Source of the DNA: Streptococcus uberis
Lineage (GTDB): Bacteria > Bacillota > Bacilli > Lactobacillales > Streptococcaceae
DNA length: 64,000 bases
Reading direction: 5' to 3'
Assembly: GCF_900475595.1 (NCBI RefSeq)
Contig: NZ_LS483397.1
Coordinates: forward strand, 1,707,001 to 1,771,000
Shown: one piece after another, positions 1-64,000 of the stretch
How the letters are laid out: each line of letters starts with the position of its first letter
Position numbering within the stretch: the stretch's first letter is position 1
Notes under the pieces: model-generated
Databases searched by the model: none
Seen by the model: the letters and a program-made list of their open reading frames with translations, nothing else
Told to the model about the DNA's origin: nothing
Position numbers and translations under genes: made by a program

Positions 1-669
1 TTGATTTCCATTTTCATCAAAATTGGATTTATCCAACCATCTTTCCAATCGTTCTTTATTTTCAGGCCATTCTTTATCCAAAATTGAATACCAATTTGTA
101 TCTCTGCTTCGACCTTTATATATTATAGCTTGTCTAAACGTTCCTTCAAATTTAAATCCTAATCGCTCTGCAGAACGTCGAGAAGGAGCATTCAAACTAT
201 CACATTTCCACTCATAACGACGATATCGAAGATCTTCAAAGACGTACTTCATTACCAAATATTGTGCTTCAGTTGCCATTATTGTTCGTTTTAATTCTGA
301 AGAATAAAATACTCCACCCATCTCAATAACTCTATTTTTTGAGTCAATACGCATTAATGAAAATGTCCCTACAGCTGTGTTAGTGTCACTATCAATAATA
401 GTCAAATAATAAGGATCTTCTGACTGTAACATTTTTTGAAAAAAAATATTAAATTCATTTTTATCGTTAAATTTACTAAAAGACATGTACGTAAAATTTT
501 CTTCGGGTGAATTTTCCCCATAGATTTTATACAAGTCTTCAAAATGACTCTGATTTATTTTTTCAATTCTAACGGAATCACCTACTAGAACACCAATTTT
601 TGGTAAATAAACTTTTGTATCATTTTCAACAAGTTCTCCTAACGGTTGATTAAAACTATTATATCTCAT
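1..669 (-). CDS. GNAT N-acetyltransferase (RimJ/RimL-like), 3' end cut by the window edge
   Basis: The minus-strand frame opens with ATG at 669 and stays open to base 1, giving 223 visible residues. By comparison with the homologous fragment at 6493-6828 only about four codons (ending KPL) are missing. The second half carries the RimJ/RimL-type acetyl-CoA region, including an SERLGFKFEGTFRQ-like stretch typical of ribosomal-protein or small-molecule acetyltransferases. A GGGGATAG ribosome-binding site precedes the ATG. The substrate cannot be deduced. A diverged copy of its last 111 codons lies inside the element at 6493-6828. Confidence 0.8.
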   Translation of the reverse strand, partial: MRYNSFNQPLGELVENDTKVYLPKIGVLVGDSVRIEKINQSHFEDLYKIYGENSPEENFTYMSFSKFNDKNEFNIFFQKMLQSEDPYYLTIIDSDTNTAVGTFSLMRIDSKNRVIEMGGVFYSSELKRTIMATEAQYLVMKYVFEDLRYRRYEWKCDSLNAPSRRSAERLGFKFEGTFRQAIIYKGRSRDTNWYSILDKEWPENKERLERWLDKSNFDENGNQ

Positions 670-1098
670 TTCTATCCCCTATTCTTTAACTATTACTGCC
701 TTAAAGTAGTTTGAGAAAAAATACTTTTTCAATCTACTTTTTATAATGCAGTTTCAAAATGCTTATTTTCTTTAGCTATTTTCTACATTAAATTCTCTTT
801 AATCAGCTCATCTAAAGCACAACACCGTCAGGGTTGACACTAAATACCTTATTAGTAAAAAGATTCACACCATAATCCTGTAACTAATAAAATTCCTATA
901 TAATACTGACAACTAACCTATCACTTGTATAATCATCTTCAAGCCAACACAAATAGATACTTGTCACTAAATAAAGCTAACTAAACTTTTATCTCATGCA
1001 ACGTCATTATTTAATTATTAAGTGAAATAAAATACTACAACCCACCATATCCAAAATACTTTTTATATTTAAAATAACTCTCTCATCTATTTCGAATT
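670..1098. other. 429-bp AT-rich gap, no gene recognised
   Basis: This gap lies between the GNAT gene and the flavin reductase pseudogene. It must hold the GNAT promoter, but I see no convincing -35/-10 pair, no hairpin with a T-run and no coding continuation on either strand. Confidence 0.5.
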
Positions 1099-1709
1099 CT
1101 AATTTCCCTCGTCTAAGTGCTCGTCAAACCTGAAGTTTACACCTAGTTTACCACTTGTGGTAACATATTCTCTAAACTTATAAATAAGTGGTTCCCACTT
1201 GCTCACATTTAAATAGTTATCGTTGTATAAAATATTTTCGTCAACCATTATATTCAATACCTTACATTCAACTATTCCAAAGCCATCTCTAATCATAATT
1301 TCTGTCACTTTTGCTTCAATTTGGATTGGACACTCTTGAATTCTTTTTGTTTGTACTGTATGTCCGCTAAGTTTGGTAAAATTACCATAAGAAAATTTAT
1401 CTTCACAGTATTGATAATTTGATAACTTTTTATATTCAGGGATATCTTTGCTTCCAGTTAGCCTACTAATAGATTCAACTTGTTTCCATATTTACTACTA
1501 GGAATATTTAGTGTTAGATCTGAGTTTATTTTAAGATTTTTAAACCCTTTATTCTCAACCCCTAAACCCAGAACAAAGTATTTATCAAGTGTCCAAGAAG
1601 AACTAATTGGTGTAATATTATCTGCCCCACTTTCTGGATCCACAGTTGTTAATAGTATTACAGAAGCACCATAATAAAAAGAATCTTTTTCTATTTTTTT
1701 AAACATCAA
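1099..1709 (-). pseudogene. Flavin reductase-like FMN-binding protein, frameshifted
   Basis: Two minus-strand frames together make one protein of about 203 residues of the flavin reductase-like (DIM6/NTAB) family. Residues 1-76 (start 1709, with NITPISSSW) are in one frame. After a shift near 1487-1492 the family continues in another frame with KQVESISRLTGSKDIPEYKK, then ECPIQIEAKV and a stop at 1099. A one-base loss in the AAATATGG stretch explains the break, since the expected tryptophan codon is read out of frame. The first frame ends soon after, at about 1458. Such proteins use FMN and NAD(P)H as reductases or oxidoreductases. Sequencing error is an alternative, but nearby genes are also broken. 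Confidence 0.75.
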
Positions 1710-1806
1710 TATATCCTCATTTCATTTTTGAATTTAAAATCAATAATTAAAACAATATAAATTCATAGATATTCTGATCCACACCTTGGTCTGAACAGTA
1801 AAAGAT

Positions 1807-2778
1807 CTATCGTATAACCTCACATTCCATAAATGGCAATCTTCTTGTTTTATCAACAGAGGAAATAGTTTCTCCAACCTGTACTGCTCCCATTTTTTTA
1901 TAAAAGCCAACTGCATTAGGCTCACTATCAAATGTAAACTTATTTATTTGTCTGTCCTTCAGTTCATCAATTAAATCATTCCACAAAAGTATTCCAAATT
2001 TCTTATCAATAAAGGAAGGTGAGACAAACAAAGCATCTAACATCATCATTTTAAAATCAAATGCATAAAAGCCGGCAACTAGCTGATTAGAATAAATAAC
2101 TTTGACTAAATTATTTTCAATATAAGTCGCTGTTACAGTTAAATCTTCTCGACACTTTTCCATAAACTCATCAGAATATCCCCAATATTTTTTACTTTCA
2201 AAAGCGATTTTTGACAACAAATCTGCTTGACTCGAATTTGCTTCTTTAATAATTGGATTCATATTTTTTTGTTTTTCAAAATACTTCATTGCTCTTTTTT
2301 CAAGTTTTTGAACATAATCTTTTTTAGCTTTACTATAATCACAAGTATCTTCAAATTGATTTGATAATTTCTCTTTGAACTTACTATAGTTTCTTACTTC
2401 ATTTCCTTTTATTCTTAAATAATCTCTAAGCATTAAATGCCTTTCGATTTCTTTAACATTACTTACTTGATAAATATGAATATGATGACTTCTATTGTCA
2501 CCACCTTTTCGTAGCAGTCGTCTCCCGATAATTCCCCACTCCCCAGCATAGTCATAAGCGGCATCCTCAAGTATTTTTTGATAATGATCAATCACTTGAA
2601 TATCTTTAACAATTACCATTATATCTATAACTGGCTTAGCTTTCATTCCTTCAATCGCCGTACTTCCAAAATGTTATAACCTTAAAATTTCTGTTCCTAA
2701 TATACTTTTTAAAAGAGTACATTCTTCCTGATATTGCTTTTTCCATTCAGGATTAAACTCTGATAATCTGACTTTCAT
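1807..2778 (-). pseudogene. GrpB (UPF0157)-GNAT fusion with in-frame stop at codon 35
   Basis: From ATG 2778 the frame reads as a GrpB-family start (MKVRLSEFNPEWKKQY), meets TAA at 2674-2676, and continues without shift through HFGSTAIEGMKAKPVID, the conserved nucleotidyltransferase-like motif of the family. The stop stands where family members have Q or E before the H, so a CAA-to-TAA change is likely. About residues 1-165 are GrpB. The C-terminal 140 are a GNAT acetyltransferase with FDSEPNAVGFYKKMGA. Re-initiation at ATG 2646 would give 279 residues lacking the GrpB N-terminus but keeping the acetyltransferase, so partial function is possible. Confidence 0.75.
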
Positions 2779-2823
2779 ATACCCTCCATTTGATAGGTGC
2801 AGCAATAATACACTATCTAAATT

Positions 2824-3507
2824 TTACAATTGTTCAAAGAAAGACAAAATGATTGGACTAATCAGACCATGTTCAATTTCCATTGCTGGTTGAAAAAGTG
2901 TGATCAAATAAAAATGTTTATTTGGTAGCTCTAAAGCTCTTATTTCATCCCCAAATGTGGCAGAGGTCACCCAATCTCCTTGATTGATTAATTGTGAACT
3001 GTATCTATTATTTAATGAATAATTACAATTGTACCAACCTAAGTAACTATCCTTCATAATAATTGATTGAAGAAGGGTTCCTTTGGCTATTCGGAGTTCT
3101 TGTGAAATATTTCCTGATAAAGAACAAGTCAACTTATTTACTACCTTATGAAGAGCTCCATTGTATAATTCTTCTGATGTTGCATCTGGTAATCCAACCG
3201 AATTTCTAAAATATTCAATGATTGAATATTGAAAGCCACTACAATTTGCAATGAAAGGAATATCGACTTTTAGTCTCATATAATTGATCAACTGTAAAAC
3301 ATTTTCATCGTTTTGATATGGTCCTCCTGGAGTCAGCCAAACACCATCAAAATGCTGTATTACCTCTAAATCTATCTTTTGTGTTGATACCCACTCAAAA
3401 GATACTATTTTTCTCCCATTATTATACACGTGGAAACACTTCTCTATTGCTAAATGATTAGTACTATCTTTCCGATCACCTACTAAAAGTATCTTTTTTT
3501 CTTTCAA
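2824..3507 (-). CDS. Class I glutamine amidotransferase-like protein (CTP synthase C-terminal-related)
   Basis: A 227-residue protein of the glutamine-amidotransferase fold. It shows LTPGGPYQNDENV (oxyanion region), FIANCSGFQ (nucleophile elbow, Cys in NCSGF) and a C-terminal FQPAMEIE stretch in the place of the HPE motif of CTP synthase. Replacement of the usual His by Gln there makes ordinary glutaminase activity doubtful. The TTG at 3507 is preferred over the longer TTG at 3525 because GAGGGGGC lies at ribosome-binding distance only for the inner one. It has no paired synthase domain and its role is unknown. It sits in a run of minus-strand accessory genes. Confidence 0.7.
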   Translation of the reverse strand: MKEKKILLVGDRKDSTNHLAIEKCFHVYNNGRKIVSFEWVSTQKIDLEVIQHFDGVWLTPGGPYQNDENVLQLINYMRLKVDIPFIANCSGFQYSIIEYFRNSVGLPDATSEELYNGALHKVVNKLTCSLSGNISQELRIAKGTLLQSIIMKDSYLGWYNCNYSLNNRYSSQLINQGDWVTSATFGDEIRALELPNKHFYLITLFQPAMEIEHGLISPIILSFFEQL

Positions 3508-3682
3508 ATGACTTTGCCCCCTCAATTAAAATCCAAACTAAGTACATCAATATGCTAGCTTTAAAAAAATAATTTAATCATATTATATAATTTTTACATC
3601 AAATCGATAATTAAAAAGTCTCATATCGAGAACTTTAGTTAGTGTCATATATCTTGACCAAATAGAAATAACTAAGTCTTAC

Positions 3683-3727
3683 AAAAAAACTAACCAGCAA
3701 ATAACAATTTGTCTGATTAGTTTTTTT
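3683..3727 (-). terminator. Terminator of the MFS gene
   Basis: An imperfect inverted repeat, AAAAAACTAA-x-CAG paired with CTG-x-TTAGTTTTTT, flanks a loop of about 17 bases, with T-runs on both strands, five bases past the MFS stop codon. It can work in either direction. Confidence 0.7.
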
Positions 3728-3731
3728 ATTA

Positions 3732-4892
3732 TTATTTAACAAATTTTAATATCCCAATACTTACAAATAAAAGGAAAATTCCTAGATACATAAATGTGAT
3801 TGAAAAACTTAAAGAATCAATAATGATACCTATTAAAGGAAAAATAAAAATCATTATAAAGCTTCCAATCATAGCGTTAACACTTAACATCGTTGCCCTG
3901 ATATGAGTTTCAAACTCTTGCTGGATGTCATTATTGTATATAGGTATAAACATAGCCACAAGTCCATCACTAACTATGAAGATGACAACATACATAGCAG
4001 GATGAGCATACATAGCTAAAATAAATAAGAACGCTGAAATGGGGATTATCATCTTAAAGACTTGTCTTGCTGACAATCTTTCACCTATCTTACTGGCAAT
4101 CCAAACACCAAATATATTGATACAACAAGAGATTAACATCGTTAAACTAATTTGCCAAGATTGTAGTTGAGTCATTTCATTTTGATAATAGAAATAAAAC
4201 ATTGAAGTAAAAGTAACTAGTGTTTGGCTGATTACCATCCACTTTATTAATCTCGGATTGGTTTTAAATGTCATTAATACCGATTTATAGATATCTCTAA
4301 AAGTTGTACTAACTTCATTTTGTTTTTTAACTTTCGGCTCTTTCATAAACGAAATAACCAATATTGCTAATAGAGATAAACCTATCTGAATCATGTAGGT
4401 AATATCCAAAAGTCCGTGAACAAAGAAACCTGCTAAAACCATTCCTAAAGCTCTAGTTGCTTCGGAAATACCTGAAATAAAACTAGTATACTTTAAATAC
4501 TTTTCCTCAAGTCCAGCTTCTTTCGAAGACTCGAACAGCATTGCACTACTTGTTCCCGAATCAAAATTATATGACCAGGCACCAATAATCATTCCTAAAG
4601 CATATATCCAAAAATTGCCATTCCCCATTAGCATTAGAAAAGCTGAGCAGATGGTTGAAAAACGGCTAAGATACAAATTAGTCTTATAGGTAAAACGATC
4701 TGCCAACATTCCTGAAGGAACCTCGGAAATTAGACTCGTTCCATGAAATAAACTTTCAAGGAGACCAATTTGAAAGAGACTCATCCCATTTTGACTTAAA
4801 AATAAAAGCCAAAAAGAGGTAATACCAAAAAAACTAAATAATTCACATGCTCCAAGCAGAGTAATATTACTTTTATACGATTGTTTAAACAT
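3732..4892 (-). CDS. MFS transporter
   Basis: A 386-residue integral membrane protein with about twelve hydrophobic segments. Between the second and third is the MFS loop signature GMLADRFTYK, and a central cytoplasmic loop (KEPKVKKQNE) separates the halves. It resembles small drug or metabolite efflux MFS proteins, but the substrate cannot be read from sequence. Bases 4235-4616 (residues about 93-219) are duplicated with some differences at 6821-7202. It is monocistronic, with a terminator directly downstream. Confidence 0.8.
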   Translation of the reverse strand: MFKQSYKSNITLLGACELFSFFGITSFWLLFLSQNGMSLFQIGLLESLFHGTSLISEVPSGMLADRFTYKTNLYLSRFSTICSAFLMLMGNGNFWIYALGMIIGAWSYNFDSGTSSAMLFESSKEAGLEEKYLKYTSFISGISEATRALGMVLAGFFVHGLLDITYMIQIGLSLLAILVISFMKEPKVKKQNEVSTTFRDIYKSVLMTFKTNPRLIKWMVISQTLVTFTSMFYFYYQNEMTQLQSWQISLTMLISCCINIFGVWIASKIGERLSARQVFKMIIPISAFLFILAMYAHPAMYVVIFIVSDGLVAMFIPIYNNDIQQEFETHIRATMLSVNAMIGSFIMIFIFPLIGIIIDSLSFSITFMYLGIFLLFVSIGILKFVK

Positions 4893-5182
4893 ATATTCAC
4901 ATTCCTTTTTTTAAAATTCTAGTTATGAGTCATATCTGACTAAACAATCATTGTGCCTACATCTTTCCTCCAATTGAACAGTTAAACTATTCAAATCTCC
5001 TTCTATCAAAATTTTTGTAAATATATGTTTTTATCGTTAATAAACCTATTATAGCATAATCTTCTTTTGAAATAATTAAAGTTCTTACTACCATCTCAGA
5101 AACATCCTTTCTGATTGGTTTAGTCTTTTGAACAAACATAGACTATCCATCTACTAACTTAATTCAATATTATCTTAACCTT
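4893..5182. other. Upstream region of the MFS gene, no gene recognised
   Basis: About 290 bases of AT-rich DNA between the MFS start and a strong plus-strand promoter. I find no coding frame or clear hairpin. Confidence 0.4.
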
Positions 5183-5238
5183 ATGACACCCAACCTTTCC
5201 TATGCTATAATATTACAGTAATCACTTTTACTAAGGAG
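5183..5238 (+). promoter_or_regulatory. Strong promoter and RBS, probably the original ybaB promoter
   Basis: ATGACA (5183-5188), 17 bp, TATAAT (5206-5211), then AAGGAG at 5233-5238. The only frame it now drives is a 27-codon stub starting at 5253 whose first bases match the start of ybaB at 14596. The simplest reading is that this promoter drove ybaB before the element inserted. Confidence 0.6.
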
Positions 5239-5251
5239 AATGAAATCTTAG

Positions 5252-5262
5252 GATGAATATGC
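5252..5262 (+). repeat. Candidate left attachment site (attL core)
   Basis: The 11-mer GATGAATATGC is identical to 14595-14605 at the ybaB start, and both are preceded by ATCTTAG. The distance between the copies is 9343 bp, and the integrase gene ends 80 bp before the right copy, as expected for an integrated element. The core is short, so the boundary may be off by some bases. Confidence 0.5.
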
Positions 5263-5336
5263 CAGACTTGTTCCACAATTTTTTAAGTCTCGAAATTGTC
5301 AGAAAGGTTAATTTTAAGCCTTTTAAAATTTACTAA
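5253..5336 (+). other. 27-codon stub frame after the displaced promoter
   Basis: ATG at 5253 opens a frame starting M-N-M-P and closing with TAA at 5334-5336. YbaB starts M-M-N-M-Q at 14593. The stub looks like the first codons of ybaB running into element DNA. Translation is possible, but I see no reason to assign it a function. Confidence 0.4.
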
Positions 5337-5405
5337 GACCAACTAAAATCGCTTAAATTTATTATAATAAGACAAAAAATAGAAAAAGACAGTATCAAAA
5401 TGTAC

Positions 5406-5440
5406 AAAAATCGCTTTCAGATTTGAAAGACGATTTTTTA
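5406..5440 (+). terminator. Terminator closing the displaced-promoter transcript
   Basis: AAATCG-x-TTTC and GAAA-xx-CGATTT form a stem followed by a T-run on the plus strand. With the promoter at 5183-5211 it would define a transcript of about 220 nt with no large coding frame. From 5441 to 5719 I see nothing else. Confidence 0.6.
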
Positions 5441-5719
5441 TTATTAAGTTTTTTCTTTTTTAGACTTTACTAAGACTTAGTATATTATTTTATACTCCTT
5501 CGTTATTTTTTAACTATCAATAATTAATTACAAGATGAGATTCATCTAATAAATAAGCATTATCAAATTTTTATAAAGTGAGTTCTATTTTTTCATTACT
5601 CAAGACAAGTCTTCTTTCATGTAATCTTACTTTTTTCTGTTCAAAAAATTCAAATATTGTAATACTTCTCTATATAAGAATACTAAAATGAATTTATATA
5701 TGCTTAATTTCATTTAAAG

Positions 5720-6373
5720 CTATTTACTTTTTTTAACCACATTTTCAATATCATTAATAAAAAACGAAAGTAAACTTCCCTTTCCAACCGATTTAACACC
5801 TAAGTCTTTTCTCATCTCATTCATTACCTCTTCCATCAAAATAAGAAGTTCTGGATCATCCTCAGATTTAACTTCAAGTGAACTTTTCCTAAAAGCATTC
5901 CACTTTTTCACTACTTTAGGAGAGCCCCAAAGTGACAACTTACTGTTAAAACTACTTATATCCTTGATCATTTCTTCTTGGGAGTATGAAAATCCATTGC
6001 TCCCATTTTGAGTCATTTTATAAACAAGTTCAATAAACTCAGAATATGGAACTTCCCTTTTAGCAGACAGATACTCTCTACGTTTATTTCTATTATCATA
6101 ATATCTTGAAAAAATTGAAATTAATATTGATATAGAGCCTGTGATTAAAGCAACCAAAACTACAGCATCTAAACTTGAAGTCATATTTTGTAAATATTTG
6201 ATTGTATGGTTAATAAATATAGGTATATATTTAATCAAATATTTCCCCACATAATATATATCAGTTAACAAAAAAAACAAAAGCAAATAATTCAATAATT
6301 TATTATCTTTCTGTGTGTTACCAATCACATATGCAATAATAAAAGTAAAAATCAAACTAATCAAAAAATACAT
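5720..6373 (-). CDS. Membrane protein of unknown function, element cargo
   Basis: 217 residues. There are hydrophobic segments at about 2-18, 28-46 and 70-90, then a basic stretch (NRNKRREYLSAKRE) and a soluble C-terminal region of about 120 residues with KVVKKWNAFRKSS and a conserved-looking EVMNEMRKDLGVK end. Similar two- or three-helix proteins with a helical cytoplasmic tail are scattered in mobile elements and genomic islands, function unknown. GGGGA precedes the ATG. It is the first gene inside the proposed left boundary and may be cargo, possibly defensive by location only. Confidence 0.6.
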   Translation of the reverse strand: MYFLISLIFTFIIAYVIGNTQKDNKLLNYLLLFFLLTDIYYVGKYLIKYIPIFINHTIKYLQNMTSSLDAVVLVALITGSISILISIFSRYYDNRNKRREYLSAKREVPYSEFIELVYKMTQNGSNGFSYSQEEMIKDISSFNSKLSLWGSPKVVKKWNAFRKSSLEVKSEDDPELLILMEEVMNEMRKDLGVKSVGKGSLLSFFINDIENVVKKSK

Positions 6374-6492
6374 AATTCCCCTATCTAATTTTCCCGAAAA
6401 TTTATCATATTACATACATCCAAAATTCACTTAAACTATATTCTCTTATGGAGTCACTATTAAATATTTTGTAAAGTACTTTTCAAAATTCA

Positions 6493-6828
6493 TTACAAGG
6501 GTTTAATTTGATTTCCATTTTCATCAAAATTGGATTTATCCAACCATCTTTCCAATCGTTCTTTATTTTCAGTCCACTCTTTATCCAAAATTGAATACCA
6601 ATTTGTATCTCTGTTTCGACCTTTATATATTACAGCTTGTCTAAACGTTCCTTCATATGTAAACCCTAATCGCTCTGCAGAACGTCGAGAAGGTGCATTC
6701 AAACTATCACATTTCCACTCATAACGACGATATCGAAGATTTTCGAAGACGTACTTCATTACCAAATATTGTGCTTCAGTTGCCATTACTGTTCGTTTTA
6801 ATTCTGAAGAATAAAATACTCCATCCAC
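6493..6828 (-). pseudogene. C-terminal remnant of the GNAT gene (copy of 1-316)
   Basis: The frame encodes the last 111 residues of the acetyltransferase found at 1-669, from [10 protein letters not shown] to the stop, with scattered substitutions and no N-terminal half. At 6821-6823 the similarity switches from the GNAT gene to the MFS gene. The acetyl-CoA-binding region is incomplete, so activity is not expected. Confidence 0.85.
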
Positions 6829-7211
6829 TTTATTAATCTTGGATTGGTTTTAAATGTCATTAAGACCGATTTATAGATATCTCTAAAAGTTGAACTAACT
6901 TCATTTTGTTTTTTAACTTTTGGCTCTTTCATAAACGAAATAACCAATATTGCTAAAAGTGATAAGGCTATCTGAATCATGTAGGTAATGTCCAAAAGTC
7001 CATGAACAAAGAAACCTGCTATAACCATTCCTAGAGCTCTAGTTGCTTCGGAAATACCTGAAATAAAGCTAGTATACTTTAAATACTTTTCCTCAAGTCC
7101 GGCTTCTTTTGAAGACTCAAACAGCATTGCACTACTTGTTCCTGAATCAAAATTATATGACCAGGCACCAATAATCATTCCTAGGGCATATATCCAAAAA
7201 TTCCAAATCAT
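6798..7211 (-). pseudogene. Internal remnant of the MFS gene (copy of 4235-4616)
   Basis: The frame reproduces MFS residues of about 93-219 (FWIYALGMIIGAW to NPRLIKWM) and then runs into GNAT sequence at the 3' junction, ending after MEYFILQN. It has neither the N-terminal nor the C-terminal half of the transporter. Its ATG is formed by non-MFS sequence six bases after the stop of the HEPN-like gene upstream. It is joined end to end with the GNAT remnant at a CCA triplet shared by both parents. Confidence 0.85.
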
Positions 7212-7217
7212 AGTGTA

Positions 7218-7838
7218 CTAATCTTCAAGAAAAAATTTTTTTAATATTATTTCTCTTTCAGGAATTTCAACTTCTTTCCAATTAGCTTCAAATAAAAAAT
7301 TATATAACTCAACACAACCAATATATATTGACTTTATATCAATTGACTCAAGGTAATAATATACAATACCGATATTTAATCTTTCTGCTGAAAAAACCAT
7401 CTCTTTATCTAAATGTGCTAAAAGTTTATCTCGAATTAATTTTATCTCATCGATATTTTTTTGCTCTTTATCAACAGCATCTTGTATAGTTTTCAAAATT
7501 GATAAAAGAAACTTATCCTTAGAATTATGTCTCTGCTTAGAAAGTATTTTAAAAATACCATTTTTTTCTCTAATATCAAAAATTTTAGTTATTCCGAATA
7601 CTACTCTATAATACAGCGATTCATAAATTACATTTCTTGAAATATCATAACTAATAGTCGCTTTCATTGCTCTATCATGCCACTCATCTTTTACAATTTT
7701 TATTATTTCTAGTGTTACAAAAGTTGACTCAAGCTCCCTTAACATAGTGTTAAGATGAATCATTGCTTTCGAGTTTTCATCTGGTAATTCATCTGCAAAA
7801 TTCATTTTTACAAAATCTTTTAAATCATAATTTTTCAT
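7218..7838 (-). CDS. HEPN/AbiU2-like protein, candidate abortive-infection gene
   Basis: 206 residues, mostly helical, with no signal peptide or membrane segment. IRDKLLAHLDKE at about residues 135-146 contains R-x5-H, the arrangement of HEPN-domain RNases and of AbiU2-like proteins. An upstream ESLYYRVVFGITKIFD helix resembles the same group. HEPN proteins commonly cut RNA in phage-defence or toxin systems. A nucleotidyltransferase partner is not visible next door, so a solo role is likely. The AbiU2 assignment is from pattern memory only. GGACAGG upstream serves as RBS. Confidence 0.5.
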   Translation of the reverse strand: MKNYDLKDFVKMNFADELPDENSKAMIHLNTMLRELESTFVTLEIIKIVKDEWHDRAMKATISYDISRNVIYESLYYRVVFGITKIFDIREKNGIFKILSKQRHNSKDKFLLSILKTIQDAVDKEQKNIDEIKLIRDKLLAHLDKEMVFSAERLNIGIVYYYLESIDIKSIYIGCVELYNFLFEANWKEVEIPEREIILKKFFLED

Positions 7839-8159
7839 GTTGTAACCTGTCCAAAATATTTTAATTTATACTCAAAATAAAATTCAAAGTGAAATAAAAA
7901 ATGGTATGAAATTAATACTAGAACGCAGTTAGACATAAAAATAAATTTTAAGATTTAAACAGTTTCTCTATATTTTTTTGAGATCATAGCATTTGCAATT
8001 CTTTATCTTAATGAAAGCTAAATATCTCTCATCACTTAGACTACCTGTTTGCACTACAATTTTCATCTACCAAAATTTACTCACTAATTAATATTATACA
8101 TCTATCTACAATAGTATTCCCATGTAACTAAATAAACCACATTTGATTTATTTCATCTA
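7839..8159. other. 321-bp AT-rich gap
   Basis: This gap lies between the unknown 449-residue gene and the HEPN-like gene. A TATAAA at moderate distance from the latter is the only promoter-like element. I see no coding frame and no clear terminator hairpin. Confidence 0.4.
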
Positions 8160-9509
8160 TTATTTCCCAAATTTCTCCTGACTTATTAATTCATTTATTT
8201 CTTTTTCTTTAATTGCTAAGTCACTTTCAGGATGTTTTTTTATAAAATAATTTATTCTTGAATTTCCACTTATTTTCCATTGTAAATTTTGATAAATCAT
8301 AGGTCTCAAAGTTTCCCTATCACCTGTTTTTAAATAATGTAAAATTTCATTACCATATTGATATTTTTTTACGTAACCTAAGTAATTACCTTGCCAATGA
8401 GAATCTTCCTCTCTAAAACTTTGAAAACTAATTAATGAATAAAGTAATTTTTCCAATAAATCTAATATGTATGTTGCATATATCGCATCAATATCTTCAT
8501 AATCTAAATATTGATCAGTATACTTACCTAGTACTTTATCCATATTATCTTTGTTTAGAGTATTTAATAATTTATGATCCCATATTTCATTACTATATTT
8601 TTCTTTAATTTCCTCTGATTTCAAATCACCTTGATACAAATGCATCTCCTGTTGAATTGAAATAATTGACTCTAAGCTTTGATAAGTACTATTTTCCTGA
8701 ATATATTTTTCCTTGTATCCATAATAACTACTATTATTAATAAATCCATCTATTTTTTTCTTTAAAATCTCATTATAAAATTCATTTAGATAAACATCAA
8801 TAAGCGCTATTTTATTGATGTTTTTTGATCCAGTTTTTACACACTCCTCATAATATTCCCAAAATGAACCACTAACATTAAGAGCTTTTTCTGTAGCTCG
8901 AAAAATACCTGTCATAAACATTTCAAAATGCTCCTCAAAAAGTATGTTATATACTTTATGAATATCAACTACCTTTAATCTTAACTTTTCAAATTCAATA
9001 TTAAGTGGCATATAGCCTAAAACTATCCTCCATAGATTTTCTTCATAAGATTCAAAAAGAATATCTAAAATAATAACAGATGATAAAAAAGATTGTAATT
9101 CCCATTGTTCAGAGCTATCTCCAAAACAAATCTCATCATATGTTTCAAACATTATATTACGTTGTATATATTTTTTTTCTTCAATAGAATTCAACCCTAT
9201 CTTGGTTCCATGTTCATCCATTTTACAATTATTTAATACATCTTCTATTGAGTTAGGCGTATAAAGATATGGGTTCTTCGAGGTTATTTTCCCTCTTCTT
9301 ATGAGGCTAATTAATGGAGCATTATTTGAAGAGATTTCTTTATTCGTAAGCTTTTTATATTTCTTATTAATTTTTTTCTCTTGTCCAGTATACCAGTAAT
9401 ACTCCCTAGAAGCTCTTACTTTTCGTTCATCATTTAAAATTTCAATTTTTGAATCTAGTCTAATCGAAGCACAATCAATAAAATACTGCTTCGTTCTTTC
9501 AAATAACAT
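8160..9509 (-). CDS. Unrecognised 449-residue element protein
   Basis: I do not recognise the family. The protein is soluble and rich in Lys, Glu, Ile and Asn, with a basic N-terminus (ERKVRASREYYWYTG, KKINKKYKKL) and many aromatic-rich helices, and no Walker, HUH, nuclease or HTH motif that I can see. The start is placed at 9509, not at a longer TTG or GTG upstream, because AAAGGAA lies seven bases before this ATG and a TGG-TATAAT extended -10 (9567-9572) falls inside the longer reading. It neighbours a HEPN-like gene in the cargo half of the element, so a defence role is possible but unproven. Confidence 0.6.
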   Translation of the reverse strand: MLFERTKQYFIDCASIRLDSKIEILNDERKVRASREYYWYTGQEKKINKKYKKLTNKEISSNNAPLISLIRRGKITSKNPYLYTPNSIEDVLNNCKMDEHGTKIGLNSIEEKKYIQRNIMFETYDEICFGDSSEQWELQSFLSSVIILDILFESYEENLWRIVLGYMPLNIEFEKLRLKVVDIHKVYNILFEEHFEMFMTGIFRATEKALNVSGSFWEYYEECVKTGSKNINKIALIDVYLNEFYNEILKKKIDGFINNSSYYGYKEKYIQENSTYQSLESIISIQQEMHLYQGDLKSEEIKEKYSNEIWDHKLLNTLNKDNMDKVLGKYTDQYLDYEDIDAIYATYILDLLEKLLYSLISFQSFREEDSHWQGNYLGYVKKYQYGNEILHYLKTGDRETLRPMIYQNLQWKISGNSRINYFIKKHPESDLAIKEKEINELISQEKFGK

Positions 9510-9566
9510 AATATTCCTTTTATAAATGTGGTGTTTTTTTATTCTATTTTTAAAATAATTACCTAA

Positions 9567-9575
9567 ATTATACCA
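9567..9575 (-). promoter_or_regulatory. Extended -10 promoter of the 449-residue gene
   Basis: On the minus strand TGG directly precedes TATAAT (9572-9567), 57 bases upstream of the chosen start. No good -35 is visible, which is usual for extended -10 promoters. Confidence 0.5.
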
Positions 9576-9782
9576 CTTTTTTAATTTTATAATGTCATTA
9601 ACCCTAACTAGGGATAAACACATAGTCCATAGGTGCACCAAAGGACGGATTGAAACAATATGATTACTAACTGATAAGGATTTAGTTATGCATATTACCG
9701 TTTAACCGTTTCTTTGTTGTGCTTTTTTGTATCCACTCGGTAATTTTGTTTCTTTTCGTCTGAGGACTGGAAAGGACTACTT

Positions 9783-10268
9783 ATGCTAAAATCTGAACTT
9801 AGAACCCTCTATTGTGAATTGCTCGGTCAATCTATCAAACAAGAATTGATTAACCAAGAAATTCCTCAAAACGAAGTGTCTTACTACTTTAATGATGAAA
9901 TCCGATTGATTTCAGCCCCTGCTATTAGTCAAATTCTAAAAGGTAAACGCAACCTCACCTTAGATACTGCGGAAGCCCTGCAAGAAACGCTGGGTTTACC
10001 AAATGTTAAACGTGTCTTCTTTCCTAGCCATGGTTTCTGTGAGTTACTCATTATTCAACTTACCGAGCTAATGCTTACTTGTGGTTTCAACTCTACAAAG
10101 GAACTCTTTCAAATAAAAGAGCTAGATATTCAACAAAATCTTTCAATATTGGCATCTGCCCTTTACGAATTCTTCCCCGATTTTCCTGAGGAAGAAGCTT
10201 CTTACCAAATCGCTGATAGCTTAGCTGTATGGTTAATTGAATTTGTTGCACTCGTTGCACAAATTTAA
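9783..10268 (+). CDS. XRE-like HTH regulator of the element
   Basis: 161 residues. Residues 44-72 (SAPAISQILKGKRNLTLDTAEAL) fit the recognition-helix half of a Cro/C1-type HTH, followed by an all-helical C-terminal domain. It is the first gene of the plus-strand mobility module and starts opposite the cargo genes. AAAGGA sits six bases before the ATG. A 17-bp inverted repeat at 10278-10294, just after the gene and before the next, could be its operator. It probably controls excision or transfer of the element. Confidence 0.65.
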   Translation: MLKSELRTLYCELLGQSIKQELINQEIPQNEVSYYFNDEIRLISAPAISQILKGKRNLTLDTAEALQETLGLPNVKRVFFPSHGFCELLIIQLTELMLTCGFNSTKELFQIKELDIQQNLSILASALYEFFPDFPEEEASYQIADSLAVWLIEFVALVAQI

Positions 10269-10277
10269 GTCCGATAC

Positions 10278-10294
10278 TTTCAAGATTCTTGAAA
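10278..10294. repeat. 17-bp inverted repeat, candidate operator
   Basis: TTTCAAGA-T-TCTTGAAA is a perfect 8+8 palindrome between the HTH gene and the 104-residue gene, upstream of the coupling-ATPase operon. It has no T-run, so it is more like a protein-binding site than a terminator. Confidence 0.45.
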
Positions 10295-10369
10295 TCGAAG
10301 CAAGACTAAATCATCTATCATAGAGTTGTACTTAGCTAAGATACAAATAATTTAAAGAGGTAAACTACT

Positions 10370-10684
10370 ATGAAAACAAGAAATCGTCAAAGTGGCTATT
10401 CTGCCAATACTGCCAGTCAATATATTGACACGAAACATGCTATTCAATTGTTATCTGTTGAACTAGAACCACAATTAAAATTTGAAGATAACCAACCTAC
10501 AGATGAAATCATCGCTTATAAAGCATGGTTCTCACAAAAAGGACTTCCACCTTTTCAAGTTAAATTTGAATCTAAGATAAATTTACCTAACTATTTATCC
10601 CCTATCGAATTTGATCAATTAGAAGCCTGTGAAGTAGGATTTAATGTATACTTTCGCGCTAATGGTCTTAAAGAGGTTAAATAG
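10370..10684 (+). CDS. Conserved small protein preceding the coupling ATPase
   Basis: 104 residues with no signal peptide or membrane helix. Small proteins of this size directly before FtsK/TcpA-like genes are common in streptococcal mobilizable elements, but I know no function. Its TAG stop overlaps the GTG start of the next gene by one base, so the two are translationally coupled. AGAGG precedes the ATG. Confidence 0.65.
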   Translation: MKTRNRQSGYSANTASQYIDTKHAIQLLSVELEPQLKFEDNQPTDEIIAYKAWFSQKGLPPFQVKFESKINLPNYLSPIEFDQLEACEVGFNVYFRANGLKEVK

Positions 10685-11760
10685 TGACAAAAAAAGAGTT
10701 AAAGCAATATCTAATCCAAAGCCTTAATATGGGACTTGGATCTCTTATGCAAGGTGAGACTAGCTATACTAATAGCTTTGACATAACAATATTGTCTCAT
10801 GGTTTCCTATTTGTTCCACGGTTACCAGCTGGCTATATTATCGACGATGAACTTTATCAGAAAATTTTTCTAATAGCTAATGCTTCTCTCTACCCTAGGT
10901 ATACACTTCTCAAACAAAATTCAGCCTATTTTATGGCTTTGGACACAGATGATATACACATTCAACGCGGGTTGTTCTTTCCATGGAAAAAAGGAGTCTC
11001 AGAACGACTGATAATTTCAGATCTAGATGATTTCTCAAAGATACAAGAAAAAGAAGTTATTCCTATTATGAAGAATCTCACTCTAAACTTTAATAAGGTA
11101 ACCTCATTAGCTATTGCTGGAAATAGTGGCTCTGGGAAATCATATGCATTAACTTACTTCTTAAGTTTATTAAAAAATTCTTCTGAACTCATTATCGTAG
11201 ATCCTAAGTTCGATACCCCATCTCGTTGGGCTCGTGAAAATGATATTGCTGTGATTCACCCCCAAAAGAATCGCTCAAAATCGGATTTTGTTTCAGAAAT
11301 CAATGAGAATCTCAGCACTTGCCTAAACCTCATTCAGCAACGCCAAGAAATTCTTTATGATAATCCTGAACATCAGTTTGACCATTTAACTATTGTCATT
11401 GATGAAGTATTAGCTTTGAGCGAGGGTGTTAACAGAACAATAAAAGATTCTTTCTTTTCCCTCTTATCACAAATTGCACTTCTTGGTCGGGCAACTAAAG
11501 TCCATCTACTATTAGTTAGCCAGCGTTTCGACCACAATACAATTCCTGTATCAGTTCGTGAGCAGTTAAATGTATTGATTCAAATCGGAAATATCAATAA
11601 GAAGACCACACAATTTCTATTCCCTGACTTGGACCCAGAAGGTATTGTTATCCCAATAGGTAAGGGAACTGGTTTGATTCAAATTATTGATAATGAACAC
11701 CCTTATCAAGTACTTCCATTACTTTGTCCTACTTATTACACAAGGAAAGGAATAATCTAA
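10684..11760 (+). CDS. FtsK/TcpA-like DNA-translocating ATPase (coupling protein)
   Basis: 358 residues. Walker A is GNSGSGKS at 146-153 and Walker B is LTIVIDEVLAL at about 233-243, followed by LLGRATKVHLLLVSQR, the sensor-like segment of FtsK/HerA ATPases. It is shorter than chromosomal FtsK and has no membrane helices or gamma domain. This is the size and form of TcpA-type coupling proteins that bring an element's relaxosome to a conjugation pore. The start is GTG, overlapping the previous stop. It sits upstream of the rolling-circle initiator, as in mobilizable elements of this type. Confidence 0.75.
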   Translation: MTKKELKQYLIQSLNMGLGSLMQGETSYTNSFDITILSHGFLFVPRLPAGYIIDDELYQKIFLIANASLYPRYTLLKQNSAYFMALDTDDIHIQRGLFFPWKKGVSERLIISDLDDFSKIQEKEVIPIMKNLTLNFNKVTSLAIAGNSGSGKSYALTYFLSLLKNSSELIIVDPKFDTPSRWARENDIAVIHPQKNRSKSDFVSEINENLSTCLNLIQQRQEILYDNPEHQFDHLTIVIDEVLALSEGVNRTIKDSFFSLLSQIALLGRATKVHLLLVSQRFDHNTIPVSVREQLNVLIQIGNINKKTTQFLFPDLDPEGIVIPIGKGTGLIQIIDNEHPYQVLPLLCPTYYTRKGII

Positions 11761-11762
11761 AT

Positions 11763-12380
11763 ATGAAAAAAACTTTCTTTCAAAAAACATATTCTGTCAT
11801 AGAAACTTCCTTCTTCCTTGGTTTTACTAGTATGTTTTTATATATTGGAGTCTTATTATTAAAAATAAGTATAGGCTCCATTAGTATAGAACCGTTAGGT
11901 AGCCTTATCAATATTTTCTTACAATATCTAAGTATTTTTTTACACTACTTAAAATTCCTTACGTATGGAATACTTATGATTCCTATCACATTACTTTTAA
12001 CTGAGTTTATGATACGTATTAGGCAAGATAATTTCTGGAATTATTTCAAGTCCCTACATCAAACAAGACACCTAAGACAATTTCTAAAGCAGGAAGAAAA
12101 GTCAGAGTCTGTCATATCTATTGATGATCAAACAACTGTAACTAAGTTAAATCCAATATTAGAACAATTTAATCAGGCAATAGAGAAGTGTCTTGTGGAT
12201 GTCCGTAATAAATCAGTTATTATATATATCCAATACCCTAAGACACAACAATCTCAAAAGTTATTGAAAGACATGGAAGAACATATTAAAGAGGAAGTTT
12301 CAAATCAAAATCCTAACTACTATTTCTCTGCACCAAACAGGGAAGGTAATAGTCTCTGGTATATTGGAACAAGAAGGTAA
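11763..12380 (+). CDS. Small membrane protein of the mobility module
   Basis: 205 residues from the ATG at 11763; a longer frame from TTG 11724 would overlap the ATPase gene. Two strong hydrophobic segments (about 15-38 and 56-85) precede a charged cytoplasmic C-terminus of about 110 residues. Position between coupling ATPase and initiator suggests a membrane partner of the coupling protein, but I recognise no family. Confidence 0.6.
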   Translation: MKKTFFQKTYSVIETSFFLGFTSMFLYIGVLLLKISIGSISIEPLGSLINIFLQYLSIFLHYLKFLTYGILMIPITLLLTEFMIRIRQDNFWNYFKSLHQTRHLRQFLKQEEKSESVISIDDQTTVTKLNPILEQFNQAIEKCLVDVRNKSVIIYIQYPKTQQSQKLLKDMEEHIKEEVSNQNPNYYFSAPNREGNSLWYIGTRR

Positions 12381-12382
12381 GG

Positions 12383-12430
12383 AAAAGGCTGGCTAGGCTC
12401 ACGAAGTGAACGCCAATAGCACAGCCTTTT
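12383..12430 (+). repeat. Long hairpin upstream of the nick site
   Basis: AAAAGGCTG (12383-12391) pairs with CAGCCTTTT (12422-12430), and a smaller TCAC-GAAG-TGA hairpin lies in the loop. It may end transcription of the upstream genes or be part of the origin. It is not a convincing single-strand origin because the CS-6 sequence TAGCGT is absent. Confidence 0.5.
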
Positions 12431-12444
12431 CATAACTAATAATT

Positions 12445-12475
12445 TGTAATGGGACTACTACGACTTCCCATTACA
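12445..12475 (+). other. pMV158-type nick site (double-strand origin / oriT)
   Basis: A 10-bp stem (TGTAATGGGA at 12445-12454 with TCCCATTACA at 12466-12475) exposes an 11-base loop containing TACTACGAC. This is the sequence nicked by pMV158 RepB (cut after TACTACG, here between 12462 and 12463). It lies 70 bp upstream of the initiator start, as in that plasmid family. It should serve for rolling-circle replication of the excised form and perhaps as transfer origin. Confidence 0.8.
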
Positions 12476-12544
12476 TCATCAATCAACAATCATAAAATTT
12501 GTGAATTGATTTACAATCCATACAGAAAGACAAAGGTAATATTT

Positions 12545-13135
12545 TTGACTAAAGATAAACGATCCAATAAGTGGGCCTTTCTGATTTATAAGGAAAGCGT
12601 TCCTAATAATTACATAGAAATTTTAGAATCACTACATATTCCATTTATATTAAGCCCCTGGCATGATCAAGATATTAACACAAAAACAGGAGAATTTAAG
12701 AAATCTCACAAACATGGTGCATTATTCTTTGATTCTCTCAAAAGCTATTCTCAGGTGTCTGAATTACTAACCGAAAAATTAAATTCACCGGCTCATGTAG
12801 AGGTGGTTATGTCTCCCAAGGGAATGTATGATTACTTTGTTCATGCAGAGAATCCAGAAAAAACTCAATATAACATCGAGGATATTGAATCAGGTTGTGG
12901 CTTTAATCTTGAGGAATTTCTTATTAATAACAATAATGATATGTTTTTATCAAATGTCATAGACATAATCGAAGATTATAACTTTATAGAATTTAGTAGA
13001 TTAGTTCAATATGCTAGACAAGAAGATCGTATTTTACTTAAATTCATCATCGATAAAACATATTTTTTTGCAAAATACCTTGATTCAAGACGTCATGGTA
13101 AAGGAGGCCATACTAATGATAAAATTAGTAAATAA
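12545..13135 (+). CDS. Rolling-circle initiator / relaxase, Rep_2 (RepB of pMV158) family
   Basis: 196 residues from TTG 12545, which has AAAGG eight bases upstream. The resulting N-terminus (MTKDKRSNKWAFLIYKESVP) aligns with RepB of pMV158. A longer reading from ATG 12449 is rejected because it would cross the nick-site hairpin. The HUH motif is HKHGALFF (metal-binding His pair), LSPWHDQD matches the SPLHDKD motif, and MYDYFVHAE holds the probable catalytic tyrosine, matching MYLYLTHES of RepB. The enzyme should nick the adjacent TACTACG site. The extra C-terminus is helical and lacks the helicase domain found in some relatives. Confidence 0.8.
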   Translation: MTKDKRSNKWAFLIYKESVPNNYIEILESLHIPFILSPWHDQDINTKTGEFKKSHKHGALFFDSLKSYSQVSELLTEKLNSPAHVEVVMSPKGMYDYFVHAENPEKTQYNIEDIESGCGFNLEEFLINNNNDMFLSNVIDIIEDYNFIEFSRLVQYARQEDRILLKFIIDKTYFFAKYLDSRRHGKGGHTNDKISK

Positions 13136-13367
13136 AACCGATATAATGAAACTTACTGGACTCACTGAAAGCCAGACAAAAAAACTAATTAGAAACGCTA
13201 AACAAAGATTAACCTCTCAAGGATTTGATTGGTATTCAAACAAAAAAATTGGTAAAGTCCCACTGAAAACAATTGAGGAACTTCTTGGAATTGAGTTATC
13301 AAGTGAAAATGATATAATAAATATCGTACAGAAAGATACTGTCTTAAAAAGAGAGGAGTCTCAATGA
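13116..13367 (+). CDS. DUF3173-type small protein, probable excisionase
   Basis: 83 residues from ATG 13116, chosen because AAGGAGG ends eight bases before it; upstream in-frame starts lie inside the initiator gene. The start IKLVNKTDIMKLTGLTESQTKKLIRNAK and the VPLKTIEELLGI segment are typical of DUF3173 proteins that sit directly upstream of tyrosine integrases and resemble winged-HTH excisionases. It overlaps the integrase start by four bases (ATGA). Confidence 0.7.
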   Translation: MIKLVNKTDIMKLTGLTESQTKKLIRNAKQRLTSQGFDWYSNKKIGKVPLKTIEELLGIELSSENDIINIVQKDTVLKREESQ

Positions 13368-14515
13368 CAGTAACTAGACAAAAAAATAAAAAATGGAAGG
13401 TGGATATAAGTGATGGTTATGACCCTGTAACTGGGGAACAGAGACGTCATAGAAAATCTGATTTTAAGTCAAGGCGAGATGCTGAGCAATATGAAGCTGA
13501 CTATCGTCTAAATAAACTTCATCAAGTATCCTATAAAGATAAAATATCAATTCACTATCTTTATAGTTTAGTAAAATATGAAGATGAAATTCGTGGAAAC
13601 AAACGAGGAACGATAGACACTCAAGAGTCCTATTTTAGACAATATGTTTCAACTTATTTTGCTAAAGCTGATATGAGTAAAGTTACTATATTTGATATAA
13701 AAGATTATAGGGATTGGTTACGTTCCCAACCTAGTTTAAAAGGCGGAACACTTTCAAATAGTCATATCAATCAACAAATGATTTTTATACATAAACTATT
13801 TGAAGTCGCTATTAGCAATCAATTAAGGCAAGATAATCCCTGCTCTGGTATACGTCGACTACCTGAAAGACATAAGGAAATGAGCTTTTATACACCTGAA
13901 CAATTTAAACTATTTGATAGTTTGTTCAATGAGGATGAGTATTCATTTCAATTATTATATAGAGTTCTTATGTATACAGGCATAAGGATGGGGGAAGCTC
14001 TTGCATTAACTTGGAATAATGTCAATCTTGTTGAAAAGTATATTGATATTAAATATTCGGCTTACTTTAGAAATAATGAGTTACATATTGGTTCAGTAAA
14101 AACTACTCAGTCAAATAGAAGGATTTATATCCATGATTCTTTTGTGACAGAATTAGAAGAGTGGAAAAATGTCCAAGCAAATTTACTTGGGAATTTCACA
14201 ACAGATTTAGAGAGCTTACAAATTTTTCAAAATACACCTCAAGTGTTAACTACACCAAATGTTTCAAACTTCAGAACGATTTTGAAAAAAAGATTACCTC
14301 CAAATTTAAAATTAATTCGTAATCACGATTTTAGACATTCTCACGCAGCATTCTTAGTTTCAGAGGGACTTCGAAATGGTGAGGGAAAGGACTATATCTT
14401 CTTTACTTTAATGAAAAGACTGGGACACTCATCAATTAACACAACAATAAATGTATACTCACATTTATTTCCTACACAACAAAAAGAGATTGCATCTGCT
14501 TTTGATAATTTTTAA
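13364..14515 (+). CDS. int: Tyrosine recombinase (integrase) of the element
   Basis: 383 residues. An N-terminal AP2-like arm-binding part (KKWKVDISDGYDPVTGEQRRHRK) and a SAM-like core-binding domain precede the catalytic domain. The catalytic residues are Arg in YTGIRMGEAL (about 209), HxxR in HDFRHSH (about 325), His in LGHSSINTT (about 355) and Tyr in NVYSHLF (about 365). All are present, so the enzyme looks active. It ends 80 bp before the proposed right attachment site in ybaB, the normal position for an element integrase. Confidence 0.9.
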   Translation: MTVTRQKNKKWKVDISDGYDPVTGEQRRHRKSDFKSRRDAEQYEADYRLNKLHQVSYKDKISIHYLYSLVKYEDEIRGNKRGTIDTQESYFRQYVSTYFAKADMSKVTIFDIKDYRDWLRSQPSLKGGTLSNSHINQQMIFIHKLFEVAISNQLRQDNPCSGIRRLPERHKEMSFYTPEQFKLFDSLFNEDEYSFQLLYRVLMYTGIRMGEALALTWNNVNLVEKYIDIKYSAYFRNNELHIGSVKTTQSNRRIYIHDSFVTELEEWKNVQANLLGNFTTDLESLQIFQNTPQVLTTPNVSNFRTILKKRLPPNLKLIRNHDFRHSHAAFLVSEGLRNGEGKDYIFFTLMKRLGHSSINTTINVYSHLFPTQQKEIASAFDNF

Positions 14516-14592
14516 CAATAAGGCAGTGTAAGGCAATTATAAAAAAACAACAGGGTCTAAACCCTTGATACGAAAGGAATCTTAGATATCTT

Positions 14593-14892
14593 ATGATGAA
14601 TATGCAAAACATGATGAAGCAGGCACAAAAGCTTCAGAAACAAATGGAACAAAAGCAGGCTGATTTGGCGGCAATGACTTTTGTTGGAAAATCTGCTCAA
14701 GATTTAGTGACTGCTACCTTTACTGGTGATAAAAAAATGGTTTCCATTGATTTTAAAGAAGCTGTTGTCGATCCTGATGATATGGAAACTTTATCAGACA
14801 TGACAACTCAAGCTATTAATGATGCCTTGGCTCAAATTGATGAGGCAACTAAAAAAACAATGGGAGCATTTGCCGGGAAATTACCTTTCTAA
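14593..14892 (+). CDS. ybaB: YbaB/EbfC nucleoid-associated protein
   Basis: 99 residues with the family's usual length and form: helical N-terminus ([20 protein letters not shown]), a central sheet with [23 protein letters not shown], and a C-terminal helix. It binds DNA as a dimer; homologs often follow dnaX-recR, but here it stands alone. The coding sequence appears intact. Its first codons overlap the proposed attachment site, so transcription now depends on sequence carried by the element. Confidence 0.9.
14595..14605 (+). repeat. Candidate right attachment site (attR core)
   Basis: GATGAATATGC, identical to 5252-5262, at codons 1-5 of ybaB. The new upstream region (14516-14592) offers AAAGGAA at 14572 and a weak TATAAA near 14538 as replacement expression signals. 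Confidence 0.5.
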
Positions 14893-14936
14893 GGAAAAGC
14901 AAAAGACAATGACACAGGGTCATTGTCTTTTATTTA

Positions 14937-15524
14937 TTAGTCAAACCAACCACTTAAATCAGCAAACGGGTTATCTCCTGAGATGGTTTCTTGTTGATCA
15001 AGCAAGGCTTTATTGGCATCAAGCTCCATAAAATGTTGGTAGATGCGTGCTGTCATGCGGGCATCTTCTAAACTATTATGGCCACGTCCTTTGATGCCTA
15101 AAAAATCAGCAACACTTGTTAATTTCAAATTGGCAATGCCATTTAAATCGGTACTACGACGCTCAAAAGCTTCATCATATACATCCACGCGGTAGTAATT
15201 ACTTAAATCCAAGCCATTTTCGGCTAAAATGGGTAAATCCGATTTGTGAGCATTATAGCCGATGAGGGGATAATCAGACACAAATGCCTTGAAAGCACTT
15301 AATACTTCTTCTATTTTGGGAGCCTGTGCGATTTTATCTGCAGTAATCCCTGTTAAACCATTGATAAAACTTTGTAATGGAACATCAGTGTAGACATAAC
15401 TATCAAAATGGTCTATTTCTGTGTCAGCATCAATTTTAACGGCTGATAACTGAATCAAGTGACTCTTATCATTGACCGTATTGAATTCTAAATCAAAAGC
15501 TATAAAATGACTTAAGGTTTCCAT
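14937..15524 (-). CDS. DEDDh 3'-5' exonuclease (DnaQ/epsilon-like)
   Basis: 195 residues. Exo I is FDLEFNT (Asp and Glu), Exo II is IGYNAHKSDLPIL (Asn and Asp) and Exo III is GHNSLEDARMTA (His and Asp), so all DEDDh residues are present. It lacks polymerase or helicase domains, as in stand-alone streptococcal DnaQ-like exonucleases. It lies downstream of rocS on the same strand, with a terminator between them. Confidence 0.85.
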   Translation of the reverse strand: METLSHFIAFDLEFNTVNDKSHLIQLSAVKIDADTEIDHFDSYVYTDVPLQSFINGLTGITADKIAQAPKIEEVLSAFKAFVSDYPLIGYNAHKSDLPILAENGLDLSNYYRVDVYDEAFERRSTDLNGIANLKLTSVADFLGIKGRGHNSLEDARMTARIYQHFMELDANKALLDQQETISGDNPFADLSGWFD

Positions 15525-15538
15525 ATTTTCTCCTAGAT

Positions 15539-15557
15539 AAAAAGACCCCTAAGGGTC
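15539..15557 (-). terminator. Terminator after rocS
   Basis: On the minus strand GACCC-TTAG-GGGTC is followed by TTTTTA, 16 bases after the rocS stop. It is short and may let some transcription pass into the exonuclease gene. Confidence 0.6.
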
Positions 15558-15572
15558 AATTTGGCATCTCTC

Positions 15573-16100
15573 TTATTTTCCAAACAAGCGACTGAAAAAG
15601 CCTTTTTTAGCAACAGTTCCTTGAACTTCTTCCACTTGGCTTCTGGCTTCCACAACTTCAGCCTTTGCTTCTTCTAGTTCCAATTTCAAGGTTTCTTTAT
15701 CAGCCATTGCTTTTGCTGTTAATTGTTGTTGTTGATCAAGTTGTTTGTCTTTCTCCGCAATTTGAATGTCTTTGACACGCATCTGCTCATCTTTGGCAGC
15801 TAATTGATCATCTTTTGCCTTTAATTGATTATAGAGACGGGTAATTTCAGTATTTTTTTCATCTACTAAAATTTCTAATAACTCTCTTTGTTTTGTTTCT
15901 TCGCTGATTGGTTCGTCGTCAAAAATGGTTTTTTTATAAATTTCTTCCAACTTAATAAGGCCACTACGCTTAACCACAGTGACACCTTTTTCATTTTTAT
16001 CAAGATCTTCTTCAGGGAGCGCTTTGACACGATTGTTAACGGCCTGACGACTCACTCCCAAAATTTCAGCTAGTTCACTAACTGTTTTTTCAATTGCCAT
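15573..16100 (-). CDS. rocS: RocS-like chromosome segregation protein (DUF536)
   Basis: 175 residues. An N-terminal HTH (TVSELAEILGVSRQAVNNRVKAL) is followed by a long coiled coil with repeated KDxQL heptads (about 85-160) and a C-terminal amphipathic helix (GFFSRLFGK) that should bind the membrane. This is the layout of pneumococcal RocS, which links DNA segregation, capsule synthesis and division. The promoter is TTGACA (16171-16166), 17 bp, TACTAT (16148-16143). Confidence 0.8.
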   Translation of the reverse strand: MAIEKTVSELAEILGVSRQAVNNRVKALPEEDLDKNEKGVTVVKRSGLIKLEEIYKKTIFDDEPISEETKQRELLEILVDEKNTEITRLYNQLKAKDDQLAAKDEQMRVKDIQIAEKDKQLDQQQQLTAKAMADKETLKLELEEAKAEVVEARSQVEEVQGTVAKKGFFSRLFGK

Positions 16101-16142
16101 ATTGTCCTCTTTTTATAACGATACTGAATATTCTTACTAAAA

Positions 16143-16171
16143 ATAGTAACATAATACTAGAATTCTGTCAA
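16143..16171 (-). promoter_or_regulatory. rocS promoter
   Basis: TTGACA-17-TACTAT on the minus strand, about 43 bases before the rocS start and downstream of the small-RNA terminator, so rocS does not depend on the upstream transcript. Confidence 0.75.
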
Positions 16172-16204
16172 TTTCAGTAAAGTTAAGCTCCTATTAAGCC
16201 AAGC

Positions 16205-16347
16205 AAACAAAAGAGCCGTTCTAATGTACGGCTCGAGACATAGATATGGGATCACCTTCCTTTCAGTTTTCAGACGGTTTCAAGGAAAAAGCCTCCATTT
16301 CTATCTTGTATTCAATTATCATCAGTAAGTGAAATGTATCTCTTACT
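16205..16347 (-). ncRNA. Candidate small RNA of about 140 nt with two minute frames
   Basis: A promoter (TAGACA, 17 bp, TATAAT at 16382-16354) and a strong intrinsic terminator (GAGCCGT/ACGGCTC at 16213-16234 followed by TTTTGTTTG) enclose a short transcript between rocS and the flavoprotein gene. Inside, GGAGG is followed by a six-codon frame from TTG, and GGAAGGTGAT by ATG-TCT-CGA-GCC-GTA-CAT-TAG. A stem between UUCCUU and AAGGAA could hide the second ribosome-binding site. I do not recognise the RNA family. It could be a regulatory RNA or a dual-function RNA. Confidence 0.6.
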
Positions 16348-16353
16348 ACTTCT

Positions 16354-16382
16354 ATTATACCTTGAGTCGAATGGCTTGTCTA
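16354..16382 (-). promoter_or_regulatory. Promoter of the small RNA
   Basis: TAGACA (16382-16377), exactly 17 bp, TATAAT (16359-16354) on the minus strand. Confidence 0.7.
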
Positions 16383-16451
16383 ATGAATACCCCCAGCCAT
16401 AATTTAAGGACGTTAAAACTACTCTAAACAGTATGAATATGATAAGATTAA

Positions 16452-17627
<1,176 letters not shown>

Positions 17628-17637
17628 AGAAAGCACT

Positions 17638-17664
17638 GAACCAAGAAAACTTGGTTCTTTTCTT
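17638..17664 (+). terminator. Terminator of the flavoprotein gene
   Basis: GAACCAAG-AAAA-CTTGGTTC followed by TTTTCTTTTT. Confidence 0.85.
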
Positions 17665-17678
17665 TTTGTATTTTAGTC

Positions 17679-17706
17679 TTGCAATATATTTTAAAAAGAG
17701 TATAAT
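17679..17706 (+). promoter_or_regulatory. Promoter of rpsN2
   Basis: TTGCAA, 16 bp, TATAAT. The zinc-repressor box starts 15 bases after the -10, where bound repressor would block initiation. Confidence 0.6.
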
Positions 17707-17720
17707 ATGCTTATAATTGT

Positions 17721-17743
17721 TTAACCGGTTAATTACCAGTTAA
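17721..17743 (+). promoter_or_regulatory. AdcR zinc-repressor box
   Basis: TTAACCGGTTAA at 17721-17732 is a perfect match to the streptococcal AdcR palindrome TTAACNNGTTAA, followed at 17733-17743 by an imperfect second copy (TTACCAGTTAA). It sits between promoter and start of a zinc-independent ribosomal protein, which is the expected target: repressed in zinc plenty, expressed in zinc shortage. Confidence 0.85.
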
Positions 17744-17796
17744 ATAATTGAGGGCCTGATAAACCCAAAGATTATTAATACATTAAGGAGAAAGTA

Positions 17797-18066
17797 ATGG
17801 CAAAAAAATCAAAAATAGCCAAGTACCATAAGCAGCTCCAGTTGATTGAACAGTATGCGGAACGTCGTCGCGAGCTTAAAGCTGCTGGAGATTACGAAGC
17901 TCTTCGTAAGTTGCCACGTGATTCCAATCCAAACCGATTAAAAAATCGCGACAAAATTGATGGGCGTCCTCATGCTTACATGCGTCAGTTTGGAGTTAGC
18001 CGTATCAACTTCCGTAACTTAGCACACAAAGGGCAACTGCCTGGAGTTACAAAAGCTAGCTGGTAA
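17797..18066 (+). CDS. rpsN2: 30S ribosomal protein S14, zinc-independent paralog
   Basis: 89 residues with the S14 C-terminal signature [27 protein letters not shown]. The CxxC...CxxC zinc ribbon of the 61-residue form is absent, so this is the long C-minus paralog that can replace zinc-containing S14 in the small subunit when zinc is scarce. AAGGAG precedes the ATG. It is monocistronic, under the AdcR box at 17721, with a terminator at 18147. Confidence 0.95.
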
Positions 18067-18146
18067 ACTTTCTACACTTTAAAGCAAATAGTTTGCAGGT
18101 ATTTGTTTTCGTTATTAGTAATCATAGTAGCCAATTTATCACTAAA

Positions 18147-18177
18147 AACCTGGTATGCCAAGATACCAGGTTTTTTT
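18147..18177. terminator. Bidirectional terminator between rpsN2 and tsaD
   Basis: AACCTGGTAT-GCCAAG-ATACCAGGTT with T-runs on both sides, directly before the convergent tsaD stop. Confidence 0.9.
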
Positions 18178-18178
18178 G

Positions 18179-19192
18179 TTATTCTTTATAGTTTGGAAAA
18201 GCCAAACTCGGAATGGCATTTAAATCCCAACCAGCAAAATGGTGCTTCTCATATTCAATTGCAGCCGCAAGAGCAATCATACCAGCATTGTCTCCACAAA
18301 GGCGTAGAGGAGGTATCACTACTTCTGTATCTGTAATATCACTTGCTAACCGTTCTCTTAAACCTTGATTTGCTGCAACCCCCCCAGCAACAACTAACAT
18401 GTTAACAGGATATTTGGCCAAGGCTTTTTTGGTCTTTGCTAATAAAATATCTAAAACTGCCGCCTGGAAAGAAGCACATAAATCTTCAAGAACTAAATTT
18501 TCTCCTTTTTGTTGAGCATTATGATGCAAATTGATAAAAGCTGATTTGAGACCAGAAAAGGAAAACTCTAAATGGTCCTCTTTAATCATTGCCCTTGGAA
18601 AATCATAAGTATCTCGACCTTGATGTGCTAATTGATCGATTTCGCGACCGGCAGGATAGGTTAATCCCATGACTCGACCAACTTTATCATAGGCTTCGCC
18701 AACTGCGTCGTCACGTGTCTCACCTATGATGTGGTATTCTCCAGCTTTTGGCACATAAACCAACTCAGTATGGCCACCGGAAACTAACAAAGCCATCAGC
18801 GGATAGCTCAGCTCTTTCTGTTCACGCGCAGCCATAAGGTGCCCAGCCATATGATTGACAGGAATCAAAGGGATTTGATTAGCCCAAGCAAATGCTTTAG
18901 CGGCAGCTATTCCCACAAGTAAAGCTCCAACAAGTCCGGGACCATAAGTAACCGCCACTGCATCAATATCACTTGCTTCTAAACCAGCCTCATCCAAGGC
19001 ATCTTGAAAGCAAGTAGTGACGACTTCCACATGATGTCGACTAGCAACCTCAGGCACCACACCACCAAAACGCTTGTGGCTCTCTACCTGACTAGCAATG
19101 ATGTTGGTCAACAAGACGTCATCGTTTTTTAAAATAGCAACACTGGTTTCATCACACGAACTCTCAACAGCTAATAGGTATCTATCTTTCAT
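18179..19192 (-). CDS. tsaD: tRNA N6-adenosine threonylcarbamoyltransferase TsaD
   Basis: 337 residues, normal length. SSCDETSVA near the N-terminus, the metal-binding His pair in NHMAGHLMA (residues about 114 and 118), VSGGHTELV and [12 protein letters not shown] identify the Kae1/TsaD ASKHA fold. With TsaB and TsaE it makes t6A37 in ANN-decoding tRNAs. It is the last gene of tsaB-rimI-tsaD and overlaps rimI by 11 bases. Confidence 0.95.
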
Positions 19193-19607
19193 TTTCTCCT
19201 TCTCGTTTCATTAAAAGTGCCCCTTCAGTAGGGTTTCGGTAGTAATCTCGACGATGTCCTACGACTTTAAAATCATATTTCTGGTAAAGAGCTTGCGCGG
19301 CTAAATTGGACTCTCTTACTTCCAGAAAGATTGGCAGGTTATAATCCACAAGGTGTGTCAGCAAGTGAGACCCCACCCCTTTGCCTTGATAGGCCTTTAA
19401 AACGGCGATATTTGTTATTTCTAACTCTCCTACCAATTGCTGCAGAGATAAAAAACCGATGATTTTCTCTTGGTCGTAGGCAAAAAAATAATCAACATCT
19501 TTGGACATCAAATCGTTTTCAATTTGCTCCTGGGTCCAGGGTGATACCTCATGAGCATCTGTCAAAATCTGATAGACGGCCGCAATTTTTTCTATTAAAG
19601 ATTTCAT
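19182..19607 (-). CDS. rimI: Ribosomal-protein-alanine acetyltransferase RimI-like
   Basis: 141 residues from ATG 19607; a longer start at 19643 inside tsaB is possible. It is a GNAT domain with [20 protein letters not shown] (acetyl-CoA loop at about 65-85) and [19 protein letters not shown]. RimI acetylates ribosomal protein S18 in E. coli. Its place between tsaB and tsaD is widely conserved in Firmicutes. Confidence 0.85.
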
Positions 19608-19614
19608 ATTAGAC

Positions 19615-20307
19615 TTAGACTCGCTTGATATAGTGAGATTCATCTCCTGCTTGGTGATCTTTCAACCAGTTTTCTTCTGCTTCAACTCGTTTAAGGTATT
19701 CCGGAGTAAATGCATCAACATTGACTGCTGGCAACTCTTTTCCTAACAAGCCAATAGCATAAGCTGAAGGTAAGCTGGGTTTTAAAAGGGCCTTCGGCTT
19801 TTCGTCACGAATGATCTCTTCAAAAGCCAAACATTCCCCTGTAAAAACTAACTTCTCATCATTTGGTAATTGGGCTAATAAGGCACTCAAACTGATGTGT
19901 TGATCTGCTTGAAGGGGTTCTCCATTTTTATACATACCGGCATAGACATTTTGTCGTCTGGCATCAATTAATGGTACAACTAAGTAATCACTGTCTTCAA
20001 ATCCTGTTGCTAAAGCATAAAGACTCGAAATGCCTACTAAGTCAATTTTTAACGTGTAAGCCAACATTTTTGCTGTCGCCACTGCTACACGCAATCCTGT
20101 ATAAGAGCCTGGTCCTTCGGCAACAACGATTCTTTCTAAATCAGTAGGTTTTAATCCCAAGTTTGACATTAAAAAATCAATAGCCGGCATGAGACTGACA
20201 CTATGATTTTTTTTGATATTTAGGGTAAGATCTGCTAATAGTGTGTCATCTTCAAGGATGGCTACGGATAAACTTTTATTAGAGGTATCAAATGCAAGTA
20301 TTTTCAT
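19615..20307 (-). CDS. tsaB: tRNA threonylcarbamoyladenosine dimerisation protein TsaB
   Basis: 230 residues with the TsaB start FDTSNKSLSVAIL, SLMPAIDFLM and AEGPGSYTGLRVAVATAKMLAY. It is an ASKHA-fold partner of TsaD without its own catalysis. A minus-strand TATAAT about 50 bases upstream (near 20341-20346, -35 TTGTTA at 18 bp) is the likely operon promoter. Confidence 0.92.
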   Translation of the reverse strand: MKILAFDTSNKSLSVAILEDDTLLADLTLNIKKNHSVSLMPAIDFLMSNLGLKPTDLERIVVAEGPGSYTGLRVAVATAKMLAYTLKIDLVGISSLYALATGFEDSDYLVVPLIDARRQNVYAGMYKNGEPLQADQHISLSALLAQLPNDEKLVFTGECLAFEEIIRDEKPKALLKPSLPSAYAIGLLGKELPAVNVDAFTPEYLKRVEAEENWLKDHQAGDESHYIKRV

Positions 20308-20447
20308 CTTATCTTTTCTTCAGTCACTTTCTATTCCCCAATTATACCATAAAGAACACACTCTTAACAAAAAGTCCGTTTAGCAGACCCTGTCTATGTC
20401 ATGCTAAATCTTTCTAGCTATGCTTTTACTAACAGCCTAAATTATGG

Positions 20448-20453
20448 TATAAT
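20448..20453 (+). promoter_or_regulatory. -10 element upstream of rpoY-rnjA
   Basis: TATAAT 135 bp before rpoY, with only a poor -35 (TTTACT region). The long leader (20460-20588) has no hairpin that I can identify. Confidence 0.4.
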
Positions 20454-20588
20454 TTTAGTAATTGCACAGAATCAGGATTAAAACTACTACACAATATTGA
20501 ATACAAAAAAAGGTCATAATGCCACCATCATTTGACTTCTTTGTTATAGTTTTGGATAGATGATTCACAATGAAAGGAAATGACTTAA

Positions 20589-20819
20589 ATGATTTATAAA
20601 ATTTTTTATCAAGAAACAAAAGAGCGTAGTCCTCGCCGTGAAAAAACACAAGCTCTTTACATAGAAATTGATGCTGAAACAGAATTAGAGGGTCGTATTA
20701 AAGCTCGTAAACTTGTTGAAGAAAAAACAGCTTACAACGTTGAATATATTGAACTTCTTTCTGACAAACACCTCGAGTATGAAAAAGAAACAGGTGTTTT
20801 TGCTTTAACGGAGTTATAA
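20589..20819 (+). CDS. rpoY: RNA polymerase epsilon subunit
   Basis: 76 residues of the DUF1447 family ([35 protein letters not shown]). RpoY is the small Firmicutes RNA polymerase subunit and is nearly always followed by rnjA, as here with one base between them. GAAAGGAAATG precedes the start. Confidence 0.95.
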
Positions 20820-20820
20820 T

Positions 20821-22503
20821 ATGTCAAATATCGATTTAAAACCTAATGAAGTTGGCGTTTTTGCCATTGGCGGACTAGGGGAAATCGGGAAAAACACTTA
20901 CGGTATTGAGTATCAAGATGAAATTATCATTGTAGATGCTGGTATTAAATTTCCAGAAGATGATCTTTTGGGGATTGATTATGTTATTCCAGACTACTCT
21001 TATATTGTGGACAATATTGACCGCGTTAAGGCATTGGTAATTACCCATGGTCACGAAGACCATATCGGTGGTATTCCTTTTCTTTTAAAACAAGCGAATA
21101 TCCCAATCTATGCTGGACCTTTAGCCCTTGCCTTGATTCGTGGAAAATTAGAGGAACACGGACTATTACGTGGCTCAAAAATGTATGAGATTAATCACAA
21201 TACTGAGTTAACCTTCAAAAATATGAGTGTGACTTTCTTCCGAACCACTCACTCAATTCCAGAACCTCTAGGTATCGTGATTCATACACCTCAGGGTAAA
21301 ATTGTTTGTACTGGAGACTTTAAGTTCGACTTTACCCCAGTCGGTGACCCTGCTGATATCCATCGCATGGCTGCCCTTGGTGAAGAAGGTGTTCTTTGCT
21401 TACTATCTGATTCAACCAATGCGGAAGTGCCTACTTTTACCAACTCGGAAAAAGTGGTCGGTCAATCTATCTTAAAAATTATTGAAGGCATTCATGGTCG
21501 GATTATTTTCGCCTCTTTTGCCTCAAATATTTACCGTTTACAACAAGCAGCCGAAGCTGCTGTTAAAACCGGTCGGAAAATTGTTGTTTTCGGTCGTTCC
21601 ATGGAAAAAGCAATTGTGAATGGTATTGAACTTGGATACATCAAAGTTCCAAAAGGTACCTTCATTGAACCAAATGAAATCAAAAACTACCATGCTAATG
21701 AGATTTTAATCATGTGTACAGGTAGTCAAGGGGAATCTATGGCTGCACTTGCACGTATTGCAAATGGTACCCACAGACAAGTGACTTTACAGCCAGGAGA
21801 TACTGTTATCTTCTCATCTAGTCCAATCCCTGGTAACACAACTAGCGTGAATAAGCTCATTAATACCATCCAAGAAGCTGGTGTTGAAGTCATCCATGGT
21901 AAAGTGAATAACATTCATACCTCTGGTCACGGAGGTCAACAAGAGCAAAAACTAATGCTTCGTTTGATGAAACCGAAATACTTCATGCCAGTGCATGGGG
22001 AATACCGAATGCAAAAGGTACATGCAGGTCTAGCTCAAGATACAGGTATCCCTGAAGAGAATATCTTTATTTTGGAAAACGGCGATGTCCTTGCCTTAAC
22101 CAGTGATTCTGCTCGTCGTGCGGGACACTTTAATGCACAAGACATCTATGTCGATGGTAATGGTATTGGTGATATTGGGACTGCTGTTTTAAGAGATAGA
22201 CGTGATTTATCTGAAGACGGTGTTGTTCTTGCAGTTGCAACTGTTGATTTTGATACGCAAATGATTCTTGCTGGTCCAGATATTTTAAGCCGTGGCTTTA
22301 TTTATATGCGTGAATCCGGCGACTTAATTCGTGAAAGCCAACGCGTACTCTTTAATGCCATCCGTATTGCATTAAAAAATAAGGAAGCAAGTATCCAATC
22401 TGTTAATGGATCAATCGTCAATGCTTTAAGACCCTTCCTATATGAAAAAACTGAACGTGAACCTATCATTATTCCAATGATACTAACCCCTGATAAAGAC
22501 TAA
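20821..22503 (+). CDS. rnjA: Ribonuclease J1
   Basis: 560 residues. The metallo-beta-lactamase zinc motif [10 protein letters not shown] is at 75-84, CTGDFKFD carries the next ligand, a beta-CASP domain has SDSTNAEVP and [10 protein letters not shown], and the C-terminal part has MPVHGEYRM. RNase J1 combines 5'-3' exonuclease and endonuclease activity in mRNA decay and rRNA maturation. It is coupled to rpoY and followed by a terminator. Confidence 0.96.
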
Positions 22504-22532
22504 AAACTTCAATCTCATGATTGAAGTTTTTT
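22504..22532 (+). terminator. Terminator of rpoY-rnjA
   Basis: ACTTCAATC-TCAT-GATTGAAGT followed by TTTTTTTC, two bases after the stop codon. Confidence 0.9.
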
Positions 22533-22599
22533 TTCAAAAAATGCTTCCCACTTCTCTGTGAAAGGTATTAGCTTTTCTAGGAAGTGGAAAACATCTTTT

Positions 22600-23535
22600 T
22601 TATTTTTGGCATTTTGCTTTGTATTCAGCAGCTTCTGCTTCTGTTGATAGAACAAAGTGTCCTGGTGTAATTTCACGCATTTCTCTTTCTTGTCCATCAT
22701 CCTCAGCACTTGGGTCATAGATTTCTGCGACACGCTGACGCTCAATGTCTGGATCTGGCTCTGGAATTGCTGAAAGCAAACTTCTTGTATAAGGATGGAT
22801 TGGGTTATTGTAAACATCATCAGATGTTCCAATTTCTAGCATTTTACCCCAATGCATAACCCCAATTCGGTCAGAAATGTATTTAACCATTGACAAATCG
22901 TGGGCGATAAAGAGATAGGTCAAACCTCTATCTTCTTGTAATTTTTGCATGAGGTTAACAACCTGTGCCTGAATGGATACATCCAGTGCTGAAATTGGTT
23001 CATCAGCGATGATAAACTTAGGTTGAACGGCAAGGGCACGAGCAATGCCAATACGTTGACGTTGTCCTCCAGAGAATTCGTGTGGATAGCGTGTCACGTG
23101 GTCTCTATTAAGTCCAACATGCTCTAACAATTCTTGAACCCTATCTTCACGCTCTTGTTTCGTTTTGGTTAGGCCATGGATATCAAGTCCTTCAGCAACA
23201 ATATCTCTGATTTTCATACGACCATTCAAACTTGCTTGAGGATCTTGGAAAATCATTTGAGCATTCTTTCTGAACTCATGTAATTCCTTACCTTTGAGAT
23301 GAGAAACTTTTTCGCCATTGAAAATAATTTCACCCTCATTGATATCATAAAGTTTTAATATCGCACGTCCAACAGTTGTTTTACCTGAACCTGATTCACC
23401 AACCAGTCCAAATACTTCGCCTTCATAAATGTCAAAGCTAACATTATTAATGGCTTTCACTTCATTTTTTTTGCCTTTGTTAAAGATTAGAGAGACATTT
23501 TTGAGCTCAACTAATTTTTTACGATTTTCAGTCAT
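22600..23535 (-). CDS. oppF: Oligopeptide ABC transporter ATPase OppF
   Basis: 311 residues. Walker A is GESGSGKTTVG, the Q-loop is IFQDPQASL, the signature is FSGGQRQRIGIARAL and Walker B is FIIADEPISALD. The C-terminal segment with HPYTRSLLSAIPEPDP is the oligopeptide/dipeptide transporter extension. It is the last gene of oppABCDF, with its ATG directly after the oppD stop. Confidence 0.93.
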   Translation of the reverse strand: MTENRKKLVELKNVSLIFNKGKKNEVKAINNVSFDIYEGEVFGLVGESGSGKTTVGRAILKLYDINEGEIIFNGEKVSHLKGKELHEFRKNAQMIFQDPQASLNGRMKIRDIVAEGLDIHGLTKTKQEREDRVQELLEHVGLNRDHVTRYPHEFSGGQRQRIGIARALAVQPKFIIADEPISALDVSIQAQVVNLMQKLQEDRGLTYLFIAHDLSMVKYISDRIGVMHWGKMLEIGTSDDVYNNPIHPYTRSLLSAIPEPDPDIERQRVAEIYDPSAEDDGQEREMREITPGHFVLSTEAEAAEYKAKCQK

Positions 23536-24581
23536 TAAGCTTGTCCCCTTTCTTTTTCAGCCCATTTTGCCCAACGTTTTTGGATTGGAAGAGGAGGTGT
23601 TACCTTAGGTGCACGTTCATCCAATAACCATGTTGCAGCATAGTGTGTTTCACTGACTTTAAACATTGGTGGCTCTTCTTCATGATCAATATCAAGAGCG
23701 TATTCATTACGAGCTGCAAATGCATCTCCTTTTGGAGGATTCAATAAGTCAGGAGGTGTTCCTGGAATAGATTGCAAGCTTCCTGCTTCTGTATCAGTCG
23801 TTGGCATGGAATTCAATAATCCCCATGTATATGGGTGTTGTGGATTATAGAATACTTCATCTACAGTTCCATACTCAACAATTTTCCCAGCATACATTAC
23901 CGCTACACGATCAGCCATACCAGCTACCACACCAAGATCATGGGTGATGAAAATAATAGAAGATGAAATTTGTGATTGTAATTCTTTCATCAATTTTAAA
24001 ATTTGATTTTGAATGGTTACATCCAAGGCTGTTGTTGGCTCATCTGCGATGAGAATTTCAGGATTAGCGGCAAGAGCAATGGCAATTACCGCACGTTGTC
24101 TCATACCACCAGACCATTGATGTGGATAATCATTAATATGTTCTTCAGCATCTGGAATGCCAACTTGTTTCATCAATTCTAATGCACGTGATAATGCGTC
24201 AGCTTTAGATACTTTTTCGTGAATCAAGATAGCTTCTGCAATTTGCATGCCAATTTTCATTGTTGGGTCTAAACTGGTCATTGGGTCTTGGAAAATCATC
24301 GCAATTTCTTTACCACGAACTTTAACCCAATCTTGTTCTTTAAGCTCATTGAGCTTTCTCCCTTTGAAATCAATGTCACCTGATATAGTGGCATTTTTTG
24401 CATTTAATCCCATTAAGGTTCTCGTTGTTACAGATTTCCCAGAACCTGATTCACCAACGATAGCAAGCGTTTCACCTTTTTTTAACTCAAAGTTAATATC
24501 GCGAATAGCTTTAACATCTCCAGCATAAGTTTTAAAATCGACATGGAGGTTGTTAACACTCAAAATTGTTTCTTTTGACAT
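23535..24581 (-). CDS. oppD: Oligopeptide ABC transporter ATPase OppD
   Basis: 348 residues. Walker A is GESGSGKSVTTR, the Q-loop is IFQDPMTSLDPT, the signature is WSGGMRQRAVIAIAL and Walker B is ILIADEPTTALD, with the OppD C-terminal extension (HPYTWGLLNSMP). It pairs with OppF to energise import of peptides used as nutrients or signals. It overlaps oppF by one base. Confidence 0.93.
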   Translation of the reverse strand: MSKETILSVNNLHVDFKTYAGDVKAIRDINFELKKGETLAIVGESGSGKSVTTRTLMGLNAKNATISGDIDFKGRKLNELKEQDWVKVRGKEIAMIFQDPMTSLDPTMKIGMQIAEAILIHEKVSKADALSRALELMKQVGIPDAEEHINDYPHQWSGGMRQRAVIAIALAANPEILIADEPTTALDVTIQNQILKLMKELQSQISSSIIFITHDLGVVAGMADRVAVMYAGKIVEYGTVDEVFYNPQHPYTWGLLNSMPTTDTEAGSLQSIPGTPPDLLNPPKGDAFAARNEYALDIDHEEEPPMFKVSETHYAATWLLDERAPKVTPPLPIQKRWAKWAEKERGQA

Positions 24582-24592
24582 TTTCTTCCCTC

Positions 24593-25624
24593 CTAGTCGT
24601 TACTTGATTTTGGATCAAATGCATCACGTAAACCATCACCTAAAAGAATGAAGGCAAGTGAGATAAAGACAAGTGCTAATGCAGGTAGAATAACCTGATA
24701 TGGATAATATTGTAGGTTCTCCTGCGCATCTGTAATTAATGAACCAAGTGAAGCAGTTGGTGGTTTAACACCTAGGTTAATAGCTGATAATACTGACTCA
24801 TACATAATAGCACTTGGTACTGTCATCATAATCTGAACGATGATGATTCCAGAAATATTTGGCAAAATGTGTTTAAAAGCAATTTTTAAGTTGCTTTCAC
24901 CCAATGCACGGGAAGCCAAAACAAAGTCACGTTCACGATAGGATAAGGTCAAATTCCGAACCTGACGTGCCATAGAGGTCCATCCAACGATGGCGATGGA
25001 AATGATAATAGACAAGACTCCATTTCCTAATAAAAGACCTAGCATGGTTACAATAACTAAATTTGGAATTGAAGAAATAACTTCAATAATCCTTTGCATA
25101 ATGGTATCCACTTTACCACCAGTAAAACCTGAAACCAATCCATAAGTTACACCAATAATTAAGTCAATAAAAGTAGCAACAATTGCAATTAATAGTGAAA
25201 TTCTGATACCAACTGTAATTCGTTTACCAAGACTACGTCCTAAATTATCAGTTCCTAAAATAAATTTTTCATTTTCTGGAACACCTTGGTCAGCGTAAGC
25301 ATCATTTGGCTCAGTATTTCCTGCATAAGTGATGCTTCCATTCCATACTGGTAGGTTGGCACTTAATTTTGGAGGTAAATTACGATAAATACTTACTTTT
25401 TTACTATTAAAACTATTAGCGTCTTGTTTAGATACAACAAAATTTGAACCAATTGCAAATAATAATAATCCAGCCAAAAAGACCATAGCAACAACAGCTA
25501 ATTTATTATGTTTTAATCGACGCCAAGCATCTTGTAGGAAAGATAATGCTGGCTTTTCAATTTTCTCTTGTGAGTCAGATGAACCCGCACCCACAAGTTT
25601 AAATGTTCTTGTTTCTTCTAGCAT
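24593..25624 (-). CDS. oppC: Oligopeptide ABC transporter permease OppC
   Basis: 343 residues. An N-terminal helix after about 35 cytoplasmic residues, then an extracellular loop and five helices of the BPD_transp_1 fold with the EAA-like loop LASRALGESNLKIAFKHILPN. The C-terminus LGDGLRDAFDPK is typical. It pairs with OppB. Confidence 0.92.
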   Translation of the reverse strand: MLEETRTFKLVGAGSSDSQEKIEKPALSFLQDAWRRLKHNKLAVVAMVFLAGLLLFAIGSNFVVSKQDANSFNSKKVSIYRNLPPKLSANLPVWNGSITYAGNTEPNDAYADQGVPENEKFILGTDNLGRSLGKRITVGIRISLLIAIVATFIDLIIGVTYGLVSGFTGGKVDTIMQRIIEVISSIPNLVIVTMLGLLLGNGVLSIIISIAIVGWTSMARQVRNLTLSYRERDFVLASRALGESNLKIAFKHILPNISGIIIVQIMMTVPSAIMYESVLSAINLGVKPPTASLGSLITDAQENLQYYPYQVILPALALVFISLAFILLGDGLRDAFDPKSSND

Positions 25625-25633
25625 GATACTCTC

Positions 25634-26548
25634 CTATCCTAGACGTACTCGTGGATCCGCAAGACTAATCACAATATCTGTAATCAAAATTGCTACCATA
25701 AGCATCAAGGCATACACAATAGTAGTTCCCATAATAACTGGGTAATCTTTAGTTGGGATAGACGACACGAATTGCTGACCAATTCCTGGAATTGAGAAAA
25801 TTTGTTCAATCAAGGCTGATCCTGTTAGGATATTTGCTGCCATTGGACCAACTAAAGTCAATACTGGAATCATAGAGTTACGGTAAGCATGTTTATTTGT
25901 CACTTGTCGTTTAGTCAACCCTTTTGCTCTTGCTAATTGAATATAGTCAGAATTAAGAGTTTCAATCATTTCACTACGGAAGAATCGTGTGACTTGTGCA
26001 AATACAGGAATTGCCAAGGCTAATGTTGGTAAGACTGTTTGGCCAAAACTTCCCCACCCTGAAAGTGGTAATAAAGCCCACTTGAAACCAAAGTAGTCCA
26101 ATAATAACAAACCGATAATAAAAGCTGGAACTGAAATTCCAAGAGTTGAGATAACACTCAAAACGGCATCGATTTTATTATTTTTGTTACGAGCTGACAC
26201 AGCTCCTACAAATAATCCTGATGTAATACCAACGATTAAAGCTTGGATACCCAAATGCACGGATACACCAAGACGTTGTGCAATTAAACGAGAAACAGGC
26301 TGGTTGATAGACTGATAACTTGTTCCAAAATCACCACGTAAAACGTCAAACAAATATTTAATATATTGTTCCCACAATGGTTTGTCCAAACCATATTGCT
26401 TGTTCATCATGGCAATCATTTCTTGAGTCAACTTAGGACTGTTATATGGTGTTCCTGGCATAACCTGCATCAGGAAGAATGAAAGGGTTACAACAACCCA
26501 TAGTGTCACTAATAAGATGGCAACACGTTTTAAAAGATATTTAATCAT
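25634..26548 (-). CDS. oppB: Oligopeptide ABC transporter permease OppB
   Basis: 304 residues, six helices, N-terminal MIKYLLKRVAILLVTL, EAA loop LARAKGLTKRQVTNKHAYRNSMIPVL, C-terminal LADPRVRLG. At 304 residues it is the short DppB/OppB type, not the roughly 500-residue AmiC/OppB of the classical streptococcal ami system, so this is a second type of peptide importer. Confidence 0.92.
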   Translation of the reverse strand: MIKYLLKRVAILLVTLWVVVTLSFFLMQVMPGTPYNSPKLTQEMIAMMNKQYGLDKPLWEQYIKYLFDVLRGDFGTSYQSINQPVSRLIAQRLGVSVHLGIQALIVGITSGLFVGAVSARNKNNKIDAVLSVISTLGISVPAFIIGLLLLDYFGFKWALLPLSGWGSFGQTVLPTLALAIPVFAQVTRFFRSEMIETLNSDYIQLARAKGLTKRQVTNKHAYRNSMIPVLTLVGPMAANILTGSALIEQIFSIPGIGQQFVSSIPTKDYPVIMGTTIVYALMLMVAILITDIVISLADPRVRLG

Positions 26549-26560
26549 GTTTTTCCTCTA

Positions 26561-26595
26561 ACAAAAGCAAGAACTGGCTTGCGACCAATTCTTGC
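26561..26595 (-). terminator. Intra-operon attenuating hairpin between oppA and oppB
   Basis: On the minus strand GCAAGAATTGG-loop-CCAGTTCTTGC is followed by TTTTGTT. A partial terminator after oppA would give more binding protein than permease, the usual stoichiometry for such operons. Confidence 0.75.
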
Positions 26596-26622
26596 ATTAT
26601 TTCGCTGCTGGTGTAATGTTAC

Positions 26623-28281
26623 TTATTTTTTATAAGCATAGGTAAAGTCAACATTAAGACCTGTTGAATTACGAATTAACCCTTTAATACTTGGATTTTG
26701 TAATCCTTCTCCGCTACGGAAGTAAAGTGGGTTATAGTTTGCTTCATCATAAAGAGCTTTTTCTGCTTCTTTATAATCATTAGCTGCGGCGTCTGTATCT
26801 AATGCATCGGTTGTTAAAGCTTTTTCATAAGCAGCATCAAATTTTGCATTGGTGAATTTACCGTAGTTATATGCAGAACCTGATTTAAACAAACCATAGA
26901 AAGTTGATCCTTCTGGATAGTCACCACCCCAAAGTGCTACAGCAACTTCAAAGTTTTGATTTTTTGTATCTTCTAAACGTTGTTTAAATGGAACAAATTT
27001 TTCTTCAACTGTTAATCCTGGTAAAGCTTTTTCCCAAGTTTCTTTAATGTAGTCAACTGAAGATTTAGCTGCTGGTGCATCCGCATCAGCGGTAATTGTA
27101 ATTTTAAGAGAATCTTTTCCGAGTTCAGCAAGTCCTTCTTTGAAAAGTTTTCCTGCTTCTTTTTCATCATATTTATAACCAGGAGCTACAAATTTAGTTA
27201 AATCAGATCCATCTTTAAGTTTTGCAAGTCCAGTAGGAGCAATTGCTGTTGCTGGTTTAGAACCAGTATCCACTGCTGCAGACACAATTCCTTTACGGTC
27301 TGTTGCTAAGTTCAATGCTTGACGAATTTTAAGGTTGCTCAATGCTGGTACAGAACCTGTTTGATTGTATACCATATAAGCAGTTGTTGCTTCTAATACG
27401 GGAACAACATCTTTGTTGTTTTTATTTGCATTGTAAATAGCAGATGTTCCTGAAATGTTTGCATAATCAAGTTTGCCTTGTTTATACATTTGAACGGCTG
27501 TATCTGGTTTTTTAACTGTTTGAACGTTAATAGTTTTCATTTTAACGTTCTTAGCATCCCAATATTTGTCATTCTTAACTAATTTGAATGAACCACTTGT
27601 ACCATTCCAATCTTTTACAATGTATGGACCAGAATAAATTTGTTTATCAGAAGAAGTACCATAGTCTTTTCCTGTTTTAGTAACAAATTCTTCTTTTTGA
27701 GGCATGAAGTTAGCAAATGACAATAAGCTCTTGAATTGAGGAGCAGGTGCACTCAATGTAAAGATAACTTTGTTGCCTTCGGCTTTAACACCAAGAGAAT
27801 TTAAATCAGTGTTTTTACCTGTATTAATATCTTCAGCATTTAATAAATGTGATTCAGTTGCTAAGTAAGCATATTCTGAAGCAGTTGCTGGGTCTACAAT
27901 ACGTTTCCAAGTGTAAACAAAGTCCTCTGCTGTTAATTCACTTCCGTCAGACCATTTCAAACCATCTCTCAAGGTTGCAGTATAAGTTAAACCATCTTCT
28001 GAAACTTCTACTTTTTTAGCTAAGTCTGGTTGCAATTTCCCTTTTTCGTCAACACGAAGTAAGTTACTTTCTGAGTTACCGATTGCAAGACCAGAATAAG
28101 TGTCAGTATTTTTTGAAATGTCTAAAGTGATGAGTTCTGTTGGTGTGTACCAGTTAATCTCATTTTTGTTATCATTTTTTGCTGCTGTCTTGTTACCACA
28201 AGCCATCAATAGGGCTGCTGAAGCAAGTGTTACAGCTCCTAGGCCGAACCGCTTAAATGTAGATTTTTGTGCTGCTGTCAT
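26623..28281 (-). CDS. oppA: Oligopeptide-binding lipoprotein OppA
   Basis: 552 residues. Signal peptide with lipobox LLMACG (Cys at about 28) and then an SBP_bac_5 domain with the GLKWSDGSELTAEDFVYTW signature at about 105-125. The processed protein should be a membrane-anchored peptide receptor delivering to OppBC. AGGAGG precedes the start, and an upstream TATAAT preceded by TGTGG lies at about 28326. Confidence 0.93.
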   Translation of the reverse strand: MTAAQKSTFKRFGLGAVTLASAALLMACGNKTAAKNDNKNEINWYTPTELITLDISKNTDTYSGLAIGNSESNLLRVDEKGKLQPDLAKKVEVSEDGLTYTATLRDGLKWSDGSELTAEDFVYTWKRIVDPATASEYAYLATESHLLNAEDINTGKNTDLNSLGVKAEGNKVIFTLSAPAPQFKSLLSFANFMPQKEEFVTKTGKDYGTSSDKQIYSGPYIVKDWNGTSGSFKLVKNDKYWDAKNVKMKTINVQTVKKPDTAVQMYKQGKLDYANISGTSAIYNANKNNKDVVPVLEATTAYMVYNQTGSVPALSNLKIRQALNLATDRKGIVSAAVDTGSKPATAIAPTGLAKLKDGSDLTKFVAPGYKYDEKEAGKLFKEGLAELGKDSLKITITADADAPAAKSSVDYIKETWEKALPGLTVEEKFVPFKQRLEDTKNQNFEVAVALWGGDYPEGSTFYGLFKSGSAYNYGKFTNAKFDAAYEKALTTDALDTDAAANDYKEAEKALYDEANYNPLYFRSGEGLQNPSIKGLIRNSTGLNVDFTYAYKK

Positions 28282-28470
28282 TCATAGACCTCCTAGTCAA
28301 ACGTATATAAGTTGATAAATTAAATTATACCACAATTTTGGAGAAATGGAATAGATTTATCTGAAAATTTCGATATTAAATTTTTATAAACCCTTATATC
28401 TATTGGGAAGAACTAACTTTATTTGTAACCGCTATCTTGTTAATGATTACACAATTTACTGAATATATGC

Positions 28471-28503
28471 AAAATATCACTAAGTTTCCTTAGTGATATT
28501 TTT
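28471..28503 (-). terminator. Terminator of glnR-glnA
   Basis: AATATCACTAAG / CTTAGTGATATT stem followed on the minus strand by TTTTGC, overlapping the end of glnA. Confidence 0.85.
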
Positions 28504-29850
28504 CTAATAACTGTGTAAATAATTATCAATTTCCCATTGTGAAATAAATGTCGCATAGGAAGCCCATTCAATACGTTTTGCTTCAATAAAGTTTGTATAA
28601 ATGTGCTCACCAAGAGCGTCACGAACTACATCGTCTGTTTGTAATGCTTTTAAAGCATTGTGTAGAGTAGATGGTAAGTCCACGATACCTGCTTCTTGAC
28701 GCTCTTCAACTGTCATTGTGTAGATATTAGCTTCAACTGGTTCTGGTGCATCAATTTTATTTTCAATACCGTCTAATCCTGCTTCTAACAAGACCGCTAA
28801 CGCTAAATATGGATTTGCTGTTGGATCAACTGAACGTAATTCTAAGCGTGTCCCTTGTCCACGAGAAGCTGGAACACGAATAAGTGGTGAACGGTTACGA
28901 CCAGCCCATGCTACATAAACCGGTGCTTCGTAACCAGGAACTAGACGTTTGTATGAATTAACTGTTGGATTCATGATGGCAGTATAGTTGTAAGCATGTT
29001 TCATCAAGCCACCTAGGAAATAGTAGGCATCCTCAGAAAGTTGCATTCCTTTGCTGTCATTTTCATCATAGAAGGCATTTTTACCCTCTTTATCAAATAA
29101 TGACATATTACAGTGCATACCAGAACCATTGATTCCAAATTTTGGCTTAGCCATGAAAGTTGCATAGAGACCGTGCTTGCGAGCAATTGTTTTAACAACC
29201 AATTTAAAGATTTGGATATTATCACAAGCTTTCATCACGTCAGCATATTTAAAGTCAATCTCATGCTGTCCAACTGCTACTTCATGGTGACTTGCTTCAA
29301 CTTCAAATCCCATTTTAGTTAAAACATTTACGATTTCACGACGCGTATTGTCAGCTAAATCTGTTGGTGCTAAATCAAAATAGCCACCATTGTCATTAAC
29401 TTCTAAAGTAGGATTTCCTTGTTCATCCATTTTAAATAAGAAGAATTCAGGTTCTGGTCCTAAATTAAAGGATTTATATCCTACTTCTTCCATATGTCTC
29501 AATGCTTTTTTAAGATTGCCACGAGGATCACCAGCAAATGGCTCACCTTCTGCAGTATAGATGTCACAGATTAAACCTGCAACTGCACCATTTTCATCAC
29601 CCCATGGGAACACAATCCATGTATCTAAATCAGGATATAAATACATATCTGATTCATTAATACGTACAAATCCTTCAATTGATGAACCATCAAACATAGC
29701 CTTGTTAGATAAAACCTTGTCAATTTGCTCATCTGTTGCAGGGATTTCCACATTTTTCATGATTCCCATAATATCAGTAAACATCAATCGGAGGAAAGTA
29801 ACATTTTTTTCTTTTACTTCGCGACGAATGTCTTCAGCTGTGATTGTCAT
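28504..29850 (-). CDS. glnA: Glutamine synthetase type I
   Basis: 448 residues from ATG 29850 (AAGGAG upstream; a longer in-frame start lies in the intergenic space). [33 protein letters not shown], the [12 protein letters not shown] and [24 protein letters not shown] blocks are the conserved GSI-alpha active-site segments. It makes glutamine from glutamate, ammonia and ATP, and feedback-inhibited enzyme controls GlnR in Firmicutes. It is second in the glnR-glnA operon. Confidence 0.95.
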
Positions 29851-29892
29851 AGAAATAGTTCTCCTTAACTTTTCCAAATTCCTAATCGTCAA

Positions 29893-30264
29893 TTAAATAC
29901 GAAAGTTGCCCATTGATTGAGATGGTGATGAAAAACCACCTTGGTTGAAGAGTTCATCGCGAAGAATCCGTCTCACATCAGCATCAGTTAACGACTTCTC
30001 TTTTTTACTATTGCGATCTTTACGATGTTCATATTCACGTTTGATAGCAGCAATATTTAGTCCATCATCAATGAAATCCTTGATTTCCAACAATCTGTCC
30101 ATATCGTTCAATGAAAACATTCTACGATTGCCTTCGGTACGCTCTGGTTTAATCAGTTCTTGGTCCTCGTAATAGCGAATTTGTCTAGCAGATAAGTCTG
30201 TCAATTTCATAACTGTGCCAATTGGAAAAACGGCCATAGAACGTCTTAGTTCTTTTTCTTTCAT
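29893..30264 (-). CDS. glnR: Nitrogen repressor GlnR (MerR family)
   Basis: 123 residues with the MerR-type winged HTH MKLTDLSARQIRYYEDQELIKPERTEGNRRMFSLND at about 20-55 and a short C-terminal tail for response to glutamine synthetase. It represses glnRA and ammonium/glutamine uptake genes when glutamine is high. GAGGAGG lies before the ATG. A matching operator lies upstream at 30323-30339. Confidence 0.95.
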   Translation of the reverse strand: MKEKELRRSMAVFPIGTVMKLTDLSARQIRYYEDQELIKPERTEGNRRMFSLNDMDRLLEIKDFIDDGLNIAAIKREYEHRKDRNSKKEKSLTDADVRRILRDELFNQGGFSSPSQSMGNFRI

Positions 30265-30286
30265 GACTACCTCCTCTCACCCCACT

Positions 30287-30315
30287 ATTATATGAATTAT
30301 TAATCCAAATGTCAA
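30287..30315 (-). promoter_or_regulatory. glnR-glnA promoter
   Basis: TTGACA (30315-30310), 17 bp, TATAAT (30292-30287) on the minus strand. Confidence 0.85.
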
Positions 30316-30316
30316 T

Positions 30317-30345
30317 AATCGATGTCACATTTTCTGACATCGATT
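30317..30345 (-). promoter_or_regulatory. GlnR operator inside a long inverted repeat
   Basis: TGTCA-GAAAATG-TGACA at 30339-30323 fits the TGTNA-N7-TNACA GlnR box exactly. The palindrome extends outward (AATCGATGTCA / TGACATCGATT), giving a stem of 11 bp or more between the upstream exporter gene and the promoter, so it may also act as a weak terminator for that gene. Confidence 0.85.
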
Positions 30346-30351
30346 ATGTTT

Positions 30352-30870
30352 TTATTTTCTGAATATTTTATTTCTCAACCATTCCACATCAGTATTGACC
30401 AATATTGCAATAAAAACACCACAGAAGGTTTCAAAAATTCTAGAAAGGACATAAAAGACCGTGTCCCCCTGAGGGATAGACAAGGTTATGATAAGCAAGG
30501 CTGACACAGCACCTATGATTCCCGACTTATTATTAAATGCGACATTAAACATAATGGTTAACATCGTTAAAATTGGAACAAAAATCAGCGTTACCCAAAA
30601 ATGATGATGAAAATAAATCTGCAAAAGGTAAAATATAAAAGCAAAGAAACCACCAATACTGTTTCCTAAAATCCTAGACGTCCCAAAAGAAACGGTTTGA
30701 TCAATACTCTCCCTTAAGCTAAACACAGCTGTCAAGGCACCAATTTGCAACCCTTGTAAACCAAAAAGATGAAAAGTTAATAAGACTAAAAAGACAGACA
30801 ACCCTGTTTTAAAGGTTCTCATTCCTAACGTCAATTTTTTCGGTTCAAATTTATATCTCATTGTCACCAC
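30352..30870 (-). CDS. Aromatic acid exporter (ArAE/FUSC-like) membrane protein
   Basis: 172 residues with four or five hydrophobic helices. The start LGMRTFKTGLSVFLVLLTFHL, RESIDQTVSFGTSRILGNSIGG and IPQGDTVFYVLSRIFETFCGVFIA are typical of the short ArAE_1 family (DUF939). No substrate is established. Genes for this family stand between pgk and glnR in other streptococci. Confidence 0.8.
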   Translation of the reverse strand: MVTMRYKFEPKKLTLGMRTFKTGLSVFLVLLTFHLFGLQGLQIGALTAVFSLRESIDQTVSFGTSRILGNSIGGFFAFIFYLLQIYFHHHFWVTLIFVPILTMLTIMFNVAFNNKSGIIGAVSALLIITLSIPQGDTVFYVLSRIFETFCGVFIAILVNTDVEWLRNKIFRK

Positions 30871-30993
30871 CTTATAGCAATAATATTAATTAGTGTAACA
30901 TACTTTAATCTTTTTTGTCATAGAAGATTTGTTTGTTGATAAAAAACATGAGGTCATCATAAAAATTTTTGTGATATAGAAACAATATTTCAA

Positions 30994-31019
30994 AAAAGGT
31001 ACCTTAAGGGGTACCTTTT
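30994..31019. terminator. Hairpin terminator, orphan
   Basis: AAAAGGTACC-TTAAGG-GGTACCTTTT with A/T runs on both sides; no adjacent gene needs it. Confidence 0.6.
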
Positions 31020-31147
31020 ACCTTGTTAATCTTTCCTAACACCGAGTAAACCATATAGCAGTTCATAAAAGTAACTTGACGTTACTACCACTGAGTCTCC
31101 GTTACTTTTTAAAAATATCACTATATTTGCATATTTAAAATAACAAA

Positions 31148-31174
31148 GAGAGAGTTGGTTAAACCAACTCTCTC
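31148..31174. terminator. Hairpin, orphan
   Basis: GAGAGAGTTGGTT-A-AACCAACTCTCTC, 13-bp arms, followed on the plus strand by CAATACCCTTTTTT. Which transcript it closed is unknown. Confidence 0.5.
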
Positions 31175-31287
31175 AATACCCTTTTTTGACGCAGTAACTG
31201 AATAACTGTTTACCACTTTGCAAAAGCCAACAACCTATTCTATCTCTAGGGATGTAGCTACGGAATCGTAGATTTCTGAATTACCTC

Positions 31288-31358
31288 CTATTTTTCTGTT
31301 AAAGTTGAAAAGCCTGGTAATTCCTTACCTCTAATAATTCCATTGAGGTTCCACCACC
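31288..31358 (-). pseudogene. Ghost copy of the pgk 3' end
   Basis: Minus-strand bases match the last 23 codons of pgk ([23 protein letters not shown]) with several substitutions and one missing base in the GAAGGT region, ending in TAG. The real pgk 3' end is 164 bp away. Divergence shows it is not a recent slip but a foreign or old copy. Confidence 0.75.
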
Positions 31359-31383
31359 GCGTCATAAGTGCTTCCATTCACAC

Positions 31384-31409
31384 AAAAAGGAAGCATTAGC
31401 TTCCTTTTT
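31384..31409 (-). terminator. Terminator of pgk
   Basis: AAAAAGGAAGC-ATTA-GCTTCCTTTTT about 43 bases after the pgk stop. Confidence 0.9.
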
Positions 31410-31451
31410 CTACAAAATCAGGATTTTACTGAGACTAACAGGTGGCGACTT

Positions 31452-32648
31452 TTACTTTTCTGTTAAAGCTGAAAGTCCTGGCAATTCTTTACCTTCTAGT
31501 AATTCCATTGAGGCTCCACCACCTGTAGAGATCCATGAGAATTTATCTGCACGACCTAGGTTGATAGCAGCTGCTGCAGAATCACCACCACCGATGATAG
31601 ATTTAACACCTGGTTGTTTTACAATGGCATCCATTACACCGATAGTACCAGCTTGGAAGTCTGGATTTTCGAAGACACCCATTGGTCCATTCCAAACAAC
31701 CGTTTTAGCACCTTCAAGAGCTTCTTCAAATTTAGCAATTGATTTTGGTCCGATATCTAAACCTAAGAATCCTTCAGATACAGCTTCACCTTCAGTATCG
31801 CGAACTTCAGTATAATCAGCAAAGGCATTTGCTTCTTTAGAGTCAACTGGTAAGATTAATTTGCCATTTGATTTTTCTAGTAATTCTTTTGCAATATCAA
31901 GTTTATCTTCTTCAACTAATGAGTTACCGATTTCGATACCTTGAGCTTTGTAGAATGTATAAGTCATTCCACCACCAATAAGCACTTTATCAGCTTTTTC
32001 AAGAAGGTTTTCAATAACACCAATTTTATCTGAAACTTTTGAACCGCCTAAGATAGCAACAAAAGGACGTTCTGGTTTTTCGACTGCTTCTTTAATGTAG
32101 GCAATTTCATTTTCAAGAAGGAATCCAGCAACTGCTTTATCAACATTTGCAGAAATTCCAACGTTTGAGGCATGAGCACGGTGCGCTGTACCAAATGCAT
32201 CATTAACAAAGATACCATCACCAAGTGAAGCCCAATATTTACCTAATTCAGGATCATTCTTAGACTCTTTTTTACCGTCTACATCTTCAAAACGCGTATT
32301 TTCAACTAAGAGAACTTGACCATCTTCTAAAGCGTTAATTGCTTCTTCCAATTCAGCACCACGAGTAACACCAGGGAAAACAACTTCTGTTCCAAGTTTT
32401 TCTGATAAGTCTTTAGCAACAGGTGCAAGTGATTTACCTTCTTTATCAGCTTCTTCTTTAACACGTCCAAGGTGTGAGAAAAGAATTGCACGTCCACCAT
32501 TTTCAATGATGTATTTAATAGTAGGTAAGGCAGCAGAGATACGATTGTCATTTGTGATAACGCCGTCTTTTAAAGGTACGTTAAAGTCAACACGGACAAG
32601 AACTTTTTTACCTTTTAAATCAAGGTCTTTAACAGTCATTTTAGCCAT
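31452..32648 (-). CDS. pgk: Phosphoglycerate kinase
   Basis: 398 residues. [12 protein letters not shown] near the N-terminus, the substrate-binding LFSHLGRVK, and GGGDSAAAA / [14 protein letters not shown] near the C-terminus are the PGK signatures. It makes ATP from 1,3-bisphosphoglycerate in glycolysis. GGAG precedes the ATG and a TATAAT lies about 40 bases upstream (near 32690). Confidence 0.97.
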
Positions 32649-32758
32649 TTTGATAGACTCCTTAAAATTTTTTATACACTTTATTATATCATAATTTTCA
32701 ATAGAATCACAAAATATGAAAATAATAAATTATTTTTTTCACAATTTTTTCGTAAAAA

Positions 32759-32781
32759 AAAGGAAGAGAATCTCTTCCTTT
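32759..32781 (-). terminator. Terminator of gapA
   Basis: AAAGGAAGAGA / TCTCTTCCTTT stem followed by TTTTTACG on the minus strand. Confidence 0.9.
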
Positions 32782-32796
32782 CAAAATAGTCTAAAA

Positions 32797-33807
32797 TTAT
32801 TTAGCAATTTTTGCGAAGTACTCAAGAGTACGAACAAGTTGTGCAGTGTAAGACATTTCGTTGTCATACCATGAAACAACTTTAACTAATTGATTTCCAT
32901 CAACAGTTTGAACTTTAGTTTGAGTAGCATCAAACAATGAACCGTAAGCCATACCGATGATATCAGAAGATACGATTGGGTCTTCAGTGTATCCGTATGA
33001 ATCGTTTGCAGCTGCTTTCATTGCTGCGTTGATTTCTTCAACTGAAGTTTCTTTTTCAAGAACTGCTACCAATTCAGTTACTGATCCAGTTGGAACAGGA
33101 ACACGTTGTGCAGCACCGTCAAGTTTACCATTTAATTCTGGGATTACAAGACCGATTGCTTTAGCAGCACCAGTTGAGTTAGGAACAATGTTGCTTGCAC
33201 CAGCACGAGCACGACGAAGGTCACCACCACGGTGTGGTCCGTCAAGGATCATTTGGTCACCAGTGTAAGCGTGGATAGTTGTCATCAAACCTTGTTTAAC
33301 ACCAAAGTTATCTTGTAAAGCTTTAGCCATTGGAGCTAAACAGTTAGTAGTACATGAAGCACCTGAAATTACAGTTTCTGTACCGTCAAGAATGTCATGG
33401 TTTGTGTTAAATACAACAGTTTTAACATCATCTCCACCAGGAGCTGTGATAACAACTTTTTTAGCACCGTTAGCATGTAAATGTTTTTCAGCAGCTGCTT
33501 TTTTAGCAAAGAAACCAGTTGCTTCAAGAACGATTTCTACACCGTCAGTTGCCCAGTCAATGTTTTCTGGATCTTTTTCAGCAGAAACTTTGATGAAGTT
33601 TCCGTTAACTTCGAATCCACCATCTTTAACTTCAACTGTACCGTCGAAACGACCTTGAGTTGTATCATATTTCAACAAGTGTGCAAGCATATTTGGGTCA
33701 GTAAGATCGTTAATACGAGTTACTTCAACACCTTCAACGTTTTGAATACGACGGAATGCAAGACGTCCGATACGACCGAAACCGTTAATACCAACTTTAA
33801 CTACCAT
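32797..33807 (-). CDS. gapA: Glyceraldehyde-3-phosphate dehydrogenase
   Basis: 336 residues from ATG 33807, which follows AAGGAGG; an upstream in-frame ATG at 33855 is in the leader. [18 protein letters not shown] binds NAD, and [15 protein letters not shown] holds the catalytic Cys (about 152). It is a glycolytic enzyme, in streptococci also found on the cell surface (Plr/SDH). Promoter TTGCAT-17-TATAAT at 33946-33918. Confidence 0.97.
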
Positions 33808-33917
33808 TAGTGATTTCCTCCTTATGAAAATCAAAAGAATTATTATTAAGGGCAATAACCCTACCTATTGTGAAAAGATTAACTTACAGAAATCCGAAAT
33901 AACCTTTCAACAGAACT

Positions 33918-33946
33918 ATTATATAACTATTTCTTAAAAAATGCAA
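33918..33946 (-). promoter_or_regulatory. gapA promoter
   Basis: TTGCAT (33946-33941), 17 bp, TATAAT (33923-33918), giving a leader of about 100 nt. Confidence 0.75.
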
Positions 33947-34079
33947 ACAAAATAACCATTTTCATAAATCAAGAAGTCAGCAATATCAAGGTATAGGACA
34001 TACTTATGTAAGTGTTTTCACTGTTATATATTATTGTTTTTAGTCATTTTTGTTGTAACTTTTGTTTATAAAAGATCAA

Positions 34080-34108
34080 AAAAAGCTGAGATATTTCTCA
34101 GCTTTTTT
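34080..34108 (-). terminator. Terminator of the str operon after fusA
   Basis: AAAAAGCTGAG-ATATTT-CTCAGCTTTTTT, nine bases past the fusA stop. Confidence 0.9.
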
Positions 34109-34116
34109 ACGAATGA

Positions 34117-36195
34117 TTATTCACCGTGATTTTTTTTGATAATTTCTTCTTGTACAGATTTTGGAACATCTTCATAGTGGTCAAATACCATCATGAATGT
34201 ACCACGACCTTGAGTCGCTGAACGAAGAATAGTTGCATAACCAAACATTTCTGCAAGTGGAACATAAGCACGAACAACTTGTACGTTTCCACGAGCTTCC
34301 ATACCATCAACACGACCACGACGAGCAGTAACGTGACCCATAACGTCTCCCAAGTTATCTTCTGGAGCTGTAATAGTTACTAACATCATTGGTTCTAAGA
34401 TTGATGGTTGTGCTGATTTAGCAGCTTCTTTAAGAGCAAGTGAAGCAGCAATCTTGAAGGCAGTTTCTGATGAATCGACATCATGGTAAGATCCGTCATA
34501 AAGTTTTGCTTTAACGTCTACCAATGGGTATCCAGCAAGAACACCATTTGCCATTGACTCAATAAGTCCTTTTTCAACTGCAGGGATGAATTCACGAGGA
34601 ACCACACCACCGACAATTGCATTCTCGAACTCGAATCCTTTACCTTCTTCGTTTGGAGTAAATTCAATCCAAACATCACCAAATTGACCTTTACCACCTG
34701 ATTGGCGTTTGAAGAATCCACGAGCTTGTGTAGAAGCACGGAATGTTTCACGGTATGATACTTGAGGAGCACCAACATTTGCTTCAACTTTAAACTCACG
34801 TTTCATACGGTCAACTAGGACATCTAAGTGAAGTTCACCCATACCTGCAATAACTGTTTCACCAGTTTCAACGTTTGTTTCAACGCGGAAGGTTGGATCT
34901 TCTTCAGCAAGTTTTTGAAGGGCAACACCCATCTTATCTTGGTCAGCTTTAGATTTTGGTTCAACCATTAATTGGATAACTGGTTCTGGAACTTCAATTG
35001 ATTCAAGAATAACTTGTGCTTTTTCATCAGTTAAAGAATCACCAGTTGTTGTGTTTTTCAAACCAACAGCAGCTGCAATATCTCCAGAGTAAACTGTTTC
35101 AATTTCTTGACGAGTATTTGCGTGCATTTGAAGAATACGTCCAATACGTTCACGTTTACCTTTAGAAGTATTCATAACATATGATCCACTTTGTAGAACA
35201 CCTGAATAAACACGGAAGAAAGTTAAACGACCTACGAATGGGTCCGTCATAATCTTGAAGGCTAAAGCTGCAAATGGTTCTTCATCTGAAGCTGGACGAG
35301 TTTCTTCAGCATCAGTATCAGGATTTACACCTTTAATAGCAGGAATATCTAATGGACTTGGTAAGTAGTCAATAACTGCATCAAGCATTAATTGAACACC
35401 TTTATTTTTAAAGGCAGAACCACATAATACTGGGAAGAATTCAACGTTAATAGTTGCTTTACGAATACCAGCCATGAGTTCTTCATTAGTGATTTCTTCA
35501 CCTTCAAGGTATTTCATCATTAACTCTTCATCAGTTTCAGCAACTGCTTCAACTAATTTTTCACGGTATTCGTTTGCTTGATCAACATATTCAGCTGGAA
35601 TATCTTCTTCACGGATATCTGTACCAAGGTCATTAGTATAGATTTCAGCTTTCATTTTAATCAAGTCAATGATACCTGTGAAATCATCTTCTGAACCAAT
35701 TGGCAATTGAATTGGGTGTGCATTTGCTTGAAGACGATCATGCAATGTGCTTACAGAATATAGGAAGTCTGCACCGATTTTATCCATTTTATTAGCAAAA
35801 ACGATACGTGGAACTCTATATTCAGTTGCTTGACGCCAAACAGTTTCTGTTTGAGGTTCAACACCTGATTGTGCATCAAGAACGGTAACAGCACCATCAA
35901 GTACACGAAGTGAACGTTGAACTTCAATTGTAAAGTCCACGTGTCCTGGTGTGTCAATGATATTTACACGGTGTCCATCCCATTGTGCAGTTGTTGCAGC
36001 AGATGTGATTGTAATTCCACGTTCTTGTTCTTGTTCCATCCAGTCCATTTGTGAAGCACCTTCGTGTGTTTCACCAATTTTATGAATTTTACCAGTATAA
36101 TAAAGAATACGCTCAGTTGTAGTTGTTTTACCAGCATCGACGTGAGCCATGATACCGATATTACGAGTTTTTGCTAGTGAAAATTCGCGAGCCAT
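34117..36195 (-). CDS. fusA: Elongation factor G
   Basis: 692 residues. G1 is AHVDAGKTT, with [19 protein letters not shown] and NKMD as the other G-motifs, then domains II-V to [14 protein letters not shown]. It drives ribosomal translocation with GTP. It is third in rpsL-rpsG-fusA, about 150 bp after rpsG. Confidence 0.97.
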
Positions 36196-36348
36196 TAGGT
36201 TGTTTCTCCTATTATTTTTTATTTGATATGTCTATTATAGCACTATTTATAAAAAACGGATAGGCAGGACCTACCCGTAATGCTATTTATTAGTTGGTGT
36301 TTAAGCAATTGAGTAAATAAAACTTTCCAAAAAGTTTTATTGTTAAAA

Positions 36349-36819
36349 TTACCAACGGAAGTGTGCAAAGGCACGGTTTGCTTCAGCCATTTTGTGAGTA
36401 TCTTCACGTTTTTTAACTGATGCACCAGTGTTGTTTGCAGCATCCATAATTTCTTTTGCAAGACGTTCTTTCATAGTATGCTCACCGCGTGCACGTGAAG
36501 CATTTACTAACCAACGTAAACCTAAAGTTGTACGACGTTCTGGACGAACTTCAACTGGTACTTGATAGTTTGATCCACCAACACGGCGTGCACGAACTTC
36601 AAGTACAGGCATGATGTTTTCCATTGCTGTTTCAAATACTTCAAGAGCATCATTTCCTGTTGCTTCTTTAATAGTTGAAAATGCATCATATACGATTGTT
36701 GCAGCAGTTCCACGTTTTCCATCAAGCATAACACGGTTGATAAGACGTGTTACAATTTTTGAGTTATATAATGGATCTGGTAATACTTCGCGCTTAGGCG
36801 CTTGATTTTTACGACTCAT
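36349..36819 (-). CDS. rpsG: 30S ribosomal protein S7
   Basis: 156 residues, the standard bacterial length. It begins with [15 protein letters not shown], and [19 protein letters not shown] is the rRNA-binding loop. It nucleates the 30S head and in many bacteria represses its own operon. It lies 20 bp after rpsL. Confidence 0.97.
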
Positions 36820-36839
36820 TGTTTCCTATCCCCCTTCTA

Positions 36840-37253
36840 TTATCCTTTAGGACGTTTAGCACCGTATTTAGAACGGCCTTGTTTACGATCAGCAACACCT
36901 GCAGTATCAAGTGCTCCACGTACGATATGGTAACGTACCCCTGGAAGGTCTTTTACACGTCCACCACGGATAAGTACAACACTGTGTTCTTGCAAGTTGT
37001 GTCCGATACCTGGGATATAGGCAGTTACTTCGATAAGGTTGCTCAAACGTACACGAGCGAATTTACGAAGGGCTGAGTTAGGTTTTTTAGGAGTCATTGT
37101 TCCAACACGTGTTGCAACTCCACGTTTTTGAGGGGCAGCAATTTTTGTGTGAACTTTTTTATGACTGTTGTAACCAATGTTCAAAGCTGGTGAATCTGAT
37201 TTTTCAATTTTAGATTTACGTGGTTTACGTACCAACTGGTTAATTGTAGGCAT
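36840..37253 (-). CDS. rpsL: 30S ribosomal protein S12
   Basis: 137 residues. The [11 protein letters not shown] and [16 protein letters not shown] segments surround the decoding site. In TPKKPNS the second lysine is at the streptomycin-resistance position in its wild-type state. It is first in the str operon, and its leader (37254-37390) is about 135 nt. Confidence 0.97.
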
Positions 37254-37375
37254 CTACATTCTCCTGTATTTTTTTATTTTTGGTTGATATAGCACTTGGT
37301 GACAGCCTATATCTGTGTGTACTTTTGCAACAATTGTCAGCACGTCTCTGTACACTTTTGAGAGACCAAAAGTAA

Positions 37376-37419
37376 AAAGTACCGTCTACTATAGTAACAT
37401 AGACGGTACTTTCTGTCAA
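37376..37419 (-). promoter_or_regulatory. rpsL promoter overlapping the upstream gene's terminator
   Basis: TTGACA (37419-37414), 17 bp, TACTAT (37396-37391) on the minus strand. The same DNA forms a 13-bp perfect hairpin, AAAGTACCGTCTA / TAGACGGTACTTT (37376-37412), followed by TTTTTACTTTT, whose loop holds the -10. It can thus end transcription of the surface-protein gene and start the str operon. Confidence 0.75.
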
Positions 37420-37440
37420 TCAATTTTTCCTTTGATTTTC

Positions 37441-40077
37441 TTATTTTTTGCCATCTCTTCTGAGTTTGTAACCAGTAAGTCCTGCTGCTGCCAGCATAAC
37501 AATTCCTGCTCTTAAAGCACGTTTTGTGCTTTCATCTCGTGAAGAAGTAGCATTTCCTACAGTTGATGAACTTGCACCATATGATTTACTTGCTGGGGCA
37601 TTATTTTTCTTAATATTATCTGCAACTTTTGCAACAACTCCTTGATCAGGTGTTACTTCAGGTGCTACTTTCATAATCTCTTGTGCAACATTTTGAGCAT
37701 TTGCAACAATGGCTTTTGCAGAATTTGTAATGACTTCTTCAGCCATTGTTTCTGCTTGAGCAAGAATTGTCGCTTCTTGAGCAGTATCTACTGCCTTCTC
37801 TCTTGTATCAGAAACATCCGGTCTTACTCTATTGTTTTCTGATCTTTGGACAATACTGCTGATTTTTGGAGCATTCGCCACTTGATTTGCTAAATGATTC
37901 TTCAACAAAACAATTTGTTGTTCAGTTGTTGTGATTGCTGACGTCAATTTTGCTTTTTCTTGTGTTAAATCATTTAAGATAGCTTTTTTAGTTTTAATTT
38001 GAGATAAGGTTTCTGTTAATGCTTTTTGAGCCTCTTCAACTTTTTCTTTTGCAACTTTTTCACGATTTGGATGAGAGTTAAAGGCTAGTTCTTTTTCAAG
38101 TTGTGCTTTCTTCAATGTCAAGACGTTAATTTGACTTGCCACTTGACTTTGTTTTTCTTCTAAGCTATGTAAAAGAATTTTAGACTGATTTAGGTGAACA
38201 AGCGATTCGTCAAGTTGACCTTTTAAATCCTTACGAGTTGAAAGGGCAAAAGCAAGTTGTTTATGTAAATCTTCTTTTGAATCTTGTAACTGTTGAAGTT
38301 GAGCTTTTGCTTTTTCAACGTTAGATTCAGCTTTTTGAAGTTTTGCAGCTAAACCATCTACTTTTCTCTGTGCAGAGATAACTAGTGCTTCTGAAGAAAT
38401 ATTTGCAATACGTTTTTGTAAGGTTTGAATTTTAGACTCAACAGAAGCAATACTTGCTTGAAGAATGCTAATTTTAGCACTGTTATCAACTGTTGTTAAT
38501 GGACCTGAAACCACTTGTTTGCTGAACTGGCTGGCATTTACAATATTGCTTGCCGGGAAGATAACATAGTGGGTATTTAAACCACCAACAGTTTCTGTTG
38601 AAACTCCTAAATAGACCGGAGCACTTGGGTTTGTTTTATCAGAACGCAACAAGTTAACCGTATGTCCAAATGTATTTCCATAGGTGAAGTCTGTAAACAG
38701 CATGTACTTAATACTGTTATAAATGCTACGTTTGATTCCATTAACAGTATGAACATCATCAAAGAATCCGATGTTTTCATACATGTTATCATCATTAGCT
38801 TTTAAGCCAACACTTGTAGCTGCTTGTTCGATAATTGTTCTATCGTGTGGACCAATGCCTATATGACCATTCTTGCCAGGTTGATTGTAATTAAAGAAAG
38901 GAACAGTGTTTCCATGTGTTGCTTTATAGTTTTGAGTCAAAGTACGAGCAAACTCTTGAGCGCCTTGCGTCACTTCGACTGCAGAAAGACCAAATTGCTG
39001 ACGAACAGAATTAATCAATGTTGCTGCAAATACAGCTAATTCATTTTGAACCTCAACTGATAAGTTATCTGGGTTAACGATACGGTTTAAGTCACTTGCG
39101 ATATCAACGTAATGATTTAAGTATGCCCCAACTTCTGCTTTAGAAACCAGTTGATCTTTTAAAGCATAGAATGTATTTAGATAAGATTGTGTCCCAATGT
39201 AACCACTTGACATTAATTTTTTGATTTCATTAATTGGGTAATTAGTTGGAGCAACCATTTTATTAGCACCCATAACATTCACTGCGACATTACTTGTTTG
39301 TGACTGTACTTTAGCTAATTCATTTTGTTTGGCACTTAAGCTAGATTGAGCAGTCGCTAAATCATTTGCTAATTGTGTTTTTGTATTATCTGTTACAGCA
39401 ACTAAATCAGTTTTGGCTTTTGCTAAATCTTCCGAAATGATTTTGACATTGTTTTGTTCTATTTCAACTTGAGCTGTTATTGCTTCTGGTTGATTGACCA
39501 TTTTCGTCAAGTCTGAAACTTTTGTCTCTGCTTGTGCAACTTTTTCAGCCATTTTTTTAGCTTCATTAGCTGCAGCTGTTACCTCGTCAGATTGTGTCAA
39601 TACCTGTGTTGCAACTTCTTCTTTTGTTGCTTCAGCAAGTTTTAGCTCCTCTTGAGTTTTAGCTAAGTCAGCTTTATTTTGTTCTGCTAATTGATTAAAT
39701 TCTTCTTCTGAGGCATTTGAAACAGACTCCAATGTTTTTTCAGCATCTGCAACTGCTGTTTCTTTATCAGCTAAGCCTCCTTCTAAAGTAGCTAATTCTT
39801 CATTTGTGCTTGTGATTGTCTCATTTACAGTATTAAGAGCATCGGTTTGTTCTGCTAATGTAGCTGTTTTAGTATCAATGGCTGCTTTAGTATCTTCAAT
39901 GTTTGTAGGCGCCAATGTTGCTTCTTCACCTTGTAATTTAGGTGATTGATCAGCAGTTGTCATGTCATCCGCATTAACGGTATGTCCCATACCAACACCA
40001 GTCCCAAGAAGTGCGAGTGTTGACGTTAAAGCAAGTGTTGTTTTAATCTGATTAGATTTTGTGTTTTCGAATTCCAT
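37441..40077 (-). CDS. SEC10/PgrA-like surface-exclusion protein without LPXTG
   Basis: 878 residues from ATG 40077 (AAAGGG upstream; an in-frame extension to 40158 overlaps purR and is rejected). A Sec signal peptide ends near VNADD (about 37). Two long coiled-coil regions (about 60-270 and 540-760) flank a globular domain (about 300-520) with AVFAATLINSVRQQFGLSAVEVTQGAQEFA, a CAP/surface-exclusion domain. The C-terminus has a hydrophobic helix and KLRRDGKK tail like a wall-sorting signal, but no LPXTG precedes it. It probably sits at the cell envelope. Relatives block mating-pair entry or bind host factors; function here is inferred. Confidence 0.75.
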   Translation of the reverse strand: MEFENTKSNQIKTTLALTSTLALLGTGVGMGHTVNADDMTTADQSPKLQGEEATLAPTNIEDTKAAIDTKTATLAEQTDALNTVNETITSTNEELATLEGGLADKETAVADAEKTLESVSNASEEEFNQLAEQNKADLAKTQEELKLAEATKEEVATQVLTQSDEVTAAANEAKKMAEKVAQAETKVSDLTKMVNQPEAITAQVEIEQNNVKIISEDLAKAKTDLVAVTDNTKTQLANDLATAQSSLSAKQNELAKVQSQTSNVAVNVMGANKMVAPTNYPINEIKKLMSSGYIGTQSYLNTFYALKDQLVSKAEVGAYLNHYVDIASDLNRIVNPDNLSVEVQNELAVFAATLINSVRQQFGLSAVEVTQGAQEFARTLTQNYKATHGNTVPFFNYNQPGKNGHIGIGPHDRTIIEQAATSVGLKANDDNMYENIGFFDDVHTVNGIKRSIYNSIKYMLFTDFTYGNTFGHTVNLLRSDKTNPSAPVYLGVSTETVGGLNTHYVIFPASNIVNASQFSKQVVSGPLTTVDNSAKISILQASIASVESKIQTLQKRIANISSEALVISAQRKVDGLAAKLQKAESNVEKAKAQLQQLQDSKEDLHKQLAFALSTRKDLKGQLDESLVHLNQSKILLHSLEEKQSQVASQINVLTLKKAQLEKELAFNSHPNREKVAKEKVEEAQKALTETLSQIKTKKAILNDLTQEKAKLTSAITTTEQQIVLLKNHLANQVANAPKISSIVQRSENNRVRPDVSDTREKAVDTAQEATILAQAETMAEEVITNSAKAIVANAQNVAQEIMKVAPEVTPDQGVVAKVADNIKKNNAPASKSYGASSSTVGNATSSRDESTKRALRAGIVMLAAAGLTGYKLRRDGKK

Positions 40078-40102
40078 AATATTCCCTTTTTCTCTCCATA
40101 CA

Positions 40103-40921
40103 TTATATATCGTTAAAAATATTCCCAACTTCAACGACGACTTTATTGTTCTTGACATCTATTTCAGAAACTTTAAGCAATGATTTATATGCCATCTGTT
40201 CACGTTCTTCTTTAGCATTTTCAGCAAAAACAGCCACTCCTACCAAATGACTATCAAATTCGGATAGAAGACTAATCATCCCCGTAATTGTTCCTCCTCC
40301 TTTTAGAAAGTCATCGACAATCAAAACACGACTGTTTGGTTGGAGACTCCTCTTAGAAAGAAACATTTTTTCAATGCGATCACTTGAAGCACTGGCATAA
40401 TTTACTGAAACAGTCGATCCTTCTGTGATTTTCAAGTCACGTCTTACAATAACAAAAGGCACATTGAGTATATTGGCTACCGCATTAGCTAAAGGAACTC
40501 CTTTAGTAGCAACTGTCATGACGGCATCAATTTTTTGCCCTTTAAAAGCATTGGCGATAATTCGACCAATGTTTTGTAAAATTTTGGGTGTACTTAGTAA
40601 ATCTGAAAGGTATATGTACCCTCCTGGCAAAATACGATTGTTTTCAGATAGCTTTTGACAAAGATCTTCGACAATGGCAATAGCCTCTTCTCGAGAAATA
40701 CTTGGGGTAAAAATAACCCCACCACTTGCACCAGTTAGGGTTTCAATTTCTCCAATATTTGATTCTTCGAAAGCTTTTTTGATAATAGCAATATCTTCAG
40801 AAATAGAAGATTTAGCAGCTTCATATTTTGTTGCAAAGGTATTTAAACTTGTCAATTTATAAGGGTTGTTAATAAGATAATTTGAAATAACAACCATGCG
40901 TTCACTACGTCTTAATTTCAT
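40103..40921 (-). CDS. purR: Purine operon regulator PurR
   Basis: 272 residues. N-terminal winged HTH (MVVISNYLINNPYKLTSLNTFATKY) and a C-terminal phosphoribosyltransferase domain with VLIVDDFLKGGGTITGM, the PRPP loop. Gram-positive PurR senses PRPP; in streptococci it activates purine synthesis genes. A CGAACGTTCG palindrome lies upstream (40979-40988), next to TATAAT at 40956-40951. Confidence 0.92.
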   Translation of the reverse strand: MKLRRSERMVVISNYLINNPYKLTSLNTFATKYEAAKSSISEDIAIIKKAFEESNIGEIETLTGASGGVIFTPSISREEAIAIVEDLCQKLSENNRILPGGYIYLSDLLSTPKILQNIGRIIANAFKGQKIDAVMTVATKGVPLANAVANILNVPFVIVRRDLKITEGSTVSVNYASASSDRIEKMFLSKRSLQPNSRVLIVDDFLKGGGTITGMISLLSEFDSHLVGVAVFAENAKEEREQMAYKSLLKVSEIDVKNNKVVVEVGNIFNDI

Positions 40922-40978
40922 ATTTTCCCCATCATGTTATACTTTATCATATTATAACACAAAGTTCTCAAAAAAAGA

Positions 40979-40988
40979 CGAACGTTCG
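40979..40988. promoter_or_regulatory. CGAACGTTCG palindrome upstream of purR, possible PurR site
   Basis: Two CGAAC half-sites back to back, 23 bases upstream of the purR -10. PurBoxes contain CGAAC, but usually with other spacing, so autoregulation is only a suggestion. Confidence 0.35.
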
Positions 40989-41055
40989 CAAGGAAAATTG
41001 TTCATCTTTTTATTTATTTATGTTCAATTGTAATATTTAAATATTTTTGTAACAT

Positions 41056-42000
41056 TTAATATTTAGGTTTGTAAAAAGAGCGGTTATCCATTGCAAATAT
41101 ACGGTTTGTCATCTCTCCTTCGTCTACTCGACTGAGAGCAGTTAACATCATCATCATATTGGCATCAATATTGTCAATCATGTGGAGAATCTCAGCTTCC
41201 ATAATGCGCGGACGTACTGGGCTCCCAAATTCTAACTGTCCATGGTGACTTAAAATTAAATGTCTCAAAACGACAACTTCTTCTTTCGTGTCATCAATTT
41301 TTAACTCATTTATAACTTTTGTAATCTCTTCATTGATGAGAGCAATGTGCCCAATGAGATTGCCACGAACAGTATATTCTGTATGGTCTGGACCCGTTAG
41401 TTCAAGGACTTTGGCAAGATCGTGCAACATGATACCGGCAAAAAGAAGACTTTTATTTAATTCCGGATAAATATCCCCAATACTATCAGCCAGTCTTACC
41501 ATGGTAGCCGTATGATAAGCTAGCCCTGATTCAAAGGCATGATGATTGGTTTTAGCAGCAGGATAGGTATAAAATTCCTTATCAAACTTACGGTATAGAG
41601 CTCGGACAATCCTTTGCCAAGTTGCATTTTCAATTTTGAAAAGCATTTGTTCCAGATAATCTCTGACATCAGAGACACTAACTGGTGCTTTCTCCTTAAA
41701 TTCACTTGGGTCATTAGGTTCACCATCACGAGTATTGCGCAGTGTAATTTGATTCACCTGAGGCGTTCCATTATAAACTTCTCGACGCCCTTTCATATGC
41801 ACAATTTTTCCAGCCACAAATTCTTCAACGTTGTAGGCATGAGCATCCCAAAGATTACCTGAAATCTCTCCAGTATCATCTTGAAAGGTAAAAGCAATAA
41901 AGTCTTTCCCAGCCCTTGTCTTACGAACTTCTGCTGACTTAATCAGGTAGAATCCTTCAAAGAGCTGATCTTTCTTCATTTGATTAATTTTCATCTTCAT
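41056..42000 (-). CDS. yhaM: 3'-5' exoribonuclease YhaM
   Basis: 314 residues. An N-terminal OB-fold (TGEISGNLWDA, VHMKGRREVYNGTPQ) is followed by an HD domain with HHAFESGLAYHT, LLFAGIMLHDLAKVLEL (HD pair) and LILSHHGQLEFGS. YhaM/Cbf1 trims RNA 3' ends in Firmicutes. Its start overlaps the rmuC 3' end. It is the last gene of the rsgA-rpe-thiN-rmuC-yhaM series. Confidence 0.9.
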   Translation of the reverse strand: MKMKINQMKKDQLFEGFYLIKSAEVRKTRAGKDFIAFTFQDDTGEISGNLWDAHAYNVEEFVAGKIVHMKGRREVYNGTPQVNQITLRNTRDGEPNDPSEFKEKAPVSVSDVRDYLEQMLFKIENATWQRIVRALYRKFDKEFYTYPAAKTNHHAFESGLAYHTATMVRLADSIGDIYPELNKSLLFAGIMLHDLAKVLELTGPDHTEYTVRGNLIGHIALINEEITKVINELKIDDTKEEVVVLRHLILSHHGQLEFGSPVRPRIMEAEILHMIDNIDANMMMMLTALSRVDEGEMTNRIFAMDNRSFYKPKY

Positions 42001-43255
42001 CCTCTTCTAAATAGGTCATATTGAGCAAAGCTTCGGTATCTTTATCTTGATAAGTTTCGACCTTGGTTAAAGCACGGACAATAGCATTTGTACGGGTCGA
42101 AATCAACTGATCTAGTGTTGTGTTTGCCGTGTTAATTTGTTTTTGAGCCTTAACCAGAATACCGCCAAATTTTTCAAACTCCACTTTGACATTCCCAAGA
42201 ATCTTACTAATATCGTCTGCATTTTTTTGGATATTTAAGGTTTTAAAACCAACCGATAGGGAATTAAGCAAAGCGGATAAGGTAGATGGACCGGCCACAA
42301 CGATATTATCTTCCCTTCTAAGAGCATCGAAGAAGGCTGCGCTTCTGACCACTTCAGAGTAGAGACCTTCTGTCGGTAAAAATAGAATCCCAAAGTTTGT
42401 GGTTTCAGGAGGATTGATATATTTCTTATTAACATCTTTGGCAAATCGTTTGATAGCAGATAACAAGGCTTTACGAGATTGTTCAATCCTTTCTTTGTCG
42501 GCGGATTCATAGGCATCTTCCAAACGATAATAGTCTTCTAAAGGAAACTTGGAATCAATTGGTAGATAAACATATTCCCCGTCCTGATTTCCAGGCAATT
42601 TAACAGCATACTCCACGCGCTCACTTGAACCTTTAACAGTTGGAATTTCTTTTTCATATTGTTGAACGGTAAGGATATCTTCAATAATTTGTCCTAGCTG
42701 TAATTCACCTAATATGCCTCGCGTCTTGGTATTGGATAATACCTTATTTAAGGTCCCAACATCTTTAGCAACCGTACGCATTTCACCAAGACCGGCATTC
42801 ACGTTTTCCAATTGTTTAGAAACCGTTTCAAATGAAACCTGAAGGCGTTTATTAAGCGTTTCTTCAAGTTTTTCTTCAACTGTCCGACGCATTTCTTCAA
42901 GGCGTTTCTCATTTGAAGCTTGCATGTCTTGAACAGACCGTGTCAAATTCTGATTCATGACGTCCAATCGCTGATCACTCCGATCACGACTTTCAGATAG
43001 ATTGTGGTGAAGGACAGATTTCAAGTCATTTAGTTGCTGATATAAATCAGCTTGCTGACGGTTCATTAAGGTACTAACTTCTAGAAATTGTTCCTTACTA
43101 GAACTTTCTAATTGATAGGTCATTTGATCCGATAGATTATCCGCTAAAATTTCATGATGCTTATCCATTTGATTTTCAAGCTGATTAATCTTTTGATAGA
43201 GCAAGACACTCATGACACAAGAAATCACTAATAAAATAATGATAATAATTTCCAA
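41984..43255 (-). CDS. rmuC: DNA recombination protein RmuC homolog
   Basis: 423 residues from TTG 43255, preferred because AGGAGA stands four bases before it while the longer frame lies in thiN. An N-terminal membrane helix (LEIIIIILLVISCVMSVLLY), a coiled coil (about 25-150) and the RmuC domain with KTRGILGELQLGQIIED, LPIDSKFPLEDY and TEGLYSEVV are present. RmuC limits recombination between inverted repeats in E. coli. Overlaps thiN and yhaM, so translationally coupled. Confidence 0.88.
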   Translation of the reverse strand: MEIIIIILLVISCVMSVLLYQKINQLENQMDKHHEILADNLSDQMTYQLESSSKEQFLEVSTLMNRQQADLYQQLNDLKSVLHHNLSESRDRSDQRLDVMNQNLTRSVQDMQASNEKRLEEMRRTVEEKLEETLNKRLQVSFETVSKQLENVNAGLGEMRTVAKDVGTLNKVLSNTKTRGILGELQLGQIIEDILTVQQYEKEIPTVKGSSERVEYAVKLPGNQDGEYVYLPIDSKFPLEDYYRLEDAYESADKERIEQSRKALLSAIKRFAKDVNKKYINPPETTNFGILFLPTEGLYSEVVRSAAFFDALRREDNIVVAGPSTLSALLNSLSVGFKTLNIQKNADDISKILGNVKVEFEKFGGILVKAQKQINTANTTLDQLISTRTNAIVRALTKVETYQDKDTEALLNMTYLEEDEDEN

Positions 43256-43256
43256 A

Positions 43257-43889
43257 TTATCTCCTATCTTTACTTTGAATGACGACAAGATACCCTTTAT
43301 CCAGTGTAACTTCAATAGGCTTACCTACGAATTCATTACTGGAGTAGACTTTTTTTTGAAAATAATGATCTGACGTCAACTGATACTTGGCTTTTTCAAT
43401 GCTTAAAGGAGCATCACCATCTGTCATAAAAGAGACATAAGTCATTCCCTCTACTTGTTCAACCTTGTGATGGCCACTTGGAAAATAATGGATATGATTG
43501 AGGTCGTCTTTTAGTATGATTTGCTTCATATAAGGAGCAATTTCCGGATCACTCGGTAAAAAAATATTCGACATCATATGATCTAAACGCCCACCAAAGG
43601 CTGCAAAAAGAGTTACCTGAGCATCCGGAAATCTCTCAAATACTGTTTTCAAGGCTAACTCAGTATCCGTATCATCCTTTTCAACAGGTGCTTGAATCCA
43701 TTCTTTTGCTCTCTCTTTTATATTCGATAATTCTTCTTCAGAAACAGAATCAAAATCACCAATGGCTAATTCCAAAGGAAGCCCATTTTCAATTAAAAAC
43801 AGGCTTCCTCTATCAATTCCAACATAATAATCGAATTGGGCAGAAAAATCTGTTATTTGCCCACCCGCAATCATCGCAATCCTAATCAT
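43257..43889 (-). CDS. thiN: Thiamine pyrophosphokinase
   Basis: 210 residues. YVGIDRGSLFLIENGLPLELAIGDFDSVSEEE at about 22-53, PVEKDDTDTELALK (metal- and ATP-binding) and FGGRLDHMMSNIFL identify the TPK catalytic domain. It converts thiamine to thiamine pyrophosphate. It overlaps rpe by eight bases. Confidence 0.92.
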   Translation of the reverse strand: MIRIAMIAGGQITDFSAQFDYYVGIDRGSLFLIENGLPLELAIGDFDSVSEEELSNIKERAKEWIQAPVEKDDTDTELALKTVFERFPDAQVTLFAAFGGRLDHMMSNIFLPSDPEIAPYMKQIILKDDLNHIHYFPSGHHKVEQVEGMTYVSFMTDGDAPLSIEKAKYQLTSDHYFQKKVYSSNEFVGKPIEVTLDKGYLVVIQSKDRR

Positions 43890-44544
43890 TTAAAGCAGTC
43901 CTCAAGGTTTGCACCTGACTCACCAAGTCACTGGCCTTAAAGAGGTAAGATCCCGCAACAAAGATATTGGCCCCAGCTTTTCGGCAGGCTGCAATGGTTT
44001 TATTATCAACACCACCATCCACTTCAATATCAAATGTTAAACCTAATGTTTCTCTTAAGCTAGCTACTTCTTCTACTTTTTCTAAACATTCTGGGATAAA
44101 AGCTTGCCCCCCAAAACCGGGGTTGACTGTCATGATAAGCACTTGATCAACCAAGTTAAGAACAGGTTTTAAAGCAGAAACAGGAGTTCCAGGATTAATA
44201 ACAACCCCTGCTTTCATTCCTGCCGCTTTAATTTTTTGTAGGGCACCATGGATATGCTTTGTGCTTTCAGTATGTATGGTCATAATATCCGCTCCTGCTT
44301 GCGCGTAAGCTTCAACATAACGTTCAGGATCAACCACCATTAAGTGACAATCAAAGACGAGCTTGCTGTGCTTACGCATACTTGCAACAACATCTGCTCC
44401 AAAACTAATATTGGGCACAAATTGACCATCCATAATATCAATATGAACATATTCTGCATCAGTCTCTTCAATTCTTTTAAGTTCGGAAGCAAAATTAGCA
44501 TAGTCAGCTGCTAAAATGGATGGCGCAATTTTATTAGTAAACAT
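43882..44544 (-). CDS. rpe: Ribulose-phosphate 3-epimerase
   Basis: 220 residues of TIM-barrel type. IAPSILAADYANFASEL, VHIDIMDGQFVPNISFG, FDCHLMV, VNPGFGGQAFI and DIEVDGGVDNKT carry the metal-binding and catalytic Asp/His residues. It interconverts ribulose-5-P and xylulose-5-P in the pentose phosphate pathway. Confidence 0.95.
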   Translation of the reverse strand: MFTNKIAPSILAADYANFASELKRIEETDAEYVHIDIMDGQFVPNISFGADVVASMRKHSKLVFDCHLMVVDPERYVEAYAQAGADIMTIHTESTKHIHGALQKIKAAGMKAGVVINPGTPVSALKPVLNLVDQVLIMTVNPGFGGQAFIPECLEKVEEVASLRETLGLTFDIEVDGGVDNKTIAACRKAGANIFVAGSYLFKASDLVSQVQTLRTALND

Positions 44545-44552
44545 GGGGTGAC

Positions 44553-45425
44553 CTACTTTCTTTTTATTACTTTTTTAAAGGTTTCTCTTCTGTTTTCAAT
44601 TTCACTCAGAAATTGCAGATAGTTGTCATAACGAACTTTCCAAACGTCGCCCGACTCAACTGCTGCAATAACCGCACATTGTGGTTCATGACGGTGACTA
44701 CAAGACCTAAATTTGCATTGGTGACTGAAATGACGGATTTCAGGAAAGGCTTCACTTAAGTCTTCTGCCTTATCAATGGCATAATCTAAGTTGGAAAAGC
44801 CAGGCGTATCAGCAATTTTTCCGCCGTAAACATTGTAAAAACTGACAGCACGTGTGGTATGTCTTCCACGTCCAAGACTATCAGAAATAGCTGCCGTTTC
44901 TAAAGCAAGTTCGGGTGCAATCTTGTTAAGGAGTGTTGATTTCCCAACACCTGTTTGCCCCATAAAAACAGTAACCTGGTCCTTAAGGTGTGGCAGTAGT
45001 TCTTCTAAAGACAAGGCAAAATGATAACCAATCTTTTGGTATTCTTGACGAATAGACTCAATAGCCGACAAGTCATCAAGCAAATCTAATTTGCTAATAT
45101 AGACCAGTGGTTTGATAGTCTTATGTTCTAGTAATACCAGAAATCGGTCCAGTAAGTTACTATTAAAGTCCGGCTCCTTAGCAGACATCACAACCACAGC
45201 TTGATCAATATTAACAATAGGCGGTCTAATCAATTCATTTTTTCGGGGGTGAAGGGCTAAGATATAACCTTCCGAATGATCTTCTGCAGAAAAATCCACA
45301 AAATCCCCTACATATGGTGTTTGTCCTTTTTTACGAAAATGACCACGCGCACGTGTCTGATAAACTTTCCCTTCCGACTCTACATAATAAAAGCCAGCTA
45401 AGGATTTAATAATTCTACCTTGCAA
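44553..45425 (-). CDS. rsgA: Ribosome small-subunit GTPase RsgA
   Basis: 290 residues. N-terminal OB-fold, then a circularly permuted GTPase: G4 ISKLDLL, G1 [13 protein letters not shown]3 DTPGFSNL, and a C-terminal zinc domain ([16 protein letters not shown]). It matures the 30S subunit. It opens the run rsgA-rpe-thiN-rmuC-yhaM. A plus-strand efflux cassette separates it from ksgA. Confidence 0.95.
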
Positions 45426-45671
45426 ATGAACTCCTTATAATCATAATAAGTTTATTATAGCAAAAATAAGCGCTTAATTCAGTAGATTTAATTTTTTCCT
45501 CGGCTTTCATCTTGCTATCAACTTTTCTGAAAAAATTTAGAAAAAACCAGGCCAAAATGATTGCTTGCCTTTTTGGTTTGTGGTATAGTTCTCAGGGTAA
45601 CTATTTATTTTCTGAAATTATAATTGTTTTTCGAGAGAATAATAGCAAATCAGATACAAAGGAGAAACGCA

Positions 45672-47174
45672 ATGTCATCAAGACAAGAACACATTGATAT
45701 ACATGGCAAAAGCTACAATCGTACCGCAATGGTTATCTTATTATTAGTAGCAACCTTTGCCGGCATTTTGAACCAGACAAGTCTGGGAACTGCCATTCCA
45801 ACCTTAATGAAAAACTTCGATATTAACTTGGCCACTGCTCAACAGGCAACCACTTGGTTTTTATTGGCTAACGGTATTATGATTCCCGTTTCAGCTTTTC
45901 TTGCAACCCGTTTTTCAACAAAATGGCTTTATGTGTCAGCTTATGCCATCTTAGTTATTGGCTTAATCATCACAGCCTTGGCACCTACTGATAATTGGAA
46001 CCTATTCCTCTTTGGTCGTATTATTCAAGCCATTGCTGTCGGTATTACCATGCCTTTGATGCAAGTTGTAATGGTCAATATCTATCCTGCCGAGCAAAGA
46101 GGAGCTGCTATGGGGCTTAGTGGTCTAGTTGTTGGGCTTGGTCCTGCTATTGGTCCTACTTTTGCTGGATGGTTATTAAAGCATGACATTATTTTGTGGG
46201 GACACAACTTATCCTGGAGAGCTATTTTTGTTCTCCCACTCATTATTCTAATCCTTGCCTTCTTGTTATCACCAATCTTGGTTAAAGATGTTATTCCTAA
46301 TAAAAAAATGTCTTTGGATTTACCCTCTCTTATTCTATCTATCATTGGTTTTGGCAGCTTCCTATGGGGCTTCACCAATGTTGCAAATGATGGGTGGACA
46401 GAAATGAAAACCGTCATCGCTCCTATTGTGATTGGGTTGATTTTTATCGCTATCTTTATTCATCGTCAACTTATTCTTGAAGAACCGTTCCTTGATATAC
46501 GGGTTTTCAAGGTGAAACAATTCTCAATCACGACACTTGCCATTGCCCTTTCCATGATGGCTATGATGGGGGTCGAGATGATGCTTCCTCTTTATCTCCA
46601 AAATGTTCATGGTCTGTCTGCACTTGATTCAGGGCTTGTCCTTTTACCAGGAGCCCTAATGATGGGGATTGTGAGTCCTATTGCAGGAAGTGTCTATGAT
46701 AAAGTAGGCGCCCGTCGTTTGGCTCTGATCGGGTTTTCTATTTTAGGAATCGGAACCATTCCTTTTATCTTCCTGACTAGTGCAACTCCTGATCACTATA
46801 TTACTTTGCTTTATGCCGTTCGTATGTTTGGTATTGCCATGATTATGATGCCATTAACAGCATCTGCCATGAGTGCTTTGCCACCTCATGAAGCTGCACA
46901 TGGTACCGCATCTAATAATACTGCACGTCAAATCGCTTCTGCCATTGTTGTTGCTTTACTATCAAGTGTGACCCAAAATGTCATCAATCACAACAAACCG
47001 TCGCACCTTTTAAAAGATCAAAATCCTCTTGAATACGCTTCTAAGATGTTAGAAGCTAGCCTTAAAGGGTTCCATGTTTCATTCACCATTGGACTATCCT
47101 TTGCCATTATCGGATTTATTGTTGCCCTTTTCTTAAGAAAAGGAAAAATTATTGAAGTAGAAAAGGAGCTCTAA
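45672..47174 (+). CDS. DHA2-family (EmrB/QacA-like) multidrug MFS transporter
   Basis: 500 residues from ATG 45672 after AAGGAGAAA. About fourteen transmembrane helices. Motif C-like GLVVGLGPAIGPTFAGWLL lies in helix 5 (about 155-175) and GRIIQAIAVGITMPLMQ in helix 4. The DHA2 family exports drugs, dyes or metabolites by proton antiport. It forms an operon with the DUF4811 gene one base downstream, a pairing known in lactic acid bacteria. It lies on the strand opposite to the ksgA-rsgA series it interrupts. Confidence 0.88.
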   Translation: MSSRQEHIDIHGKSYNRTAMVILLLVATFAGILNQTSLGTAIPTLMKNFDINLATAQQATTWFLLANGIMIPVSAFLATRFSTKWLYVSAYAILVIGLIITALAPTDNWNLFLFGRIIQAIAVGITMPLMQVVMVNIYPAEQRGAAMGLSGLVVGLGPAIGPTFAGWLLKHDIILWGHNLSWRAIFVLPLIILILAFLLSPILVKDVIPNKKMSLDLPSLILSIIGFGSFLWGFTNVANDGWTEMKTVIAPIVIGLIFIAIFIHRQLILEEPFLDIRVFKVKQFSITTLAIALSMMAMMGVEMMLPLYLQNVHGLSALDSGLVLLPGALMMGIVSPIAGSVYDKVGARRLALIGFSILGIGTIPFIFLTSATPDHYITLLYAVRMFGIAMIMMPLTASAMSALPPHEAAHGTASNNTARQIASAIVVALLSSVTQNVINHNKPSHLLKDQNPLEYASKMLEASLKGFHVSFTIGLSFAIIGFIVALFLRKGKIIEVEKEL

Positions 47175-47175
47175 G

Positions 47176-47892
47176 ATGATATTAGCCATTATTAGTTTAG
47201 CCACAATCTTATCCTTTGCCACTTGGATGTACTTACCTAAAGCAAGTCTTCGCTATATTTTAGGAACCTTATCTCTCCTAACACTTTTAGCAAGCACTCT
47301 TTATTTGACCGATCATTTTGTTAACCATACTGGCATGACAGTTGAAACAACGGTTTCAAAGAAAAACATTTATTCTGCAGCTGACAAGAACGCTAGCTTT
47401 GGTTTATTGATTTACCAAAAGGTTGGTAGCAAATCAGACCACCATGTTCTTGTTTACAAAGATGCAAAAGACCAAAAACAGCCAAGAGCACACTTCATTC
47501 CAAATTCAAAGAAAATTAACGAAGCCATCAAAAAGACAGCCCAATATAAATTGGGGGAAATAGATCATGCATACCTTAAAACGACAACCAAGCGATACGT
47601 TTGGAAATCGGATTTTGACAAGCTGATGTTTGGTTTTGGGGGTGAAAATGGTCAGTTGATTTCTCAAAAATCGATTGTAACTGTACCAAAAGATACCTGG
47701 TTAGTCCTATCAAAGAAACAAGCTGCCAAACTTAGTCAACTTGCCCCACAAATGAAAGCTCAACAAGAAAAAGCCATGAAAGCTAACCCTCAATTAGCAA
47801 TGAAATTACAAAGCTTAGCTCAAAATGATCCAAAAGCCTTGACCAAAATGCAGGTTGCTGAAATAAAAAAAGCCCTAGGCATTACAAAATAG
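47176..47892 (+). CDS. DUF4811 membrane-anchored protein
   Basis: 238 residues. Two N-terminal helices (1-20, 27-47) are followed by an extracytoplasmic domain of about 190 residues with many lysines. The segment KAQQEKAMKANPQLAMKLQSLA near the C-terminus is helical. DUF4811 proteins accompany DHA2 pumps, but their role is unknown; an accessory subunit is a reasonable guess. It starts one base after the pump gene. Confidence 0.8.
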   Translation: MILAIISLATILSFATWMYLPKASLRYILGTLSLLTLLASTLYLTDHFVNHTGMTVETTVSKKNIYSAADKNASFGLLIYQKVGSKSDHHVLVYKDAKDQKQPRAHFIPNSKKINEAIKKTAQYKLGEIDHAYLKTTTKRYVWKSDFDKLMFGFGGENGQLISQKSIVTVPKDTWLVLSKKQAAKLSQLAPQMKAQQEKAMKANPQLAMKLQSLAQNDPKALTKMQVAEIKKALGITK

Positions 47893-47893
47893 C

Positions 47894-47926
47894 AAAAAAG
47901 CCTTTCCTCAATAGGAAGGGCTTTTA
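47894..47926. terminator. Bidirectional terminator between DUF4811 gene and ksgA
   Basis: AAAAGCCTTTCCT / AGGAAGGGCTTTT stem with one mismatch and A/T tails, overlapping the ksgA stop. Confidence 0.85.
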
Positions 47927-48796
47927 AAATCCAACTTCTTTCAAGGCATCAGCCAATTTCCCATATTGAGGGATGGTCAAAGCTTCGCCACGAATCGAAG
48001 GTTTAATGTCGGCAAGTTCAAGAGCCTGTGTCAATTTTGTCTTAATCTCTTCTGTTTTTCCAAAATGACTGGTTAAATTGTTCCATAAAGTCTTTCTGCG
48101 GTGGACAAAACCAACTTTAGCCACTCGGAAGAAGAAATCTTCATCAGTGACCTCAATTAATGGTTCCGGACGTCTCACCATTTTAAGAATGGCAGAATCC
48201 ACATTAGGAGCTGGAACAAAAACAGTTTTTGGAACGATAAAGGCAACTTTTGCAGTCATATAGTACTGAACGGCAATGGATAAGCTGCCGTAGGCTTTGG
48301 TATTTGGCTCTGCAGATATGCGATCCGCTACCTCTCTTTGCATCATGACCACAAACTCTTGGAAAGGAATTTTACTTTCAATCAAGTGCATCAAAATAGG
48401 CGTTGTAATGTAATAAGGAAGATTTGCAACGACTTTTAAAGGTAAATCTGGATTTTTAAACTGCTTGATTTGACTTTGTAAATCAGATTTTAAGATATCT
48501 TGATTAATGACTTGCACATTATCAAAGTCTCTTAAAGTGTCGGCTAATATCGGAATCAAGCGATCATCAATTTCAAAAGCCATAACTTCTGCAGCATTCT
48601 CTGCTAAAAATTCCGTCAAAGCACCAATACCTGGCCCAATCTCAATAACATTGACATTTCGATCAATTTCAGCTGTATCAACAATTTTTTGCAAAATATT
48701 GGTGTCTGTTAAAAAGTTTTGTCCAAAGGATTTTTTAAAAGTGAAACCATGGCGGTCAAGCACAGCCCTAGTAACACTGTAATCTGCTATTCTCAT
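47924..48796 (-). CDS. ksgA: 16S rRNA dimethyladenosine transferase
   Basis: 290 residues. [12 protein letters not shown] and [15 protein letters not shown] (SAM-binding motif I), NQDILK, and [13 protein letters not shown] (catalytic NLPY) identify KsgA/RsmA, which dimethylates A1518 and A1519 in the 3' end of 16S rRNA. In most streptococci it lies between rnmV and rsgA; here both intervals contain plus-strand insertions. Confidence 0.95.
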
Positions 48797-48885
48797 CTAA
48801 TCTATTTCCTACTCATTTGTTTTCTCTATTGTAGCATAATTTTTTTGACCCATAAAAAAATGAGGAAAATTTGTCAAAAAAAGAA

Positions 48886-48914
48886 TTGACAAATCTTTTT
48901 TTATGATTTATTAT
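48886..48914 (+). promoter_or_regulatory. Promoter of the first M57-like cassette
   Basis: TTGACA, 17 bp, TATTAT. The -35 is part of the inverted repeat TTTGTCAA / TTGACAAA (48870-48893), and AGATTAATCT (palindrome, about 48924-48933) follows the -10, so one or two operators are likely. Confidence 0.65.
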
Positions 48915-48992
48915 ACTTTTATAAGATTAATCTAATTAAATTAAAAGTGTCGGCTAAAATCATAAACAAATAACCAATAGAAAGGATTAATA

Positions 48993-49517
48993 ATGAAAAA
49001 AAAGTTTCTTAAGATAATGACATGTATCATAGCAATATGCAGTATTTTTCCCTACTTATCATCAATGGCATCTACTGTTTATGCTAATGAAGATAATTAC
49101 GTCAGCCAGACAGAAATTGAATCCGTAGCAAGTGAATTTGAGCAACTATTTACAAAGGGAATCATTATTAGTGGAAATAACTATACGTTTAATCATGATT
49201 ATTTAACAAATAATTATACCTCTGATGAAATTCAGGCCTTTATTCATCTAATGGACTCAACTGATTTATCTCCAACATTCTCGAAACGTAGAAAAAGAAG
49301 CATTGGTTCATTCGCGGTTTGTATGAAAGATAAAGCTGTCTCTGATATTGCCGATATGTTTAAAGTTGGTGCATTTGTTAGCTTTGTACAGAGAAAGGCT
49401 TGGAAAGAGGCTGCTAAATTTGCTGTCTCTTGGTTAGCTAAGAATGGGATTAAAAGAAACGTTGCAGCTACAGCTGCTCTCTTGTCCTGGTACGGTATCC
49501 AATGCGCAGGTCATTAG
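48993..49517 (+). CDS. Streptococcin A-M57-like secreted bacteriocin candidate
   Basis: 174 residues. Signal peptide about 1-31 ends in VYANED; a polar middle region ends in a basic KRRKR cluster (about 98-102); the C-terminal 72 residues are hydrophobic and helical with one Cys at each end (AVCMKDK, IQCAGH). Size, Sec signal and late basic cluster resemble the SA-M57 family of non-lantibiotic Sec-secreted bacteriocins. It overlaps the following small membrane protein gene by 16 bases. Activity is inferred, not shown. Confidence 0.6.
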   Translation: MKKKFLKIMTCIIAICSIFPYLSSMASTVYANEDNYVSQTEIESVASEFEQLFTKGIIISGNNYTFNHDYLTNNYTSDEIQAFIHLMDSTDLSPTFSKRRKRSIGSFAVCMKDKAVSDIADMFKVGAFVSFVQRKAWKEAAKFAVSWLAKNGIKRNVAATAALLSWYGIQCAGH

Positions 49518-49684
49518 TTTACTGGATAAAACACATATTACCATTAGCTTTCCTATTAACAATCACTTACCTTTTTATTACCTATTTAGCTAATCTAGGA
49601 CATGGTCCATTTCAACCAAAATGGTTGGAAATTATTGGTCTATTTCTACTCATTAATATAGTTGCAATTATTTTTCGGGAATAA
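49502..49684 (+). CDS. Small two-helix membrane protein, candidate immunity
   Basis: 60 residues: a short basic start, helix about 8-29, a loop HGPFQPKW, helix about 41-57. Its ATG lies within the end of the secreted-protein gene, so it is translated in coupling with it. This placement and topology are usual for bacteriocin immunity proteins, though no family is recognised. Confidence 0.6.
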   Translation: MRRSLVYWIKHILPLAFLLTITYLFITYLANLGHGPFQPKWLEIIGLFLLINIVAIIFRE

Positions 49685-49700
49685 GAGAATCAGTCAGCAA

Positions 49701-49731
49701 AAAACTCACAAGTCTATCTTGTGAGTTTTTT
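49701..49731. terminator. Bidirectional terminator between cassette and rnmV
   Basis: AAAACTCACAAG-TCTAT-CTTGTGAGTTTT with T-runs on both sides. Confidence 0.9.
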
Positions 49732-49739
49732 GACGGTTA

Positions 49740-50306
49740 TCATTGGTATTCTGACATGACTTCTTCAACTTGACCTAAGGTGATTCCAAATAATTCTAAG
49801 CGTTTGAGTAATTGTTTGCCATTGCAATAGCCAATCCTTAATGCCTCGCCTAAATATTCTCGTCTTTGACGACTATCTTTTCCTAAGGTTAATCCAAGCC
49901 GCATCAAATCGGCACTGGTAATATCAAAGTGATTATCGTCATCGTAAACTCGGGTTACCTTTTTCAAGGCCTTTTGTAAATCATCAAAAGAAGCGTGTTC
50001 CACGCCTAAGGAGCGACCTTTTGATTTGGAACTAGGTACGGCTTCATCTCGTTTGAGGAAAGCATGTTGAGCCTTAGGAACTGCCGCCATAATCAACTTA
50101 CGGATGCGTTCCCCGTTATAATCAGGGTCGGTAAAAACGATTACCCCTCTTAAATCTTGTAACCGTTGTATTCTCTCAAGGTCATCTTCCGTAATAGCTG
50201 ACCCTCTTGTCTCGTAAGTATCAACATCATAAAAACGCCGCAAGTTAGCCGTGTCGTCTTTACCTTCTACGACCACAACCTCATGAATTCTAATTCTATC
50301 TGTCAA
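49740..50306 (-). CDS. rnmV: Ribonuclease M5
   Basis: 188 residues from TTG 50306, with AAAGGA upstream; the longer frame to 50429 lies inside tatD. A TOPRIM domain is seen: VVVEGKDDTANLRRF (catalytic Glu) and VIVFTDPDYNGERIR (DxD). RNase M5 matures 5S rRNA. It overlaps the end of tatD, so the two are coupled. Confidence 0.92.
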   Translation of the reverse strand: MTDRIRIHEVVVVEGKDDTANLRRFYDVDTYETRGSAITEDDLERIQRLQDLRGVIVFTDPDYNGERIRKLIMAAVPKAQHAFLKRDEAVPSSKSKGRSLGVEHASFDDLQKALKKVTRVYDDDNHFDITSADLMRLGLTLGKDSRQRREYLGEALRIGYCNGKQLLKRLELFGITLGQVEEVMSEYQ

Positions 50307-51072
50307 TTCTGAATATCCTTTTTGCATTTTCTGTTGTCGCGGCAGCCACTTCTTCAACTGAAATGCCTCGCAATTCCGCAATCTTATCAACCACGTACCG
50401 TGTATAAGCAGTGCGATTCTCCCGACCACGCTTTGGAACAGGAGCCAAGTAAGGTGCGTCTGTTTCTACCAGGATTTTTTCTAGGGGTAATTGCTGCGCT
50501 GCTTCCTGAATGTCCAGTGCTTTTTTGAAGGTGACGACTCCTGAGAAGGAAATCATCATTCCTAATTCAACAAATTTTTGGGCCATTGCCAAGCTTCCAG
50601 AGTAAGAATGCATGATGCCACCGCGTGGCCCTACACCAACTTCTTTGATAACATCATAAGTATCCTCTAGAGCCTCACGTGTATGAACCACAAAGGGCAA
50701 ATCATAGGCTTTGGACAGTTGAATCTGTCTTTTAAAAACCTTAATTTGAACCTCTTTGGGATCCTCCATCCAATGATAATCCAAACCAATTTCCCCTAAA
50801 GCAATCACTTTAGGGTCTTTTAAATGCGAGACAATCATCTCCTCAACATCTTGGTTATAGGATCCGGCTTCTGTTGGATGCCAACCGATAGTGGCATAGA
50901 TGTCAGGATAGTTATTAGCTAAGAACAGAGCTCCATCAATGGTTTCTTGATCAAAACCAACAACATTGTGGTAACCAACTCCCATTTCCTTAGAGAGAGC
51001 AAGTTCTTCTTCTATTTTTCCTTTGAAATTATCTACATTTAAGTGGGTATGTGTGTCAAAAATAGGGATCAT
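50296..51072 (-). CDS. tatD: TatD-family DNase/metal-dependent hydrolase
   Basis: 258 residues from ATG 51072, preceded by AAAGGAAG (an ATG at 51090 has none). The metal ligands are IFDTHTHLN, ALGEIGLDYHW, VVHTREALEDTYD, IMHSYSGS and VETDAPYLAPVP. It is a metal-dependent nuclease with roles in DNA repair, and precedes rnmV in most Firmicutes. Confidence 0.92.
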   Translation of the reverse strand: MIPIFDTHTHLNVDNFKGKIEEELALSKEMGVGYHNVVGFDQETIDGALFLANNYPDIYATIGWHPTEAGSYNQDVEEMIVSHLKDPKVIALGEIGLDYHWMEDPKEVQIKVFKRQIQLSKAYDLPFVVHTREALEDTYDVIKEVGVGPRGGIMHSYSGSLAMAQKFVELGMMISFSGVVTFKKALDIQEAAQQLPLEKILVETDAPYLAPVPKRGRENRTAYTRYVVDKIAELRGISVEEVAAATTENAKRIFRIDR

Positions 51073-51162
51073 TTGTCTTCCTTTAATCATGCTTTTGATT
51101 GACTCATTAGTGTTCCAATTCTCCCTATTATACCATAAAAAGGAATCCTTAATTGGATACCT

Positions 51163-51353
51163 TTATTCAAAAAATGATAAGAGGTGTAAAATCTCTAGGG
51201 CATGATGACTTTGACAAATCTGATCCATCCGTTCTTGGGATTGACTCACATAACGAATGACTGAAAAGAGTTTTTTAAATTCCGCATTTTTCAAATCGTC
51301 TTTACTAACAGAAATCATAATGACAATCCTAATTGCCTCATTATGCCAGTTCC
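51163..51353 (-). pseudogene. Fragment of a PTS EIIA-like domain
   Basis: A minus-strand frame reads W-H-N-E-A-I-R-I-V-I then MISVSKDDLKNAEFKKLF and ends SFFE-TAA at 51163. The pattern resembles the last 60 residues of a fructose/mannitol-type PTS EIIA domain or a PRD regulator ending in one. No upstream part exists (an in-frame stop is near 51355), so it is a remnant of a deleted gene. From 51073 to 51162 I see only AT-rich spacer. Confidence 0.45.
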
Positions 51354-51446
51354 CCTCCCTCCTCCTCCATCTGTTACAAGTATAAACTTATCATCTCCTT
51401 AACAATATGCTATACTGATTGATAGGGCTTACAGGAGGAAAAAATT

Positions 51447-52259
51447 ATGCGACATAAACATCATTTCATGAGCAAAATTGAGGAAGCCATTGAACAAATG
51501 ACACCTTTAGAAAAAGAAATTGCGCGTTTTTTTATCGAATCAGATTTGAAAGATGATGATTTAGCATCTGCCAAAATCATCTCACGTCTACATATTTCAA
51601 ACGCCGCTTTAACACGCTTTGCTAAAAAATGTGGCTTTTCAGGTTACCGTGCCTTTTCCTTTGAGTACAGTAAAAGTGTACAAAAAAATGAGTCAAATGG
51701 TCAAAACTTTACCTTAGAACGGACAAAACGGGTTTTATTTGATTACGATTCCCTGATTGATAAAACATACGATCTCGTTGATGAGGCTAAGTTGCAAGCA
51801 TTAGCTCAAAAAATTGATCAATCGGAACGTATCTATTTCTATGGCAAAGGAAGCTCTGCATTGGTTGCTCAAGAAATGAAACTTCGTTTTATGAGACTTG
51901 GTCTCATCTGCGATGCTTATTCTGACACCGACGGATTTACATGGGCCAATAGTTTAGTCAATGAAAAATGTCTGGTTATCGCTTTTTCACTTTCAGGTAA
52001 AACGCAATCTGTTATCTCGGCCCTAGAGAAAGCTAGTCAAAAGGGAGCTCCAAGTATTTTACTCACAACACATCCTAAACCTGCTTTCCCCAAAGAAATC
52101 GAAGTCATCAAAGTGGCTTCTACCCATAAACTCAATTACGGAAACCGCATTTCGCCACAATTCCCCCTGCTCATCATGATGGATATCATTTACGCCTATG
52201 TCTTAGCTATTGACAAAGCGAAAAAAGAAGAAATTTTTAAAGATACGATTATAAATTAA
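51447..52259 (+). CDS. MurR/RpiR-family regulator of the sialic-acid operon
   Basis: 270 residues. N-terminal HTH_6 (TPLEKEIARFFIES ... LHISNAALTRFAKKCGFSGYRAFSFEYSKS, about 20-75) and a SIS sugar-phosphate domain (YFYGKGSSALVAQEMKLRFMRLG, CLVIAFSLSGKTQSVISAL, about 120-220). It faces the nan operon. By analogy with NanR-type RpiR proteins of Gram-positives it would sense ManNAc-6-P or a related sugar phosphate. AGGAGG precedes the ATG. Confidence 0.85.
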   Translation: MRHKHHFMSKIEEAIEQMTPLEKEIARFFIESDLKDDDLASAKIISRLHISNAALTRFAKKCGFSGYRAFSFEYSKSVQKNESNGQNFTLERTKRVLFDYDSLIDKTYDLVDEAKLQALAQKIDQSERIYFYGKGSSALVAQEMKLRFMRLGLICDAYSDTDGFTWANSLVNEKCLVIAFSLSGKTQSVISALEKASQKGAPSILLTTHPKPAFPKEIEVIKVASTHKLNYGNRISPQFPLLIMMDIIYAYVLAIDKAKKEEIFKDTIIN

Positions 52260-52260
52260 G

Positions 52261-52290
52261 AAAAGAATCCTAAGGCATTAGGATTCTTTT
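52261..52290. terminator. Bidirectional terminator between RpiR gene and nan operon
   Basis: AAAAGAATCCTAA / TTAGGATTCTTTT, overlapping the stop of the esterase gene. Confidence 0.9.
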
Positions 52291-53258
52291 TCGGATGACA
52301 TGATTGTAGAACCAATTAAGAAATCATAAATCAAATCATTGACACCAACATTTAAGGCCTCATGACCGTACTCAGGTAAAACATAATGATGTTTTTGGCC
52401 TTCTAATCTGTTAAATATTGCGTATTGCGTTGACGGAGGACAAACATCATCATCCATTCCAGTTACCATTAACACGGGATTTTTAATCCGTTGTGCCATA
52501 TTTTTGACATCAATATAGGATAAGATCTGAAAGATTTTTTCCTCCGTTAGGTGAAACGGATCTGTAAATTTAAAATATCTAAATAATTCATCATAAGCTT
52601 CTGAATGATTACCAAGTTCAAGAACCCTTTCAAAGTCAGATAGAAAAGGATAAACGGTTACTGTCTTTTTGATCGAGGGATGAAGGGCTGCCGCTACTAA
52701 AGCAAGGGCACCACCTTGTGAAGCTCCTAAACTATAAAGCATATCTTCATCAACCATTGATAAAGAAGAAACAATTGATATCAGACGGTAAATGTCCAAA
52801 TAAACATGTTTATAGAATAAGTGTTCTCGTCCTTCACTAACTCCCCTAATGACCTGACCTTTGACGGTAATCCCTTTATATTGACCAGAATCGACTGAGT
52901 GACCTGCTTGGCCAGGAACATCCATGCATACGACAGCATAACCCGCTGCAATATATTTGAGATTTTCTGTCCAATCTGGACTTTGTCCTTGGTAGCCATG
53001 AAAGACAAAAATGACTGGAACAGGTTCATTGACATTAGGAAATAGGCATTTTGCATAAACTCTACCTTTTCCACTAGCTTCAAATGTCAGTTCAAAACAT
53101 TTGACAAAAGATAAGCCAAAATCTTTTTCTTTCAATTGATAAGGAATAGACTCTTTAATCTTTTGAAGATTGGAATTCCAAAAATCGTTAAAGTCTTCTG
53201 GAACTTCCCTTTTCCCCCTGTATGCCTGTAAGTCTTTTTTTGCTAACGTTTCAATCAT
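52278..53258 (-). CDS. Acetylxylan esterase/cephalosporin deacetylase-like hydrolase
   Basis: 326 residues from ATG 53258 with AAAGGAGAG upstream. Alpha/beta-hydrolase of the AXE1 family: FVFHGYQGQSPDW (oxyanion loop), YSLGASQGGALAL (nucleophile GASQGG), MVTGMDDDVCPPSTQY (Asp) and LPEYGHEAL (His). In nan operons it may remove O-acetyl groups from sialic acids. It overlaps the ROK kinase gene by four bases. Confidence 0.85.
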   Translation of the reverse strand: MIETLAKKDLQAYRGKREVPEDFNDFWNSNLQKIKESIPYQLKEKDFGLSFVKCFELTFEASGKGRVYAKCLFPNVNEPVPVIFVFHGYQGQSPDWTENLKYIAAGYAVVCMDVPGQAGHSVDSGQYKGITVKGQVIRGVSEGREHLFYKHVYLDIYRLISIVSSLSMVDEDMLYSLGASQGGALALVAAALHPSIKKTVTVYPFLSDFERVLELGNHSEAYDELFRYFKFTDPFHLTEEKIFQILSYIDVKNMAQRIKNPVLMVTGMDDDVCPPSTQYAIFNRLEGQKHHYVLPEYGHEALNVGVNDLIYDFLIGSTIMSSEKES

Positions 53259-54154
53259 GCCAAAGTTCTCTCCTTTTGTTTTTGACAAAAATGGTAATAG
53301 GCCCCTAGCATACCAGCATCATTCTTATGTTGAGCAAAACGTACGTCTAAAACCTCGAATAGACTTGAAACAAGATACTTTTTAAGAGCTTTTTTTATCA
53401 ATGGTGCTAGGTAATCCTCTTGAGCCATAATGCCTCCACCTAAAACAATAAGATCTGGATTAGTGACATAAGCCATATTAGCAAGCCCTTGACCAAGAAA
53501 ATCTACCGTTTGCTGGATTGCCGCAATACAGTGCTGATCTCCTTTTTTAGCCTCTTCAAAAATACGTCGTCCATTCCAACTTTCTTCAGACTCATTTTTT
53601 CTTTTGGCCACATCTTTTATTAAGGCCGTTGTAGAAGCCAAATCTTGGAAAGAACCTTTTCCAAGATGCATATAACCGACTTCACAGGCCGAATTGCCAA
53701 CACCAGAGAAAATGTGATTATCGAGTAGCAAGCATCCTCCTATCCCTGTACCAATTGTCAAACATAAAGCCACTTTACTATCTTTTGCATTTCCAGAAAT
53801 TGCTTCCGCTAAACCAGCGCAATTAACATCATTTTCAATTTCACAAGGAATGTGAAAACAATCTTCAATCTCACTTTTAAAGGATGTTCCAGCATAATTG
53901 GGAATTTGGGGACCTGAATAAAAAATTTCTCCCTTATCCGGGTCAACCATTCCCGCTGAAGAAATGGCTACTCCTGAAAGGGGATTTTTTTCCTGATATT
54001 GCTTGATCAAGTCTTTCACTTTTTCAAGAATTGCAGGTCCACCTTTATAAGCTTCTGTAGCCATTTCATGCTTTTCAATAAAGGTACCAGTTTCAGTTAA
54101 TAAACCATACTTTATAGCTGTTCCACCAATATCAATAGAGAGATAATAAGTCAT
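53255..54154 (-). CDS. nanK: ROK-family kinase, probable N-acetylmannosamine kinase
   Basis: 299 residues from ATG 54154 (AGGAGG upstream; the longer frame overlaps nanA). LSIDIGGTAIKYGL binds ATP, ENDVNCAGLAEA and TIGTGIGGCLLL are ROK signatures, and NPDLIVLGGGIMAQ is near the C-terminus. The ROK zinc-binding Cys motif (CxCGxxGC) is absent, as in some NanK-like proteins. Operon context argues for ManNAc phosphorylation. Confidence 0.82.
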   Translation of the reverse strand: MTYYLSIDIGGTAIKYGLLTETGTFIEKHEMATEAYKGGPAILEKVKDLIKQYQEKNPLSGVAISSAGMVDPDKGEIFYSGPQIPNYAGTSFKSEIEDCFHIPCEIENDVNCAGLAEAISGNAKDSKVALCLTIGTGIGGCLLLDNHIFSGVGNSACEVGYMHLGKGSFQDLASTTALIKDVAKRKNESEESWNGRRIFEEAKKGDQHCIAAIQQTVDFLGQGLANMAYVTNPDLIVLGGGIMAQEDYLAPLIKKALKKYLVSSLFEVLDVRFAQHKNDAGMLGAYYHFCQKQKERTLA

Positions 54155-54171
54155 ATCACTTCCTCCTGTCG

Positions 54172-55089
54172 TTAACAAAATGTTTCCTTTGCTTGCTGAA
54201 TCAGTTTCGCCGCTTGAAGACAAATAGCTTTGTCCTCATCTCTCAAATTGCTTAAAGGAGAACGAACACCTCCAATATCTAAGGAGTCATTGATACGAAG
54301 AACTTCTTTTATGACTGCATACATATGCCCATGAGCGGACACCAAGACTGTAATGATATCGTTAATAGCATATTGCAATTGTTTAGCTTTTTGCAAATCT
54401 TTCTCAGAAATGAGTTGATTTAACTTCAAGAAAAGTTCTGGCATGGCTCCGTATGTTCCACCAATTCCAGCCTCAGCTCCCATTAGGCGACCTGCTAAAA
54501 ACTGTTCATCAGGGCCATTAAAGACAATATGATTTTCTCCTCCAATAGAACAAAATTGTTGAATATCTTGTACTGGCATGGAAGAATTTTTAACACCAAT
54601 AACTCGTTCGTTTTTGAGCATTTCCTGATACAAACTTGCATTGAGTTCAGTTCCAGCTAATTGAGGAATATTGTAAATAATGAAATCAGTATCTGGCGCA
54701 GAAGCTGAAATGGTCTGCCAATAGTCGGCTACTGCGTAATCAGGGAGTCGAAAATAAATTGGCGGAATAGCTGCTATGGCATCTACACCCATTTCCTCTG
54801 AGTGTTGGGCTAGAAGAATACTATCTTTAGTATTGTTACAAGCCACATGGTTTATGATGGTTAACTTTCCTTTAGCTACCGACATCACATTTTCTAGGAC
54901 TAAGATGCGATCCGCCACACTTTGATAAATACATTCTCCTGAAGAGCCGTTTAAGTATAAACCTTGAACGCCTTTATCCATATAATAATGTGTCAAGGCC
55001 TGTACTCTTTCAGGGCTAATTTCTCCCTTCTCATCGTAGCAAGCATAAAATGCTGGGATAATGCCTTTATATTTGTCTAAATGTGTCAT
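54172..55089 (-). CDS. nanA: N-acetylneuraminate lyase
   Basis: 305 residues of the DapA/NAL superfamily. GLYLNGSSGECIYQS (substrate loop), FIIYNIPQLAGTEL (Tyr in the catalytic YNIP), and VIGVKNSSM with the Schiff-base lysine (about 166). It splits sialic acid to ManNAc and pyruvate. It starts two bases after the YhcH gene. Confidence 0.9.
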   Translation of the reverse strand: MTHLDKYKGIIPAFYACYDEKGEISPERVQALTHYYMDKGVQGLYLNGSSGECIYQSVADRILVLENVMSVAKGKLTIINHVACNNTKDSILLAQHSEEMGVDAIAAIPPIYFRLPDYAVADYWQTISASAPDTDFIIYNIPQLAGTELNASLYQEMLKNERVIGVKNSSMPVQDIQQFCSIGGENHIVFNGPDEQFLAGRLMGAEAGIGGTYGAMPELFLKLNQLISEKDLQKAKQLQYAINDIITVLVSAHGHMYAVIKEVLRINDSLDIGGVRSPLSNLRDEDKAICLQAAKLIQQAKETFC

Positions 55090-55091
55090 GA

Positions 55092-55577
55092 TTATCTCTT
55101 CCTATTCTCATTTGTTTCTTTATCGTCAGTCATCCGAACTTTGAAGACAACTTTTTTAACCTGTTCATCTTTTAGCACTTGTCCGCCAGGTTGATGTTTT
55201 TCTTCAGGGAAAAAGACAATGAAATACCCTGGTCTCAAGAGAAGTTCTGCAATGACTTGGGATTGAGCCAAGGCAAAATCATTGTCACTATCATATGGTT
55301 TGATATCATTTCCCTTTTCATCACCATAAAAAATCTTTTCCGAGCCCTCCAAAATGATATGAATATCAGCATATTCTTTATGGTATTCGTAAGTACTCGA
55401 ACTTTTTTCTTCAAAAACGCTGTTAGTATAATTCAAAAAGAGCTCTTGATCCTTGATAACACTTTGACCAAAAGGTAGACTTTGAAGGTCATTGTTCAAA
55501 ATATAATCAATAGCCTCAGCAAGTCTTGGATGTAAATAGCGATAGTTTGACAGTTGGCTGATTGCATCAAAAATCAT
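55092..55577 (-). CDS. YhcH/YjgK/YiaL-family protein (sialic acid anomerase-like)
   Basis: 161 residues. EYHKEYADIHIILEGSEKIFYGD and FIVFFPEEKHQPGGQV contain the cupin His/Glu metal ligands of the DUF386 family. The E. coli relative NanQ speeds opening of sialic acid from alpha to usable form. It lies between the transporter and nanA. Confidence 0.85.
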   Translation of the reverse strand: MIFDAISQLSNYRYLHPRLAEAIDYILNNDLQSLPFGQSVIKDQELFLNYTNSVFEEKSSSTYEYHKEYADIHIILEGSEKIFYGDEKGNDIKPYDSDNDFALAQSQVIAELLLRPGYFIVFFPEEKHQPGGQVLKDEQVKKVVFKVRMTDDKETNENRKR

Positions 55578-55598
55578 GTTATCTCCTTTTTGAAGTGT

Positions 55599-56954
55599 TT
55601 ATTTAAGTGCTTTGGAATGTTTTTGACCTTCTTCAATTGCTTTATTTCCATTTTTAACAAATGCATCTAAGGCATCTTTAGAAGATTTTTCCCCTGTTAA
55701 AGCTGCTTGAATTTCTGGGAATAAAGCATTTCTGATTTCAACATAACCCGGAGTATTATTTGAAAAGTTAATCACATGTTTATCATTATTGATATAGGTT
55801 TCAAGCAATGGATTGTTTGCTTTTTCTTTGTCAACCAATGATTTACGTACTGGCACGAAGTTCATACTAGCTTTGATTAATTCTTCGTTTTCAGAATAAT
55901 ATTTCACAAAATCCTTAGCCAATTTCATACGTTTGTCACCGTTAGTATTAAATACAGCAGAACCTAAAACATAGGTGAATGATTTTGGATCTTCTACATT
56001 TGGAACATTTGCTAAACGGGCATCAAATTTAGTTAAAGTTCCATTATTCATGCTATCTTGCATGCCTTTATAAAGAACGGAATTGGTAAAACTAATAGCT
56101 ACTTGTTGATTTTGGAACATGGCATTAACATCATTACTTGTCAATGATTCTGCTCCTGAGGTAATCATTTTTTTATCATTAAGCTCTTTAATAAAATCTA
56201 GTGCTTCGACACCTTTTTTATCATTAACAGTTAATTTTCCATCTTTACCAAAGAAAGATGAGCCAAACATTCTAAGGTACATCATCGTCCAGGTATCAGC
56301 CTGATTATTTTTAGCATAAAATCCAAGCGGAGAAACGTTCTCATTGCTAGCTTTTAAGCCGGTTAAAATCGTTTTAAAATCATCTACTGTCCAATCTGCA
56401 ATTTTTTCTTTATCAGCAATATACTTTTGAAGACCCGCTTTTTCAAACATTTCAGCATTATAGACTAGCATGCCTGGATTTTGCGCAAATGGGTAAAAAT
56501 AGGTTTTTTTGTTAATAGAAACATTCTTCCAAACAGATGAAGAAATATCTGATTTGCTTTTTGAGTCAATAATATTATCTAAAGGCGCTAACAGACCTTG
56601 ATGCGCGTAATTGCTAATAGCAAAAGTAGATTCGAAGAAAACATCTGGAAGAGTTTTCGTTTGTGTGGCAACACTTAACTTGCTATCTCTTTCCTCGCCT
56701 GGGATAACCTGAACACTAATTTTTTTCCCTGGATGTTCCTTTTCATACATGCTTGCTGCCGTTTTAAAGAAAGAATCATAATCAGCTCCTTCCTCTGTCC
56801 CGCTGTATGTTCCTTTCCATTGTGGTGTTAACCATACTTCAATTTGATTTTGATTTTTATCACTTTTAGCTGATTCTTTTTTGGAAGAACATGCTGTAAG
56901 TCCTACAAAGGGCAAGATAGCTAGTGTAGCTAATTTTAAGATTTTTTTTGACAT
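55599..56954 (-). CDS. Sialic-acid ABC transporter, sugar-binding lipoprotein
   Basis: 451 residues. Signal peptide with lipobox VGLTACSS (Cys 22) and an SBP_bac_1 domain (about 40-440). Operon context indicates a SatABC/NanUVW-type sialic acid importer, although the family binds many sugars. No ATPase gene is present in the operon, so a shared MsmK-type ATPase elsewhere is likely. Confidence 0.85.
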   Translation of the reverse strand: MSKKILKLATLAILPFVGLTACSSKKESAKSDKNQNQIEVWLTPQWKGTYSGTEEGADYDSFFKTAASMYEKEHPGKKISVQVIPGEERDSKLSVATQTKTLPDVFFESTFAISNYAHQGLLAPLDNIIDSKSKSDISSSVWKNVSINKKTYFYPFAQNPGMLVYNAEMFEKAGLQKYIADKEKIADWTVDDFKTILTGLKASNENVSPLGFYAKNNQADTWTMMYLRMFGSSFFGKDGKLTVNDKKGVEALDFIKELNDKKMITSGAESLTSNDVNAMFQNQQVAISFTNSVLYKGMQDSMNNGTLTKFDARLANVPNVEDPKSFTYVLGSAVFNTNGDKRMKLAKDFVKYYSENEELIKASMNFVPVRKSLVDKEKANNPLLETYINNDKHVINFSNNTPGYVEIRNALFPEIQAALTGEKSSKDALDAFVKNGNKAIEEGQKHSKALK

Positions 56955-57000
56955 TTTGACATTCCTTTCAACTATATAATTTTAAAGTAGACAAAGTGAC

Positions 57001-57837
57001 TTATTCTTTGATGGCACCATTTGTAGCGCCTTTTACAAAGAATCGTTGGAACATAAAGAAGATAATGATCATTGGCAAGGCAGCAATAGCCGCACCTGCT
57101 ACTTTTAAACCAATATTGGGATTGATATCTTGCTGTAAGCTAGCCACCCCAATGGTTAGTGTTTTCATTTCTTTACTTCTTGCCATCAATAACTGCCACA
57201 AATAATCATTCCAAGCAGTTACAAAGTTTAGAATAAATAGAGCTCCTATACCAGGTTTTACAATTGGTAACATGAGCTTTGAAAAAACCGTCCATTCACT
57301 AGCACCATCAATCTTCGCGGATTCACGGATAGATTCTGGAATAACTTTAAAATAAGAATAAAGCATAAATGTTCCAAAACCTGTTGCTAGATTGGGAATG
57401 ATCATGGATTGGTAGGTATCAATCCAATTCAAATTTTCAATAATATCAAATAATGGCACAATGAAAGTTTCTTTAGGTATCATGATAGAGGCAATAACGG
57501 TTAAAAAGAGAACTGTTCTACCTTTAAATGATAATTTTGAAAAGCCATAGGCTGCTAAAGCTGAAATGAAGACACTCAATAAAGCTGTTAAAAAAGAAAC
57601 GATAAAACTATTCAGGACCCATTTTAGTGTTGGTTGCCCGGCAAATAGTTCCCCCAAATTTCCCATGTACCATTTTTGAGGGAGAATATCGGGTGGCATT
57701 TTGTAAATTTCTGCTGAGGTTTTAAAGGTATTAGTCACTAACCAAAATAATGGAAATAGGAAAAATAAGGCCAAAACTAAGACTATAACATTTGTGATGA
57801 GATCAAATTTTTCCATCTTTTTTAGTTTTTCAAGCAT
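57001..57837 (-). CDS. Sugar ABC transporter permease (MalG type)
   Basis: 278 residues, six helices, EAA loop ESAKIDGASEWTVFSKLMLPIVKPG at about 185-210 and C-terminal FVKGATNGAIKE, a standard CUT1 ending. It follows its partner permease after eight bases. Confidence 0.88.
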   Translation of the reverse strand: MLEKLKKMEKFDLITNVIVLVLALFFLFPLFWLVTNTFKTSAEIYKMPPDILPQKWYMGNLGELFAGQPTLKWVLNSFIVSFLTALLSVFISALAAYGFSKLSFKGRTVLFLTVIASIMIPKETFIVPLFDIIENLNWIDTYQSMIIPNLATGFGTFMLYSYFKVIPESIRESAKIDGASEWTVFSKLMLPIVKPGIGALFILNFVTAWNDYLWQLLMARSKEMKTLTIGVASLQQDINPNIGLKVAGAAIAALPMIIIFFMFQRFFVKGATNGAIKE

Positions 57838-57845
57838 ATCTTCTC

Positions 57846-58739
57846 CTATCGATCTGTTTTTATAAAGCTTCTTAATTGTGGCACACTCAGTATGAGTGCA
57901 ATCATGAACATCAGAACACCAATTGCTGAAGCAGCCCCTGTGTTATTGTAAACAAATGCATTTTGATAGAGGTAATACATCATTGTCACAGAAGCATTAT
58001 TTGGACCACCACCTGTTAACAGCTGAATAACGACAAATATTTTTAATACAGCAATAATATTAATGACAATGAGGTAGGCTGTTGTCGGACGAACTAAAGG
58101 AATAATAATATGGCGAATACGTTGCCATCTGGTTGCCCCGTCTAATTGAGCAGCCTCAAAATAATCCGGTGAAATCCCAATCATGGTCGCTAAATAAAGA
58201 ATAATAGCTTGTCCCACATTTCCTACAAAGGTCACAAAGACAATAATTGGCATAACTGTTTTAGAATTACCTAAGAGATTGACATGACTGGCTCCCATTT
58301 GTTGAAAGACATAACTGACCAAACCATTCGATGGATTTAGTAAAAAATTCCAAACAATACTCATAACAACCATTGAAACCATAACAGGAAGATAGTATGA
58401 ACCCCTGATAAAAGAGACGTATCTTGCATTTTTATCATAAACGGTCGTTGAGACAAAAAGAGCGAATATAATGGTTAATAACACAATGGCGACTACAAAA
58501 AAGACCGTATTCAGAATTGATTTGACAAAAACCGCATCTTCAAATAATGCTTTAAAATTATCTAGCCCTACAAAGTAAGAATCCATGCCGTAAACCTTAT
58601 AGAGGCTCATCTTGAATCCTTTAATGACCGGATAGACAATAAAAATAAGCATTAAGAGCATTTGTGGAGCTATAAATAGATAGCCTGCCGTTTGACTCGT
58701 GTTCTTTCGTATCCTATTTTTTTCTAAGCTCAAAGCCAT
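57846..58739 (-). CDS. Sugar ABC transporter permease (MalF type)
   Basis: 297 residues, six helices, GYLFIAPQMLLMLIFIVYPVIKGF start and EAA loop EAAQLDGATRWQRIRHIIIPLVRPT. It is the first permease of the CUT1 sialic-acid transporter, 15 bp after nanE. Confidence 0.88.
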   Translation of the reverse strand: MALSLEKNRIRKNTSQTAGYLFIAPQMLLMLIFIVYPVIKGFKMSLYKVYGMDSYFVGLDNFKALFEDAVFVKSILNTVFFVVAIVLLTIIFALFVSTTVYDKNARYVSFIRGSYYLPVMVSMVVMSIVWNFLLNPSNGLVSYVFQQMGASHVNLLGNSKTVMPIIVFVTFVGNVGQAIILYLATMIGISPDYFEAAQLDGATRWQRIRHIIIPLVRPTTAYLIVINIIAVLKIFVVIQLLTGGGPNNASVTMMYYLYQNAFVYNNTGAASAIGVLMFMIALILSVPQLRSFIKTDR

Positions 58740-58754
58740 TCACCTCACATATCC

Positions 58755-59459
58755 TTAGTCTTTCAAAGCCTTTATAAATCTCGCAGCTATTTCCTTTGGT
58801 CTTGTTATAGCACCACCAATGACGATACCCGCAACACCCAATTCATTGATTTGGCGCGCTTGTTCTGGAGTATGAATCCTTCCTTCTGCGATAACTGGTA
58901 TACCTTCTTGGCAAAGCTCCGCTATTAAAGTCATATCTGGCCCCTCTTGTTGACGGCTATAGGAAGTATAGCCAGAGAGGGTGGTTCCTACAAAATCAAT
59001 TCCTGCTTCAAAAGCTTTAAGCCCCTCTTCAAACGTACTAATGTCTGCCATAAAGAGCTGATTCGGATATTTCCTTTTGATTTCTCTAATAAAATCCTCT
59101 ATTGGTCGACCATCATAACGTTGACGTTTTGTGCAGTCTAATGCTATAACAGCAATGCCTAGTTCTGCCAGTTGATCAACTTCAGCCATTGTAGCTGTAA
59201 TAAAAGGCTCCTGAGGTGGATAATCCTTTTTGATGATACCAATAATAGGCAAATCAGTCACCGCTTGAATTTCTTTGATATCACGAACAGAATTTGCTCG
59301 AATACCAACTGCTCCTGCCTCTTCAGCAGCTTTTGCCATCAAAGGCATAACGCCACCTTCAGGAGAATATAATGGCTCCCCTGGCAAGGCTTGACAAGAG
59401 ACAATTATGCCATCTTTAATGTTTGTTAAAAAAGTTTCTTTGCTGATTCTATCAGGCAT
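58755..59459 (-). CDS. nanE: N-acetylmannosamine-6-phosphate 2-epimerase
   Basis: 234 residues. [60 protein letters not shown] and [13 protein letters not shown] identify NanE, a TIM barrel that converts ManNAc-6-P to GlcNAc-6-P. It is the first gene of the operon, with cre-like sites in its promoter. Confidence 0.93.
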
Positions 59460-59489
59460 TTGATTGCTCCTTTGGGTAATGTATTAAAG

Positions 59490-59535
59490 AGAACGTTCAC
59501 AATTTTCATTATAACAATAAATAAAGCGTTTTCAA
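59490..59535 (-). promoter_or_regulatory. nan operon promoter with two cre-like sites
   Basis: On the minus strand TTGAAA (59535-59530), 16 bp, TATAAT (59513-59508). TTGAAAACGCTTTA (59535-59522) matches the CcpA cre consensus and covers the -35. TTGTGAACGTTCTC (59503-59490) after the -10 is a second cre-like or RpiR-type palindrome. Both imply glucose repression. Confidence 0.7.
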
Positions 59536-59614
59536 TAGTTTATAGGCCTTTAGATAATACTTTCAAAATCAGGTCTTTTTTCTCAAATTCTGAAACTATT
59601 TTCAGAGCACAAAA

Positions 59615-59643
59615 AAACCAAGAGCCTCGAGCACTCTTGGTTT
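59615..59643 (-). terminator. Terminator of rpmH
   Basis: AAACCAAGAG / CTCTTGGTTT stem followed by TTTTGTGC on the minus strand, 22 bases after the stop. Confidence 0.85.
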
Positions 59644-59664
59644 GATTTTATTTTGTATTCGCAA

Positions 59665-59799
59665 TTATGCAGATAATACTTTACGTCCTTTACGACGACG
59701 GCTAGCTAGCACGCGACGTCCGTTTTTTGTTGACATACGGTGACGGAATCCGTGTTTACGTTGACGACGGATTTTACTTGGTTGATAAGTACGTTTCAC
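59665..59799 (-). CDS. rpmH: 50S ribosomal protein L34
   Basis: 44 residues, [20 protein letters not shown] to GRKVLSA, the full bacterial L34. The start is GTG at 59799 with AGGAGG eight bases upstream. It is highly basic and binds 23S rRNA. It closes the sialic-acid region. Confidence 0.97.
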
Positions 59800-60092
59800 A
59801 ATGAATACCTCCTCATAGATTTTCGTATTCGTTTAGCCGGCTATTGTGATATCAGTTACTAAACATACCATAATATTCTATTATATATTGACTGCCTTGT
59901 CAAGATATATTTTCTTTCAGTATGTGTCTGAAATTTTATATAGGAAGATAATCACAATTTCCATTAATTAACTTACTTGTAAAAGATGGTTCTCCTCATT
60001 TAAATTTCCTATATTGTTGAAAAAATAAATTTTATATTATATAATTGTGGTATATGAATTATAAATTCATTAAATAAAACAAGGGTATTGAT
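59800..60092. other. Intergenic region with a plus-strand promoter
   Basis: Holds the rpmH upstream region and, at 60017-60045, TTGAAA-17-TATAAT reading to the right into the 57-residue gene. Nothing else is recognised. Confidence 0.5.
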
Positions 60093-60266
60093 ATGAAGAA
60101 AGAAAACCAATTTTTTATTCTTACTAGACTTTATGTTTACATTTTTATTCTTGTCGGATTCATATTTCACGATTTAAACTATAAATATATCTTTTTCTTA
60201 TTGAGTATTCTCCTGATCTGTTATGAAATTCTCGATACTTATGCTAATATAAAGAGATTAAAGTAA
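60093..60266 (+). CDS. 57-residue two-helix membrane protein, candidate immunity
   Basis: ATG 60093 follows AAGGG at eight bases, behind the promoter at 60017-60045 (TTGAAA-17-TATAAT). The peptide has two hydrophobic helices (about 10-25 and 30-47) between a KKEN start and an NIKRLK end. Size and topology match the 60-residue protein at 49502, and it faces the second M57-like gene. Immunity is inferred from these parallels; there is no sequence family to support it. Confidence 0.55.
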   Translation: MKKENQFFILTRLYVYIFILVGFIFHDLNYKYIFFLLSILLICYEILDTYANIKRLK

Positions 60267-60607
60267 ATAACCAGGCTTATCATTACTGAATTGAATTATC
60301 CTTTATAACAAGGAACAAAATATAACAAATTAAACAATCTAATGTGTTACTGGTTAATAGGCATGTTACCATAATAAAATATTCCCGAAGGAATCAATTT
60401 TAATGGGATTTTTCAGGAATGTTTTTCTTTTATCAGTTTTGCTCCTAGAATCAGATATGAATTAGGATTATTGATTAATCATATTAAAACTCATGTCCAA
60501 CGAAAAATTAATTATATTTTGTTCAAAAGATTTTAAGTCGATGAAAATTAGAGCGATGTAAACCAAGGAAAAGATTATAAAAATTAGAAACTTTAAAATT
60601 AATAAGT
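60267..60607. other. Intergenic stretch, no gene supported
   Basis: Contains an AATATTCCC / GGAATG-type imperfect hairpin with a TTTTTC run near 60380-60428 that may end the 57-residue gene's transcript, and a 20-codon hydrophobic frame from ATG 60403 that I do not accept as a gene. Confidence 0.4.
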
Positions 60608-60640
60608 AAAACACTTTAAACTGAAGTTTAAAGTGTTTTT
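60608..60640. terminator. Bidirectional terminator near the second M57-like gene
   Basis: AAAACACTTTAAAC-TGAA-GTTTAAAGTGTTTT, a perfect 14-bp stem. Confidence 0.9.
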
Positions 60641-60684
60641 CTGTCCTATGACTAAGTAAGTTTTTTAAACATAATTGAATATAT

Positions 60685-61323
60685 CTAAGAAACAGTAGTG
60701 GCTCCGCAAGTAGCTAAAAACGCAAATAACGCTGCCACCCCTGCAATTCTTCCTGCTGTTGAGGAAGCTAATTTTGCTGCTGCTGCTTCAAATTTTCCTG
60801 CTTTAAATAGATTCACTATTCCCTTTAGTGTCACTAAACTAATTGTTGACCCCCAAGCTTCTTGTATACACCTTTGAATCCACGAAAAATCAGCTCTTTT
60901 AAAACGATTATTTTTTGAAATCAATATATTTATGTCATTTCCTTTTAAAACATATTCGATTTCATAAATTTTCTTATTTACCAATTCCGAAATGTTTGTT
61001 GAACCATTTGTGACTTCATCATTTAGACTATCCTTCATTAGATAGACACCTTTGACACTCTCATTATCGTAATTATAATATTGTTCAGTTTCAGTCTCAT
61101 TAACATAAAATTTATTAGTTAATTGATCATATTGGATTAATTCTCTATAAATTGTAGTTACTTCAGAAGATAATCTAGAAATATTTTCATTTGCCAATAT
61201 ATTTTCTTTGTTTTGCTCTATGTTTTTGTGTAACTCATTTGCATAAATAATTGTTGAAAATATATTTGATAATAATAAAATCATTGTGGATAAAGCAATA
61301 AAAATCTTTTGTATTTTTTTCAT
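60685..61323 (-). CDS. Second streptococcin A-M57-like secreted protein
   Basis: 212 residues. Signal peptide about 1-29 ends IIYANEL, as in the 174-residue protein (VYANED). A polar Asn/Glu-rich pro-region of about 110 residues ends at FKRAD. The C-terminal 70 residues are hydrophobic and Ala-rich, with a Cys near each end (IQRCIQEAW and LATCGATTVS). The same layout as the first locus suggests a related bacteriocin of different specificity. AGGAGG lies upstream. The hydrophobic helix could instead be a membrane toxin. Confidence 0.55.
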   Translation of the reverse strand: MKKIQKIFIALSTMILLLSNIFSTIIYANELHKNIEQNKENILANENISRLSSEVTTIYRELIQYDQLTNKFYVNETETEQYYNYDNESVKGVYLMKDSLNDEVTNGSTNISELVNKKIYEIEYVLKGNDINILISKNNRFKRADFSWIQRCIQEAWGSTISLVTLKGIVNLFKAGKFEAAAAKLASSTAGRIAGVAALFAFLATCGATTVS

Positions 61324-61722
61324 ATCAAACTCCTCCTAACTTTAAAATATATTCGCCAATATGTCCGCATAGCATATTTTAGATAATATAATTCCCGTAT
61401 TTAATCCTTTCTAACCTAAATTGCTATTGCTAAAATAATTTTATCAAAAAAAGGAGATTTTTCAGTTCTATTTTTATGATATTATAATAAATTAGGTTTT
61501 TATTGTTTTGTAATTTTTTTTAAAATGGAAATGTTAGGGTTATTAACGGTAAACTAAAAACGTGATTTCTTTTGTTTTCATATATATCACATACATTCGA
61601 TCAATTGGATTTTTAACAAGATATTTTATTAATTGCTATTTAGCGAACAGTAACCTTCAATTTTTTTAAAGATGACCTTTTTTAGAAAAACACCCCTTTT
61701 ATCGAATTGCTCTCTAAAAATC
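61324..61722. other. 399-bp gap upstream of the second M57-like gene
   Basis: AT-rich. The gene's promoter must lie here (several TATAAT-like words, none with a clear -35). No LytTR-type direct repeat like the one at 62658 is seen. Confidence 0.4.
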
Positions 61723-62127
61723 TTATTGGTTACGTCTTTTTCCTTGTCGTCTTTCCTGTAATTTTTTGTTGATTTCTTTGCTGGTTTGATAATTCAAGAG
61801 ATAGATACAGAGCCAAACAATGAGATAGATGATTAGAAATCTGATAAAGAAAGGCACAAAATAGTCTGGGTTTATCCATCCATTATAATAGTTGATGGCA
61901 TACACCAAGAGCAAGATGCCAAGGAAATGAAGGAGATTTTGTAAGATAAAAGGTATTTTTTCCCAATCATAAATTAAAGAAACCAGTCCCATAAGCCCAC
62001 TAAAGAAGAGGCAAGAAGCAATATTTGAGAAGGTTTGTGTTTGGACATTGCTAAGAGCCAAACTGATAATGTAGAGAATCCCACCAATGCCCATGCCATA
62101 AATATAAGTGTTAATTATTTTCTTCAT
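61723..62127 (-). CDS. DUF3021 membrane protein
   Basis: 134 residues with four helices (about 9-28, 36-52, 60-78 and 86-110) and a basic C-terminal tail (KEINKKLQERRQGKRRNQ). DUF3021 proteins are usually paired with a LytTR regulator, as here ten bases downstream of it, and probably hold the regulator inactive at the membrane. Confidence 0.8.
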   Translation of the reverse strand: MKKIINTYIYGMGIGGILYIISLALSNVQTQTFSNIASCLFFSGLMGLVSLIYDWEKIPFILQNLLHFLGILLLVYAINYYNGWINPDYFVPFFIRFLIIYLIVWLCIYLLNYQTSKEINKKLQERRQGKRRNQ

Positions 62128-62137
62128 GATATTCCCC

Positions 62138-62587
62138 TCATAGTCCTAAGGCTTTTTCCAAATTTTTGACATAACGTCTGCTAATAATGACTTTAATCTT
62201 ATTGGTTAGGATTGCTAGCATATTCCCAGAAAATGAGGCTTCCATCATTTCTAGGTGGTTGATATTAATAATGCTTTGCTTAGACACTTGTATAAATTGT
62301 TCTGTCGCTAGCTTTTCTTTTATTTTGTAGAGCCGTTGACGGGTTTTGAAACGCGATTTACATGTCATAATATCTAAATAATCTCCATCCACTTCAATAG
62401 CAATAATGTCATCGAACTTTACGAAATGAATCTGATCAGCCTCTTTAACTGCTAGCATATCTGATTTGGTTAGTTGATAGGATTCCAAATAAGTGATTAA
62501 AGAAATCACTTCACTGTCATAGACCTTTTTTTCAATGGTAACCTCTATCTCATCTAATCCTTGTTTTTCTTTAAACTGCCATTTCAT
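62138..62587 (-). CDS. LytTR-family DNA-binding regulator
   Basis: 149 residues. A short N-terminal part without receiver domain is followed by LytTR at about 50-147 (IHFVKFDDIIAIEVDGDYLDIMTCKSRFKTRQRLYKIKEKL, FIQVSKQSIININHLEMME). Such stand-alone LytTR proteins with a membrane partner are LytTR regulatory systems, several of which control bacteriocins or competence in streptococci. Candidate direct-repeat operator at 62658-62687. Confidence 0.85.
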   Translation of the reverse strand: MKWQFKEKQGLDEIEVTIEKKVYDSEVISLITYLESYQLTKSDMLAVKEADQIHFVKFDDIIAIEVDGDYLDIMTCKSRFKTRQRLYKIKEKLATEQFIQVSKQSIININHLEMMEASFSGNMLAILTNKIKVIISRRYVKNLEKALGL

Positions 62588-62657
62588 AAGACTTTCCTCT
62601 ACTTTTTTTCTTAGCTCTATCTTATCAAAATTTTGACGACTCTTACCTCAGAAAGAA

Positions 62658-62687
62658 CTAAGTGGTCGAAAAAGAATGACAAGCGGT
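62658..62687 (-). promoter_or_regulatory. LytTR-type direct-repeat operator
   Basis: Minus-strand ACCGCTTGT, 12 bp, ACCACTTAG. Two 9-bp direct repeats 21 bp apart, the spacing bound by LytTR dimers, lie about 70 bp upstream of the LytTR start and before a promoter with a poor -35, as expected for an activator. Confidence 0.6.
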
Positions 62688-62692
62688 AACAC

Positions 62693-63538
62693 TTAAGCTT
62701 TCTCTCTTCTAATGACAATCAAGAAAACTAAGAAAAAGAGCATTCCAATAATGGTCATGAAAACAATATGATAATCTTGACTGATAGTTGTTAACTTATC
62801 CCACTTAAGACCGATTCCCATAAATGTTTTAAAGTCAGCATTGGCCATTCCTAAATCCACAAGCAATTCTTTCATCAAAACTTGCCTATAAAGAGAGGCA
62901 ATATAGGTCGCAGGAGTCAATTTAACCAAAGTTTGGGCAAAATCTGGTAAAACGCCAATTGGCATATAGACACCGACTAAAAATCCTGAAGCCGTTCCAA
63001 TAATAGTTGAAAGTCTACTTTCAACCTCACTCGAATGCACGAATTGCAAGATAATGGTCGCAAATAATGAGGCTTGTAAGGAAGCAAGTAAGGCAATAAA
63101 AGCGAGTTCGGGTAAAAAATTCACTTGCCATTCTAGCTGATCTTGCCATGAAAAGTAGGTAAACATAATGACAAAAACAAGTCCCTGCATGATCAAAGAT
63201 ATTAAGGTCCCACTCAAAAAATAGCCTATGGTCAATGAGAGTGGCGAAACATCCGTCAAGAGTAAATCATCCCAAACAGACTGCTCTTTATCAGAAACAA
63301 TCCTCGATAAAGCAGCCCATGATGTCGTGATTGCTGTTACCGCTAGAACGCCCCCCATAATCCAAAAATCCAAATAGGGTTTAGGATCGGTAAAACTTTT
63401 TTCCCATGACAAGACTAGATTTTTTTGTAAAAAAATAATGTAAAGGAAAAAGGCGATAAGTGCCCCTAGAAGGGAAAAGAAAATACTAGCCTTTTGTTTA
63501 AAATATAAGCTTAAATGTCTTTCTATTGTAGCAATCAT
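62693..63538 (-). CDS. ABC-2 type transporter permease
   Basis: 281 residues with six helices: about 17-37, 55-75, 105-125, 135-160, 170-190 and 255-275. SDKEQSVWDDLLLTDVSPLSLTIGYFLSG is the ABC-2 permease cytoplasmic loop. It overlaps the ATPase gene by four bases. It is an exporter of unknown substrate, possibly a peptide or drug. Confidence 0.82.
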   Translation of the reverse strand: MIATIERHLSLYFKQKASIFFSLLGALIAFFLYIIFLQKNLVLSWEKSFTDPKPYLDFWIMGGVLAVTAITTSWAALSRIVSDKEQSVWDDLLLTDVSPLSLTIGYFLSGTLISLIMQGLVFVIMFTYFSWQDQLEWQVNFLPELAFIALLASLQASLFATIILQFVHSSEVESRLSTIIGTASGFLVGVYMPIGVLPDFAQTLVKLTPATYIASLYRQVLMKELLVDLGMANADFKTFMGIGLKWDKLTTISQDYHIVFMTIIGMLFFLVFLIVIRREKA

Positions 63539-64000
63539 GATTCCATTTCCTTTCCAGTAATCGCTAAGAAGGCGTCGTTAAGACTGCCTTTTTGATAGTC
63601 AAAATCCTTCAGCTGTAACTCATATTGCTTTAAAATGGCAATGACTTCTTGCGGCGATACATTCTCAAACTCTAAGATTTCTTCTATCGGCTGCGAACCA
63701 GGACTAGACTCTTCTGATTTCATAACAGTGACTTCTAAACGATTCTTGGCATAATGATGGATCAGATCCTGACTGGACCCTTTAGCTAAGAGCTTACCCT
63801 GATCAATAATGTAAACCATATCAGCATTTTCAGCCTCTTCCAAATAGTGTGTTGTTAGAAAAATGGTCAAGCCTTCTTGTTCTTGCAGCTGTCGAAAAAG
63901 ATTCCAAATTGATTGACGACTCTGAATATCTAATCCAGTCGTCGGCTCATCTAAGAATAGCAGCTGAGGTTTATGTATCAGTGCTCTTGCAATATCAACT
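63535..64000 (-). CDS. ABC transporter ATPase, 5' end beyond the window
   Basis: The last 154 codons are visible, entering at the right edge with DIARALIHKPQLLFLDEPTTGLD (Walker B), then the H-loop FLTTHYLEEAE and a DUF4162-like C-terminal part. The Walker A and signature motif lie outside. Forms an ABC-2 exporter with the permease gene that overlaps its stop. Confidence 0.88.
   Translation of the reverse strand, partial: VDIARALIHKPQLLFLDEPTTGLDIQSRQSIWNLFRQLQEQEGLTIFLTTHYLEEAENADMVYIIDQGKLLAKGSSQDLIHHYAKNRLEVTVMKSEESSPGSQPIEEILEFENVSPQEVIAILKQYELQLKDFDYQKGSLNDAFLAITGKEMES

Follow-up and report, generated by a model that had tools for sequence, protein, structure and literature searches.

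A predicted IME at the ebfC start codon of Streptococcus uberis may draw the gene into its integrase transcript and leave its leader behind

When a mobile element inserts right on the start codon of a core nucleoid gene, what comes to lie upstream of that gene, and could the replacement outlast the element? This question is raised by ebfC (ybaB) in Streptococcus uberis, which we analyzed within a 64,000-nt stretch of contig NZ_LS483397.1 (the window, to which positions refer unless stated otherwise). A predicted IME-type element extends from 5263 to 14592, between two copies of ATCTTANGATGAATATGC, the right one at the ebfC start codon. The window contains this extended repeat just twice and 100 dinucleotide shuffles gave none, which bears out the original prediction that its core, GATGAATATGC, is found at both ends (5252-5262 and 14595-14605). 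From these counts, the attL core was assigned to 5245-5262 and the attR core, which overlaps the ebfC start codon, to 14588-14605, both on the plus strand. Both copies had also been said to follow ATCTTAG; this holds on the left, whereas on the right the preceding letters are ATCTTAT (14588-14594) and an ATCTTAG starts 9 bp further left. The flanking direct repeats of a site-specific insertion are thereby present, and empty and occupied sites in relatives agree. The left repeat is not the outermost one but the inner of two sites arranged in tandem. Its outer counterpart, which likewise has a promoter, is found at genome positions 1703649-1703728 (89% over 80 bp, core at 1703711), 8.5 kb further left than the window's left copy and 17.9 kb from ebfC. 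Since the left promoter is the inner of two array copies, the full empty site would join the out-of-window promoter to ebfC.

On the plus strand, the element encodes an HTH protein that may be its regulator (9783-10268; Pfam HTH_3 slightly below its cutoff), a P-loop ATPase that is probably a TcpA-type coupling protein (10684-11760; AAA_22 above cutoff, FtsK_SpoIIIE and DUF87/HerA slightly under theirs), an RCR-type relaxase/Rep (12449-13135; Rep_OBD PF01719, E 2.3e-44, plus RepB_C), a DUF3173 protein (13116-13367; Pfam) that is by its position a probable excisionase, and a tyrosine integrase (13364-14515; Pfam Phage_integrase, 9.3e-13). The integrase had been described as intact and ending 80 bp before the right repeat; its frame is uninterrupted over 383 aa, and its stop was measured 79 bp ahead of the right GATGAATATGC. 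The minus strand holds a 217-aa cargo ORF with no Pfam or PADLOC match (5720-6373), partial GNAT acetyltransferase and MFS genes that resemble those of the neighbouring island in sequence comparison (6493-7211), a HEPN/AbiU2-like cargo protein (7218-7838; Pfam PF18734, E 3.5e-6, no PADLOC match), and a cargo ORF of 449 aa from its ATG that Pfam and PADLOC searches assigned to no family (8160-9509). A S. didelphis island also holds a 217-aa ORF, whose start resembles that of the 5720-6373 ORF. The integrase adjoins its specific target, ebfC, as it does in 18 relatives in our sample, and the relaxase belongs to a superfamily listed for IMEs, Rel_PF01719. This gene set, in the order probable coupling protein and then relaxase, probable excisionase and integrase, fits the IME classes of Coluzzi 2017 (PMC5357655) as they are described there. 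No T4SS families were found in a Pfam scan of the 10 element proteins, and 9600-14610 had no near match among phages; the integrase protein matched 1264 phage records, all at <60% identity. The prediction of a mobilizable-type element at the ebfC start, beyond which a host-type promoter has been left, is supported. It is best read as an IME that targets ebfC and belongs to the kind with TcpA, a Rep-type relaxase, an excisionase and a tyrosine integrase.

An alignment of empty and occupied strains had been proposed as the decisive check, and it came out as predicted in two pairs, both from relatives of other species. S. mitis SK642 (L070, occupied) matched Streptococcus sp. M334 (L112, empty) at 98.2% over 614 bp and 97.0% over 299 bp with a 17-bp overlap, while S. 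parasanguinis P430801 (L113, occupied) matched two empty loci (L164 and L155) at 97-98% over the 89 bp up to the core and at 94-97% in ebfC. Between such near-identical strains, the leader differs exactly at the core. The downstream flank of S. uberis ebfC had its nearest counterpart among 80 named loci that were fetched in S. pseudoporcinus (75.5%).

At the left end, the expected good promoter and 27-codon stub are both present. Among the 53 promoter-like sites in 4900-15000, a total no higher than in shuffles (57.3, sd 7.5), the promoter (5183-5211, plus strand; ATGACA-17-TATAAT, TG-extended) ranks first. In S. agalactiae ATCC 13813 and in L181, sequence similar to it stands directly 5' of ebfC (95% over 65 bp and 84% over 106 bp, respectively), which marks it as a copy of the host-type ebfC promoter that would now drive only the stub (5253-5336, plus strand). 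We set aside a functional stub peptide as improbable, because its length and sequence differ from element to element; the stubs of L058 and L063 consist of MMNMQDP only. A terminator-like hairpin with a T run follows at 5406-5441 on the plus strand (-12.5 kcal/mol, z -4.9 for 5400-5445). Direct folding of stretches picked by eye gave hairpins judged terminator-like at own att1, at the window's left end, and in L039, L058, L061 and L113, other hairpins in L063 and L070, and none in L035.

At the right end, ebfC (14593-14892, plus strand; TIGR00103) is intact at 99 aa with an unchanged N-terminus, and as predicted it has no clear promoter close by: only two promoter-like sites touch 14516-14592, each scoring at most 9 of 12. 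The element-derived sequence directly 5' of ebfC contains, in order on the plus strand, paired arm-like repeats AAGGCA-N4-AAGGCA (14520-14535; noted by eye, possibly integrase arm sites), a hairpin AGGGT-CTAA-ACCCT (14552-14566) and the Shine-Dalgarno-like GAAAGGA (14572-14578). The site is thus supplied by the element, as with elements that bring signals to the 5' end of their target, and its distance to the first ATG is long, at 14 nt. Similar repeat pairs, some of other sequence, were seen by eye in other loci. A promoter within this leader (TTGATA-16-TATCTT, 14565-14592) was considered and rejected: by eye its second hexamer lacks conservation, and promoter-like sites at -110 to -20 do not exceed chance in integrase loci. 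In the window, the int-ebfC interval showed no forward terminator. The leader as a whole folds at shuffle level (z -0.48; hairpin part alone z -1.52), and its hairpin, read on the minus strand, is one of the window's terminator-like sites, so that it could instead serve recombination or reverse-strand termination.

The leader is widespread. Using a PWM score >18, which 55 of 847,801 positions in 148 streptococcal loci pass, we found the hairpin-GAAAGGA leader 5' of ebfC in 50 of these loci, 18 with a near integrase relative and 32 without one. Integrase-like matches were present in 22 loci, but four (L005, L019, L020 and L222) were not counted, being 66 aa or shorter or only 25% identical. As the PWM is ungapped, leaders with small indels escape it (L013, L026, L122 and L128, and one 14-locus group), and the 98 loci scored as leaderless therefore include these. 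The exact leader pattern occurred in 47 of 284 genomes, with no hit for the reversed-pattern control among the matches listed; the exact pattern CCYTTGATACGAAAGGAATC had no match in IMG/VR. The exact leader stood 45-53 bp past the integrase match at 23 of 28 integrase places (at least 271 aa and at least 65% identity, cut at E 1e-60, the C-terminal fragments G084 and G019 excluded). When arms were swapped among 40 distinct hairpins, the observed mean stability was reached in 0 of 200 trials; the 16 integrase-locus hairpins gave 0 of 200 and the 27 remnant hairpins 1 of 200, relatedness being ignored in each case. The same architecture is found in a GBSInt8 prophage (PP758857), one of a group that inserts in ebfC (PMC7487436). 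This is a full prophage whose integrase is distant from that of the window (32% identity over 170 aa), and at its integrase end a hairpin of different sequence is followed by GATATGAAAGGAA and the core.

The nearest predicted promoter for ebfC is that of the integrase gene. In this promoter, P_int (13291-13318, plus strand; TTGAGT-16-TATAAT with TG), TGnTATAAT is kept in all 15 of the integrase loci that were scored (L135 and L136, which have only 132-aa integrase ends, were excluded). Within -300 to -20 of ebfC, a promoter-like score of at least 14 was reached in none of 17 integrase loci (shuffles 1/170; L007, with an in-frame stop, G033, left out), in 24 of the 32 leader loci lacking a near-full integrase (shuffles 5/320) and in 47 of the 98 loci without the leader (shuffles 10/980). 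We read these 32 loci as element remnants; ebfC is intact in them. Leaders of this kind without a near-full integrase are, literally, the observation named as one that would refute the prediction. In 26 of them, similarity to integrase loci continues past the leader, as far as the arm repeats or the end of the integrase gene; the reading as remnants is weaker for the other six (L115, L117, L123, L129, L142 and L199), because there similarity is confined to the leader. Since the remnants were chosen by their leader, they say nothing on whether it outlasts other element parts. Four remnants (L009, L028, L016 and L020) match P_int across -35 to -10 upstream of the leader (E 1.6e-22 to 5.9e-9), with differing junctions to the integrase tail or leader. 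A fifth, L190, matches at 3.7e-5, tied with the best control match, L121, which is itself a weak leader; this control is itself imperfect, as 27 of its 98 leaderless loci match P_int with E values as high as 0.1, for the most part near the -10. At E <1e-4, 27 of the 32 remnants have no P_int match, and 9 of 11 further remnants examined carry another extended -10.

Taken together, these features point to the following model, which we regard as fairly probable. Recombination at the start codon would exchange the upstream region of ebfC and leave the protein the same. On the left, the host-type promoter would be left with a short stub and read into the element's terminator-like hairpin; on the right, ebfC would gain the conserved hairpin-GAAAGGA leader. 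P_int points toward ebfC, which would come last in the transcript that runs from P_int through int, and after decay of the element the leader, together with P_int in some lineages, would stay as the ebfC 5' region. The anatomy, the paired empty and occupied sites, the conserved leader and P_int, the pairing of the hairpin and the fused remnants are seen in sequence; read-through transcription is a prediction of this model, as are how strongly ebfC is then expressed and whether the nucleoid is affected.

One may ask instead whether integration silences ebfC and excision during fast growth gives the gene its host promoter back, in which case the leader at the right end would have no role in expression. 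Ambroset 2016 (PMC4701971) proposed such a switch for ebfC from an ICE of S. parasanguinis FW213, as for SpyCI, and it accords with the parting of ebfC from its host-type promoter and with a promoter signal between int and ebfC that is not above chance. We consider it unlikely, given that a leader with an SD-like site and a paired hairpin is conserved 5' of ebfC in integrase loci and remnants alike, and that 24 of the 32 remnants have a promoter-like site upstream of their intact ebfC.

The right end could also be purely a recombination signal, holding integrase, excisionase or Rep sites or an origin-like nick site, with ebfC a passive neighbour. The arm-like repeats adjoining the leader would suit such a role, and the same 22 nt, ACAGGGTCTAAACCCTTGATAC, lie 5' of rep in the pneumococcal plasmid pSMB1 (E 0.2); CTTG/ATA is a rolling-circle nick site. 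We hold this to be quite improbable: the architecture recurs, with another hairpin sequence, in a prophage whose integrase is very different, TTGATA varies even within integrase loci (TTGGTA, TTGAAA, TTTATA), and the leader is retained in loci that lack a full integrase. Least credible to us is an ancestral streptococcal ebfC leader that was copied by elements, such that the integrase-less loci were never occupied. A close promoter is found in the 14-locus group, ahead of a similar hairpin and GAAAGGAA, and in L008, together with GATACGAAAGGAAT, and six integrase-less loci share nothing but the leader, all as such an origin would have it; the distribution of the leader, however, is patchy, near-identical empty and occupied strains have leaders that differ precisely at the core, and what the other 26 integrase-less loci share also includes sequence of the arm region or the integrase tail.

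The target itself is already known: ICEs and IMEs are published at the ebfC 5' end in streptococci (Ambroset 2016, PMC4701971; Coluzzi 2017, PMC5357655), including IME_SdyRE378_ebfC (PMC5704250), as is a GBS prophage (PMC7487436), and the replaced upstream region was remarked for one ICE in 2016 (PMC4701971). The window element shares target gene, target end and tyrosine integrase with these published elements and additionally lies in a tandem array. In the portions of the ebfC-element literature examined, we found no description of the hairpin-SD leader, capture by P_int or leader-bearing remnants. Elsewhere, IMEVchUSA3 in dusA and SXT in prfC likewise insert at a 5' end and bring new expression signals, as lacZ fusions showed for dusA (PMC8409611), but they also replace the N-terminus of their target, whereas the ebfC protein is unchanged and its nearest predicted promoter lies one gene away. 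SpyCI, inserted at the 5' end of mutL in S. pyogenes, parts the gene from its promoter and is reported to switch it off (cited in PMC4701971); the leader of the ebfC element suggests substitution instead. More broadly, and only tentatively, site-specific elements across Streptococcus may have repeatedly replaced the promoter and leader of this core nucleoid gene, with distant integrase lineages converging on a hairpin-SD cassette, ebfC belonging to the integrase transcript while an element is resident, P_int and leader becoming permanent after its decay, and past elements setting the dosage. The remark in the literature that insertion at ebfC should affect its expression thereby becomes a specific, testable model, which suggests how mobile elements, once dead, could rewire a conserved gene through a leftover integrase promoter and leader. 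If this is true, ebfC expression would differ among close relatives for causes outside the host's own regulation.

The repeat ATCTTANGATGAATATGC occurs at 5245-5262 and 14588-14605, with no further copy in the window (positions 1707001-1771000 in a Streptococcus genome of 1.98 Mb on a single contig) and none in 100 shuffles. Between the repeats, the minus-strand cargo begins with a 217-aa ORF of no family, continues with partial GNAT and MFS genes and a HEPN/AbiU2-like gene, and ends with a 449-aa ORF, also of no family. To its right, all on the plus strand, are genes encoding an HTH protein, a P-loop ATPase, a Rep_OBD/RepB_C protein, a DUF3173 protein, and finally a tyrosine integrase. The element (5263-14592) is directly followed by an intact ebfC, the nucleoid-protein gene also called ybaB (14593-14892, plus strand), while a promoter at 5183-5211, with 11 of 12 consensus bases plus a TG extension, has only a 27-codon stub to drive. 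The original prediction had located the repeats correctly, its sole error being that the right copy is preceded by ATCTTAT and not ATCTTAG.

It had also proposed that the sequence left of the element should adjoin ebfC directly at an empty site, and this junction is indeed present in relatives. The attL flank of S. mitis SK642 (L070) is 98.2% identical over 614 bp to the sequence that precedes ebfC in Streptococcus sp. M334 (L112), and the ebfC genes themselves share 97.0% identity over 299 bp; the two matched stretches have 17 bp in common at the start codon. Likewise, the attL flank of S. parasanguinis P430801 (L113) matches the direct ebfC upstream region of two other loci (L164 and L155; 97-98% identity over 89 bp), with ebfC identities of 94-97%. 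Since the attL flanks and ebfC match empty loci, integration swaps the entire sequence upstream of the start codon and leaves the protein unchanged.

The left repeat of the window is not the chromosomal end of the insertion. A second, outer promoter-plus-core unit lies at genome positions 1703649-1703728 (89% identity over 80 bp), its core 427 bp past a citrate lyase ligase gene. It aligns with the inner unit, the window's left repeat, at 86% over 352 bp, reaching ~145 bp leftward from the core and ~190 bp into the element's left end, and the array from outer core to ebfC measures 17.9 kb. In a relative (L008), 327 bp separate the end of the citrate lyase ligase gene from the downstream ebfC, and an ORF scan annotated no other gene in this interval. 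The island between the units encodes an OLD-like ATPase, a PhzF-like protein, a GNAT acetyltransferase, a GrpB-GNAT protein, an MFS protein, and family-less ORFs, and a search with the window integrase found no relative there. An MFS gene segment is present in two copies of 95% identity (4235-4534 in the outer island and 6821-7120 in the inner element), and the OLD-like ATPase (L003:14057-15775; PADLOC Old E 9.3e-24, OLD-like TOPRIM) is a defence candidate.

Past the stub in the window is a hairpin with a T run (-12.5 kcal/mol, z -4.9), where transcripts started at the orphaned host-type promoter would end. By eye, similar left-end hairpins occur in att1 of the same genome (-22.2 with flanks), L039, L058, L061, and L113, and none of this kind in L035; L063 and L070 have other hairpins. 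A GBS-type promoter lies at the right end of islands in S. pseudoporcinus (L039:5777-9986), S. didelphis (L035:about 6700-9986), and the window (5100-5262), where the island adjoins ebfC or the next att site; in both the window and L039, it reads CTATGCTATAAT...AAGGAG. No integrase ORF was seen in these islands (L039, L035, and left of window position 5262), which may be cis-mobilizable islands carrying their own ebfC promoter.

The right end of the element carries a leader, a conserved hairpin plus the SD-like GAAAGGA, directly before ebfC. Of 147 genus genomes searched, 146 yielded 148 ebfC loci (149 matches, two from one genome in one stretch), and in 18 of these loci an integrase relative (at least 130 aa, >60% identity) ends 73-81 bp upstream of ebfC. 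With a position matrix built from these 18 loci and leave-one-out scoring, a threshold score of 18 was exceeded in 50/148 loci, comprising the 18 integrase loci and 32 without a near-full integrase (read as remnants), and at 55 of 847,801 positions in the same loci, the 50 included. The exact pattern TTGATACGAAAGGAATCT-N10-ATGATGAAYATGC occurred at 52 places in 47/284 genomes, with 0 reversed-pattern controls among the matches listed. With a cutoff of E 1e-60, integrase matches fell into two sets, at least 65% and at most 41% identical, and the exact leader lay 45-53 bp downstream of the integrase in 23 of 28 places (at least 271 aa and 65% identity). The hairpin is supported because permuted arms never reached the observed stability (mean -5.64 vs -4.83, sd 0.15; 0/200). 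Mean folding z at -54 to -21 was -2.7 for 16 distinct integrase loci, -2.1 for 28 remnants, and -0.3 for 84 others; in the window, the hairpin alone has a z of only -1.5 and the whole leader -0.5. Two S. agalactiae prophage records match the leader at 79%; the one of them inspected, whose integrase is distant, terminates in another hairpin, then GATATGAAAGGAA, then the same core.

Related sequences also occur elsewhere. A stretch of 22 nt upstream of rep in the pneumococcal plasmid pSMB1 (L241:312-333) exactly matches the leader hairpin and TTGATAC (E 0.2), a possible shared origin-like signal or a coincidence, and the 188-kb S. salivarius plasmid NZ_CP018188 (L240:4001-4067) has a leader-plus-core right end with no ebfC after it. 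A further group (L184, L186-L188, L196-L198, L202, L210, L224-L226, L228, and L229) has a close promoter, then a similar hairpin plus GAAAGGAA before ebfC, with no integrase match upstream of the gene; this is perhaps an old domesticated leader.

Upstream of the integrase, TGnTATAAT was present in 15/15 integrase loci scored, 53-57 bp before the start of the 383-aa integrase in the 12 loci listed; this extended -10 promoter, P_int, lies at 13291-13318 (plus strand) in the window. Between integrase and ebfC, the scored integrase loci had no TATAAT-like site save TACAAT in one, and no forward terminator was found in the window locus. With a home-made promoter score (threshold 14 or more), sites at -110 to -20 were found in 42/98 loci without the leader (shuffles 4/980), 0/17 integrase loci, and 1/32 remnants; at -300 to -20, the counts were 47/98 (shuffles 10/980), 0/17 (1/170), and 24/32 (5/320), respectively, and another run gave the same picture across locus classes. 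The upstream site is P_int in four remnants, as aligned over the -35 and -10 (L009, 1.6e-22; L028, 2.2e-14; L016, 1.7e-9; L020, 5.9e-9), with weaker matches in L190 (3.7e-5) and L201 (0.002). The P_int-bearing remnants look like separate deletions, as their junctions differ. The control was not clean: 27/98 loci without the leader also have P_int matches with E no higher than 0.1, most of them covering 15-31 nt around the -10, the best (L121, 3.7e-5, with a degenerate leader) equalling L190.

These comparisons show that leaders are exchanged at the start codon. While the element is integrated, ebfC would be read from P_int through int, with the element's hairpin and SD serving ebfC, and once the element has decayed, the P_int/leader arrangement could stay as ebfC's own. 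Counting against this model are a long spacing of the SD (14 nt), the lack of P_int at E <1e-4 in 27/32 remnants, and the restriction of similarity to the leader in 6/32.

The ebfC 5' end as an element target is described in Ambroset 2016 (PMC4701971), which also remarks on promoter replacement in one ICE and suggests a SpyCI-like excision switch, and in Coluzzi 2017 (PMC5357655), whose IME classes the window element fits. Papers on S. salivarius, S. suis (a figure legend), and IMEs in general also give this target, as does a table of GBS prophages in PMC7487436. PMC8409611 provides lacZ evidence that IMEVchUSA3 at dusA supplies expression signals after 5'-end insertion and cites SXT at prfC as doing likewise. 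Since 5'-end elements supplying expression signals are already described, the window element's kind is known. The literature listings and passages covered contained no mention of the conserved leader, the P_int route, or the remnants, and these are what is added here: from sequence, we infer that ebfC expression can be driven by P_int and that this arrangement can be retained after the element decays.
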